Origin: Acidobacteriota bacterium
GTDB lineage: Bacteria; Acidobacteriota; Terriglobia; Acidiferrales; UBA7541
DNA length: 44,900 bases
Direction: 5' to 3'
Assembly: GCA_003224525.1 (NCBI GenBank)
Contig: QHZB01000221.1
Location: forward strand, 1 to 44,900
Positions 1 through 44,900 of the stretch are shown here, piece after piece (positions within the stretch are counted from its first letter, which is position 1; the number at the start of each line of letters is the position of its first letter). Below the pieces are notes generated by a model that was not told where the DNA came from, ran no database searches, and saw only the letters and a program-made list of their open reading frames with translations. The position numbers and the translations under genes are program-made.

Positions 1-221
1 CGTTTTTCTCCGGCTACCGTCCGCAGTTTTATTTCCGCACCACGGACGTGACCGGGGATATGAAGCTGCCGGCCGGCGTGGAGATGGTGATGCCGGGCGA
101 CAACGTGAGCTGCGAAGTGACTTTGATCACGCCGGTAGCGCTGGAGAAGGGGCTGCGCTTCGCGATTCGCGAAGGCGGCCACACCGTGGGCGCCGGCGCC
201 GTGACCGAGGTCATTGAATAA
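1..221 (+). CDS. tuf: Elongation factor Tu, C-terminal fragment
   Basis: The reading frame is open from base 3 to a TAA at 219-221 and gives 72 residues of the EF-Tu C-terminus (domain III). They include the near-invariant [18 protein letters not shown] and, at the end, the [17 protein letters not shown] block. EF-Tu carries aminoacyl-tRNA to the ribosome as the GTP-bound ternary complex; domain III contacts the tRNA T-stem. The GTPase domain lies upstream of the window. The stop is 3 nt before the rpsJ start, so tuf is probably co-transcribed with the S10 operon, as in the str-S10 arrangement of many bacteria. Confidence 0.95.
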
Positions 222-224
222 TTT

Positions 225-554
225 ATGAGACAAGGCGACAAAATCCGTATTCGTTTGAAGGCGTACGACCACAGAATTCTGGACCAGTCCACGCGTGAAA
301 TCGTGGAGACGGCAAAGCGTACCGGCGCGGACGTTGCCGGGCCGATTCCTCTGCCCACCACCATTAACCGCTGGACGGTCTTGCGGTCGCCGCACGTGGA
401 CAAGAAGTCGCGCGAGCAGTTTGAAATGCGCACGCACAAACGCCTGATCGACATTCTGGAGCCGACGCCGGATACAGTGGACGCGCTGATGAAGCTGGAC
501 CTGCCGCCGGGCGTGGACGTGGAAATCAAGGCGTTCGGGCACGCAGTGAAGTGA
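225..554 (+). CDS. rpsJ: 30S ribosomal protein S10
   Basis: This 109-aa protein starts [17 protein letters not shown] and contains [35 protein letters not shown], the canonical S10 signature. S10 binds the 3' domain of 16S rRNA in the 30S head and, in the NusE role, antitermination factor NusB. The length is a few residues above the usual 102-105. The ATG follows tuf by 3 nt and the only Shine-Dalgarno-like purines are inside the tuf end, so translation is probably coupled. It is followed by a 241-nt gap with a heptad-repeat element before rplC. Confidence 0.97.
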
Positions 555-555
555 G

Positions 556-720
556 TTCTCAGTGGTCAGTTTTCAGTTTTCAGTTCTCAGTGAGGAAACA
601 GTTGAAGTCATTAAGAGTTGCGAGCGGGGACTTGCGGCGGCGTTAGTTGGGAGTATCGGAACGGTTTCTGGCTGTCTTCTTTAGTGTTCGGACTGAGCGC
701 TGAAAACGGACAACAGTGAA
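556..720. repeat. Heptad-arm inverted repeat element (rpsJ-rplC gap)
   Basis: Five tandem 7-mers of the form TNNTCAG occupy 556-590 and are followed by TGAGGAA. At 693-720 four heptads occur in the opposite orientation, preceded by TTCTTTA at 677-683, the reverse complement of a TAAAGAA tail. The arms align in register (one heptad is identical in both), so a transcript could fold into a long imperfect hairpin. The gap has no ORF that looks real. Related elements are at 1457-1572 and 35921-36056, with single arms at 41971-42005 and 30908-30940. Confidence 0.7.
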
Positions 721-795
721 CGCGGGATGGCAGCCATCTTAGGCAGGACGCAGCCGATACCTTTGAAGGCATGCTGCGAAAGAGAGACGAGGAAA

Positions 796-1437
796 ATGGC
801 AGTCGACGGAATCATCGGAATCAAGCTGGGGATGACGCAAGTCTTCCTGGAAGACGGCACGCTGGCGGGGTGCACGGTTCTTCAGGCGGGGCCTTGCGTG
901 GTAGTACAGCGCCGGACGAAGCAGAACGATGGCTACGAGGCCGCGCAACTGGGACTCGTGGAATTCGTCAAGCCGCAGCGCGTGAACAAGGCCATGACCG
1001 GGCACTTCAAGAAGGCCAACGTCGCGCCGATGAAGGTGCTCCAGGAAGTGCGGATCGAAGAATCGAAGGACGAGACGAAAGTCGGCGACCGCGTGCTGGT
1101 GGAGAACTTCAAGACCGGCGAACTCGTCGATGTCAGCGGTGTCAGCAAGGGCAAGGGTTTTCAAGGCGGCGTAAAGCGCTGGCATTACCGCGGCGGCGAT
1201 GCGACGCATGGCTCGATGCATCACCGCGCGCCGGGAGGCATCGGCGGCAGTTCCTTTCCCTCGCGCGTTTGGAAGAATCAGCACTTTCCAGGTCACATGG
1301 GGAACGTCCGGGTAACGGCGAAGAATTTGAAGGTTGTGAAGGTGGACACCGACGAAAACCTGCTGCTGGTGCGGGGATCGGTGCCGGGGCCGAGCGGAAC
1401 GTACATTTTCATCCGCAAGGCGAGAAAAGCGAAGTGA
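796..1437 (+). CDS. rplC: 50S ribosomal protein L3
   Basis: This 213-aa protein matches the usual L3 length (about 205-220). It starts MAVDGIIGIKLGMTQVF and contains the conserved loop GVSKGKGFQGGVKRW plus HGSMHHRAPGGIG. L3 is an early 23S assembly protein whose loop reaches towards the peptidyl transferase centre. I chose the ATG at 796 because conservation begins there and GAGGA lies just upstream; the frame stays open to 727 but that extension is not L3-like. At the position of the Gln that PrmB methylates in E. coli (AGQMG) this protein has PGHMG, so that modification is not expected. Confidence 0.96.
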   Translation: MAVDGIIGIKLGMTQVFLEDGTLAGCTVLQAGPCVVVQRRTKQNDGYEAAQLGLVEFVKPQRVNKAMTGHFKKANVAPMKVLQEVRIEESKDETKVGDRVLVENFKTGELVDVSGVSKGKGFQGGVKRWHYRGGDATHGSMHHRAPGGIGGSSFPSRVWKNQHFPGHMGNVRVTAKNLKVVKVDTDENLLLVRGSVPGPSGTYIFIRKARKAK

Positions 1438-1456
1438 AGCGGGACTTCGCTCTGGA

Positions 1457-1572
1457 TTGTCAGTTTTCAGTTGTCAGTAAGGAAGAGTTATCGGTCGCGG
1501 GGGCCGAGTTACGAAAGAAAAACTCTTTGACCTAATGTTTCAAGATTCTGACTGAACACGGACAGCTGAGAA
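1457..1572. repeat. Heptad-arm inverted repeat element (rplC-rplD gap)
   Basis: Three tandem heptads (TTGTCAG, TTTTCAG, TTGTCAG) occupy 1457-1477 and run into TAAGGAA. Three inverted heptads occupy 1552-1572 (CTGAACA, CGGACAG, CTGAGAA), preceded by a truncated unit. This is the same architecture as 556-720 but shorter (116 bp). It fills most of the 169-nt gap between rplC and rplD and sits about 30 nt upstream of the rplD Shine-Dalgarno. Confidence 0.65.
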
Positions 1573-1606
1573 CACGAAAAAGGTTCGAGGACGAGGAAAC
1601 AAGATC

Positions 1607-2380
1607 ATGCCGGTCGTCGACGTAGTTAACTTGGATGGCAAGAAGGTCGGTCAGGTGGAGCTGGCGGACGCGATCTTTGGCGCGAAGGTCAATCAACACC
1701 TGCTGCACGAGGCTTCGCGGTGGTACTTGCGCGGACTGCGCCGGGGCACGCACAAGGTCAAGGAAAAGAGCGAAGTGAGCGGCGCGGGCCGCAAGCTCTG
1801 GAAGCAGAAGGGCACGGGCCGCGCGCGTGTGGGCTCGATTCGCTCGCCGCTCTGGCGTCATGGCGGCACGGTCCACGGACCGAAGCCACGCGATTACAGC
1901 TACGCGCTGCCGAAGAAGATGCTGCTGGGCGCGCTGCGCTCGGCGCTCTCGGCGAAGCTAGCCGAGCAGAGGCTGACGGTTGTGGATGCATGGACTTTGG
2001 AGACGCACAAGACCAAATCGCTGCTGGCCGTGCTGGGCAAGCTGAATCACAAGAAGTCCGCTTTGCTCGTGGCGCATGGCGAGAACAGCAATTTGGAACG
2101 TGCCAGCCGCAACGTCCAAGGTGTAACACTGGCGGCGCCCAATGTTCTGCAGCCTTACGACGTGCTGAAGCATGACTTGCTTGTGCTTTCCAAAGAAGCG
2201 GTGGCGCGGTTGAGCCACTCGCTCGATCCGGAGAAGAAGCCGGTGGTGGTGCCGGACGTGGAAACGATTGCTGCCGCGGCGAAACCGGTGAAAAAGGAAG
2301 CGGCCCCGAAGGCAGCAGCGAAGAAACCGGCGGCAGCGAAGAAAGCGGCGAAGCCGGCAAAGAAAAAGGGGAAGGGATAA
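1607..2380 (+). CDS. rplD: 50S ribosomal protein L4 with basic C-terminal tail
   Basis: The core (about residues 1-210) is L4: GTHKVKEKSEVSGAGRKLWKQKGTGRARVGS is the exit-tunnel loop and GGTVHGPKPRDYSYALPKK follows. L4 binds domain I of 23S rRNA and lines the exit tunnel. The protein is 257 aa where about 205-210 is usual. The last 45 or so residues are a low-complexity Lys/Ala/Pro tail with AAKKPAAAKKAAKPAKK-type repeats. An upstream GAGGAAAC supports the ATG at 1607. The tail probably contacts rRNA or is disordered on the surface (inference). Confidence 0.96.
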   Translation: MPVVDVVNLDGKKVGQVELADAIFGAKVNQHLLHEASRWYLRGLRRGTHKVKEKSEVSGAGRKLWKQKGTGRARVGSIRSPLWRHGGTVHGPKPRDYSYALPKKMLLGALRSALSAKLAEQRLTVVDAWTLETHKTKSLLAVLGKLNHKKSALLVAHGENSNLERASRNVQGVTLAAPNVLQPYDVLKHDLLVLSKEAVARLSHSLDPEKKPVVVPDVETIAAAAKPVKKEAAPKAAAKKPAAAKKAAKPAKKKGKG

Positions 2381-2383
2381 AGG

Positions 2384-2680
2384 ATGTCGACCCCTCACTA
2401 TCAAATCATTCGGCGGCCGATCATCACGGAAAAGGGCCTCGGCGTGAAAGAGACGCAACACACCGTGGTGTTTGAAGTTTCAGCCAGCGCCACGAAGACG
2501 CAGATCAAGGAAGCCGTGCAGCAGATTTTCAAGGTGAAGGTCGCAGGCGTCCGCACCGCGAATTTTGTCGGCAAGATGCGCCGCCGCGGCCAGAGCGAAG
2601 GCTACCGGCGCGATTGGAAGAAGGCGTACGTGAAGCTCGCCAAAGACGAAAAAATGATCGAGTACGCGGAGAACCTGTAA
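2384..2680 (+). CDS. rplW: 50S ribosomal protein L23
   Basis: The 98-aa protein begins with HYQIIRRPIITEKG and has VFEVSASATKTQIKEAV and VRTANFVGKMRRRGQ, all typical of L23. L23 binds 23S domain III at the tunnel exit and is a docking site for trigger factor and SRP. It starts 3 nt after rplD ends, with AAGGATG-type purines spanning the junction, so it is translationally coupled. Confidence 0.97.
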   Translation: MSTPHYQIIRRPIITEKGLGVKETQHTVVFEVSASATKTQIKEAVQQIFKVKVAGVRTANFVGKMRRRGQSEGYRRDWKKAYVKLAKDEKMIEYAENL

Positions 2681-2730
2681 GACCGGGACAGTTATAAAGA
2701 GAAATAGCATAAAGAAGGTAAGAGGCAGCG

Positions 2731-3549
2731 ATGGGACTGAAAAGCTTTAATCCATATACGGCGTCGCGGCGGTTCATCACCGTCGTGGACAAGAGCCACA
2801 TTACCAAGCAGGAGCCGGAAAAGGCGCTGCTCGAGCCCAAGAAGCGTTCGGGCGGGCGCAACAACCAGGGCGAAATTGTGATCTGGCACCGCGGCGGCGG
2901 CCACAAGAAGGCCTACCGCAAGGTGGACTTCCGGCGCGAAAAGCTCGGCGTGCCCGCGAAAGTGGCGGCCATCGAATACGACCCGAACCGCAGCGCCAAT
3001 CTGGCGCTGCTGCACTATGCCGATGGCGAGAAGCGCTACATCCTCCATCCCGTGGGATTGGAAGTGGGCGCAACGGTGTCCACCGGCGAGGGCTCGGACA
3101 TTCTTCCGGGCAATGCGCTGCAGTTCAAGCACATTCCTCCCGGCACGATGGTTCACAACCTCGAGCTGTATCCGGGGCGCGGCGGGCAAGTGGTGCGTTC
3201 CGCGGGCGGTTCGGCGCAGTTGCTGAGCAAAGAAGGTGATCTCGCGCTGGTGAAGCTGCCTTCCGGCGAAGTGCGCAAGTTTTCCGTGGAGTGCATGGCG
3301 ACGGTGGGCCAGGTCGGCAACCTCGACCATGAGAACGAAACCTACGGAAAAGCCGGGCGCACGCGGTGGCACGGGAAAAAACCCACCGTTCGCGGCGTGG
3401 CCATGAATCCCGTGGATCATCCGCACGGGGGCGGCGAAGGAAAGGTCAAGGGCAATCATCCGCAGACGCCCTGGGCCTTCCCGACGTTGGGTAAGAAGAC
3501 GCGAAACAACAAGCGCACCGACAAGCACATTGTCGAGCGCAGGAAGTAA
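2731..3549 (+). CDS. rplB: 50S ribosomal protein L2
   Basis: This 272-aa protein has the family's usual length. It carries the [23 protein letters not shown]-binding block and the C-terminal [14 protein letters not shown] segment with the His implicated in peptidyl transferase function in E. coli, and ends [18 protein letters not shown]2 is needed for subunit association. GTAAGAGG lies shortly upstream of the ATG. It is followed by the unusual inserted ORF at 3617 rather than directly by rpsS. Confidence 0.97.
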
Positions 3550-3616
3550 ATACAAGACGTTACTGAAGTTGCAAGCCGGGCGGTGAACTAAAGCCAGACC
3601 GGAGAAAGCAAAAGCG

Positions 3617-3943
3617 ATGCGAGCGACACACACAACACGATCAGCAGCACGGCGCAGCCGGGCGGTGAAGCGCACGGCTAAGCGCGCAGCCAAGCGCGTA
3701 ACCGCGAAGAACGCCAAGCCGGTACGTCCGCCGGTCAAGGTAGCAGTAGTTCCGCCGGAGCCGGTGCTCTATAAGTTGTGCAAGCCGGGCTGGGCGGTCA
3801 TCGTGGAACGGATTGCGAATGCGCAGGGCACGCGGTTTGTCTGCCCGTTCTGCCCGAAGTCGCACCGCGTTCCCGGGCCGGTACGAGGGTTCAAGAAGAT
3901 GCGGCGGGCACCATGGGGCCGCTTGCGGCGAGTGGAGGAATAG
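3617..3943 (+). CDS. Unrecognised basic protein inserted between L2 and S19
   Basis: I do not recognise this 108-aa ORF as any standard S10-operon gene. Residues 1-40 are extremely basic (Arg/Lys/Ala, like ribosomal tails). Residues 50-100 look folded and carry C55, C76, C79 and H83 in the arrangement C-x20-C-x2-C-x3-H ([10 protein letters not shown]), which could bind zinc. It is followed by the basic [23 protein letters not shown] precedes the ATG, and the ORF fills the rplB-rpsS gap, ending 7 nt before rpsS, whose GGAGG-type Shine-Dalgarno lies in its last codons. It is probably co-translated. A lineage-specific ribosome-associated or RNA-binding protein is the simplest guess; function unknown. 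Confidence 0.65.
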
Positions 3944-3950
3944 GGAATCG

Positions 3951-4298
3951 ATGGCACGCTCACTGAAAAAAGGGCCGTTTGTGGACGGCCACCTGCGCAT
4001 CAAGGTTGAAGGACTGAACACGCGCAACGAAAAGAAAGTGATCAAGACGTGGTCGCGGCGTTCGACGATCGTGCCGGACATGATTGGGCATACCATCGCC
4101 GTGCACAACGGAAAGAAATTCATCCCCGTCTACGTGACCGAGCAGATGATCGGACACAAGCTAGGCGAGTTCGCGCCGACTCGTTCGTTCAAGGGCCACG
4201 GCGTGAAAGCGGCGCTCGAGAAGGCCGCAGGCCCGGCACCAGCAGGAGGCGGCGCAGCACCAGCACCAGCGGCAGCACCCGCGGCGCCGAAGGCATAA
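3951..4298 (+). CDS. rpsS: 30S ribosomal protein S19 with Ala/Pro tail
   Basis: The conserved S19 body starts [15 protein letters not shown] and contains [25 protein letters not shown] and [16 protein letters not shown]19 sits in the 30S head near the A-site finger and complexes with S13. The start at 3951 is fixed by that conserved N-terminus and the GGAGGAA about 10 nt upstream; the frame is open further back. At 115 aa it exceeds the usual 90-95 because of a C-terminal Ala/Pro/Gly-rich tail of about 25 residues. Confidence 0.96.
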
Positions 4299-4301
4299 AT
4301 C

Positions 4302-4811
4302 ATGGCTGACGTGCAGACACAGAATGCCTTGATTGAAGCGCACGCGCTGGCGCGGCACGTAAGGATGTCGCCGCAGAAGGCGCGCCTGGTGATGGATCTG
4401 ATCCGCGGGCAGAAGGCACAGGATGCTTTGCACACGCTGAAGTACACGCCAAAGCGCGCTGCCAAGCACATCGAAAAGGTACTGCGCAGCGCGATCGCCA
4501 ATGCGGAGCGCAAGGCGGTGGACTCCGGCGCGCCGCTTGATGTGGACATGTTGTTCGTGGCCCAGTGTTTTGTGAATGAAGGGCCGCGCTGGAAGCGGCT
4601 GCGCCCCGCGCCGATGGGCCGGGCGTTTCGCTACCAGAAGCGCACCGCGCACCTTTGGGTGGGCGTGGCCGAGCATCACGTGGCGGCTGCGGAACGTGTG
4701 GCGGCTAACGTGGCCGAAGCCGAAGCGCAGAAGGGCGTGCGCGGCACCGCGCGCCGTGTTCGCAAGGCTTTGACCGGTAAGCAAGCGCCCTCGAAAAAGG
4801 GCAGGAAGTAG
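4302..4811 (+). CDS. rplV: 50S ribosomal protein L22 with extended C-terminus
   Basis: L22 is recognised by [20 protein letters not shown], the NAERK segment and the hairpin [20 protein letters not shown], which in other bacteria forms part of the exit tunnel and macrolide site. It is 169 aa where about 110 is typical; the last 50 or so residues are an Ala/Lys/Arg-rich extension of unknown role. It begins 3 nt after rpsS. A frameshifted fragment of this region also reads open but is only a shadow. Confidence 0.95.
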
Positions 4812-4849
4812 TCGGTCGTTTCACGGCCGCGCGAGCAGTAAGGAGAGTC

Positions 4850-5524
4850 ATGGGACAGAAGACGCACCCGTACGGATTCCGGCTAGGCTACAACAAACCG
4901 TGGAAGTCGCGGTGGTATGCCGACAAGGACTACGCCGATCTTCTTCACGAAGACGTCAAGCTCCGCAAGGAGCTGAAGGAAAAGCTGAAGAGCGCGGGCA
5001 TCAGCTCGATCGACATCGAGCGCGCGGCGAACAAGCTGGTCGTGCGCATTTACACCGCGCGGCCGGGCATCATCATCGGGCGCAAGGGCGCGGAGATCGA
5101 CAAGCTCAAGCAGGAAGTGCAGAAGCGCACCAAGCGGGAAGTGCACATCGACATTCAGGAAGTGCACCGTCCGGAGCTGGATGCGCAACTGGTGGCGGAG
5201 TCGATCGCTCTGCAGCTAGAAAAGCGCGTGGCCTTCCGCCGCGCGATGCGCAAAGCGGTGGATTCGGCGCTGCGCTTCGGCTGCAAAGGCATCAAAGTGC
5301 GCGTGGCAGGCCGGCTGAACGGCGCGGAAATCGCGCGCAAGGAATGGTACCTGCAGGGGCGGCTGCCGCTGCAGACGCTGCGCGCGGACATCGATTTCGG
5401 CACCGCGGAAGCCAACACCACTTACGGGGTGATTGGCGTGAAGTGCTGGGTCTACCAGGGCGAAAACGTGCCCAAGAAGGCCTCCAAGATTCAGAAGGAA
5501 CGCGAAACCGCCGCCGTGGCGTAA
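4850..5524 (+). CDS. rpsC: 30S ribosomal protein S3
   Basis: The 224-aa S3 protein starts [20 protein letters not shown], has a KH domain around residues 60-110 with the GxxG loop in [11 protein letters not shown], and the C-terminal domain with [12 protein letters not shown] and the [20 protein letters not shown] strand. S3 lies at the mRNA entry channel and contributes to helicase activity. Length is normal. A GGAGAG Shine-Dalgarno is 6 nt upstream of the ATG. Confidence 0.97.
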
Positions 5525-5594
5525 GCGGAAAAAGCAGCGAGTTTGGCTGTAACCGGGAAGCGGTAAACGAGATCAAGGAAGCGAGAACACAGCG

Positions 5595-6011
5595 ATGTTG
5601 ATGCCGAAGAAAGTGAAGTACAGAAAGCAGATGCGCGGCCGCCGTAACGGCAAGGCCTGGCGCGGCGGAGATTTGGCGTTCGGCGAGTACGGATTGAAAG
5701 CCATGGAATGCGCGTGGATCACCGACCGGCAGATCGAAGCGTCGCGCGTGGCGATCACGCGGTTCATCAAGCGCGGCGGGAAATTATGGATCCGGATTTT
5801 CCCGGACAAGCCGTTTACCAAGAAGCCGGCCGAAACCCGCATGGGCAAGGGCAAAGGCGCGCCGGAGAAGTGGGTGGCGGTGGTGAAGCCGGGACGCATC
5901 ATGTTTGAGATGGCGGGAGTGGACGAAGCGACGGCCAAGGAAGCCATGGGGCTGGCAGCGCACAAGCTGCCGATTCCCACGAAATTCGTCTCCCGCGCAG
6001 GAGGGTTTTAA
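5595..6011 (+). CDS. rplP: 50S ribosomal protein L16
   Basis: The 138-aa L16 protein starts [19 protein letters not shown] and contains the [19 protein letters not shown] loop, which in E. coli holds a hydroxylated Arg near the A/P-site tRNA elbow. The ATG at 5595 is used here; a second ATG two codons later (5601) is equally possible and corresponds to the more common MPKK start. Confidence 0.96.
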
Positions 6012-6013
6012 CC

Positions 6014-6223
6014 ATGCCGCGGCGTATTGAGAAGATCCGCGAAGCGGGCGTGGACGAATTGCTGGCGCAAGAGAAGGACTTGACGGAGATGATTTTCCGG
6101 CTGCGCTTCCAGCTTTCGACGGGACAAGCGGAAGCGCTGAAGCGGCTCCGTGAAGCGAAAAAAGATCTGGCGCGGGTGAAAACACTCGTTCGCGCGCAAG
6201 AACGGAAAGCAGGGGAGGTGTAA
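6014..6223 (+). CDS. rpmC: 50S ribosomal protein L29
   Basis: This 69-aa, two-helix L29 has IREAGVDELLAQEKDLTEMIFRLRFQLSTGQ followed by a basic second helix. L29 sits beside L23 at the tunnel exit. It begins 2 nt after rplP and its TAA overlaps the rpsQ ATG by 1 nt (TAATG), so translation is tightly coupled. Confidence 0.95.
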   Translation: MPRRIEKIREAGVDELLAQEKDLTEMIFRLRFQLSTGQAEALKRLREAKKDLARVKTLVRAQERKAGEV

Positions 6224-6516
6224 TGACAACTGAAACACAAAGCGCCCCGGTCGCCGAGCGTGGCGAGCGCACCATGCTCACTGGCAAAGTGACCAGCGCG
6301 AAGATGGAAAAGACCATTGTGGTTGAGGTGCAGCGGCTCGTGCAGCACCCCAAGTACCGCCGCGTGGTGCGCATCTCGAAAAAATTCTACGCGCACGACG
6401 AAAATCGCCAGGCGAAAGCCGGCGACACGGTGCGCATCGTGGCCTCGCGGCCGCTTTCGAAGTTGAAGCGCTGGCGGTTGAAGGAAGTGCTGACGCGGAA
6501 CGCGTCGGCTTCGTAA
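6223..6516 (+). CDS. rpsQ: 30S ribosomal protein S17
   Basis: The OB-fold protein S17 is recognised by LTGKVTSAKMEKTIVVEVQR, HPKYRRVVRISKKFYAHDE and AKAGDTVRIVASRPLSKLKRW. It binds 16S h7/h11 early in assembly. At 97 aa it has about 15 extra N-terminal residues relative to compact versions. The start overlaps the rpmC stop. It is the last gene before the L14 block. Confidence 0.95.
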   Translation: MTTETQSAPVAERGERTMLTGKVTSAKMEKTIVVEVQRLVQHPKYRRVVRISKKFYAHDENRQAKAGDTVRIVASRPLSKLKRWRLKEVLTRNASAS

Positions 6517-6537
6517 GAGAGACAGGGGAGCAGACCA

Positions 6538-6906
6538 ATGATTCAGATGCGAACCTGGCTGACGGTGGCCGACAATTCCGGCGCGCGCAAGCTGACCTGC
6601 ATTATGCCGGTGGGCGGCGACGCGGGATTACAGGCGGGCCTCGGCGACGTCATCACTGCCGCGGTAAAGGAAGCAACACCGGAAAGCCAGGTCAAAAAGG
6701 GAACGGTTGTTAAGGCGGTGGTGGTACGGATGCGGAAAGAACGGCGGCGCAAGGATGGCACATACATCCGGTTCGACGATAACGCCGCGGTGCTGATCAA
6801 CGACGCGGGCGAGCCCGTCGGGACACGCGTGTTCGGCCCGGTGGCGCGCGAGTTGCGCGAGAAGAAATTCACGAAGATTGTTTCACTGGCTCCGGAGGTT
6901 TGGTAG
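6538..6906 (+). CDS. rplN: 50S ribosomal protein L14
   Basis: The 122-aa protein has the exact L14 length and signature: [37 protein letters not shown] and [16 protein letters not shown]14 sits at the subunit interface (bridge B5/B8) and is the binding site of the silencing factor RsfS. A GGGGAG Shine-Dalgarno precedes the ATG. Confidence 0.97.
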
Positions 6907-6909
6907 GCC

Positions 6910-7263
6910 ATGACTCTCAGACACGAAAGAGCCGAGCGACACACCATCCAGGTTCGCAAGGGCGATAACGTCAAGGTGATTGCCGGGAAAGACGTCGGCA
7001 AGAGCGGGCGCGTGCTTTCGATCAACGCGAAGAAGAACACCGTGGTGGTCGAGCACGTCGGCATCATCAAGCGGCACACGCGTCCCAACCCTTCGAAGAA
7101 CATCAAGGGCGGGATCGTCGAGAAAGAAGCCGGGATCAACGTCTCGAACGTGATGGTCGTCTGCGGAAGCTGCGGCAAGCACACCCGGATTGGCCACACC
7201 GTGCTGCCGGACGGCACGAAAGTGCGCAGTTGCCGGCATTGCAACACGACGCTGGACAGGTAA
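6910..7263 (+). CDS. rplX: 50S ribosomal protein L24 (Cys-containing form)
   Basis: The KOW motif is at about residues 15-40 (VRKGDNVKVIAGKDVGKSGRVL). The C-terminal part carries two CxxC pairs (CGSCG and CRHCN), a potential zinc ribbon present in many but not all bacterial L24s. L24 nucleates 23S folding and lies at the tunnel exit. At 117 aa it is within the family range. It starts 3 nt after rplN. Confidence 0.96.
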   Translation: MTLRHERAERHTIQVRKGDNVKVIAGKDVGKSGRVLSINAKKNTVVVEHVGIIKRHTRPNPSKNIKGGIVEKEAGINVSNVMVVCGSCGKHTRIGHTVLPDGTKVRSCRHCNTTLDR

Positions 7264-7284
7264 AGGACCAGGTAGAAGAAGGCG

Positions 7285-7842
7285 ATGAAGAGCCGATTGC
7301 AGGAAAAATACCGGAGTGAGACGGTGCCCGCGCTGATGAAGCGCTTTGGCTGGAAGAACATGATGGCCGTGCCGAAGCTGCAGAAAATCACGGTCAACAT
7401 CGGCCTCGGCGAAGCAAGCCAGAACGCGAAGCTGCTGGACACCGCGGCAGTGGAGCTCGGTCAGATCACCGGGCAGAAAGCCGTGATCACACGGGCGAAG
7501 AAGTCCATCGCGAATTTCAAAATTCGCAAGGGCATGCCCATCGGCTGCGCGGTGACTTTGCGCGGCGACCTGATGTACGAATTTCTCGATCGCCTGTGCA
7601 ACGTGGTGCTCCCGCGCGTGCGCGACTTCCGCGGTTTGCCTCAGAATTCCTTTGACGGCCGCGGGAATTACACGCTGGGTCTGAAAGACCAGCTGGTGTT
7701 TCCGGAGATCGATTACACGCGCGTAGACAAGATCAAGGGCATGAACATCACTATGACGACCAGCGCGAGGAACGATGAGCAGGGCCGCGAGCTGCTCAAA
7801 GGGCTGGGGTTTCCGTTTCGCGAAAAAGGGGTGGCACAATAA
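7285..7842 (+). CDS. rplE: 50S ribosomal protein L5
   Basis: The 185-aa L5 protein has [57 protein letters not shown] and a C-terminal [21 protein letters not shown]5 binds 5S rRNA in the central protuberance and contacts P-site tRNA. Its TAA is directly followed by the rpsN ATG with no spacer. Confidence 0.97.
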
Positions 7843-8028
7843 ATGGCACGCACAGCAAAAATCGCCAAGTCCCTCAAGAAACCGAAATTCAAGGTGCGGA
7901 TACGCAACCGCTGCCGCTGCTGCGGCCGCGCGCGCGGGTATATCCGCAAGTTCCAGATGTGCAGAATCTGTTTTCGCGGTATGGCGCTGAAGGGAGAAAT
8001 CCCCGGCGTCGTGAAAGCCAGCTGGTAG
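7843..8028 (+). CDS. rpsN: 30S ribosomal protein S14, zinc-binding (type Z)
   Basis: This short 61-aa S14 has both CxxC pairs (CRCC and CRIC, 12 residues apart) plus [12 protein letters not shown] and the C-terminal [11 protein letters not shown]. These mark the zinc-dependent form rather than the roughly 100-aa zinc-free paralogue. S14 assembles late in the 30S head. It abuts rplE. Confidence 0.97.
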
Positions 8029-8046
8029 GAGCCCATCAGGAGAACT

Positions 8047-8445
8047 ATGCAGACGGACCCAATAGCCGATTTTCTGACACGCCTCCGCAACGCGGCGGCC
8101 GCCAAGCACCAGCGCGTCGATGTTCCGGTATCGAAGCTCAAGACCGAGATCGCGCGCATTTTGAAGGATGAGGGTTATATCTCGACCTACAAGCTGGTGG
8201 ACGAGAACAAGACGCGCAAAATGCTGCGCGTTTTCCTGAAGTACACTCCGGACCGCCGCAGCGTGATCACCGGCCTGAAGCGCATTTCGCGCCCGGGCGC
8301 GCGTTCCTATCTCGGCTCGGCCGATATTCGTCCCGTCGTGGGCGGGCTGGGCATCAGTATCATGACCACGCCGAGAGGGCTGATGAGCGGCCGCGCGGCG
8401 CGCAAGGCCAAAATTGGCGGCGAGATCCTTTGCGAAGTCTGGTAG
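8047..8445 (+). CDS. rpsH: 30S ribosomal protein S8
   Basis: The 132-aa S8 protein is recognised by DPIADFLTRLRNAAAAKH, the central RISRPGARSYL and the C-terminal ISIMTTPRGLMSGRAARKAKIGGEILCEVW. S8 binds h21 of 16S rRNA and in E. coli represses its own operon by binding the spc mRNA. I looked for but could not demonstrate an equivalent mRNA mimic here. Confidence 0.97.
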   Translation: MQTDPIADFLTRLRNAAAAKHQRVDVPVSKLKTEIARILKDEGYISTYKLVDENKTRKMLRVFLKYTPDRRSVITGLKRISRPGARSYLGSADIRPVVGGLGISIMTTPRGLMSGRAARKAKIGGEILCEVW

Positions 8446-8476
8446 CCGGTATTTCTAGTCAAGGAAAATAGAGAAG

Positions 8477-9022
8477 ATGTCACGAATCGGACGCAAACCA
8501 ATTCCAGTGCCGGCAGGCGTTAAGATCGCCATGCAGCACGGCAAGATCGATGTGCAGGGGCCGAAGGGCAAGCTCTCCTTCGCAATCCCGCAAGGCATCA
8601 GCTTTGAACAGAAGGACGGCGTGCTGACCGCCCTTCGCGCAACCGAAGAGCACCGCGCCCTTCACGGCCTCGCGCGCGCGCTGGTTGCCAACGCCGTCCA
8701 CGGCGTGACCTCCGGTTTCAAGAAAGAGCTCGACATCGTGGGCGTCGGCTACCGCGCCGAGTTGAAGGGCAAAATGGTTTCCTTCGCGCTCGGCAAGTCG
8801 CACCCGATTGAATTTCCGATTCCGGAAGGCATTCAGGTCGCCGTGGAAAAGCAGACACACATCGTCGTGAGCGGCGCGGACAAAGGCCAGGTCGGCCAGG
8901 TTGCCGCGGATATGCGCTCGCTGCGTCCGCCCGACCCCTACAAGCAGAAGGGCGTGCGCATCACCGGTGAGCGGCTGAAGAAGAAGGCCGGCAAGGCGGG
9001 AGCAAAGGCCGGCGCCGCGTAG
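8477..9022 (+). CDS. rplF: 50S ribosomal protein L6
   Basis: The 181-aa L6 protein starts [17 protein letters not shown] and includes [10 protein letters not shown] and the C-terminal [27 protein letters not shown]6 sits at the base of the L7/L12 stalk near the GTPase centre. It ends with a short Lys/Ala/Gly tail. An 81-nt gap containing a palindrome separates it from rplR. Confidence 0.97.
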
Positions 9023-9065
9023 AGCATTGGTTGGCTCCGGCTTGTGCGGGGCCAAGAGTGGCATG

Positions 9066-9080
9066 GGCCGCTTCGCGGCC
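9066..9080 (+). repeat. GC-rich hairpin upstream of rplR
   Basis: A six-pair stem GGCCGC / GCGGCC with a 3-nt TTC loop lies in the rplF-rplR gap. It is not followed by a T-run, so it is not an intrinsic terminator. It is one of several perfect GC-rich palindromes in gaps of this window (also 13814, 14720, 19708, 33820, 34669). Confidence 0.5.
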
Positions 9081-9103
9081 GCCGATTTTGAGGAGATGAA
9101 ACA

Positions 9104-9484
9104 GTGGCGTCAACACGAGTTCGCAGGCTTTCGCGGGATTTGCACCGCCAGCGTGTCCACGCGCGGGTGCGCACCAGGGTCGAGGGCACTCCCGAGCGCC
9201 CGCGCCTGAGCGTGTACCGTTCGCTGGGACACATTTACGCGCAAGTGATCGATGACCGTTCCGGCAAGACGCTGGTTTCCGCCAGTTCGGTGGACGGCGA
9301 AACGAAAAAGAATTTGAAGGGCGGGGGTAACATCGCGGCGGCAAAAGTGATCGGCAAAATCGTTGCCGACCGCGCCAAGGCTGCCGGCGTAAAAAAGGTC
9401 GTGTTCGACCGCGGCGGATACAAGTATCACGGCCGCGTCAAGGCGCTCGCGGATGCGGCGCGGGAAGCGGGGTTACAGTTCTAA
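9104..9484 (+). CDS. rplR: 50S ribosomal protein L18, GTG start
   Basis: The 126-aa L18 protein has [26 protein letters not shown] and the C-terminal [25 protein letters not shown]18 binds 5S rRNA together with L5. The start is GTG at 9104, preceded by AGGAGA with 7-nt spacing; an ATG at 9096 in another frame is not usable. Length fits the family. Confidence 0.94.
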
Positions 9485-9488
9485 GCCT

Positions 9489-10064
9489 ATGTCGAAGCAA
9501 ATTTTGCGAGACAGTCTAGCGGTACGCCGGCTCCTGGAAGTGAATCCTTCGGAGCTGAAGGATGACGTGATCGCCATCAACCGCGTCACCAAGGTCGTGA
9601 AGGGCGGCAAGAACCTCAGTTTCTCCGCTTTGGTGGTCGTCGGCGACAGCCACGGTCATGCGGGATTCGGCATGGGCAAGGCGCGCGAAGTGCCCATGGC
9701 CATCAAGAAGGGCATCGAGCAGGCGAAAAAAAACCTGATCAAGCTGAACCTGAAGGGTACGACGATTCCGCACCAGGTTTTGGGACGTTACGGCTCGGCG
9801 CAAGTGCTGCTCAAGCCCGCGTCGGAAGGCACGGGCGTTATCGCTGGCGGCCCGGTGCGCAAGGTGATGCAAGTGGCGGGGATTCACAACGTGCTGACGA
9901 AATCGATCGGTACGTCGAATCCGCACAACGTCGTAAAAGCTACGTTCGCGGCGCTCCTCGGCTTGAAGGATATAGCGCACGTGGCGGAAACGCGCTCGAA
10001 GACCGTGGAAGAAATCAGTGGCAAGCCACCCAAGGAAAAAGCCGCGACGAGCGAGGGCGACTAA
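9489..10064 (+). CDS. rpsE: 30S ribosomal protein S5
   Basis: The 191-aa S5 protein contains [24 protein letters not shown] and [23 protein letters not shown] (double-stranded RNA-binding-like domain), then the [22 protein letters not shown]-like second domain. S5 functions at the mRNA entry site and in decoding accuracy. I chose ATG 9489 (MSKQIL) because it follows the rplR stop; the frame extends upstream into rplR. It overlaps the rpmD ATG by 1 nt. Confidence 0.95.
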
Positions 10065-10318
10065 TGGCCGACAAAAAAGTGGCGGGCGTAAAAACTCCCG
10101 TCAAGCCCTATAACCGGACCGAGCACGACGGCAAGAAGTCCGGCGGCACGGTGAAGATCAAGTGGGTGGTCAGCTTTATCAGCTGCACCGATGATATGCG
10201 TCAAACCATCCGCGGCCTGGGCTTGCGGAGAATGCATCAGGTGGTCGAGCGCCAGGACACGCCGTCGGTGCGCGGCATGATCCACAAGGTGCGGCACCTC
10301 GTGGAAGTGGTGGACTAA
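10064..10318 (+). CDS. rpmD: 50S ribosomal protein L30 with N-terminal extension
   Basis: Residues 29-84 are L30: [48 protein letters not shown]30 is about 60 aa in most bacteria; this 84-aa form has a roughly 28-residue Lys/Gly-rich N-terminal extension. The start at 10064 is 1 nt inside the rpsE stop, and rplO follows after 4 nt, so the extension is not easily explained by a later start. Confidence 0.93.
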
Positions 10319-10322
10319 AGCG

Positions 10323-10847
10323 ATGGCGAGAAAAAGTTCAAGCGGCCCGAGAGGGACCCGTAAGCGCGGTCAGCACAAGCCGGCGTCGAAAGCGCGCCGC
10401 TCCTTCACGCTCTCGAACTTGCGGCCTCCCGCGGGCTCGCGCAAGAAGAAAGTTCGCGTCGGCCGCGGCATGGGTTCAAAGCTCGGCAAGACGGCGGGCG
10501 CCGGCAACAAGGGACAGAAGTCGCGCCGTGGCTATTCACGCCGCCGCGGCTTTGAAGGCGGACAGATGCCGCTGCACCGGCGCATGCCGAAGCGCGGCTT
10601 TCACAATCCCTTTGGCGTGACCTACTCGGTCGTGAACCTGGCGGAATTGAACGTTTTTCCGGCTGGCGAGACGGTTACCCCCGAGTTGCTCCGCGCGCAC
10701 GGTTTTGTGCGCCGCGCCACCGACCCGATCAAGGTCCTTGGCGACGGCGAGCTGACGACCAAGCTGGCGATTCATGCGCAGGCGTTCAGCGCGTCGGCGA
10801 AGGAAAAAATTACCAAGGCTGGTGGCACGTTTGAGGTTGTAGCGTAA
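10323..10847 (+). CDS. rplO: 50S ribosomal protein L15
   Basis: The 174-aa L15 protein is recognised by [39 protein letters not shown] and [19 protein letters not shown]15 is a late 50S assembly protein with a long extended N-terminus. It has about 25 additional very basic residues before the canonical L-x-P-x-x-G-S/A block. It sits directly before secY, the standard spc order. Confidence 0.96.
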
Positions 10848-10869
10848 AGAGGGATCGCAGGAAACAGGC

Positions 10870-12276
10870 ATGAACCGATTCGTCGAAGCTGTGAAGAACA
10901 TGTTCCGCATCGAAGACTTGCGGAACCGCGTGTTATTCACCCTGGCACTGCTGGCGGTGTACCGCATTGGTGCGCACATTCCCACGCCGGGAATCAACAC
11001 CGCGGTGCTGGAGCAGCTCTTCACCCAGTCGGCCGGTTCGGTGCTGGGCATTTTCGACCTCTTCAGCGGCGGCAACTTCCGCCGCCTCACGATTTTCGCG
11101 CTTGGCATCATGCCGTACATCACCTCGTCGATCATCCTGCAGTTGATGACGGTGGTTTTTCCGTATCTCGAGCGTCTGCAGAAAGAAGGGGAGCTCGGCC
11201 GGCGCAAGATTACGCAATATACGCGCTACCTGACCATCGTCTTGAGCATCATTCAGTCTTTCACCATCGCGCAGACTCTGCAGGCCGCCGCTGGCCCAGG
11301 CGGGCAGTCCATGGTCTATCACCCGGGGTTTGGCTTTACGCTGATGACCATTCTCACGCTGACGACGGGTTCGGCGTTCATCATGTGGCTCGGCGAGCAG
11401 ATCAGCGAGCGCGGCATCGGCAACGGAATGTCGCTGATCATCTTTGTCGGTATCGTCGTAGGACTTCCTCGCGCGGTTGTGGACTTGTATGAAAAGGCCA
11501 AAACGGAGGCCTGGGGGCCCTTTACGCCGCTTGTGCTGATCCTGCTGATCGCGCTGATGATCGCGGTTGTCGCTTTCATCGTATTCGTGGAAGGCGGGCA
11601 GCGCCGCATTCCCGTGCAGTATGCCAAGCGCGTTGTGGGACGCCGGGTCATGGGTGGGCAATCATCTTACCTCCCGCTGCGCGTGAACTCCGGCGGCGTC
11701 ATTCCGCCGATTTTTGCGAGTTCGCTGCTGGCTTTTCCAGCCACCGCTGCGCTGATATTTGGAACTCGCTGGCCTTTCGTCGCAAATATTGCCGCCGCTC
11801 TCAAGTGGGGCGAGCCGCTGTACACCTTGATTTATGTGACGCTGATTTTGGTGTTCGCGTTCTTTTATGTCGGCATCGTCTTCAATCCGACGGAACTTGC
11901 GGACAACATGCGGAAAAACGGCGGGTTCATTCCGGGCATCCGGCCCGGCCGTACCACTTCCGAGCATGTCAGCAAGATCTTAAAAAGGTTGACGTTCATC
12001 GGTGCGGTGTATCTGGCGCTCGTCTGCCTGCTTCCGGAGTGGATGATCGCTGGGATTCACCTCGACCATTTGGGCTGGGGAATCGGGTCGTGGTTTGACC
12101 GGCACTTTCCGGTATGGTTTCTGAAGGGCTTGGGCGTGCAGTTTTATTTCGGGGGAACGTCGCTCTTGATCGTGGTGGGCGTGGCCATGGATACGGTGCA
12201 GCAGTTGGAAGCGCAGCTGGTCATGCGGAACTACGAAGGGTTTGCGCGGAAGGGCCGGTTGCGCGGCCGGCGGTGA
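10870..12276 (+). CDS. secY: Protein translocase subunit SecY
   Basis: This 468-aa protein has ten predicted transmembrane segments and is the channel subunit of the SecYEG translocon in the inner membrane. Diagnostic segments are VYRIGAHIPTPGIN (TM1/plug start), GIMPYITSSIILQLM, GERGIGNGMSLIIF-like SERGIGNGMSLIIF and the cytosolic loop RRIPVQYAKRVVGRR, plus MRKNGGFIPGIRPGRTT. It is slightly longer than E. coli SecY (443). The TGA overlaps the adk ATG by 1 nt. The partner SecG is at 33272-33790. Confidence 0.97.
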   Translation: MNRFVEAVKNMFRIEDLRNRVLFTLALLAVYRIGAHIPTPGINTAVLEQLFTQSAGSVLGIFDLFSGGNFRRLTIFALGIMPYITSSIILQLMTVVFPYLERLQKEGELGRRKITQYTRYLTIVLSIIQSFTIAQTLQAAAGPGGQSMVYHPGFGFTLMTILTLTTGSAFIMWLGEQISERGIGNGMSLIIFVGIVVGLPRAVVDLYEKAKTEAWGPFTPLVLILLIALMIAVVAFIVFVEGGQRRIPVQYAKRVVGRRVMGGQSSYLPLRVNSGGVIPPIFASSLLAFPATAALIFGTRWPFVANIAAALKWGEPLYTLIYVTLILVFAFFYVGIVFNPTELADNMRKNGGFIPGIRPGRTTSEHVSKILKRLTFIGAVYLALVCLLPEWMIAGIHLDHLGWGIGSWFDRHFPVWFLKGLGVQFYFGGTSLLIVVGVAMDTVQQLEAQLVMRNYEGFARKGRLRGRR

Positions 12277-12986
12277 TGGAGAAAAGCAGGGTGGCTCCGG
12301 ATACACGGCACCCCGACAAGTTAGACCGCGCAGTGATTTTTCTTGGGCCTCCGGGCGCAGGGAAAGGCACGCAGGCAAAGGAATTGGCAAAGAAGTATGG
12401 TGTGCCGCATCTTTCGACGGGTGACATGCTTCGCGAGCATGTCAGCAAAGGCACACCGCTCGGGAAGGCCGCCAAGCCCATCATGGAGCGCGGCGATCTG
12501 GTTCCAGATTCCCTGGTGCTGCAAATGATCAGGGAGCGCATCGAGCGGCCCGATTGTTCGCATGGTTTTGTGTTTGACGGGTTTCCGCGAACGGCGGCCC
12601 AGGCGAAATACCTGGGCGAGTTGTTAAAGCATCACGGTTACAAGCGGCCGTTCGTGATTCACTTGGCCATCGATCCTTCGATTCTGATGCGAAGGTTGAC
12701 CGGGCGAAGGACCTGCAAAGTGGGGGGCGAGATTTACAATATTTACGAGCTCCCGCCCAAGGTCGAAGGAATTTGCGACGCCGACGGCGGCGAGCTGATA
12801 CAGCGGCCGGACGATCGCGAAGAAGTCATCGGCCCTCGTCTGCAGGCGTATGAGAAGGAGACGGCCCCGCTGGCGGCTTATTACGGGCGACTGGGTTTGC
12901 TGCACGTCATCGACGCAGCGAAGAGCGTGGAAGAAGTCGGGCGCCAGGTGTTGCAAAGCGTGCAGAGCGTGCGCGGGGCGCGATAA
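12276..12986 (+). CDS. adk: Adenylate kinase
   Basis: It catalyses AMP + ATP to 2 ADP in the cytoplasm. The 236-aa protein has a P-loop GPPGAGKGT (residues 24-32), the AMP-binding HLSTGDMLRE, DGFPRT (101-106) and a long lid (144-185). The lid carries C147 and C167 but has G150 and D170 where the zinc form has its second and fourth ligands, so the zinc site looks degenerate. About 17 N-terminal residues precede the usual start. The ATG at 12276 overlaps the secY stop; the frame is open upstream into secY but that part is not conserved. Confidence 0.95.
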   Translation: MEKSRVAPDTRHPDKLDRAVIFLGPPGAGKGTQAKELAKKYGVPHLSTGDMLREHVSKGTPLGKAAKPIMERGDLVPDSLVLQMIRERIERPDCSHGFVFDGFPRTAAQAKYLGELLKHHGYKRPFVIHLAIDPSILMRRLTGRRTCKVGGEIYNIYELPPKVEGICDADGGELIQRPDDREEVIGPRLQAYEKETAPLAAYYGRLGLLHVIDAAKSVEEVGRQVLQSVQSVRGAR

Positions 12987-13029
12987 ATTCCGCGGAAGCG
13001 GGCCCGGATAGGGCCCCGGAAAAAGATTG

Positions 13030-13803
13030 ATGGCGATTCATCTGCGAAGCGCGGAAGAGCTGGAAAAGATGCACCGCGCCGGACTTTTCGTGCACGAGAT
13101 TTTGACGGCGCTGCGAAGTGCGGTAAAGCCGGGAATATCGACGATGGACCTCGAGAAGCTTGCCGAGGAAAAAATCGCCGGGAGACCGGGCAAGGCGGCG
13201 TTCAAGGGATATCGAGGTTATCCCTGCGTGCTGTGCACGTCGGTAAACAGCGAGATCGTTCACGGGATTCCGTCGCCAAAGCGGAAGTTGCGCGAAGGCG
13301 ACATCGTGTCGATCGATTTTGGGATGGAAGTGGACGGCTACTACGCGGATTCGGCGGTCACTGTCCCGGTTGGGCAGATTCAGCCGGAAGTGCGGAAGCT
13401 GCTGAATGTGACCCGGGAATCGCTGGATCGCGCGATCGACAAGATGCGCGCAGGCAACCGGCTCGGCGATGTCGGCCACGCCGTGCAGAGCTGGGTCGAG
13501 CAGAACGGTTTCTCGGTGGTGCGCGAGTTCGTGGGGCACGGGATCGGGACGAAGATGCACGACGAGCCCAACCTGCCGAACTACGGCGACGAGGGACGCG
13601 GCGCGCGGCTGCAAGAGGGCATGGTCATCGCCGTCGAGCCGATGGTGAACGCCGGCAGTCCGGAAGTTCGCATGCGAGACGAGTGGGTGGCGGAAACAGC
13701 GGACGGCAGCCCCTCGGCGCACTTCGAGCACACCGTGGCGGTTACCGCCAACGGGCCGTGGATTCTGACGCGGCCGAAAGAGATGACCGGGCCGTCGTGG
13801 TAG
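13030..13803 (+). CDS. map: Methionine aminopeptidase, type I
   Basis: This M24A metallopeptidase removes the initiator Met from nascent proteins. The 257-aa protein has the five metal ligands D96, D107, H170, E203 and E233 in [28 protein letters not shown] and HFEHTV, and the substrate His at 78 in EIVHGIP. There is no N-terminal zinc-finger extension. ATG 13030 is chosen; an in-frame TTG immediately before it (13027) is possible. It lies in the usual secY-adk-map-infA order. Confidence 0.96.
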
Positions 13804-13813
13804 GAGATGTAGT

Positions 13814-13833
13814 GGCCGGTCTTTAGACCGGCC
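13814..13833 (+). repeat. Perfect palindrome between map and infA
   Basis: Two 9-nt arms (GGCCGGTCT and its complement) are separated by TT, 11 nt after the map stop and 20 nt before the infA ATG. No T-run follows, so it does not look like a terminator. It could protect mRNA ends or be a small dispersed repeat. Confidence 0.55.
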
Positions 13834-13852
13834 GGTTGAAACACGGGAGACT

Positions 13853-14116
13853 ATGGCAAGACCGATTCGCGAGGAAAAGAAGAAAGGCGACTCCGGAAAT
13901 TCCAAGGAGGACGCCATTGAAGTCATGGCGACGGTGATCGAGCCGCTGCCCAACGCGATGTTCCGCGTTGAGCTGGAAAACAAGCACCAGGTTCTGGCGC
14001 ACGTTTCCGGCAAGATGCGCAAGAATTTCATCCGGATTCTGGCGGGAGACAAAGTTGCGGTGGAGCTCTCACCTTACGATTTGACGCGCGGCCGGATTGT
14101 GTACCGCTACAAGTAG
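13853..14116 (+). CDS. infA: Translation initiation factor IF-1
   Basis: The S1/OB-fold factor binds the 30S A site during initiation. Conserved segments are [67 protein letters not shown]. At 87 aa it has about 15 extra charged residues before the usual start. GGGAG precedes the ATG. Its place between map and rpmJ is standard. Confidence 0.95.
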
Positions 14117-14180
14117 CGCCACAAGTCTTGTAGGGCGGCCTTCCGAGGCGAGCCGCTTGACTGCCAGCATGAGGAGCAGC

Positions 14181-14294
14181 ATGAAAGTACGGGCATCGGT
14201 AAAAAAAATTTGTGACAAGTGCAAGGTGATCCACCGGCGCGGCGTGGTGCGGGTGATTTGCGTCAACCCAAAACACAAGCAGCGCCAGGGGTAA
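14181..14294 (+). CDS. rpmJ: 50S ribosomal protein L36
   Basis: This 37-aa protein has the classical L36 zinc form: [21 protein letters not shown], then [13 protein letters not shown], giving the CxxC-x12-C-x4-H ligand set. L36 stabilises 23S rRNA near the stalk base. GAGGAGCAGC precedes the ATG. The gene is too short to stand out in a length-based ORF scan but is unambiguous. Confidence 0.97.
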
Positions 14295-14316
14295 AGCCCC
14301 TCGTTAGGAGAATGGC

Positions 14317-14706
14317 ATGGCACGTATCGCAGGTGTAGATCTTCCGCCGCAGAAGCGCCTTTGGGTAGGGCTGACCTCGATCTACGGTATCGGGCAGGAG
14401 CGCGCCAAGAAGCTCGCGGAAAAGGCGGGCGTCGATCACACGAAGAAGATTCGCGACCTGACCGAAGATGAAATCAACCATCTTCGCCAGGAAATCGAAA
14501 AAGAAGGCCGCGTGGAAGGCGATCTCCGCAAGGAGATTCAGATGAACATCCGCCGGCTGATCGAAATTCAGGCCTACCGCGGGATCCGGCACCGCCGGAA
14601 CCTGCCGGTGCGCGGCCAGCGAACGCACACCAACGCGCGCACCCGCAAGGGTCCGCGGCGCGGCGCGGTCGCGGCCAAGAAGAAGGTTCTCGGCAAGAAG
14701 GGCTAA
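14317..14706 (+). CDS. rpsM: 30S ribosomal protein S13
   Basis: The 129-aa S13 protein starts [26 protein letters not shown] and has the helix-two-turn-helix region and the C-terminal [23 protein letters not shown]13 sits in the 30S head and forms bridges B1a/b with L5 and L31. TTAGGAG precedes the ATG. It opens the alpha operon block. Confidence 0.97.
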
Positions 14707-14719
14707 CAGGTTTGCTTAG

Positions 14720-14743
14720 AGGGGCGCAGCATGCTGCGCCCCT
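14720..14743 (+). repeat. Perfect 24-bp palindrome between rpsM and rpsK
   Basis: The 12-nt arm AGGGGCGCAGCA is followed directly by its exact reverse complement. It is 13 nt after the rpsM stop and 47 nt before the rpsK start. There is no immediate T-run (the TTTTT at 14754-14758 is 11 nt away), so termination inside the alpha operon seems unlikely but partial attenuation cannot be excluded. Confidence 0.6.
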
Positions 14744-14790
14744 TCCTGGCAAGTTTTTCAGATTCGCCAACAGAAGAAATGGAGTGAATC

Positions 14791-15252
14791 GTGGCAAAAG
14801 AGCAGCAAAAGAATGCAGCGCCGGACGCGGCAGTAACCCCGGGAAAACCGGCAGCGGCAGCAAAGCGCAAGAAAGAATTCAAGAAGAAGCGCGAGCGCCG
14901 CATCATTCCGCACGGTGTGGTGTACGTCGCCGCGTCGTTCAACAACACGCAGATCTCCATTACCGACACGGATGGCCGTGTCGTGTGCTGGTCCTCTGCG
15001 GGTGCCATCGGCTTCAAGGGATCGCGCAAGGGCACGCCGTACGCCGCGCAGCAGGCCTCGCTGGCCGCCGCGGGCGTGGCGCGTGACCAGTACGGAATGA
15101 AGAGCGTGGAAGTCCGTGTCAAGGGTCCCGGCTCCGGGCGTGAGTCTGCCGTGCGCGCGCTGGCCGCCGCCGGACTCCACATCGTGTTGATCCGCGACGT
15201 TACGCCGATTCCGCACAACGGCTGCCGTCCGCCCAAGCGCCGCCGCGTTTGA
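14791..15252 (+). CDS. rpsK: 30S ribosomal protein S11, GTG start, extended N-terminus
   Basis: The S11 body is recognised by [44 protein letters not shown] and [19 protein letters not shown]11 lines the platform near the E-site mRNA. At 153 aa it has about 25 extra Ala/Lys/Pro residues at the N-terminus relative to the usual 129. The start is GTG at 14791 with GGAG 6 nt upstream. Confidence 0.95.
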
Positions 15253-15305
15253 TATTTATGCCGGACAGAAAAGATTCAGAGAGTTTTGGGAAGGGAGAAT
15301 AGAAG

Positions 15306-15938
15306 TTGGCAAGACACCGAGATGCAGTCTGCCGCCTGTGCCGCCGGGAAGGGCAGAAGCTGTTTTTGAAAGGCCTGCGTTGCTTTACGGAGAAGTGCGC
15401 AATTGAGAAGCGCAACTTCGTGCCGGGGCAGCATGGGCAGTCACGGCGCCCGAAGGTCGCCGGATACGGGCTGCAATTGCGCGAGAAACAGAAGGTCAAG
15501 CGCACTTACGGGCTACTGGAGCGGCAATTCCGCAATTACTTTGAAAAGGCCGCGCGCGCCAAGGGCCCGACCGGCGAGAACCTTATCATCATGCTCGAGC
15601 GCCGTCTGGACAACGTCGTTTGGCGCGCGGGTCTGGCGTCCTCGCGTTCGCAGGCGCGGCAGCTCGTGCTGCACGGCCACGTACGCATAAACGGGAAGAA
15701 GGTCAACATCCCTTCCTATCTCGTCAACGTCGGCGAGGAAGTGGCTATCAAGGAAAAAATGCACCAGAATGCCATGGTGCTGGAAGCCCGCAACGTCGCG
15801 CAGAGCCAGAACGCGGTGCCCTGGCTCGAACAGGAGCGCGAACAGTTCAAGGCCAAGGTCGTGGCGATGCCGAAGCGCGATGACGTGCAGACGCCGCCGA
15901 TCAATGAGCAGCTCATCGTCGAACTGTACTCGAAGTAA
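15306..15938 (+). CDS. rpsD: 30S ribosomal protein S4, TTG start, zinc form
   Basis: The 210-aa S4 protein initiates 16S 5'-domain assembly and in many bacteria represses the alpha operon. It has the four-Cys N-terminal knuckle (C9, C12, C26, C31 in CRLCRREG and CFTEKC), then the S4 RNA-binding domain with [31 protein letters not shown]. The conserved N-terminus places initiation at TTG 15306, preceded by GGGAG with 8-nt spacing. A TTG start in such an abundant protein is unusual. Confidence 0.94.
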
Positions 15939-16033
15939 GATTCTCAAAGGCGCGGCCTGCGCCAGCGAGCCCGGCGGTCCGGGCATGGTATTTGGTGTTA
16001 GTCCGACCTGGTCGGACGGAAGGAAGGAACACG

Positions 16034-17062
16034 ATGTGGAAGGGTTTTCAGAAGCCGAAGCGTCTTGCGTCCGAGCTGGAATCGCTCACCGAGAAGTACG
16101 GACGGTTTTCCGCACAGCCTTTTGAGCGCGGCTGGGGTACGACCGTAGGAAACGCGTTGCGTCGCGCGCTGCTCAGCTCGATCGAAGGCGCGGCCATCAC
16201 CGCCGTCAAGATCGAAGGCGTGCTGCACGAATTTTCTTCGATCCCCGGTGTGGTCGAGGATGCCACGGACATCATCCTCAACCTGAAGCAGGTGCCCATC
16301 AAGCTCAACACCGACCTGCCGAAGACGATTTACGTCAACGTCGAGCAGGCCGGTCCGGTCACCTCGGCACAAATCGAGGAAGACGCGGATTTCGCCGTCC
16401 TCGATAAGAGCGTGTACATCGCCACGGTCAGCGAAGGCGGCAAACTCCAGATCGAGATGCGCGCCAAGAATGGCCGCGGTTACGTGGCTGCCGACCGCAA
16501 CTACGACGAAGACCTGCCCATCGGATACATCCCGGTCGACAGTGTTCACTCGCCCGTGCGCAAGGTCAACTACTCCGTCGAAGCCGCCCGCCTCGGCCAG
16601 ATGACCGACTACGAAAAGCTGATGATCGAAGTGTGGACCAACGGCGCGATCACGCCGCAGGACTCCATCGGCCTCGCCGCCAAACTGGTCAAGGACCACA
16701 TGAGCATCTTCATCAACTTTGAAGAGCCGGTTGAGAGCGTCGAAACGCCGCAGGACATCGCCCACGATCCGCGTCTCGAGCACCTGGACCGTTCCGTTGA
16801 AGAGCTCGAGCTTTCCGTTCGTTCCTACAACTGCCTGAAGAACGCCAATATCCAGACCATTCGCGAGCTCGTCCAGAAGAGCGAAAATGAAATGCTGAAG
16901 ACCAAGAACTTCGGCCGCAAATCGCTCAACGAGATCAAAGATATACTGGTGAAGATGGGCCTCGCGCTGGGCATGAAGTTCGACGAGCATGGCCGCATTA
17001 TCTGGCCGCCGCTCCCCAGCCAAACCGCCGCACCCGCTTCAGAAGAGAATATTGGGCTATAA
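16034..17062 (+). CDS. rpoA: DNA-directed RNA polymerase subunit alpha
   Basis: The 342-aa alpha subunit dimerises to scaffold RNA polymerase. The N-terminal domain (about 1-235) includes [36 protein letters not shown] and [34 protein letters not shown]. The C-terminal domain (about 255-325) includes [21 protein letters not shown] and [15 protein letters not shown], which bind UP elements and activators. The start at 16034 (MWKGFQKP) follows GGAAGGAA; the frame is open 14 codons upstream. Confidence 0.97.
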
Positions 17063-17077
17063 GGGACAACATAAGCG

Positions 17078-17440
17078 ATGCGACATCTCAACTCAGGTTC
17101 AAAACTCGGAAAGCAGCCGGCCCACCGCCGCGCGGTGCTGCGCAGCCTGGTCACCAATCTATTCGAACACGGGCGAATCACTACCACATTGACGCGCGCG
17201 AAAGCGGCGCGCCCGGTGGCGGAGAAAATGATCACCCTCGGCAAACGCGACACGCTGCAATCGCGCCGCCAGGCAGCTTCTTACATCATGCTGCCTGCCG
17301 TCACCCAGAAGCTCTTCAGCGAGATCGCGCCGAAATTCTCAGACCGCGCCGGCGGCTACACCCGCATCATTCATGCCGGCAACCGCGTAAGCTCAAGGAA
17401 AAGAAAGAAAAGCCGAAGAAGGAAGAAACCGCAGAAGTAA
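17078..17440 (+). CDS. rplQ: 50S ribosomal protein L17, atypical C-terminus
   Basis: L17 is clear for residues 1-103: [34 protein letters not shown] through [16 protein letters not shown]. After GNR the expected GDxAxMAxIEL end is absent and the last 18 residues are almost all Arg/Lys/Ser. Reading the same DNA one base out of frame from about 17392 gives [17 protein letters not shown] and a stop at 17446-17448, a composition common for L17 tails. A deletion plus frameshift, real or a sequencing error, is likely. It is the last gene of the superoperon, followed by a terminator. Confidence 0.9.
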
Positions 17441-17475
17441 AGAGTTAAGCGTCTGTTCTCAACCAATCATTCGTT

Positions 17476-17510
17476 AGCCCGTTCCAGCAAACCGGAACGG
17501 GCTTTTTGTT
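17476..17510 (+). terminator. Intrinsic terminator of the ribosomal superoperon
   Basis: A 10-bp perfect stem (AGCCCGTTCC, 17476-17485, with its complement at 17494-17503) encloses an 8-nt loop and runs directly into TTTTGTTTG. It lies 36 nt after the rplQ stop (28 nt after the alternative-frame stop). There is no matching T-run on the minus strand, so it acts in the plus direction only. Confidence 0.9.
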
Positions 17511-17552
17511 TGTCGCAGATCTTTTGTGAATTGCTCGCCGCTGAATGGAACG

Positions 17553-18110
17553 TCAGGCAGAAGCAGCTTTGCTTGCTCCGATTTTCTCTTCACGTGCGGA
17601 TCGCCGCCAGCGGAACCACGCCCACAGCACGCCGAAGGCCGCGAGAGCGCCGATCGAATCGAGCAGGGAATCGTAAGCTGAAGCCGTGCGGCTGGCTACG
17701 AAGGCCTGGTGAATTTCATCCAGGACGGAATATCCCGCGGCGCAGAAGAGTGCCGCGAGTCCCCACGTCCAGCGCCAGCCTTTGCGGTCACCGCGCACGC
17801 CGCGATAGAGCAGCAGGCAAAACACAAAATATTCCGAGATGTGCGCGCACTTGCGGATCACGTGATGGACGGTTTCAAACTGATCTGCGGTGAGTGACGG
17901 AATCATCCAGCGCAGGATGGGCTCGAATACCCAGGCGGTGTGCTCAGAAGAAAGCGTGTCCGTGGACATCGAGAAGATGACGCCTGCCCACAGTAAAGCA
18001 GGCCACCACGCGCGCAGCCATGCCGGCACGCGTGGCGGCAGCAAACGATCCTGAATTTCTTGCAAATGCGGAGCAGGGCGCGGGTTGCGCCAAGGCTGAA
18101 GTTCAGCCAC
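17553..18110 (-). CDS. VanZ-like family membrane protein
   Basis: The 185-aa protein has about four hydrophobic segments and VanZ-family motifs: HHVIRKCAHISEYFVFCLLLYR in the middle and LDEIHQAFVASRTASAYDSLLDSIGAL near the end. VanZ of the vancomycin cluster confers low-level teicoplanin resistance, but most chromosomal homologues are uncharacterised inner-membrane proteins. The start is GTG at 18110 with GAAGGGG about 10 nt upstream. It follows guaB by 78 nt on the same strand and may be in its transcript. Confidence 0.85.
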   Translation of the reverse strand: MAELQPWRNPRPAPHLQEIQDRLLPPRVPAWLRAWWPALLWAGVIFSMSTDTLSSEHTAWVFEPILRWMIPSLTADQFETVHHVIRKCAHISEYFVFCLLLYRGVRGDRKGWRWTWGLAALFCAAGYSVLDEIHQAFVASRTASAYDSLLDSIGALAAFGVLWAWFRWRRSAREEKIGASKAASA

Positions 18111-18148
18111 TACGAATCGGCCCCTTCTGTTTTTTTCTGCACGCTAGT

Positions 18149-18200
18149 CCATCCGTCCCTATTCCAAACGCCCTTATTCCATATGCCCCTATTCCATCCG
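18149..18200 (-). repeat. 15-nt tandem repeat spanning the guaB stop codon
   Basis: On the minus strand, three 15-nt units and a 7-nt partial unit share the core TGGAATARGG. The first unit contains the last guaB codons and its TAG, and each following unit repeats a GGAATAA/GGAATAG. This looks like recent slippage-type expansion into the guaB-vanZ spacer. Confidence 0.6.
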
Positions 18201-19652
18201 ATAGTTCGGCGCTTCCTTCGTGATGATAACGTCATGCACGTGGCTCTCGCGCAATCCCGCGGCGGTGACTCTAACGAACCGGCCCTTCTCTTGGAACTCC
18301 TTCAACGTCGCCGCACCAACGTAGCCCATGCCGCTTCTTAGTCCCCCTACAAGCTGATCCGTCAGCGCGCCAAGCTGGCCTTTATAGGGCACGCGTCCTT
18401 CGACGCCCTCAGGCACGGACTTGCCGCGTTCCTCGCTGTCCTGCACCAGCGCGTAGCGATCCGAGCCCGATTCCATCGCGCCGGTCGAACCCATCCCCCT
18501 GTAAGACTTGAACGTGCGCCCCTGGTAGAGAATGGTTTCTCCGGGCGATTCTTCCGTACCGGCAAAAAGGCTGCCGATCATCACGCACGATGCTCCCGCC
18601 GCGAGCGCTTTCGAAATATCGCCCGAATACTTGATGCCGCCGTCGGCGATGATGGCCACCTCCGTGGCTTTCGCGGCCCTCGCCGCTTCCATGATGGCGG
18701 TCAGTTGCGGCACTCCCGCCCCGGTGACCACCCGCGTCGTGCAGATGGAGCCCGGTCCGATGCCCACTTTCAGCCCATCGATACCCAGCGAGATTAGTTC
18801 CTTCGCGCCTTCGTAAGTGGCCACGTTGCCGGCGACCAGCTGCATTTCCGGCAAGCGCCGCCGAATCGCCTTGATGGCCTCCATCACTCGCTCGGAGTGG
18901 CCGTGCGCCGTGTCGATGGCCAGCACGTCGGCTTTTACTTTCGACATTTCCACGGCCCGCTCGAGAAAATCGCCGGTCGCGCCCACCGCCGCGCCCACGC
19001 GCAATCGGCCGTGCTCATCTTTCGCCGCGCGCGGATATTCCAGTTTCTTTTGGATGTCTTTGACGGTGATCAGGCCCTTCAGGTTGAAGTCCTGATCGAC
19101 TACCAGGAGTTTCTCGATGCGGTGCTGTTGCAGGATGCGCTCGGCTTCTTCCAGCGTCGTGCCCACCGGCACGGTCACGAGATTCTCCTTCGTCATTACC
19201 GAGCCGACCAGTTGCGCGTGATTCTTTTCGAATCGTAGGTCGCGGTTGGTCAGAATTCCCGTAAGCCGCGAACCGCACGTCACCGGCAGACCGGAGATCT
19301 TGTACTTGTTCATGATTTCCAGCGCCTGCCGCAGCGTGATGTCCGGGGAGATCGTCACCGGGTCGACGATCATGCCGCTTTCCGAGCGCTTCACGCGGTC
19401 GACTTCTTCGCCCTGCCGATCGATGGGCATGTTGCGGTGTACCAGCCCGATTCCGCCCTGCCTCGCGATGGCGATGGCCAGGCGCGATTCCGTCACCGTG
19501 TCCATGGCCGCGGAAGCCAGCGGGATGTTCACCCTCAGCTTGCGCGCGAAGTTCGTGGTGGTGTCGACTTCGGTCGGCAGCACGGACGACCGCCCGGGCA
19601 GGAGCAGCACGTCGTCAAAGGTAAGACCCTCGGAAATCGTACTGTCCAGCAT
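18189..19652 (-). CDS. guaB: Inosine-5'-monophosphate dehydrogenase
   Basis: IMPDH oxidises IMP to XMP with NAD+, the committed step to GMP. The 487-aa protein has a TIM barrel interrupted by a tandem CBS (Bateman) module at about 95-205. The catalytic C304 lies in GPGSICTTR, with [20 protein letters not shown] and GMGSTGAM following, and the flap RVPYKG. ATG 19652 is chosen because GAGG lies 5 nt upstream and [17 protein letters not shown] matches family N-termini; the frame is open to 19697. It is preceded by a good promoter and a leader hairpin. Confidence 0.97.
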
Positions 19653-19707
19653 TACAGCCTCACGCAAAAAGATTCGGCGCATACAAACCGGCGCCATAAA
19701 GCAGCAC

Positions 19708-19731
19708 AGCCCAGCGGGTGCCCGCTGGGCT
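19708..19731 (-). repeat. Palindromic hairpin in the guaB leader
   Basis: An 11-nt arm (AGCCCAGCGGG) and its exact complement are separated by 2 nt. With the promoter at 19780-19808, this lies about 45-65 nt into the guaB 5' untranslated region. No T-run follows on the minus strand. It could be a regulatory leader structure or another member of the palindrome set. Confidence 0.5.
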
Positions 19732-19779
19732 GGCAGACAACTTCATCAAATTGAAAAAATGCATCACCGTGAATCTTCA

Positions 19780-19808
19780 ATTCTAAGGGGCATTGCGATT
19801 CCGGTCAA
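19780..19808 (-). promoter_or_regulatory. Sigma70-type promoter of guaB
   Basis: Read on the minus strand, TTGACC (-35, 19803-19808) and TAGAAT (-10, 19780-19785) are separated by exactly 17 nt, each one mismatch from consensus. This predicts a transcript start near 19773 and a leader of about 120 nt before the guaB ATG. Confidence 0.65.
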
Positions 19809-19910
19809 GTTGAGTGGGAGAATCCGGAGAATCTTCAGGAGAATCTTCGAACAACAGCACAGACGCCTTTGGAATAGCCTCGTTGCATAGCGGCACACTC
19901 TGCCTTGCCA

Positions 19911-19950
19911 GAAAGAAAACCGGGCCTGACTCAAGTGAGCCAGCCCCGGT
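19911..19950 (-). terminator. Intrinsic terminator after the first Oar-like receptor
   Basis: On the minus strand a 14-bp stem (one mismatch, one G-T pair) beginning ACCGGG with a 4-nt loop is followed by TTTTCTTTC. It lies about 30 nt after the TAG/TAA end of the receptor gene at 19982 and isolates it from guaB. Confidence 0.8.
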
Positions 19951-19981
19951 GTCGGTTGTTGGTTTCGACCAGTCCGCCCGT

Positions 19982-22900
19982 TTAGAACGTAAACCGGGCG
20001 CCGAACTCACCGTTGAACGAGCGTGGGATCATCGTGCTGCTTGGGTTGATGAAGCCAGCTTGTTGTAAGAACTTGCCGTTGGCTGGCGCGTTATAGAAGT
20101 TGTTGCCAAAGTTGGCCCGGTTTGTCAGGTTGAATGCTTGGAAGAAAAGCTGGACGTTATAATGCTCTTTGAACCGGATGTTCTTCGCAATGCGAGTATC
20201 CAACTGGAAGAAAGCGTCGCCGCGAACGGTGTCGTAGCCGACTTCACGGCACTGGCCAGCGGCGAGGCATGCCCGGGCGGCAATCCCTTCCTGCTTTGTA
20301 TTGCCGCTCGCAACGTTGAAGGCAGTGTAGTTCGTTGGGTCGTTGATCGGCACGATCACTGGCCGGAAATACCCGGTACCCCGCGACAACACGTCATAGC
20401 TGGATGTGAGGTCATACGGCCGCGCAGTTCCGAATTGGAGAATCGGCGACACCTGAAAGCCCCAGGGCAATTCCCAGATGCCGCTGAAGGTGATGTGGTG
20501 CCGTTCGTCCTGTGGTGTGTAACCAAAGTCAAGCGGATTCCACGGGTTGACCGGATCATGGGGATAATTGCGGAAGCCGGAAGTAGATGACGAACCGGCA
20601 GACCATCCGCGCGACGAGGAAAGTGTGTAGTTTGCGTTGATGCTGAAGTGATGCGTCATCCGCTGCCGGTAGGAGAAATTGAATCCGTCATATCGTGAAC
20701 GGTTAATTGATTGTTCGTTCATCACTCGACCGAGCACCGGCACACCGGCTGCTGCGAAAGCAGCCGAAAGAGGGCGATACGTGGAGGTGCTTGGCGGATT
20801 GGTCGTCATATTGTCCACAGGTACCAGCGGGTTGATATTGATGGTTTTATTTTCATGCAGGCCAAGCGTGTGGACATATTCTGCCTCGAAGACAGAATTC
20901 TTGAATAAAGCCCACTGATAACCGAGATTGAATTCCTCTGTCACAGGGTTGCGATACTTCGGATCCATCAGCCGGCCGGTCGCACCACCCGTCAGTTGGG
21001 TTGCGGGAGGAGGAATCGTCGGAAACGGGTCAACTCCGTAGCGCCAGTTTCCGAGCTGAATATTGGTGCCGGGCACCATCTCGGCTGGAGTAGTGAGGCT
21101 GAACACACCTTGGTAGATTGTTGGGTTAGCCTGTTGGATCATGAACAGCGGGATGTTTTGGAAAATGTTGCCGTAATACAGGCCAAAACCTCCGCGAAGA
21201 ATGTGCGTACCTTTACCGGTTAGGTCGTAAGCAAAACCGATGCGCGGGCTAAAGTTCTTGCTGTCGTCATGTGGAAGCGCGGCGTACGGGCTGCCAATCG
21301 CTAGAAGTTCCAGGTAGGTCCTGCTCTTGGTGATCGCGCTTGCGCCGACAAGATTGTAGTCCTTGTCCCAGCGCAGCCCGAGGTTAACGGTGAGACGCCG
21401 GTTGATCTTCCAGTCGTCCTGGAAATATAGGCCCAACTGCTTCGTCCCGCCGGGCATGTCGAAGTAAGGATTTCCCGAGCTGGCAGACATGCTGGTCACA
21501 GCGCCTGGCGTGGCGAACCCATTGGGATAGCAGTCTTGATTATTGTTTGGTCCGCACGTCATTGGATGCGACAGAATTACGCTCGGGTCGTCGGCGAAAT
21601 CGACTTCCAGCGTGGAGTTGGACTCGAAGAAGCCGCCCAGCTTGGGGTTGAAGATAAAATCGACACCGAAGTTGAGCGTGTGCTGGCGGATGGTCTTGGT
21701 GACGTCATCCCGGAACTGAAACTTCCGCTGATAGGATTGCTGTGGAACGTTGGCATTGGTTCCAAACCATTCGCTGACGTTATTGAACGTCACGTACGGT
21801 ACCTTCTGGGTGCTGTCGATGACATTGTTCCAGAACTGATATCCAAATGTGAAGCTGTTCACCAACGAACCGGACAGCACGGAATTCAGAGTCGCGTTAG
21901 CGACCTGGAGATGGTTCTTCGTGAAGTTGCCGCCTGTGAGATCGCCGAAGCCATCCGACTGGTCGTTGTTGCCATTGTTCTGCTGCGATGTGTAGCTGAT
22001 ATAGGCCGTTTCTTTGTCGTTGAATCTGTAGTCTAAACGACCGTTGTAGCGCCATTCGTAGAACGGTGTCGCGATCACTTGCGCGGGCTGTGCTCCGATA
22101 GGCTTCGCCAATAGCAACTCAGTGTAGGCCGTTGGGCTTTCCGTCAGACTCGTATGCTCCCGCTGACGCTCCAAAGCGAAAAAACCGAACAGCTTGTCCT
22201 TGATGATGGGTGCGCCAAGCGATCCGCCGAATACCTGCCGGCTGTACGGCGACTTATTGCCCGAGCCTCCATTCGCTGTCTTCTCGAAATAATTGAGCGA
22301 GTTCAGGGCCTGATCGCGGAATATACCAAATGCTGAGCCGTGCCACTGGTTGCTCCCGGATTTTGTGATCATATTGATCGCGGCACCCTGAGACCGGCCA
22401 TTCGCGGCGGAAAAGCGTTGCGTGCTGATCACGAATTCCTGGACCGCCTCGAGGGGAAGCTGCATCACAGGGCCACCGACGGTGTTGTCCTTGTTGTCCA
22501 CGCCATTAACTGTGACATTGACGTTGCGGCCGTCCTGGCCGTTAACGGAAAGAATCGCGTAGCGGTTCTTGGTTGGATCGTAAGAGTCTGCCGCCTTCAC
22601 ACCTGGCGCCAGGTACGCGAGATTGGCGACATCACGGCCAATCATCGGCAGTTCTTCGACCTCGCTTGGAGTAATACTCTGACTGACACTCGTCTTCAGT
22701 TGGTCCACGAGGAGCGTCTCACTGGTTACCTCGATAATTTCGGACACTGAACCAGTCTTTAGTTCCACGTTTACGGTGGCTGTTTGTCCGATCAAGATTT
22801 CAATAGTTTCCGCGACGCCGGCGAATCCCGTCTTGCTTACTGTCACGGTGTAAGTGCCGATCGGCAGCAATTCGAGCCGGTAGTAACCGGTGTCACTGGT

Positions 22901-23089
22901 AGTTGCTGTTCGAGTGCTATCTGTTGCTTTGTTTTTCGCCACGACCTGGGCGCCCGAGACCACGGCTCCAGTCGTATCCGTGACCGTTCCCTGAATAGTG
23001 CCGCTAGCGGTGGCCTGGGCGAAGACGTTCCCACTCCCCACTCTAAGGGCCAAGACTCCAATAAGTAAAATATACGCAAGTCTTTTCAT
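19982..23089 (-). CDS. Oar-like TonB-dependent receptor (CarboxypepD_reg-like, plug, barrel)
   Basis: The 1035-aa precursor has a signal peptide (MKRLAYILLIGVLALRVG, cleavage near VFAQA), a carboxypeptidase regulatory-like domain at about 28-110 (GTIQGTVTDTTGAVVSGAQV, DTGYYRLELLPIGTYTVTV), a plug-like region with VNGQDGRNVNVTVNGVDNKDN and AVQEFVISTQRFSAANGRSQGA, then a long barrel with FSPRIGFAYDLTGKGTHILRGGFGLYY. It ends in Phe (GARFTF), as outer-membrane barrels do. The ATG at 23089 follows AGGAG by 11 nt; upstream codons are not signal-like. The substrate is unknown. Acidobacteriota encode many such proteins, often tied to glycan or peptide use. Confidence 0.9.
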   Translation of the reverse strand: MKRLAYILLIGVLALRVGSGNVFAQATASGTIQGTVTDTTGAVVSGAQVVAKNKATDSTRTATTSDTGYYRLELLPIGTYTVTVSKTGFAGVAETIEILIGQTATVNVELKTGSVSEIIEVTSETLLVDQLKTSVSQSITPSEVEELPMIGRDVANLAYLAPGVKAADSYDPTKNRYAILSVNGQDGRNVNVTVNGVDNKDNTVGGPVMQLPLEAVQEFVISTQRFSAANGRSQGAAINMITKSGSNQWHGSAFGIFRDQALNSLNYFEKTANGGSGNKSPYSRQVFGGSLGAPIIKDKLFGFFALERQREHTSLTESPTAYTELLLAKPIGAQPAQVIATPFYEWRYNGRLDYRFNDKETAYISYTSQQNNGNNDQSDGFGDLTGGNFTKNHLQVANATLNSVLSGSLVNSFTFGYQFWNNVIDSTQKVPYVTFNNVSEWFGTNANVPQQSYQRKFQFRDDVTKTIRQHTLNFGVDFIFNPKLGGFFESNSTLEVDFADDPSVILSHPMTCGPNNNQDCYPNGFATPGAVTSMSASSGNPYFDMPGGTKQLGLYFQDDWKINRRLTVNLGLRWDKDYNLVGASAITKSRTYLELLAIGSPYAALPHDDSKNFSPRIGFAYDLTGKGTHILRGGFGLYYGNIFQNIPLFMIQQANPTIYQGVFSLTTPAEMVPGTNIQLGNWRYGVDPFPTIPPPATQLTGGATGRLMDPKYRNPVTEEFNLGYQWALFKNSVFEAEYVHTLGLHENKTININPLVPVDNMTTNPPSTSTYRPLSAAFAAAGVPVLGRVMNEQSINRSRYDGFNFSYRQRMTHHFSINANYTLSSSRGWSAGSSSTSGFRNYPHDPVNPWNPLDFGYTPQDERHHITFSGIWELPWGFQVSPILQFGTARPYDLTSSYDVLSRGTGYFRPVIVPINDPTNYTAFNVASGNTKQEGIAARACLAAGQCREVGYDTVRGDAFFQLDTRIAKNIRFKEHYNVQLFFQAFNLTNRANFGNNFYNAPANGKFLQQAGFINPSSTMIPRSFNGEFGARFTF

Positions 23090-23672
23090 TTCAATGCATT
23101 CTCCTAGGCGGCCAGTCTGCCAAATTTCCCTATTCCCGTTCAGACTTCCAAAACCCGTATGATCCGACTTATGCAGAGATTGCGAGCAACAAATAATCAA
23201 GAGAGGTCCTCGGGCCAGACAACACCTCGCCCGGAGGCTTTCTCGAGTGGACCACTCTCGTGGTCAGTTTTTCCAGTTCTTGGAAACGAGCAAACCTAAC
23301 TAAACGACCATCGAACCCAATGCCCCGAAATTGAGTCCGACTAAAGCACTATGCAGCACGATGGGCAATTTATAGACCATTGTCCTCAAGTTGTAAAGCT
23401 ATGATAAAAATGAGGTTATATATAAAGATCCAGGAATAACTTCAGAGAATACAGAAATCAGTATGTAAATTACTTCAGAAATTCATATAGACAACCCACC
23501 GTCGGTGAAAAATTCTCCTCGCCATAAGTCATTTGGCAAGGCCGAGCGGCGGCATCTACGGCCAAATCTTGCGCGATGTCCTGCCGCGAACCTGCGGATG
23601 CCGATAGCCACTCCCAAACAGGCTTGTTTGCCTACTTTGAACCAGTAGCCTGAGCTTGTCTGCACTGCCTTC
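23090..23672. other. Intergenic region between divergent receptor and hydrolase genes
   Basis: This 583-nt spacer is noticeably AT-richer than the surroundings around 23395-23480. It contains the receptor promoter at 23369-23397. I see no convincing gene, repeat or RNA in the rest; short frames here lack a Shine-Dalgarno and recognisable sequence. Confidence 0.6.
23369..23397 (-). promoter_or_regulatory. Candidate sigma70 promoter for the Oar-like receptor
   Basis: On the minus strand TTTACA (-35, 23392-23397) and TATAAA (-10, 23369-23374) are 17 nt apart. The ATG is about 280 nt downstream, implying a long leader. The flanks are AT-rich. Confidence 0.45.
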
Positions 23673-24683
23673 GTGAAATACAGTCTATCCGTGGAACCCG
23701 ATACCCCTCCGTTTGAGCCACATCGACTACTGAAAAACGGCCACGCCATGACCATCGCCTCGGCCTTTGTGCCCAGGCGGTTTGATATCCCTCCCGCCGA
23801 AGTCAGGCTGTTTCAGGTCGATCCGGAGTCTCGCTTACTCGCACATTGCCACTGGCAACCCGGCAAGCGGAATGACGTGCCGATAATCGTAGTCGTGCAC
23901 GGACTGGAGGGTTCGAGCGATTCGAATTACGTTAGGGGCATCGCCGAAAAGGCCTTCCATCGCGGCTTCCACGTCATGCGCATGAACCAGCGAAATTGCG
24001 GCGGCACCGAAGCATTGACTCCCACCTTGTACAACTCCGGCATGAGCGGGGATTACCGGACCGTCTTCGAAGAGCTGTCAAACGACGACGGTTTCGAACA
24101 GATCTTCTTCGCCGGCTACTCGATGGGTGGAAACCTGGTGACCAAGATGGCCGGAGAGTTTGGCGCGGACGTGCCGAAGGAGCTGCGTGGTGTCTGCGGG
24201 GTTTGTCCGGCCCTCGACCTTGCTGCGTGTGCCGACGCGCTCGAGCGCGTGGACAACTATTTCTACCAGCGGCGCTTTGTGAACGGCCTGATGGCGCGCT
24301 ATGCGAGAAAACAAAAGCTCTTCCCGGAGCGTTACAAGCTCAACGGTCTGCCACCGGTTCGAACCGTTCGCCAGTTCGATGACGTCATCACCGCGCCGCA
24401 GTTCGGCTATCGCGACGCCCAGGATTATTACGACCACGTGGGCGCGAAACGCGTCGCGGCGCAGATCCGCGTGCCCATGCTAATGATCACTGCGCAGGAC
24501 GATCCCTTCGTTCCTTACGCTTCATTCTTAGTTGCCAAAATCAGCGAGAATCCCGCCATCCAGTTTGTCGCACCCCAACACGGCGGCCATTGCGGCTTCA
24601 TTTCGAAACATCCCGGAAGCGAGCGCTTCTGGGCCGAACAGCGCATCATCGAATTCTGCGCCGCACGAGCCTTCTCCGCCTAA
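23673..24683 (+). CDS. YheT-type alpha/beta-hydrolase
   Basis: The 336-aa protein belongs to the YheT/ABHD1-3 branch of alpha/beta hydrolases: KNGHAMTIASAFVPRR at the start, the oxyanion-loop HGLEGSSDSNYVRGIA, the RMNQRNCGGTE segment and the nucleophile elbow GYSMGGN with S150. The acid is in TAQDDPF (about 277) and the catalytic His in HGGHCGF (about 305). Members are esterases or lipases of poorly defined substrate. The GTG at 23673 gives the longest product; a GTG six codons later (23691) is equally plausible and neither has a strong Shine-Dalgarno. Confidence 0.85.
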   Translation: MKYSLSVEPDTPPFEPHRLLKNGHAMTIASAFVPRRFDIPPAEVRLFQVDPESRLLAHCHWQPGKRNDVPIIVVVHGLEGSSDSNYVRGIAEKAFHRGFHVMRMNQRNCGGTEALTPTLYNSGMSGDYRTVFEELSNDDGFEQIFFAGYSMGGNLVTKMAGEFGADVPKELRGVCGVCPALDLAACADALERVDNYFYQRRFVNGLMARYARKQKLFPERYKLNGLPPVRTVRQFDDVITAPQFGYRDAQDYYDHVGAKRVAAQIRVPMLMITAQDDPFVPYASFLVAKISENPAIQFVAPQHGGHCGFISKHPGSERFWAEQRIIEFCAARAFSA

Positions 24684-24784
24684 CGTCTCCCGCGAACAAC
24701 TTTCGACTCTGTCCTCCCCTTCCTTACCCGTATACGAATACGATCCAGTCCAAGAACCTCTTCCTCTTCCTACTGAAAACTGCC

Positions 24785-26116
24785 TCACCCCAACGGCTTC
24801 TCCAGCGAAACGGGAAACCCCGGCGTCAAAAGTTGCGCCGGCCCTTCCGCGGCAATGACCATGTCGTCTTCACAACGCATCCCAAACTCACCTGGAATAT
24901 AGATCCCCGGCTCATTCGAAAATGTCATCCCCGGCTCCAGCACGGTCTTGCTTCCGCGCACAAGATACGGATGCTCGTGGCCATCGAGTCCAATGCCGTG
25001 CCCAAGCCGGTGCGTGAAATATTTGTAGTCCGGCCCGTACCCGCCGTCCGTCACAACCTTGCGAGCCGCATCATCGACGGTCCCCGAGAGCCTTCCGGCC
25101 CGTGCCGCGTCAAGAGCCGCATCCTGTGCCTTTCGCACGATTTCGTAAACTCGCGCCACTTTCTCCGGCGGCTTCCCGAAAATTCCCGTCCGTGTCACGT
25201 CGGAAGCGTACCCATCCACCCCGCAGCCCCCGTCAATCAGCACCACGTCTCCTTCTTTCAGCTTTTGCGGCTTGATGGTGCCGTGCGGCAACGCCGCCGA
25301 TACGCCCAGCAGAACCAGTGCTCCGCCGTGCAAACCCATTTTTGAAAAGCCACCTTCCACTAGCTTGCCGATGTCCTCCTGTGACATGCCTTCCTTCAGC
25401 GAAGCGAACACCGCGCGAAAAACGTCGCAGGTTGCCGCGCATGCCAGCCGCATCAGCTCGAGTTCGTGCGCCGACTTGTGTCCGCGGCACGCAATGGTCA
25501 CGGGATCCGCGGAGACACATTCGAATCCCGGCGCCGCCGCGCGCAAATGATCGTAGAACGTGAACGCCGCGGTTTCTTCCACGCCTACGCGTCCCGTTCG
25601 AATCCCGCGATCGCCCAGTGCCGCCGCCGCGATTTTCGTGGGGCTCTCATCCTCTTGCCAGACGCGGACTTCCGCCGGGAATTGCAACTTCTCGCGCAGG
25701 CGTCCCTCTTCAAACCCCGGCACCACAATTATGGGATTGCCCGTGCGCGGAAGCACGAGCGCCAGGAGCCGTTCGCTGTTTCCCCAACGGATGCCCGTGA
25801 AATAGTAAAGGGAAGTTCCGGGAGCAAGGAACAGAACATCGTATTCTGGCGTCACCTCGGACATCAGTTTTTGCGCGTGCTGCATGCGCCCATAAAACTC
25901 ATCGGCCGAGATCGGATGAACCCGGGCTCCAAGTGGTTTGAGCCCTGAAAATGCCGGAGGAAGAGTACCGCCCGCATCCTCGAGCATCGTCCCTGGCATG
26001 GGCCCGTGTACGGCATTGACGGGCCGCGCCAGCGCCAAGGCCGAAGCCATGGCAGTGCCTCTCAGGAATTGTCGGCGAGACGCATTCGAACGGGAATCCA
26101 AAGTTGGTTTGGCCAT
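24785..26116 (-). CDS. M24 family metallopeptidase (Xaa-Pro aminopeptidase-like), Tat-exported
   Basis: The 443-aa protein begins with a twin-arginine signal (SRRQFLRG at 13-20 and an Ala-rich hydrophobic stretch), so export of a folded, metal-loaded enzyme is predicted. The N-terminal creatinase-like domain (about 70-205) precedes the pita-bread catalytic domain with all five ligands: D295, D306, H373, E402 and E416 (LIDGGCGVDGYASDVTRTG, HRLGHGIG, SNEPGIY, RCEDDMV). It probably cleaves X-Pro bonds in the periplasm. ATG 26116 is chosen for the Tat signal; a TTG at 26194 gives an implausible extension. Confidence 0.88.
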   Translation of the reverse strand: MAKPTLDSRSNASRRQFLRGTAMASALALARPVNAVHGPMPGTMLEDAGGTLPPAFSGLKPLGARVHPISADEFYGRMQHAQKLMSEVTPEYDVLFLAPGTSLYYFTGIRWGNSERLLALVLPRTGNPIIVVPGFEEGRLREKLQFPAEVRVWQEDESPTKIAAAALGDRGIRTGRVGVEETAAFTFYDHLRAAAPGFECVSADPVTIACRGHKSAHELELMRLACAATCDVFRAVFASLKEGMSQEDIGKLVEGGFSKMGLHGGALVLLGVSAALPHGTIKPQKLKEGDVVLIDGGCGVDGYASDVTRTGIFGKPPEKVARVYEIVRKAQDAALDAARAGRLSGTVDDAARKVVTDGGYGPDYKYFTHRLGHGIGLDGHEHPYLVRGSKTVLEPGMTFSNEPGIYIPGEFGMRCEDDMVIAAEGPAQLLTPGFPVSLEKPLG

Positions 26117-26212
26117 GTCAGGAAAGAGGTTTATCTGGGTGCAGCGCAGCTTGTCAAGCCACATCGAGCTCATACTGCCGATAACAAGGGCCAAGTACGA
26201 GCTGCTTGCCCC

Positions 26213-26249
26213 ACAAAAAAAACGGGAGGCGCTCAGAGAACGCCTCCCG
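26213..26249 (-). terminator. Intrinsic terminator after the second Oar-like receptor
   Basis: On the minus strand the 9-bp stem CGGGAGGCG / CGCCTCCCG with a 9-nt loop is followed directly by eight T residues. It lies about 24 nt after the receptor stop at 26273. Confidence 0.9.
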
Positions 26250-26272
26250 GAATTGTCAACCTGAACTGAAGT

Positions 26273-29200
26273 CTAGAACACGAACTTCAATCCTAGAGTC
26301 ATGGAACGGAACCCGCCGCTGAAGAGGGTTCTCGCATTCAGGAAGTTCGCGTCCGTCGGGATCACGTACCCGGGCGTTGTGGTGGCCGTTGTAACGCCCG
26401 CCGTGCTGAAAACATTTCCATTGCTAAGAGCATAGTTGGGGTGGTTTAGAATGTTGAAAATGTCTGCCTTGGCCAGCAAATATTTGCTTTCGCTGAAATG
26501 AAACTTCTTGCCTACGGAAAGGTTAAGGATGCCAAATCCCGGGCCAGTAAAACTATTGCGGCTCAAGTTGGCTCTGGCCCCTGGTCCAGTGATGACGTAC
26601 TTGGCGCTGGAGCTCACTGGCGTGTAACCGATAGCCGGGTCGAAGCCGAAGGGGTTTTGTGTAGTGTTCGGGTTGCTGTTGGCAGCGCATCCATTTGTGG
26701 AGGCGGAGGTGATACCCAGGGAACCCACATAGGTTTGGCCGACGGGAGTGCCTGAAGCCGTCCCGGTCGTTGCTTCGCAGACGGCAAAAACATCCGATCC
26801 CAGGGTCCCGGACACGAAAGGATTGACCGACGCGCGGTCGCCCGCAGTATCGCCGTTGCCGTTAGAGTCCACACCACCGGACTGTAGGGTTACGGGCTGT
26901 CCGCTCTGCGCAAGGAAGATTGAGCCGATCTGGAACCCGTTCACGAGTGTCTTGAAGAAGCGATTGTCAGACTTGACGTCGGGCACCTGGTAAGTAAGAG
27001 AAAGTGCGAATTTGTGGCGCACGTCCAAGTCCGAGTTCCCGCGGTCTTCATTAATGCGGTTGGTGTCCTGGGCCCGGCGTGGGTTCAAGAGGCTGGTGAA
27101 GAATTCATTGGTCGAATTGTCGATGGTATGTGCGTAGGTATAGTTCGCGTTAAATGTGAGTCCGTGGCGCGTACGCTGGGTGAGGCTGACCGAACCCGCG
27201 TGGTAGATGCTGCTGCCAAACGGCGGATCAGAGGTAACATTAGCTTTGAACCCGAGCGGCGCGTAGATGTTGGATTGGAAACTATTTATAGGTGTGTCGG
27301 TCGGCGTGCTGGCGGACCAAATCGTCGGAATGTCCGATTTCTTGAAGAAAGTTGGCAACGGAGCTATACCGCCGTCAAACGCACTGATGCGATTCCGGCG
27401 ATACTGTACCGGCAATTCCAGTCCGCGCGTGCCCAAGTAGCGTACTTCAATCGTGGTATTTCGGGCAAATCCATGTTGCATGCCAAGAGACCAAGTCAAT
27501 ATCTTAGGCATGACCGTGTCGTCTATGTAAGCGGTGGTTAAACCACGCGCTGCGAGCTGGTTTGCGGGTGGTATGTATGCGGAAGGCAGTCCACCGCCGG
27601 CGAGAAAACCAGCGTTGTTCGGAGTACCGCACCAGGACGGCGCAGGCACCAGACCGCATGCAGAGACAGGATCAAGTTCGCTCTGCAACTGTGGCGGCAA
27701 TGTAATAGACGCAAAGTTCTGGAATTTTACGTCATAAGCGATGCCGAAACCCCCGCGAATCGCTGTCTTGCCGCTCCCAGTGGGATCGTAGGCAAAGCCG
27801 ATGCGCGGAGCGATGTTGTTCTTGTCGGTTTTGGGGTCGCCAAAAGTGATTACCCCCGGAGCGTTGGAAATTGCGTTCAGGGCCTGCGTGCTCGATCCCA
27901 GCGGATTTGTCCAATATTCATAGCGGACACCCAGGTTCAACGTCAGACGAGACGAAAATTTATAGTCATCTTGGGCAAACCCATAAAAGGCGCTCTGCGT
28001 ACCGAGGAAGCTCCCCGTCCCGGCGCCACGCAGCGTTCTTCCCGGGTTGTCCGGCTTAACATCATTTATAAACGCGTTCGCCGTCTTGTACTGATTGTCT
28101 CCATTGCTGCGTGGAAGAAAGAACTGCGGGTAGATGAAGTGATTGTATTGGCCACCGAATTTAAAGTTGTGCTTGCCTCGTGTCCACGCAAACGTATCCG
28201 CAAGCTGGTAGCTGTTCTGCTTCTGCGTCGTATTGTCACCCGGCCCGACCGTCACACCACTTAGGAGGTCGTTGATAGTTATGTCTGTGGGGCAAACAGT
28301 GCAGGGATTTAAGGTCCCGAGGAAGTAAAACGAATACTGCACGCGCAGATCGTTCACGAGATGACTGTTAATGGTCCAAATGTCGTTCAAGGCGATTTTA
28401 CGATTGTGAACAGGCTCAGCTTGGTTGAACTGTGCTTGCGTTGAATTGACCGGCAGGATGAAATTTTCCTGGTTAATGAGGAACCGTGCTCCAATTTGGT
28501 GGCGTCCCATCGTATAGTCGGCATTCACCTGAGCGTCGTGTTCTCGCTGAAAGTTCGGGCTGAAGATGGTTATGTTGCCCATGGGAACTGGTATGCCGTT
28601 GACCACGGGCCACTTGTTCGCAGGCAAAGCCGAGGAGGAGGAGGCAATGGGAAAGTTCTTCAAAAGACTCGTCACCGCGGAATCGGCCGCCTGTACCTGG
28701 AGTATTGCCATTCCAGCGGGAGTGGGTCCAGTAAACGCAGTGGCAGAACCTTGACCATGAAGATAGGTATATTCATAGGCTCCGAAAATAAACAATTTAT
28801 TCTTGACGATCGGACCGCCCACGGTGCCCCCAAAGCGATTGTTATCGAACGCGGGCTGGCCCGGTATCGATTTTTGCACGTCGATAGCATTCTTCGTCAA
28901 ATTATCCAGTGAGTTATAGTTGCGATTTTGGTTATACCACTCGCCCGAGCCATGCCAGTTATTGGTGCCGGTCTTGGTCACCAGGCTGAACTGACCGCCT
29001 GCAGAGTGCCCATATTCGGCGCTAAATTGGTTGGTCGTGAGGTTGAATTCCGCGACCGCGTCAGGAATAACCGTCGAGTTGTTTCCCGTCACACCCAGGT
29101 TGTTGTCATCCACACCATCCACCGTGAAATTGTTGTCGCGTGGACGCGTTCCGCCAACCGATCCGCCAATTCCCGTAACCCCGCCCGGCTGTGCCACAAC

Positions 29201-29749
29201 GTTTGGAGCAAGTACCGCCAGGTTCAGCGGGCTGCCATTAAGCGTGCCAGCGCCATTGGGAAGCTGAACCTCGCTCACATCATAAGTATTATTTAGATCC
29301 GAAGACGTCGTCTGAATGGCCACACCGCCCGCCGTCACTTCCACGACCTCCGTTGCGACTCCCAAGTCCAGGTGCGCATCTGCAACGTTGTCTTGATTGG
29401 CGATGACGCTGATGTCTGTCGCCAGGAAATTCTTGAATCCCTTGGCCTCTACACCGACCTTATACAAGCCCGGAATCAGGCTCGGGAACGAATAAGTTCC
29501 CGCCGAAGTGGTCGTAATTTTCACTGACACGCCCGTCTCCTGATTCGTCACTGTTACCTGCCCATTCGGAACGGTTGCTCCAGTAGGATCGAAAACCTGT
29601 CCCCGCAGCGTTCCCGTGATTCTCTGCGCAGCGGCGGGAATCGGAACCACCAAAACCAATGCTGCAATCAACACGACAAGCAAAGAGCTTGTCAATCGAC
29701 CGCGCCAGCATATAGACGGACTAATGATTCTTGCTCTCTCACAATTCAT
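26273..29749 (-). CDS. Second Oar-like TonB-dependent receptor
   Basis: The 1158-aa precursor has a hydrophobic export signal (SSLLVVLIAALVLVVPIPAAAQ), a carboxypeptidase regulatory-like domain at about 43-125 (GTLRGQVFDPTGATVPNGQV, TSAGTYSFPSLIPGLYKVGV), then a plug-like part (GGTRPRDNNFTVDGVDDNN, VAEFNLTTNQFSAEYGHSAGGQFSLVTKTG) and a large barrel ending LGLKFVF. The ATG at 29749 is preferred over 29764 because GGAGGGGGAG, which includes the upstream ATG, is a near-perfect Shine-Dalgarno for it. It is not a recent duplicate of the first receptor: the two differ throughout while sharing domain order. Confidence 0.9.
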   Translation of the reverse strand: MNCERARIISPSICWRGRLTSSLLVVLIAALVLVVPIPAAAQRITGTLRGQVFDPTGATVPNGQVTVTNQETGVSVKITTTSAGTYSFPSLIPGLYKVGVEAKGFKNFLATDISVIANQDNVADAHLDLGVATEVVEVTAGGVAIQTTSSDLNNTYDVSEVQLPNGAGTLNGSPLNLAVLAPNVVAQPGGVTGIGGSVGGTRPRDNNFTVDGVDDNNLGVTGNNSTVIPDAVAEFNLTTNQFSAEYGHSAGGQFSLVTKTGTNNWHGSGEWYNQNRNYNSLDNLTKNAIDVQKSIPGQPAFDNNRFGGTVGGPIVKNKLFIFGAYEYTYLHGQGSATAFTGPTPAGMAILQVQAADSAVTSLLKNFPIASSSSALPANKWPVVNGIPVPMGNITIFSPNFQREHDAQVNADYTMGRHQIGARFLINQENFILPVNSTQAQFNQAEPVHNRKIALNDIWTINSHLVNDLRVQYSFYFLGTLNPCTVCPTDITINDLLSGVTVGPGDNTTQKQNSYQLADTFAWTRGKHNFKFGGQYNHFIYPQFFLPRSNGDNQYKTANAFINDVKPDNPGRTLRGAGTGSFLGTQSAFYGFAQDDYKFSSRLTLNLGVRYEYWTNPLGSSTQALNAISNAPGVITFGDPKTDKNNIAPRIGFAYDPTGSGKTAIRGGFGIAYDVKFQNFASITLPPQLQSELDPVSACGLVPAPSWCGTPNNAGFLAGGGLPSAYIPPANQLAARGLTTAYIDDTVMPKILTWSLGMQHGFARNTTIEVRYLGTRGLELPVQYRRNRISAFDGGIAPLPTFFKKSDIPTIWSASTPTDTPINSFQSNIYAPLGFKANVTSDPPFGSSIYHAGSVSLTQRTRHGLTFNANYTYAHTIDNSTNEFFTSLLNPRRAQDTNRINEDRGNSDLDVRHKFALSLTYQVPDVKSDNRFFKTLVNGFQIGSIFLAQSGQPVTLQSGGVDSNGNGDTAGDRASVNPFVSGTLGSDVFAVCEATTGTASGTPVGQTYVGSLGITSASTNGCAANSNPNTTQNPFGFDPAIGYTPVSSSAKYVITGPGARANLSRNSFTGPGFGILNLSVGKKFHFSESKYLLAKADIFNILNHPNYALSNGNVFSTAGVTTATTTPGYVIPTDANFLNARTLFSGGFRSMTLGLKFVF

Positions 29750-30179
29750 TTGCTCCCCCTCCATTTGAACTGACTAAAAGTTGCGTCCCAATGCGCTGAT
29801 GCCTCGAAACTCCCAGGAAAAATCGTCCCACCTGGATGAATCAGGATCAGAGTTGATGAGAGAGGTGCAGGTTGTTCGCCATTGCGGGCGGAGATTAACG
29901 GGCAAGTTTTTCTATGACTTACGAGGTATATTGGCCTGGGGAGAATCTAAACTTCGATACTTTTGGATGGTTTAGCTGATTTAGATTCAGGTATGCGTAG
30001 AGGGAATACTGTGGGAATTGCATGGAATCGCTGCTTTTTCGAAAGAATTTACAGAACAAAGAGAGACGATTTTCTGAATCGGCGACGGCGCCAATCCCTC
30101 GCGCATAAGAGGCGAATCGAATTCCGCAAACTTTTCGTTGCGCCATGCCCGCGCAGGAAGCCCACCGGAAATACGCAAA
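29750..30179. other. Intergenic region upstream of the second receptor
   Basis: No gene is convincing in this 430-nt spacer. It is AT-richer in the middle. An inverted repeat (29943-29951 and 29980-29988) is annotated separately. Short open frames on the plus strand lack recognisable sequence. Confidence 0.55.
29943..29988. promoter_or_regulatory. Inverted repeat upstream of the second receptor
   Basis: GAATCTAAA (29943-29951) and its exact complement TTTAGATTC (29980-29988) are 28 nt apart, about 200 nt upstream of the receptor ATG in the AT-rich part. The right copy is itself part of the partly palindromic CTGATTTAGATTCAG. This could be a paired operator; no -10/-35 pair with good spacing could be placed. 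Confidence 0.3.
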
Positions 30180-30869
30180 CTACTCCGTCCTAACAGCGAG
30201 GAGTTTCTTGCCCTCGACGTTTATTTCGATGCCGAGAGGCGGGCGCAGATCGGATCCTTGCACGATCCTTCCGCGAACCCAGGCCCCGCTGCCGGGCAGA
30301 TTGGTGGTTTTGAGCGGGTCGAACACCGTGCGGCTGCAGGGGTTGCCGACCATGGGATGATTCGCGGCGCGGAAGCCGTAATCATTTTTCAGCTTGTCCA
30401 AGTCGGTGACGTATTCGAGCTTGCAATTTCCGTAAGGGGATTTTTGCTCGAAGGCCCAGTAGCCGCTTGCCTGGGAAGGGGAGCCTGCCGGCAAACGAAC
30501 GAGAAGCGCGGGGATATTTTCGCCGGTGAGGCGGTTGCGGATAAAAAATTCTTTCGAGGACCAGGGCTTGGCCATCTCGGCCACGTCGGCGATCCCAGGA
30601 TCCGCGGCGGTCGCATGCGGAAGCAAGGTGTTCGGATCGGGCGCGGGCGCAGGAACTTCGATCTGCGGTTGTAGTTCGGCGGGCCGCGGTTCCGCACGTT
30701 TCGGGCGAAGGGCCCATCGCGCTCCCAGGAAGACGACGAGAAGCACGGCAAGAAGTCCGATGACCAGCTTGACGGCGGGATTCGACGCCGGGGAAGGGCG
30801 CGGGCCGGAAACGCCGGGAATTTGCGGCATCTCCGACTTGAAGCGATCCGATGGTGGCTGCTCGGTCAT
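30180..30869 (-). CDS. Predicted single-pass membrane protein, unknown function
   Basis: The 229-aa product starts MTEQPPSDRFKSE and has a Pro/Ser-rich cytoplasmic stretch, one membrane segment at about 32-52 (VKLVIGLLAVLLVVFLGARWAL), a Pro-rich linker, and a compact C-terminal domain of about 150 residues with GYWAFEQKSPYGNCKLEYV, NPCSRTVFDPL and a final GAWVRGRIVQG strand. Two Cys in the domain could form a disulfide. I do not recognise the family. ATG 30869 is chosen because the open frame further upstream runs through heptad repeats. Confidence 0.7.
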   Translation of the reverse strand: MTEQPPSDRFKSEMPQIPGVSGPRPSPASNPAVKLVIGLLAVLLVVFLGARWALRPKRAEPRPAELQPQIEVPAPAPDPNTLLPHATAADPGIADVAEMAKPWSSKEFFIRNRLTGENIPALLVRLPAGSPSQASGYWAFEQKSPYGNCKLEYVTDLDKLKNDYGFRAANHPMVGNPCSRTVFDPLKTTNLPGSGAWVRGRIVQGSDLRPPLGIEINVEGKKLLAVRTE

Positions 30870-30907
30870 GGGGCTTCGACTTGATTCTATACTTAAAGTA
30901 GGGAAAG

Positions 30908-30940
30908 TCGAAAGTTGACAGTTGAAAGTTGAAAAGGAAG
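30908..30940. repeat. Heptad tandem repeat, variant TTGAAAG type
   Basis: Four 7-nt units (TCGAAAG, TTGACAG, TTGAAAG, TTGAAAA) run directly into GGAAG. Unit length and the purine tail match the TNNTCAG family elsewhere in the window, but the core has changed from TCAG to AAAG. It lies just upstream of the gene at 30869. No inverted partner arm is visible. Confidence 0.55.
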
Positions 30941-31077
30941 ATACAAGGATGTGACTCGTGACGCCGGCAAGGTCCGGGCAGGCTCGTGACTCCACGCCCG
31001 CAAAATTCAACTCCTTTTCTTTCAAGCGATTCCGCACTCTTTGCGAAAAACACCGGGGGTGGGGGGCCCGCGAGGGG

Positions 31078-31941
31078 CTACTTGGTGGCAGGAATCGAGC
31101 CGGGATGCACTGGCTCGGATTCACCGCGGAAGGGCAGCTTGAATTTACGGGAAATCTCCGGCCAGAATTCGCGGAGGACGTCGAAACCGGCGTCTTGAAG
31201 GATGCTGAAGCTGACCTGCTGCGCTGCTGAAGCGAAACCGCGCTGGGCGTCCGGGTGATAGGTGTTGCTCAGGACGACCGTGCTCGTCGTGCCCAGCCAT
31301 TCTGAAAAATTGAACATGCGCTTGCCATCGTCGCGGTGGGCCACTACCGCGTGCTCCAGCGCATGGAGCAGGCGCCTGCGGGGGTCACCGTGGGCTAGAC
31401 GGTAGTAGCGGGGGTCCTCAGAAAATATCCAGGGATACGCAAAGTCCGTAAAGAACCTGGAGGAGGCCTGACCGGCGAATTCAGCGCCAAAGCGCTTGCC
31501 ATACCCCTCAGCGCCCTGGCCATAGCTGGGGTCCGAGCCTTCCGCCTGGTCAAGTCCCGCGTTGAAACCAGTGGCGAGAAACGTCACGGGGTCAAGCGAG
31601 TCCTGGACGAAGAGCTCGAACTTATCTTTCAGCTTGAGGGTGCACAATATCGCGCCCGGCTTGTAGTGCGCGGGGTGCACGGCCTTGCGTTCCAACGGCC
31701 GGGCGAAGGTGCCAACGGTCTTTTTCAATGGCCCGTCGTAGTCCTCCAGCCGCACCATCGGCGGCGGCTCAACGCACGGAGCCGCCACATTCTTCGTGGC
31801 TTCCTCGTGCAAAGGCGCAGCGGGCGGCGGCAGAGGAGGAGCCGGCGGCCCCTGCGCGCAAACCACGCCGCCAGCCAGTCCGGCTAGCGCCGCCAGGAAG
31901 AACATTGCGGCCAGCGCGTGAAAGCGAGTTCGAGTTCTCAC
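31078..31941 (-). CDS. Secreted protein of an acidobacterial-type family, unknown function
   Basis: The 287-aa precursor has a signal peptide (AAMFFLAALAGLAGGVVCAQ) followed by a Pro-rich linker. The body contains LFVQDSLDPVTFLATGFNAGLDQ, YGQGAEGYGKRFGAEFAGQASSRFFTDFAYPWIFSEDPRYYRL and NFSEWLGTTSTVVLSNTYHP. The repeated small/aromatic patterns suggest an outer-membrane or periplasmic protein. From memory, similar GYGKRFGA...DPRYYR proteins recur in Acidobacteriota, but no function is known to me. Confidence 0.75.
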   Translation of the reverse strand: MRTRTRFHALAAMFFLAALAGLAGGVVCAQGPPAPPLPPPAAPLHEEATKNVAAPCVEPPPMVRLEDYDGPLKKTVGTFARPLERKAVHPAHYKPGAILCTLKLKDKFELFVQDSLDPVTFLATGFNAGLDQAEGSDPSYGQGAEGYGKRFGAEFAGQASSRFFTDFAYPWIFSEDPRYYRLAHGDPRRRLLHALEHAVVAHRDDGKRMFNFSEWLGTTSTVVLSNTYHPDAQRGFASAAQQVSFSILQDAGFDVLREFWPEISRKFKLPFRGESEPVHPGSIPATK

Positions 31942-32053
31942 GGTCTGGCCAGAAGCCTATCATTTTGCCTGGCTGACCACGAAATGCACTTTGCTCCCAT
32001 TGAATTATCGTAAAACGAAAAGGAAACGCGATGCGGTGCGGCCCGCGCGGGAA

Positions 32054-33016
32054 CTACGGCGCGGCGACGCGGTTGAGATAGAAGCGGAAGAAGGAGTCGG
32101 GGTTGGAATCGAGGCAAACCTGGGCGTTGGGAGGGCCTGGTTCGGGGCGAGTAAATCCTTTGTCGTCGATGCGAATGTGCATGGGTTGGACGGGGCAGAG
32201 GCTGGGATTCACGAGGAAGGCGATGGTCATGGGATCGAAGAGGGTCGGTGTTTCCTGGCCCCACTGGTGGTAGAGAAGAGTGAGGGCGTCGGTAAGCGGC
32301 GTGCCCTGGCTGAAGAGGAGGCCGCGCTTGACCTCGTCGAGTTTCAATTGCGTGGCGTCGAGGGGCATAACGAAGAGGGGCACGCCTGAGGCGAAGAGTT
32401 TCTGGGCGGAAGGAATGTCATTGAGGATGTTCCATTCGGGTTGCGGGGGCTGGGGAGGTCCGAAGCCGAGGTCGCCGTAGCCGCGCTTGATGGAGCCGCC
32501 CATGATAATGACGCCCTTGAGCTTTCGAAAGGTAGCCTGGTCCTTGTCGATGGCGGATCCGATATTCATCAGAGGGCCGATGGCGATCAGGGTGATTTGA
32601 CCCGGGTAGCGGCGAATCTGTTCCAAAAGGAAGGTGACGGCATCCGGGTGTACAGGTTTGGCGAAGTGGCCGCCTTCGGCGTAGCGGCGCTGGGTGAGCG
32701 CGGACTTGGGCGGCGAGGGCGCGCCAGCCGCCACGGGTATCTCCTGGCGGCCGACTTCGGCGAGGAAGCGGTCGAGAAGCTTCGCTCGGGTTTCGGTGTC
32801 CCCAAAGGTAGTGGTGATGCCCATGATTTGCAATTCGGGGCTGCGCAGGGAGAGCGCGATGGCGAAGGCATCGTCGATGTCGTCGCCGATATCAGTGTCG
32901 ATGATTACTTTTTCTGGGAGGGCAGGAGCTGGAGAAGATTGGCCATTGCTGGTGGGTGAGGCTATCAGGAATGCACAGACCACGATGGAGATGAGGACTG
33001 CTGTGGATTTGGACAT
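32054..33016 (-). CDS. Exported nucleoside hydrolase (IUNH family)
   Basis: The 320-aa protein belongs to the inosine-uridine nucleoside N-ribohydrolase fold. After a signal peptide (STAVLISIVVCAFLIASP) comes the calcium-binding IIDTDIGDDIDDAFAIALSL, then GITTTFGDTETRAKLL, ITLIAIGPLMNIGSAI and KGVIIMGG. The C-terminal DPMTIAFLV supplies the last Asp. It probably hydrolyses nucleosides in the periplasm for salvage. ATG 33016 is chosen over the TTG two codons upstream. It lies just downstream of tRNA-Leu. Confidence 0.9.
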   Translation of the reverse strand: MSKSTAVLISIVVCAFLIASPTSNGQSSPAPALPEKVIIDTDIGDDIDDAFAIALSLRSPELQIMGITTTFGDTETRAKLLDRFLAEVGRQEIPVAAGAPSPPKSALTQRRYAEGGHFAKPVHPDAVTFLLEQIRRYPGQITLIAIGPLMNIGSAIDKDQATFRKLKGVIIMGGSIKRGYGDLGFGPPQPPQPEWNILNDIPSAQKLFASGVPLFVMPLDATQLKLDEVKRGLLFSQGTPLTDALTLLYHQWGQETPTLFDPMTIAFLVNPSLCPVQPMHIRIDDKGFTRPEPGPPNAQVCLDSNPDSFFRFYLNRVAAP

Positions 33017-33083
33017 ATGCAAACGCTGGAGCCCCGTTGGGCACGGTGCAGAATGGGGCGAACAAATCTTCCTACAGAAAATT

Positions 33084-33168
33084 TGGTGCGGTCGAGAGGA
33101 CTCGAACCTCCACGCCTTGCGGCGCTAGCACCTCAAGCTAGTGCGTCTGCCAGTTCCGCCACGACCGC
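33084..33168 (-). tRNA. tRNA-Leu (anticodon GAG)
   Basis: On the minus strand the molecule starts GCGGTCG and ends CGACCGC followed by A and an encoded CCA. It has a D-arm with GGCAGAC, the anticodon stem CTAGC / GCTAG with loop TTGAGGT (anticodon GAG), a long variable arm (CGCCGCAAGGCG) typical of class II tRNAs, and a T-arm with GGTTCGAGTCC. The length of 85 nt is right for tRNA-Leu. Confidence 0.97.
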
Positions 33169-33178
33169 GATGACTTCC

Positions 33179-33207
33179 ATCGTAAATGCAATGGTGCAGG
33201 GTGTCAA
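33179..33207 (-). promoter_or_regulatory. Promoter of tRNA-Leu
   Basis: On the minus strand a perfect TTGACA (33202-33207) is followed after exactly 17 nt by TACGAT (33179-33184). The predicted transcript start is about 4-6 nt before the mature tRNA 5' end. Confidence 0.75.
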
Positions 33208-33221
33208 ATAAGGAGATGGAA

Positions 33222-33259
33222 GCGAAGAAAAAGAGCGGGCGGCCTAAGAACGCCGCCCC
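33222..33259 (-). terminator. Intrinsic terminator after secG
   Basis: On the minus strand a 7-bp stem GGGCGGC / GCCGCCC with an 8-nt loop is followed by GCTCTTTTTCTTC. It lies 13 nt after the secG stop and 15 nt or more before the tRNA promoter, separating the two transcripts. Confidence 0.7.
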
Positions 33260-33271
33260 TACAAAACCGAG

Positions 33272-33790
33272 TTACGGTTTTTTCGGCTGCGCGGGAACTG
33301 GCTGCGAAGCTGCCGGAGGCTGAGAAGCAGGCTGCGTGTTGGATGGCGGCGTTGATGGCGTCGTTGCAGGTGTCGTCGCAGGAGTCTTTGCGGGTGCGGC
33401 AGGAGTTGTCGCGGGGGCCGGCTTTGGCGCGGGCCTCGAAACGCGTTCAAGGATCGAATTGCCCTGTCCAACGGCCTTATCCGTGCGCAGCACCATGGCA
33501 AAGGCGCAGAGCATGAACATGACAGCGCACCACGTGGTGGCTTTGGAGAGAACGTTGGCAGCGCCGCGAGGACCGAAAGCGGTTTGGCTGCCAGCACCGC
33601 CGAACGCGCCAGCAAGATCCGCGGCCTTGCCGCTCTGGAGTAAAACGACCACAATCAACACAAGACAATTGGCAACGAAAAATGCCGGTAACACCCAGAA
33701 GAACCAGCGCGAGTCCGCCAGCCTCCACCCTGCCGTGATAATTCCAGCGCCGATCAACAGGGCAATGGCCCACTTCATCCAACCTGGCAT
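33272..33790 (-). CDS. secG: Protein-export membrane protein SecG with extra TM and Pro/Thr tail
   Basis: The SecG core is clear: VLIVVVLLQSGKAADLAGAFGGAGSQTAFGPRGAANVLSKATTWCAVMFML. SecG is the non-essential third subunit of the SecYEG channel. This 172-aa form differs from the usual 75-120 aa by an extra N-terminal hydrophobic segment (WAIALLIGAGIITAGW) and a C-terminal tail of about 60 residues rich in Pro, Ala and Thr. GTGAGG 8 nt upstream supports ATG 33790; an in-frame TTG at 33808 overlaps that Shine-Dalgarno. It is downstream of tpiA, as in many bacteria. Confidence 0.9.
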   Translation of the reverse strand: MPGWMKWAIALLIGAGIITAGWRLADSRWFFWVLPAFFVANCLVLIVVVLLQSGKAADLAGAFGGAGSQTAFGPRGAANVLSKATTWCAVMFMLCAFAMVLRTDKAVGQGNSILERVSRPAPKPAPATTPAAPAKTPATTPATTPSTPPSNTQPASQPPAASQPVPAQPKKP

Positions 33791-33819
33791 TTCGAAAACC
33801 TCACTCAAGACCTAGGGAT

Positions 33820-33836
33820 GGCGGGAGAAACCCGCC
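33820..33836. repeat. Small hairpin between secG and tpiA
   Basis: The arms GGCGGG and CCCGCC are separated by AGAAA, in the 102-nt spacer between the tpiA stop and the secG start. There is no T-run on either strand. It resembles in design the other short GC-rich palindromes in gaps of this window. Confidence 0.4.
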
Positions 33837-33892
33837 TCTACAACCAAAGAGTGCCAGCCTCCAGACCCAGTCGGGATAAATTCCGGCCGGCG

Positions 33893-34645
33893 TTACCCAA
33901 AATTCACGAGCGCGGCAAACGACTTCGGGTCGAGGCTCGCTCCGCCCACAAGCGCGCCATCCAATTCTTCCTCCGCCATCAACCCTTGAATATTGTCGGG
34001 CTTGACGCTGCCGCCGTAGAGAATCCGGAGGGCGGAGGCGAGGTGGACGGAGAACCTCTCCCCCGCGCATCGCCGAAGAACCCGATGAGCTGCGGCGGCA
34101 ATTTCCGGGGTCGCTGTGCGGCCCGTGCCGATGGCCCAAACCGGTTCGTACGCAACCAGAATACGGGAGAACTCGTCCGGGGTCAACGCGCCGGGGCCTC
34201 CGCTGAATTGGCGGCTGAGCACCTCTTCGGTAAGACCAGCGTCGCGGTCCTCTTGCGTTTCTCCCAGGCAAACAATAGGCGTGACGCCACTAGCCAGCGA
34301 CATCAAGGTCTTCTTGGCGACATTGTCATCCGTCTCACGAAAAAGCTGGCGGCGCTCGGAGTGGCCGATGATGACGTAGCGGCAGCCGGCTTCGGCAAGC
34401 ATGGGAGCGGAAACTTCGCCTGTGAAGGCGCCTTCCTTGCTCCAGGACACGTTTTGACCGGCGATGGCGATGCTGGAGCCTTTCGCGGCTTCGACCGCAG
34501 TTCGTATTGCAGTGAACGGCGGGGCGACGACAATGTCGCAGTGCTCCGCGCCGGTAACGAGCGGAAGGAACGAGGAGAAAAACGCGCGAGTGTCCGCGAG
34601 CGTTTTGTACATTTTCCAGTTGCCGGCGATTACGCGGCGTCGCAT
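33893..34645 (-). CDS. tpiA: Triosephosphate isomerase
   Basis: It interconverts DHAP and glyceraldehyde-3-phosphate. The 250-aa TIM barrel has the catalytic residues K11 (GNWKM), H95 (IIGHSERR) and E167 (VAYEPVWAIGTG), and the phosphate-gripper loop 6 immediately after. ILYGGSVKPDN and GALVGGASL complete the family signature. It is third in the minus-strand run gap-pgk-tpiA-secG; a 70-nt spacer with a hairpin separates it from pgk. Confidence 0.97.
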   Translation of the reverse strand: MRRRVIAGNWKMYKTLADTRAFFSSFLPLVTGAEHCDIVVAPPFTAIRTAVEAAKGSSIAIAGQNVSWSKEGAFTGEVSAPMLAEAGCRYVIIGHSERRQLFRETDDNVAKKTLMSLASGVTPIVCLGETQEDRDAGLTEEVLSRQFSGGPGALTPDEFSRILVAYEPVWAIGTGRTATPEIAAAAHRVLRRCAGERFSVHLASALRILYGGSVKPDNIQGLMAEEELDGALVGGASLDPKSFAALVNFG

Positions 34646-34668
34646 GCCAAGGCCTCCAAAGATAAGAC

Positions 34669-34690
34669 GGACAGGCAGGAATGCCTGTCC
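34669..34690 (-). repeat. Hairpin between pgk and tpiA
   Basis: A 9-bp stem (GGACAGGCA with its exact complement) closes a 4-nt GGAA loop on the plus strand. It occupies the spacer between the pgk stop and the tpiA start. No T-run follows, so it may act as an mRNA-stability or processing hairpin rather than a terminator. Confidence 0.5.
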
Positions 34691-34715
34691 CGCTTAAGCG
34701 AGAGAGTCAGTGTGT

Positions 34716-35912
34716 TCATTTGTCGGTCAGGGCTTCGACGCCGGGGAGTTTGCGTCCGGCGAGAAATTCGAGGGACGCGCCGCCGCCGGTCGAGATGTGC
34801 GAAATTTTGTCTGCCACGCCCGCTTGATGGACGGCGGCGACGGAATCACCGCCACCGACGATCGAAGTGGCGCCGCTGCTGGTGGCCGCGGCGAGGGCTT
34901 TGGCCACTTCGAGAGTGCCCTTGGCGAAAGCGGGCATTTCAAATACGCCCATGGGACCGTTCCAGACGATGGTCTTGGCCGAGGCAATTTTCTGGCAATA
35001 GGTGTCGATGGTCTTGGGACCGATGTCGAGCCCCATCCAGCCGTCGGGGGTTGCGGACACGGAAACTGTTTGAGTGGCCGTATCGGCCTTGAATTCGGCG
35101 CCGACGACGTGATCAACGGGAAGCAGTAGCGCGAATTTCTTCTGCTGGGCTTCGGTGCGCAGCCGCCTGGCGAGTTCGAGCTTGTCGTCTTCGACGAGCG
35201 ACTTGCCGGTCGGCTCGCCTTCGGCTTTGAGGAAGGTATAGGCCATGCCGCCGCCAATGAGCATGACATTGGCGATCTTCATCAGGTTTTCGACGACTTC
35301 GATCTTGTCGCTGACCTTGGCGCCGCCAAGAATCGCGACAAAGGGACGCGCAGGATTGGTGACCGCTTTGCCCAGATAGGCGAGTTCGTTTTCCATGAGC
35401 AAGCCGGCGGCGGATTGCTTGACGAAGCGGGTGATGCCGACTACGGAAGCATGCGCGCGATGCGCGGAGCCAAAGGCATCACAGACAAAAAGGCCGTCAC
35501 AGAGAGCGGCGAGCCGTTTCGAAAAGGCCTCGTCGTTCTTTTCCTCCTCGGGATGGAAGCGAACGTTTTCGAGCAGGAGGATATCACCGTCGGCGAGTGT
35601 TTTGCTCTTCGACTCGGGAACGGGCCCGACACAGTCCGAGGAAAATCGAACCGGCCGGCCGATGAGTTCCTGGAGCTTCTTGGCTACCTGCATGAGCGAG
35701 TATTTCGAATCTGGGCCGCCCTTGGGGCGGCCCAGATGAGAAGCGAGCACCAGGCGGCCGCCCTTCTGAATCGCGAGGCGGAGCGTGGGGATCGATTCGC
35801 GAATGCGGGTGTCGTCGGTGACCACGCCGTCTTTGACCGGAACGTTGAAGTCCACGCGGATGAAGACGCGCTTTCCGCGAAGATCGAGATCGTTGATGGT
35901 CAGCTTGTACAT
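34716..35912 (-). CDS. pgk: Phosphoglycerate kinase
   Basis: It makes ATP from 1,3-bisphosphoglycerate. The 398-aa, two-domain protein has the N-domain substrate residues in [28 protein letters not shown] and [12 protein letters not shown], and the C-domain nucleotide site in [13 protein letters not shown] and the late [12 protein letters not shown]. The start ATG 35912 ([16 protein letters not shown]) matches family N-termini; the open frame upstream runs through heptad repeats and was rejected. Confidence 0.97.
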
Positions 35913-35920
35913 GGTATGCG

Positions 35921-36056
35921 TGCTCAGTACTCCGTTGTCAGTTTTCAGTGAAGAAAAATGCTGACAACACTCTCCGTTGTCAGTTTTCATCAGGGAAGAG
36001 ACATGCCAGAAGTTTCTTTCTGCTCTTACAGTGAACTGTAAGCTGATTACTGAGAA
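35921..36056. repeat. Heptad-arm inverted repeat element (gap-pgk gap)
   Basis: Four tandem heptads (35921-35948, ending TTGTCAG, TTTTCAG) run into TGAAGAA. A second partial copy of the array follows at 35970-35990; 18 nt starting CTCCGTTGTCAG are exactly duplicated 42 nt apart. Four heptads in the opposite orientation occupy 36029-36056, preceded by a TTTCTTTC tract. The whole 136-bp element fills the spacer between gap and pgk. Confidence 0.7.
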
Positions 36057-36062
36057 CCTTCC

Positions 36063-37067
36063 TCAGAATTTGGAGGCCAAGAGCTTGATGAGGTCGCGGC
36101 AACGGCAGGAATAGCCCCACTCGTTGTCGTACCAGGCCAGAACTTTTACGCAGCGGTCGCCGACAACCTTGGTGTATTCGGCATCGACGATGGAGGAATT
36201 CGAATTGCCTTTGAAGTCGGCGGAGACGAGCTCTTCCTCGGTGTATGCGAGGATGCCCTTCATTGGGCCGTTCGCAGCGGCCTTCAGGGCGGCATTGACG
36301 GCCTCTCTCGTGACGGGCTTTTCGACGAACACGGTCAGGTCCACGACGCTTACGTTGGGCGTGGGCACGCGAATGGCGTAGCCGTCGAGCTTGCCCTTCA
36401 ATTCGGGAATGACGAGGTGCAGAGCCTTGGCGGCGCCGGTGGAGCTGGGAATCATGTTGATGGCGGCGGCGCGCGCGCGGCGGAGGTCCTTGTGTGGCAG
36501 GTCGAGCAACTTCTGATCGTTGGTGTAAGAGTGGATGGTGGTCATGGTGCCGCTGTGGATGCCGAAGGTTTCATGGAGCACCTTGGCGACGGGTGCGAGG
36601 CAATTCGTGGTGCAGGAGGCGTTCGAAATGACTTGGTGCTTGGCAGGATCGTAGGTCTTGTCGTTCACGCCGAGGACGAAAGTCGCATCGGGCCCATCGG
36701 CGGGAGCGGAGATGATTACCTTTTTCACCGCCGCGCGAAGATGCTTTTTGGCATCCGCGCCTTTGGTAAAGAGTCCGGTCGATTCGACAACGATATCCGC
36801 GCCGACAGAAGCCCAGTCGATCTCGGCGGGATCCTTGGTCTTGAAAACTTTGAAGTTTTTTCCTTCCACGGCAATGCTGTCCTCGGTATGCGTGACCTTG
36901 TGCGGCAGATTGCCGAGGACGGAGTCGTACTTCAAAAGGTGCGCGAGGGTTTTCGCGTCGGTGACGTCGTTGACGGCGACGAACTGAATGTCCTTGTCGT
37001 CGAGCGCGGTGCGCATGATATTGCGGCCGATGCGGCCGAAGCCGTTGATGCCGACCTTAATGGGCAT
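36063..37067 (-). CDS. gap: Glyceraldehyde-3-phosphate dehydrogenase, type I
   Basis: This NAD-dependent enzyme makes 1,3-bisphosphoglycerate. The 334-aa protein has the Rossmann GINGFGRIGRN, nucleophile C152 in SNASCTTNC, base H179 in TTIHSYTNDQ, and the S-loop RRARAAAINMIPSSTGAAKA. GGAGG lies 5 nt upstream of the ATG. It is the first gene of the gap-pgk-tpiA run and has its own promoter. Confidence 0.97.
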   Translation of the reverse strand: MPIKVGINGFGRIGRNIMRTALDDKDIQFVAVNDVTDAKTLAHLLKYDSVLGNLPHKVTHTEDSIAVEGKNFKVFKTKDPAEIDWASVGADIVVESTGLFTKGADAKKHLRAAVKKVIISAPADGPDATFVLGVNDKTYDPAKHQVISNASCTTNCLAPVAKVLHETFGIHSGTMTTIHSYTNDQKLLDLPHKDLRRARAAAINMIPSSTGAAKALHLVIPELKGKLDGYAIRVPTPNVSVVDLTVFVEKPVTREAVNAALKAAANGPMKGILAYTEEELVSADFKGNSNSSIVDAEYTKVVGDRCVKVLAWYDNEWGYSCRCRDLIKLLASKF

Positions 37068-37136
37068 TACTTCCTCCGATGGGGTGTCAGAAATTGCGGC
37101 TTACAGGAGCGAATGACGGCCGCGAGTGAACAGAAA

Positions 37137-37165
37137 ATGCTATGGGTTGCGCGGACAAAAGTCAA
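37137..37165 (-). promoter_or_regulatory. Sigma70-type promoter of gap
   Basis: On the minus strand TTGACT (-35, 37160-37165) and TAGCAT (-10, 37137-37142) are exactly 17 nt apart. The predicted start is about 60 nt before the gap ATG, and the promoter may serve pgk, tpiA and secG too. Confidence 0.55.
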
Positions 37166-37185
37166 CGCGCGGATAATTAGGCCGC

Positions 37186-37191
37186 TATAAT
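37186..37191 (+). promoter_or_regulatory. Consensus -10 box next to the lipase maturation factor-like gene
   Basis: A perfect TATAAT ends 8 nt before the ATG at 37200. No good -35 is present at 16-18 nt. If used, the transcript would start within a few nt of the start codon, giving a nearly leaderless mRNA; no Shine-Dalgarno is visible either. Confidence 0.35.
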
Positions 37192-37199
37192 GGCGGCCG

Positions 37200-38810
37200 A
37201 TGAAGGACTTCTCACCCGGGTCGGCCTTGCGCTGGCTGTTCGATTCGGAACAAGGCGCTTCGGGCCGTCTGCTCTCCCGCTGGATTTGTTTGCGCGCTCT
37301 CGGGCTTATTTATTATTCGGCGTTTTTCTCGCTGGTTTTTCAAATTCGCGGATTGATCGGGCCTCATGGAATTCTACCCGCTGGTGAATACCTGCAGGCG
37401 CTGGCCGAGCGGTTCGGGCATGCGGGCTACTGGTATGCGCCGACGCTGCTTTGGTTTTCGAGTGGCTCGCACATGCTGACGGGAATTTGCTGGGTGGGCA
37501 TGATCGCCTCGTTGCTACTGGTGTTGAATTGGTGGCCGCGTGGCATGCTTGCGATTTGCTTCTTGTGCTTCCTCTCGTTCGTGAGCGCGGCACAGGATTT
37601 TTCTGCTTATCAATCCGACGGAATGTTGCTGGAGGCGGGATTCATTGCGATGTTTTTCGCGCCGCCGGGATGGCGACCCGGATGGGGCGAAGCGAGTCCG
37701 CCATCGCGCGCGAGCCTGTTCCTGCTGATATGGGAAGGCTTCCGGATCTATTTCGAATCGGGCGTGGCGAAGATCATGGGCGGCGACACACAATGGCGGA
37801 ACTTCACCGCGCTGGACGAGTATTACCAGAACGGCCCGCTGCCGACTTGGATCGGATGGTACATGCAGCACCTTCCGCACTGGTTCCATGCGGCGACCGC
37901 ATTTGTGACGATGGCCCTGGAACTGGGGCTGGCGTGGATGATGTTGCTGCCGCGACGATTTCGCATCTTCTGTTTTTTTATCGTGACGATCTGGCAGTTG
38001 GGCATCATCCTTTCCGCGAATTACACGTTTCTGAATTACCTGGTGCTGGTCCTGGGAATTTTGCTGCTCGATGACCGGTTTCTGCGCCCCTACTTGCCAC
38101 GATTCGTGAAACAGAGTTACCTCGCCACCAAAGAGGCCAAACCTCTTGCCGCTCCGGCTCCCGAAGACAAATGGCGAAAGAAACTTCGTGAGCAACTCTC
38201 GGCATTAAAGCTTGCAGTGACAGCGGTGATGCTCACGTGGATTTTCTATGCGACGCTGGCGCAAATGGTGTGGATGGTCAGGCCGTGGCCGCTCCCGGCG
38301 ACACCCGTCTCGGCGCTTGAGCCGTTTCGCGTCGCCAATCGCTACGGACTATTCGCCGTGATGACGCGCGGCCGCTACGAGATCGAATTCCAAGGCTCGG
38401 ATGATGGGCAAACGTGGATCGTCTATCCCTTCCGCTACAAACCGCAGGACCCGCGCAAGCCGCCGGGAATTTACGCACCGTACCAACCGCGTTTCGATTG
38501 GAATATGTGGTTTGCGTCGCTGAGCTCGTGGCGCCAGGAGCCCATCGTGGTGCGCACGGAGCAGAGGTTGCTGCGCGGCGATACCGATGTGGTTTTGCTA
38601 TTTGCCGGAAATCCCTTCCCGCACGCTCCGCCGCGGCAGGTGCGCGCCGTTATCTGGCAATACTGGTTCACGATACCAGCCGAAAAGCGTTCGCTGGGCA
38701 CGTGGTGGAAAAGACAGCAGCTCGGCCTTTACGCCCCAACGCTGGAACGCGAATCCGACGGAAGCATTGTCGTTTTGGAGTGGCCACGTGCGGTGGAACC
38801 GCGAGAATGA
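37200..38810 (+). CDS. Lipase maturation factor (LMF)-like membrane protein
   Basis: The 536-aa protein has many transmembrane segments in its first 290 residues and a soluble C-terminal domain. It matches the lipase maturation factor family in FESGVAKIMGGDTQWRNFTALDEYYQNGPLPTWIGWYMQHLPHWFH and in the tail with YEIEFQGSDDGQTWIVYPFRYKPQDP and RPPGIYAPYQPRFDWNMWFASL-like text. Animal LMF1 helps lipoprotein lipase fold in the ER; bacterial members are uncharacterised. It is divergent from gap and convergent with the gene ending at 38828. Confidence 0.85.
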   Translation: MKDFSPGSALRWLFDSEQGASGRLLSRWICLRALGLIYYSAFFSLVFQIRGLIGPHGILPAGEYLQALAERFGHAGYWYAPTLLWFSSGSHMLTGICWVGMIASLLLVLNWWPRGMLAICFLCFLSFVSAAQDFSAYQSDGMLLEAGFIAMFFAPPGWRPGWGEASPPSRASLFLLIWEGFRIYFESGVAKIMGGDTQWRNFTALDEYYQNGPLPTWIGWYMQHLPHWFHAATAFVTMALELGLAWMMLLPRRFRIFCFFIVTIWQLGIILSANYTFLNYLVLVLGILLLDDRFLRPYLPRFVKQSYLATKEAKPLAAPAPEDKWRKKLREQLSALKLAVTAVMLTWIFYATLAQMVWMVRPWPLPATPVSALEPFRVANRYGLFAVMTRGRYEIEFQGSDDGQTWIVYPFRYKPQDPRKPPGIYAPYQPRFDWNMWFASLSSWRQEPIVVRTEQRLLRGDTDVVLLFAGNPFPHAPPRQVRAVIWQYWFTIPAEKRSLGTWWKRQQLGLYAPTLERESDGSIVVLEWPRAVEPRE

Positions 38811-38827
38811 AGATTGAAGGATGGAGA

Positions 38828-39745
38828 CTACTGGGGAAACTGTTTGATCGAAGTGACGCGGTCGCCCAGGAAGCGGACGAACACCGTCTTCGAAGGCGGC
38901 TGGCCGTAAATCCAGTCTTCGATATCGTTGCCATCGGAATCGCGCTCGCGTACTTTGTGGTCGGGCTTCCCAATCGCCGCCACAAGTTCCTCGCGGTCCA
39001 TGCCTACCACGGGCCTGCGGTCCTGAATGGCCTTCTTCATTTCCGGCGGCAGGGTATCGAACCACTGCACGGCGGCGGAACGCTCTTTCGAAAAATTCAA
39101 GAAGGGCGAGAGGAGCTGCTTCAATTCGTCCGGGGTGATATCCGGCAGCGGCTTGTTGAATTCCAGGAAAATCGTACTGCCCATGCCGGGCTGCATCCCC
39201 GGCGGACCCTGATCCTGCGTGGAGCTTGACTGCATCGGGGGATAACCGCTGCCCCCTAAGCCGATCTGGATGTGATCACGCCAGTGCCTCTTGCCGCGCC
39301 CGCCGCCGTTTAAATCGACGATGATCTGGTGGTCGTGGAACTCCAGCTTAGTGATCTGCACCCTATCGCCGGTACTCACTGCCGGTCCGTGTGTGGCGAC
39401 GGCGCGATCGAGCATCTCGGTTTCCAGCGGCTTGCCCACACGGACATGGAAACCTTCTTTGCCCGCAGGCAGCGGCTTGATGGCCTTGGCAAATTCACCA
39501 GAGACGTAGCGGATCAGGGCAAGCTTCGAATTTTCCTGGAGCGTGGCGTTCTTCGCAGGTGGGGAGGAATTCGACTGGGACTGCGCGTTGTCCGAAGATG
39601 CACCGGCGTTCGGGAAGAGCGGAATCTCTTCGTCCGAAGGAAAGGTGGGGGACGGGTACGCCGGCGGACGAAGGCTGTTGACCCGCGGGATGTCCGCGTC
39701 AGCCAAAAGCAAAAACGCCAGAGGTAAAGCCAGCCAATTCGACAT
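38828..39745 (-). CDS. Secreted protein with BamE/SmpA-like C-terminal segment
   Basis: The 305-aa precursor begins with a signal-like stretch (WLALPLAFLLLADAD). A Pro/Ser/Asn-rich linker is followed by a domain (about 75-225) with KEGFHVRVGKPLE, VQITKLEFHDHQIIVDLNGGG and FLEFNKPLPDITPDELKQLLSPFL. The last 60 residues, GMDREELVAAIGKPDHKVRERD to VFVRFLGDRVTSIKQFP, resemble the BamE/SmpA fold pattern (conserved G-x-P after a helix, then strands). The family is unknown to me. The conserved-looking start at 39745 is chosen; there is no clear Shine-Dalgarno. Confidence 0.75.
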   Translation of the reverse strand: MSNWLALPLAFLLLADADIPRVNSLRPPAYPSPTFPSDEEIPLFPNAGASSDNAQSQSNSSPPAKNATLQENSKLALIRYVSGEFAKAIKPLPAGKEGFHVRVGKPLETEMLDRAVATHGPAVSTGDRVQITKLEFHDHQIIVDLNGGGRGKRHWRDHIQIGLGGSGYPPMQSSSTQDQGPPGMQPGMGSTIFLEFNKPLPDITPDELKQLLSPFLNFSKERSAAVQWFDTLPPEMKKAIQDRRPVVGMDREELVAAIGKPDHKVRERDSDGNDIEDWIYGQPPSKTVFVRFLGDRVTSIKQFPQ

Positions 39746-40159
39746 AAGTAGTTCGGAACCCGATCCGATCGGGCCCACGTTCCCTATTCTACGATGCCAC
39801 GAAGCCGCTGAACAGGTGCCTCGCTTAGGAGCGGGCACTTCTCACTTACCGAGCGGGCCGTAAAGCCTCGGCGTTTTAGGCCTGGGATATAAGGCCCTGT
39901 CGCGCGCTTGATTTCTTGGCGGCGTGGTTCTTAAACTCTTCTTCGTCCAAAAGACCTATCGGCGGGCAGCCCAAAAGTGAAGCCTCTTCGTGGTCCTCGC
40001 CGGATGTAAGGGCGCTGTGGGAGGAACCCACCGAAGCCATCTCGCAAAAACCAGCGAGAGACCGTAGGAGCCCTCTTCCTTCAGGTAGAGGAGGATGTCA
40101 ACGGTACTCCCTTTTGATAAAACTACTGTACTACCGGACGGGGATTCGCGCCATTCCTT
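39746..40159. other. Multi-hairpin non-coding block
   Basis: This 414-nt gap contains a chain of small hairpins: CCCGAT/ATCGGG at 39759-39773, GTGCC..GGCAC around 39816-39838 with an inner CGCT/AGCG stem, CCGAG/CTCGG at 39849-39870, GGCC/GGCC at 39879-39896, GTGGG/CCCAC at 40016-40030, CTCGC/GCGAG at 40041-40058, and CCTCTTC/GAGGAGG at 40072-40094 inside an outer ACCGT/ACGGT. It suggests a structured RNA. I tested for tmRNA, RNase P, SRP and 6S hallmarks and found none. Confidence 0.4.
39876..40040 (-). CDS. Doubtful 54-aa ORF in the multi-hairpin block
   Basis: An ATG at 40040 opens 54 codons ending TAA at 39876-39878, with the C-terminus GLLDEEEFKNHAAKKSSARQ. The frame is open for a further 18 codons upstream. 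It has no Shine-Dalgarno and lies exactly over the predicted hairpins, so it may be a by-product of a structured RNA. Recorded because it is the only sizeable frame in this gap that reads like protein. Confidence 0.2.
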   Translation of the reverse strand: MASVGSSHSALTSGEDHEEASLLGCPPIGLLDEEEFKNHAAKKSSARQGLISQA

Positions 40160-41170
40160 CTAGCGGGACACGACTTGGACGCCCTGGCGGTCGATGGTCA
40201 TAGGCAGAACCTCGGCGTCAGCCTCGCGAATGGCCTTTGCCACGCGTTCCCGGGCGTCAGGCTCGACCAATAGGACCACGCAGCCGCCTCCGCCCGCTCC
40301 GCAGACCTTGCCCGCCAGCGCGCCATTGCGGCGGGCGCTGTCGATAACGCGGTCGATGGTCTTCGTTGAAATCGTGGGCAAATTTCGCTTGCGGAAGGAC
40401 CACTCTTCCCGCATCAGGCGGCCAGCTTCAGGCCAGTCGGGTCTTTCGAATGCCAGGCGCATCTGCTGAGCGACGTCGGAAATGCGCTCCAGGCTGTTCT
40501 GCACGGCGAGCTTGCCGCCGATGTGCGCCTTGTAGACTTCCCAGTTGTTGATGCCGTGCTGGCGCGGCTTGCCGGTGTAGCAGACCATCACACGGTGCTC
40601 GAGCTCATCCAGGTTCACGCGCAATTCGACGCGATGCTCACCGCCGGGCGGGAGTTCGATGGCAGCGGCGCCGCCGAAGGCCGGCGGGTAATGATCCTGC
40701 GTTCCGGTGGGAACATTGATGACGATGGCTTCGGCGTCGCGGCTGATGTGGATCCAATCGACCTTGCTCTTACCCGCTCCGGTGAAACGGTCGAGTCCGG
40801 CACAAATCGCCACGGCCATGGCGCTGGAGCCGCCGATGCCTGCGCCCGCAGGAGCCTCCGAATCGGTGGTGAGCGTAAAGCCGCCCTGCGGCTGGAAGAA
40901 CTTGGTGATTTCGGCGAGCAGCGGGAGGCGATAGCGCTTGGCTTTCACGAGGGCGGCGAAGGAGGCAAAACTTTCTTCGCGCTTGATGTCGCGGGAAACC
41001 AGCTTGATGCGGTTGTCACCTCCGGGATGAGTTTCGATGACGCACGAAGCGTAAAGTGAAATCGCGGCGTTCACGGTAACCGCACCCGGATGAAACAGAT
41101 AGAGCGGCCAAATGTCGAGCGTTCCACCAGCGAAGTCCACGCGGGTCGGTGCTTTGGATTCGATAATCAT
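40160..41170 (-). CDS. GHMP-family sugar kinase
   Basis: The 336-aa protein has the three GHMP motifs: KAPTRVDFAGGTLDIWPLY (N-terminal substrate region), PAGAGIGGSSAMAVAI (phosphate loop, about 107-122) and KVCGAGGGGCVVLLV (motif 3). The N-terminal R-x-D-F-x-G-G-T pattern resembles heptose-7-phosphate or L-fucose/galactose kinases rather than homoserine or mevalonate kinases. The exact substrate cannot be fixed, since no LPS-heptose or sugar genes are adjacent. The ATG at 41170 gives the conserved start. Confidence 0.85.
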   Translation of the reverse strand: MIIESKAPTRVDFAGGTLDIWPLYLFHPGAVTVNAAISLYASCVIETHPGGDNRIKLVSRDIKREESFASFAALVKAKRYRLPLLAEITKFFQPQGGFTLTTDSEAPAGAGIGGSSAMAVAICAGLDRFTGAGKSKVDWIHISRDAEAIVINVPTGTQDHYPPAFGGAAAIELPPGGEHRVELRVNLDELEHRVMVCYTGKPRQHGINNWEVYKAHIGGKLAVQNSLERISDVAQQMRLAFERPDWPEAGRLMREEWSFRKRNLPTISTKTIDRVIDSARRNGALAGKVCGAGGGGCVVLLVEPDARERVAKAIREADAEVLPMTIDRQGVQVVSR

Positions 41171-41329
41171 AGGCGCGAGCTAGCTCGATTCAGAGGGATT
41201 TCAGTCGAGCCAGTTTGACGGAATAAGACGGCCATCTCAAGCCATCACCGTAATGCCTGTCCATGGAACGACAATAATCGCGTCGCCGGTGGATCAGCGA
41301 AGAACCGCCCTGGCTTGATGGTGTAAATG

Positions 41330-41956
41330 TCAACTGCCGGAGGCGATGCGGTTGCGGTTGATGAGTTGTGGGCCGTCCTTTTTTTCCAGGGCGAGAGCGG
41401 GATTGGGCTCGAAGCAGCGGCGGCAGCGGGCTTCGTAGGCGCCCATTGCGCCGACGACGATTAACTCTTCGCTCTCCACCAGGCGCTGGGTGTGGACGGC
41501 GGGATTGCCGCAACGGACGCAGATGGCAAGCAGCTTGGTGATCTCTTCGGCGATCGCAAGAAGGCGCGGCATGGGTTCGAACGGGCGGCCGCGGTAATCG
41601 GTATCCAGGCCGGCGACAATCACGCGCTTGCCGAGATTCGCGAGCTTGGTGCAAACATCCACGACCTCATCGCCAAGGAATTGCGCTTCGTCAATGCCGA
41701 TAACTTCCGTGCGCGGCAACAGCTTTTCCATGATTTCGGAGGCTTTGAAGACGTTGTCCGAGGGAATGCCGAGGCCCGAATGCGAGACGATTTCGTTGGC
41801 GGTGTAGCGTTCGTCGATGGCAGGTTTGAAGATCTGCACGCGCTGGCGTGCGATCTCCGCGCGGCGCAGCCGCCGGATCAACTCCTCGCTCTTGCCGGAA
41901 AACATTGGGCCGACGACGACTTCGATCCAGCCCATATTGCCTTTGACGATGTCCAC
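41330..41956 (-). CDS. tdk: Thymidine kinase, type II (TK1-like)
   Basis: It salvages thymidine to dTMP. The 208-aa protein has the P-loop [11 protein letters not shown], the DEAQF Walker B, the lasso-type [15 protein letters not shown] and a zinc ribbon with two CxxC pairs (CVRCG and CRRCF). GTG 41956 is chosen because AGGGGAG lies 5 nt upstream; a TTG at 41971 overlaps that site and an ATG at 41935 lacks one. Confidence 0.93.
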
Positions 41957-41970
41957 GGTCGCTCCCCTCA

Positions 41971-42005
41971 AAACCAGTTATCAGTTTTCAGTTCTCAGTA
42001 TCCAG
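41971..42005. repeat. Heptad tandem repeat upstream of tdk
   Basis: Five heptads (AAACCAG, TTATCAG, TTTTCAG, TTCTCAG, TATCCAG) are followed by TAAAGAA, matching the arm-plus-tail layout of the elements at 556 and 35921. It starts only 14 nt upstream of the tdk GTG. No inverted partner arm is visible before the next gene ends at 42053, so it is either a solo arm or a truncated element. Confidence 0.6.
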
Positions 42006-42052
42006 TAAAGAACTTCAATCTTGAATGTTATGAGCCTCTAACAATCGAGGCT

Positions 42053-42703
42053 CTACCGATTTGACTCCGCAACGCCGATGGCGGCGCGGTACAACTTCAT
42101 ATTATAGAACGGCGCGAAAGCCGCAATCACGGCAACTCGAAACGCCTCCTGCCGGGTGATGAAATTGTTCGAGAGCACGCCCCAGGCGCCCTGCGCGTCG
42201 CGTATGCCCACGGCGCCGGCAAATCGATCGATTGCTACGGCAAGCTCCACGCCATTTTCGACGACTTCGTGCGCCAGCGTTTCAGGCAGCTCGATGCTTC
42301 CCGAGCGGCCGTAGTGGCCTCGCGTGCCGTCGGAGACATAGGCCCAGCTTTCCAGGAACACGCGGCGATGCCCGCTTTGCTGTAATCCCGAATGACGCAG
42401 CATCTCGTCCGCTGATATAGCTTCGCGGACCACATCGAGCCCGCCTTCAAGACCGACGAAGTATTGCCAGGCCGCACCGTCCTGGCGCGCCATCTCCACC
42501 AACGCTTTCGTGCGTTGGCGGGCGCCGCGCATCAATTCCTCCCGCGACGATGGCGTGTGGCTGACTCCGCTCTCCACTTCCACGCCGACGACTTCGAAAT
42601 GAGCATCGTTAGACAAAGCCGCAGAAAATGCCTGGAGAGCTTCCGAAACGGCGTTGAGCTTCGGGCTGCGCTTGCTGCCGACGGCAATGGTGATTTTTTT
42701 CAT
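42053..42703 (-). CDS. Inosine/xanthosine triphosphatase (DUF84/YjjX family)
   Basis: The 216-aa protein starts MKKITIAVGSKRSPKLNAVSEAL, the ITPase-like substrate loop of the YjjX family, and has VEVESGVSHTPSSREELMRGARQRTKAL, YFVGLEGGLD and GAVGIRDAQGAWGVLSNNFITRQEAF. It is expected to hydrolyse ITP/XTP and keep deaminated purines out of nucleic acid. It ends 48 nt before the tdk heptad array. Confidence 0.88.
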   Translation of the reverse strand: MKKITIAVGSKRSPKLNAVSEALQAFSAALSNDAHFEVVGVEVESGVSHTPSSREELMRGARQRTKALVEMARQDGAAWQYFVGLEGGLDVVREAISADEMLRHSGLQQSGHRRVFLESWAYVSDGTRGHYGRSGSIELPETLAHEVVENGVELAVAIDRFAGAVGIRDAQGAWGVLSNNFITRQEAFRVAVIAAFAPFYNMKLYRAAIGVAESNR

Positions 42704-43146
42704 TTGAAAAAATAACAGCGGCTCGATTCTAACGGTACTTGAACAGAAATTTCACTGGGAATTCGCGAGGCTGAGGAAAACTCAAGAGGGACATTCTCGA
42801 AGAGCTCATCCTTGCCGGATGAGCAATGGAGCGGCCTATCTCGGGGACCGTTCCATTCGGGCATAACAATACATCCGCGAACAAGAGGCCGCGGATGGTA
42901 ACAGCGGCAGCTTCTAAACTCATCCCCGAAGGCGCGCCTTAGCGCGACGCCTCAACCAACGGGACAACCGCCTTTGAGGCGCAATGTTGAGCTCAACATT
43001 CCGCCTCCAATGTGAAGCTGTAAGTAATGTGGAGTTGGCACGTCAAGGTGCCGCCAGTCGCGACTTTCTGGGCCCCAAACTTCACATTTATATGTAGCGT
43101 CGGAACGGCTGCCATCCGGCGGCTGAATCCACTTCGAGGAGATACG
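42704..43146. other. Palindrome-rich region at the recombinase element end
   Basis: This 443-nt region carries GCTCATCC/GGATGAGC (42804-42824, 5-nt loop), CATCCGCG/CGCGGATG (42872-42897), CGCCTCAA/TTGAGGCG (42948-42981) and a 32-nt near-perfect palindrome at 42976-43007. No gene is convincing; the frame upstream of the recombinase start (from 43027) is not conserved-looking. It probably contains the left end of the mobile element and its recombination site. Confidence 0.6.
42976..43088. mobile_element. Candidate recombination site: nonamer cluster AATGTNNAG
   Basis: The nonamer occurs five times in 106 nt: AATGTTGAG at 42983-42991, its complement at 42992-43000 (head-to-head, forming an 18-bp perfect palindrome), AATGTGAAG at 43009-43017, AATGTGGAG at 43026-43034, and CTTCACATT (complement) at 43080-43088. 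The central palindrome is extended by GAGGCG/CGCCTC arms with one mismatch. Spacings of 17-18 nt between starts fit paired recombinase half-sites. Confidence 0.5.
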
Positions 43147-44394
43147 ATGCTACGTTGTCTATTCCCGAACTCTCACCGCAGGTTTCTGTCACTACCACTG
43201 TTGGGACCGATCGCCGAGGGCTTTGACGATTGGCTTGCCTTCAATGGCTACACTCGATACTCGCGCCAGTATTTGATCAGCATGCTGTCGCGCGTGGACG
43301 CTGACCTTCGGCACCGTCAGGTTAAAGCGGTCGCCGACCTAACCCATCCAGTTCTCTACGATTGTTGGAGGACTCTCATCAAGATCCATCGCCATGGCGC
43401 AGGAACTGTGCGGACACTGGAACGATATCTAGCCACGAAGAGCCTGATCACCGATGGCAGGCCCACAACAGCAACATCCTCCGCCTCGATTCTGGTCGAA
43501 GAGTATGCCAGCTACCTGCGCGAAGTACGCGGAAGCGCTGCGTCTACCGTTTCAAACCACCGATATACAGCGCAGTGCTTTCTCCAGCACCTAGATGAAA
43601 AGGGAATCGCACTGAAGGACATCCAGACTAGCCATATCGAATCCTACGTCACCAAAGCCGGCAAATGCTTGAGCCGGGCAAGTCTCCAAGTCTACATCGG
43701 TGCGCTGAGGGGATTTCTTAGATTCCTGGCCATGGACGGCAGGGTTCGCCAAGGGCTGGTCAGTCAGATCGATACGCCGCGCGTTTATCAGTTCGAACAG
43801 TTGCCGCGAACCCTCCCTTGGGAGACGGTCCGCGCACTCCTGCGATCCATTGACAGAACCTCGGCTATGGGACTGCGCGACTACGCGATGTTTCTGTTGA
43901 TTGCCACCTACGGATTGCGGGCCAGTGAAGTAGTAGCCCTCACCCTCGATGACATTCGCTGGCGACAGGGCAGTTTGCGAATCCACCAACCCAAGACCTC
44001 TTCGTTTTTGGAACTGCCGCTGACCAATGAGGTCTCGTCCGCAGTGGTGAAGCATCTGAAGCGGACTCCACCGCCCCCACCGTATCGCAGGATCTTCTTG
44101 AGAATGCGCGCCCCCATTGGCCTGTTGAAACGCACGGCCATCGAGGAAGCTTTTCAATCCTGGGTTCGGAGAAGCAGACTCAGCATTCCGTTTCAGGGTC
44201 CGCATTGCCTTCGACATTCGCTGGCGGTTCATCTTCTAAAAACCAGAACTCCTCTGAAGACCATTGGCGACATCCTCGGGCATCGTTCCGCGAGGAGCAC
44301 GTCGACTTATCTACGACTAGCGACCAGAGATTTGCGCGAAGTTCCTCTTGCAGTTCCGGGGAAAGGGCGTCCGGCAAAGGAGGGGCAGCGATGA
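43147..44394 (+). CDS. Tyrosine recombinase, first gene of a RIT-like element
   Basis: The 415-aa integrase has an extended N-terminal region, a SAM-like core-binding domain at about 115-200 and a catalytic domain at about 220-395 with all residues present: R258 (YGLRASE), K283, H353 and R356 (HCLRHS), H379 (LGHRS) and nucleophile Y388. It breaks and rejoins DNA through a 3'-phosphotyrosine. GAGGAG 6 nt upstream fixes ATG 43147. The ATGA overlap with the next recombinase gene suggests translational coupling, as in recombinase-in-trio elements. Confidence 0.93.
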   Translation: MLRCLFPNSHRRFLSLPLLGPIAEGFDDWLAFNGYTRYSRQYLISMLSRVDADLRHRQVKAVADLTHPVLYDCWRTLIKIHRHGAGTVRTLERYLATKSLITDGRPTTATSSASILVEEYASYLREVRGSAASTVSNHRYTAQCFLQHLDEKGIALKDIQTSHIESYVTKAGKCLSRASLQVYIGALRGFLRFLAMDGRVRQGLVSQIDTPRVYQFEQLPRTLPWETVRALLRSIDRTSAMGLRDYAMFLLIATYGLRASEVVALTLDDIRWRQGSLRIHQPKTSSFLELPLTNEVSSAVVKHLKRTPPPPPYRRIFLRMRAPIGLLKRTAIEEAFQSWVRRSRLSIPFQGPHCLRHSLAVHLLKTRTPLKTIGDILGHRSARSTSTYLRLATRDLREVPLAVPGKGRPAKEGQR

Positions 44395-44900
44395 TCGGAC
44401 CAACGACTGTGTTTTCGTCTCGGCTTGCACCCGCCTTGGCACGGTATGTGGATTTGAAGCGGGCCTTGGGCCGACGCTTCGACAAAACCACTCGGACTCT
44501 ACAATCGCTGGACCGATTCCTCCACGATCATGCTCCCCACTACCTCGACCTAAACGCTGCTGCGTTTCAGGCCTGGTGCCAGACCCTGGGGCATCTCGCT
44601 TCCGGTGTTCGACGTAAGCGCATGCGGGAGGTTTACAGCTTCTGCCTCTATTGCCGCCGAACCGAGCCCCGGTGCTTTGTTCCCGATCCTGCTTCGTTTC
44701 CGAAGCCTCATCAAAGACTCCAGCCGTACATCTTCTCGGAACAAGATGTCGCGAGACTGTTGCGAACCACCTCTGGGTTGAAGCGAGTACCGTCTTCGCC
44801 GCTTCGCCCCGAGGTAGTTCGGCTGGCGATCGTGCTCTTGTTTACGACCGGAATCAGGCATGGGGAGTTGCGGCGCCTGACTCTGGGTGATTACAACCGG
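44391..44900 (+). CDS. Second tyrosine recombinase, truncated by the window end
   Basis: An ATG at 44391 overlaps the previous stop by 4 nt (ATGA). The frame stays open for 170 codons to the last base. The start VFSSRLAPALARYVDLKRALGRRF and LQSLDRFLHDH look like an integrase SAM-like domain. LRPEVVRLAIVLLFTTGIRHGELRRLTLGDYN contains the first catalytic Arg (R156). The remaining catalytic residues would lie outside the window. It is distinct from the first recombinase, as expected for RitA/RitB-type pairs. Confidence 0.88.
   Translation, partial: MIGPTTVFSSRLAPALARYVDLKRALGRRFDKTTRTLQSLDRFLHDHAPHYLDLNAAAFQAWCQTLGHLASGVRRKRMREVYSFCLYCRRTEPRCFVPDPASFPKPHQRLQPYIFSEQDVARLLRTTSGLKRVPSSPLRPEVVRLAIVLLFTTGIRHGELRRLTLGDYNR

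Follow-up and report, generated by a model that had tools for sequence, protein, structure and literature searches.

A repeat cluster upstream of a recombinase gene

Two genes are read from the plus strand at the end of the window, by which we mean the whole 44,900-nt stretch of Acidobacteriota DNA analyzed here (contig C394): ritA (positions 43147 to 44394), coding for a tyrosine recombinase of 415 amino acids with two predicted N-terminal helical bundles, and the first 170 codons of ritB (44391 to 44900). Both genes overlap by 4 nt (ATGA), and ritB is cut by the end of the contig at 44900, inside the element described below. Upstream of ritA lies a cluster of short repeats in which the initial annotation had recognized five copies of AATGTNNAG within 106 nt. 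All five were found, at 42983 (+), 42992 (-), 43009 (+), 43026 (+), and 43080 (-), the window as a whole holding seven. The first two, designated P (AATGTTGAG, 42983 to 42991, plus strand) and P' (AATGTTGAG on the minus strand, 42992 to 43000), form the perfect 18-bp palindrome AATGTTGAGCTCAACATT (42983 to 43000), as had also been proposed. The larger 32-nt inverted repeat described around it (42976 to 43007) pairs at 15 of 16 positions on direct count, and an inverted-repeat search at the same palindrome gave arms of 19 nt at 89%.

The palindrome is flanked by two copies of a 6-nt word, designated X. Its outer copy (GAGGCG, 42976 to 42981, plus strand) is the target core at the junction between host and element, and its inner copy, X' (CGCCTC, the reverse complement of X, 43002 to 43007, plus strand), ends 2 nt before the ATG of half-site A1. 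A1 (AATGTGAAG, 43009 to 43017, plus strand) constitutes the tip of the terminal inverted repeat, and it is followed at a distance of 17 nt by A2 (AATGTGGAG, 43026 to 43034, plus strand) and then by A3 (AATGTGAAG in inverted orientation, 43080 to 43088, minus strand).

In 300 dinucleotide shuffles, AATGTNNAG never occurred more than twice per 106 nt. When any pattern of the same shape was allowed, five shuffles rendered maxima of 4, 8, 4, 4, and 4 copies, and the window itself contains a second five-copy pattern, at 555. The copy count alone is therefore weak evidence, and it was dropped as a stand-alone argument after the any-pattern control. Judged from the sequences, the strong evidence for the cluster is its recurrence among relatives rather than its copy number. 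The second cluster (555 to 600) is made of five copies of ACTGANNAC, with short TCAGTTNTCAGT-like repeats in a run, 3' of an open frame.

The cluster as the left end of a RIT element

Comparison with other genomes identifies the cluster as the ritA-side (left) end of a RIT (recombinase-in-trio) element. It had been annotated as the end of a tyrosine recombinase element, with the expectation of an inverse array at the right end. Such an array was found once, without the palindrome, at positions 805 to 892 of contig C410 of the same genome (locus L005), immediately following the 3' portion of the third recombinase gene (ritC). Both ends were identical at 73 of 88 nt. Because the recombinase genes overlap, the ends are inverted, and RitA has two predicted N-terminal bundles, we assign the element to the RIT class: three adjacent tyrosine recombinase genes are represented (ritA, the 5' part of ritB, and the 3' part of the third gene on C410), with terminal inverted repeats and a palindrome beside ritA. 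The overlap between ritB and ritC, which is 4 nt in the complete relative L006, falls within an assembly gap in the window element.

RitA matched PF00589 and PF02899. Its predicted model, of moderate quality (mean pLDDT, 75.8; pTM, 0.46), places four-helix bundles at residues 20 to 97 and 112 to 196, both before the catalytic domain; two successive core-binding domains are described as a trait of RitA in the part of PMC8138268 that deals with it. For RitC, an additional C-terminal helix is expected in this class. The best PDB match of the model was XerA (E value, 1.3e-8), with a query TM-score of just 0.36. The catalytic residues R258, K283, H353, R356, H379, and Y388 were invariant in an alignment of 10 sequences; those of RitC are present by eye, and RitB is cut 5' of its own. 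The nearest RitA relatives (79 and 73%) came from Acidobacteria gp2 MAGs, and a search at an E value of 1e-60 detected RitA in 5 of 396 phylum genomes, its own included. A search of 399 genomes of the class for the P.P'-X'-A1 pattern with the exact center matched the genome of origin alone.

Measured against L006, approximately 0.68 kb is unassembled between the two contigs, the corresponding stretch in L006 being ritB plus ritC; no contig of the genome matched this missing middle in a DNA search with L006. Since the two halves are complementary and each end was found once in the genome, C394 and C410 likely belong to one and the same RIT copy.

Host element and target of the window copy

To judge from its left flank, the element has an IS200/IS605-like element as its host and occupies the right end of it. 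The last 15 codons plus the stop of a tnpA remnant (YIREQEAADGNSGSF) lie at 42870 to 42917 (plus strand), and the same sequence closes a Y1_Tnp open reading frame in locus L063 (PF01797; E value, 5.2e-20). Between this remnant and P, a hairpin of the host right end (42948 to 42981, plus strand) lies outside the RIT element and includes X in its 3' arm.

When the flanks were joined with X present once, the predicted empty site was found uninterrupted at six places in 3 of 35 other genomes of the genus. These matches span the junction over 139 to 158 nt with identities of 80 to 98% (98, 98, and 80% in G401, 97% in G413, and 96 and 86% in G407); a fourth genome, G408, gave a match of 44 nt. What is matched is the terminal part of a repeated element; in L063, it lies 3' of the IS200-type open reading frame. 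As the matches are limited to this repeated end, and the window and C410 have their single-copy flanks matched on other contigs of those relatives, the matches represent intact copies of the target element and not the empty locus itself.

An alternative pairing of 42948 to 42955 with 42974 to 42981 had been put forward as a structural switch competing with the palindrome. The fold is indeed present, but it corresponds to the hairpin of the host right end, and its role as a switch of the RIT element was rejected. As single-stranded DNA, this hairpin has a predicted energy of -10.6 kcal/mol and the palindrome segment one of -11.6 kcal/mol; in the 71-nt stretch, the two coexist, the sole loss being the pairing of X with X'. 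Given its place in the 3' arm of the host hairpin, X is able to pair either way.

Anatomy of the ends among relatives

Loci from genome contigs, plasmids, and genomes were compared, using A1 anchors entered by hand. We scored 38 of them (the window and C410 counting as one), with both ends visible in 27. Seven were not scorable at the tip (L008, L011, L015, L020, L021, L043, and L053) because of a contig edge, the lack of an anchor, or a distant element, and duplicates were left out (L001 to L004 and L023 to L027). Many loci are close kin (Bradyrhizobium and Sinorhizobium), and therefore the counts given below are not independent. Four of the MAG contigs (L008, L011, L014, and L017) are about one RIT length long (3.5 to 3.6 kb), which fits assembly collapse of multicopy elements.

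The inner part of the array was highly constant. A2 was located 17 nt from A1 in all 66 ends (L022 left out), and the inverted A3, read as ACAT, lay 73 to 76 nt from A1 in 59 of the 66 and at 85 nt in three (L041 left, L044 right, and L051 left); it was not found as ACAT in the remaining four (L050, L051 right, and both ends of L054). Outside A1, X ends 2 nt before its ATG and differs between elements. Some ends continue outward with the back-to-back half-sites P'.P and, at a distance of 26 nt from the inner X, its reverse complement once more.

Of 65 ends, 28 showed at least 10 of the 13 arm pairs in a palindrome scan with free offset, the other 37 having at most 9. The center of the palindrome was 18 nt from A1 in 27 of these ends and 35 nt in L022, which fits a true A1 lying 17 nt further out in that locus. 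In L022, L051 right, and L054 left, P was first assigned by eye; the latter two fail the arm test, and all three pass the palindrome scan.

The complete X-P.P'-X' block was present at one end in 17 of the 27 two-ended loci, on the ritA side in 7 and on the ritC side in 10, so the palindrome is not a plain terminal repeat. The 10 loci that deviate from exactly one block carry it either at both ends (L040 and L051) or at neither (L010, L012, L019, L028, L029, L037, L038, and L044), and we propose that they were rearranged later; two of them have N-halves of istB on both sides. Two copies that are 99.97% identical, with 1 nt differing in 3,436 (L031 and L032), carry P.P' at opposite ends.

Some loci showed peculiarities of their own. 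L037 and L010, with istB N-halves on both flanks, and L040, with P.P' at both ends, resemble the reciprocal products expected when two RIT copies recombine. At approximately 8960 to 9000 of L016, an X-P.P' block stands beside the istB C-half, and the ritC-side tip (A1) was not found there, as if deleted. In L028, L029, L044, and L045, one end each has a similar stretch, with inverted T- and A-rich arms plus TCTGC, adjoining the RIT tip; it might be where another mobile element ends.

X and the target sites

The inner and outer copies of X agreed closely. Their mean difference in 27 ends was 0.74 mismatches in six positions at one offset, compared with 2.96 to 5.52 at 23 others. For 25 nonredundant pairs, the mean was 0.64 versus 3.04 after permutation, with none of 20,000 permutations as low, and 13 pairs matched exactly versus at most 6 in the permutations (L022 was included in the permutation and left out of the offset test). 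Similarly, X at the end without the block was identical to the outer X in 13 of 17 loci, with one mismatch in three and two in one. The match is not strict, since X and X' were identical in 14 of the 28 P-bearing ends and differed by 1 to 3 nt in the other 14. L032, L034, and L035 have inner CTGGAC versus outer TTGGAT, and in L009 the two copies differ at three of six positions.

To judge from the joined sequences, the target reads through without interruption once the stretch from one X copy up to the next is taken out. Flanks were joined with X once in 15 of the 17 one-block loci plus the window (L035 was left out), and by reading, a long frame passed through the junction in 12 of the 15 (L006, L031, L032, L034, L036, L039, L041, L046, L048, L049, L052, and L054). 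In L047, whose flank is rearranged, the joined frame was lost a few codons past the junction, and no recognizable frame was seen in the joined flanks of L018 and L030. The joined flanks of the Bradyrhizobium locus L032 gave 54 matching records, 41 of them covering at least 80%, and correspond to an intact ISFK1 istB gene over its full 534 nt, with 98.5 to 99.8% identity, in 23 of the 25 matching records listed. On these alignments, the ends, X, and intact copies of the target are shown.

Seven joined targets were searched against Pfam. Three proteins matched IstB_IS21 (E values, 6.6e-69, 2e-70, and 5.2e-72), and others gave DnaG-type domains (L006), IS110 domains (L054), IS66 TnpB (L041; E value, 5.2e-27), and ParB_N (L052), the last with its domain wholly before the junction. 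No Pfam match was obtained with the flanks of L007 (69 amino acids) and L050. The single IstB halves of L009, L012, L013, L016, and L028 break off or start at position 160 of the 238-position profile, which we take to be in the Walker B motif. The istB insertions, in IS21-type elements, share this position (L009, L012, L013, L016, L028 to L039, and L044 to L049). Others interrupt IS66 tnpB (L041), IS110 (L054 and, by eye, L051), a DnaG-like primase gene (L006), a ParB-like gene (L052), and genes for AAA-type ATPases (L040 and L042). No conserved target arms outside X were clear by eye in 38 N-side and 27 C-side flanks, the row of L022 being misanchored. In the istB insertions, the block stood beside the C-half in all 15 P-bearing ends and beside the N-half in none of 25 N-half ends; halves were assigned mostly by reading translations, and many close relatives are included.

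A model for RIT movement

Our preferred reading, which we consider likely, is that a RIT element lies within an IS200/IS605-like right end and has the cluster as its left terminus, that the RIT element forms a circle with the joint A1'-X-P.P'-X'-A1, and that exchange takes place over X. Joining of the RIT ends would create two mirrored dif-like cores, each a 6-bp crossover region between the inverted arms A1 and P, whose ATG stands 2 nt away on both sides. The half-sites of dif are spaced CAT-2-6-2-ATG, the same spacing that A1 and P have around X. The recombinases would swap strands with a target across the six base pairs of X. Owing to the symmetry of the joint, both cores would be usable and P.P' could come to lie at either end, namely that of the core used, and the unused inner X' would be left behind as a trace of an earlier target. 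X probably helps target choice through sequence match. Exchange at either core would account for P.P' at opposite ends of L031 and L032, for the block on the C-half side in istB insertions, and for an inner X' that may differ from the present target (L032, L034, and L035). What we infer from the compared loci is the circle, the exchange of strands over X, half-site binding, and the use of X as an address. One exact pattern of the circle joint had no match in viral_contigs, and none of the 15 matching plasmid records held 80% of the Bradyrhizobium joint. The observations that bear on mobility are the uninterrupted target copies in relatives and the near-identical RIT copies on different plasmids.

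Four other explanations were weighed. The block resembles two element tips back to back, and it might be a scar, formed when an earlier element left two tip half-sites and a second one inserted beside them. This is very unlikely, since the offset-free scan gave one constant distance for the palindrome in the 28 ends having it (L022 after the 17-nt shift of its anchor), since the block of istB insertions kept to the C-half (15 of 15 versus 0 of 25), and since near-identical copies carry it at opposite ends. That the cluster is merely the operator or promoter region of ritA, directly 5' of which it lies, without any role in recombination, is extremely improbable: the same array with the same spacing occurs after ritC, where it cannot serve ritA. 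The other end contradicts such a function as the sole one; a dual role is possible.

It is doubtful, too, that X' is copied from the target at each insertion instead of being selected by homology. Such rewriting would agree with the exact identity of X' and the outer X in 14 of 28 P-bearing ends, unusual targets among them (the window, L006, L041, and L052). The differing copies in L032, L034, L035, and L009 speak against it, and perfect rewriting was rejected on these mismatches. A folded single strand might also work as the site, as in integron attC, with one strand of the mirrored joint folding into a single core. In favor of this are the good fold of the palindrome segment (-11.6 kcal/mol; z, -5.2), the pairing of A1'-X-P with P'-X'-A1 that folding of the joint would bring about, and the SE elements, which are of a related kind and are thought to move via a one-strand circle or its replicated form, according to the relevant part of PMC10214605. 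However, pairing of the core is not strictly kept, X and X' differing by 1 to 3 nt in half of the 28 ends, and exchange between double strands accounts for the observations; we regard the folded site as unlikely.

Beyond the preferred reading of exchange over X at a two-core joint, a wider interpretation can be offered, to which we give slightly less than even weight. RIT elements may carry a rewritable six-letter address, in which two mirrored dif-like cores in the circular joint have the present and a previous target as spacers and a spacer match steers insertion. In this branch, the address would often correspond to codons of the Walker B motif in istB and further ATPase genes, which would make these elements parasites of transposons at sites that their hosts are hardly able to change.

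Comparison with known systems

Van Houdt et al. (2012; PMC3414803), in their section on RIT, described three tyrosine recombinase genes with short overlaps, a size of approximately 3.5 kb, a 28- to 29-bp inverted repeat that, with a palindrome overlapping it, flanks ritA and ritC, and insertion in transposase genes. The elements compared here resemble these in their overlapping recombinase trio, their size of about 3.5 kb, their inverted repeat plus palindrome, and their insertion in transposase genes. The same section (section 11) states that there were no other convincing repeats, that the features misfit the usual core and arm sites, and that experimental evidence of RIT mobility was absent, and it calls movement and the need for three recombinases still hard to understand. 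The two-core joint, the 6-bp X, and the empty sites described here go beyond that section. SE elements and Tn554 likewise have tyrosine recombinases in an operon and inverted end motifs with a 6-bp spacer, and their 6-bp border word derives from the previous or new target, as stated in the passages of PMC10214605 that concern them. From the same passages, SE elements differ in having two recombinases plus Tfp and Srap instead of three recombinases, and in a joint with one spacer and one motif pair, whereas the RIT joint proposed here would hold two mirrored cores. Thus, the inverted repeat and palindrome of RIT elements (PMC3414803) and the border word of SE and Tn554 (PMC10214605) are already known, as far as these portions go.

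GInts are also similar, with three integrase genes, site-specific integration, and attachment-site variants after excision, according to the pertinent part of PMC5385486; their flanks are imperfect direct repeats, whereas the 6-nt X alone is directly repeated here. Four GInt genes are given as essential in the corresponding part of PMC10214605. A fourth gene (ginD) was not seen in our element: none lies between the left array and ritA, the ritC stop (C410, 796) is 9 nt from A3 (805), and in L006 the stretch corresponding to the assembly gap is taken up by ritB and ritC. With Xer/dif, RIT ends share a 6-bp exchange region enclosed by a pair of inverted half-sites, as outlined in the part of PMC5357621 on these sites, but in RIT elements the spacer changes from target to target and there would be two mirror-image copies of the site. 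Neither a two-core joint nor a 6-bp X was found for RIT in the portions consulted of PMC3414803, PMC10214605, PMC2864759, PMC5385486, and PMC8138268; Ricker et al. (2013; Plasmid 70:226) may hold part of it. In the part seen of PMC12306157, "RIT" designates terminators.

A table in PMC10214605 marks target specificity, empty site, and movement of RIT as "not tested." The recurrent anatomy defines exact crossover borders and predicts a circular joint, and near-identical RIT copies and intact target sites can be pointed to on named plasmids, so that RIT movement becomes directly testable. One of the otherwise near-identical copies, L035, has an IS630-like ISRj1 annotated within ritC (7074 to 8138).
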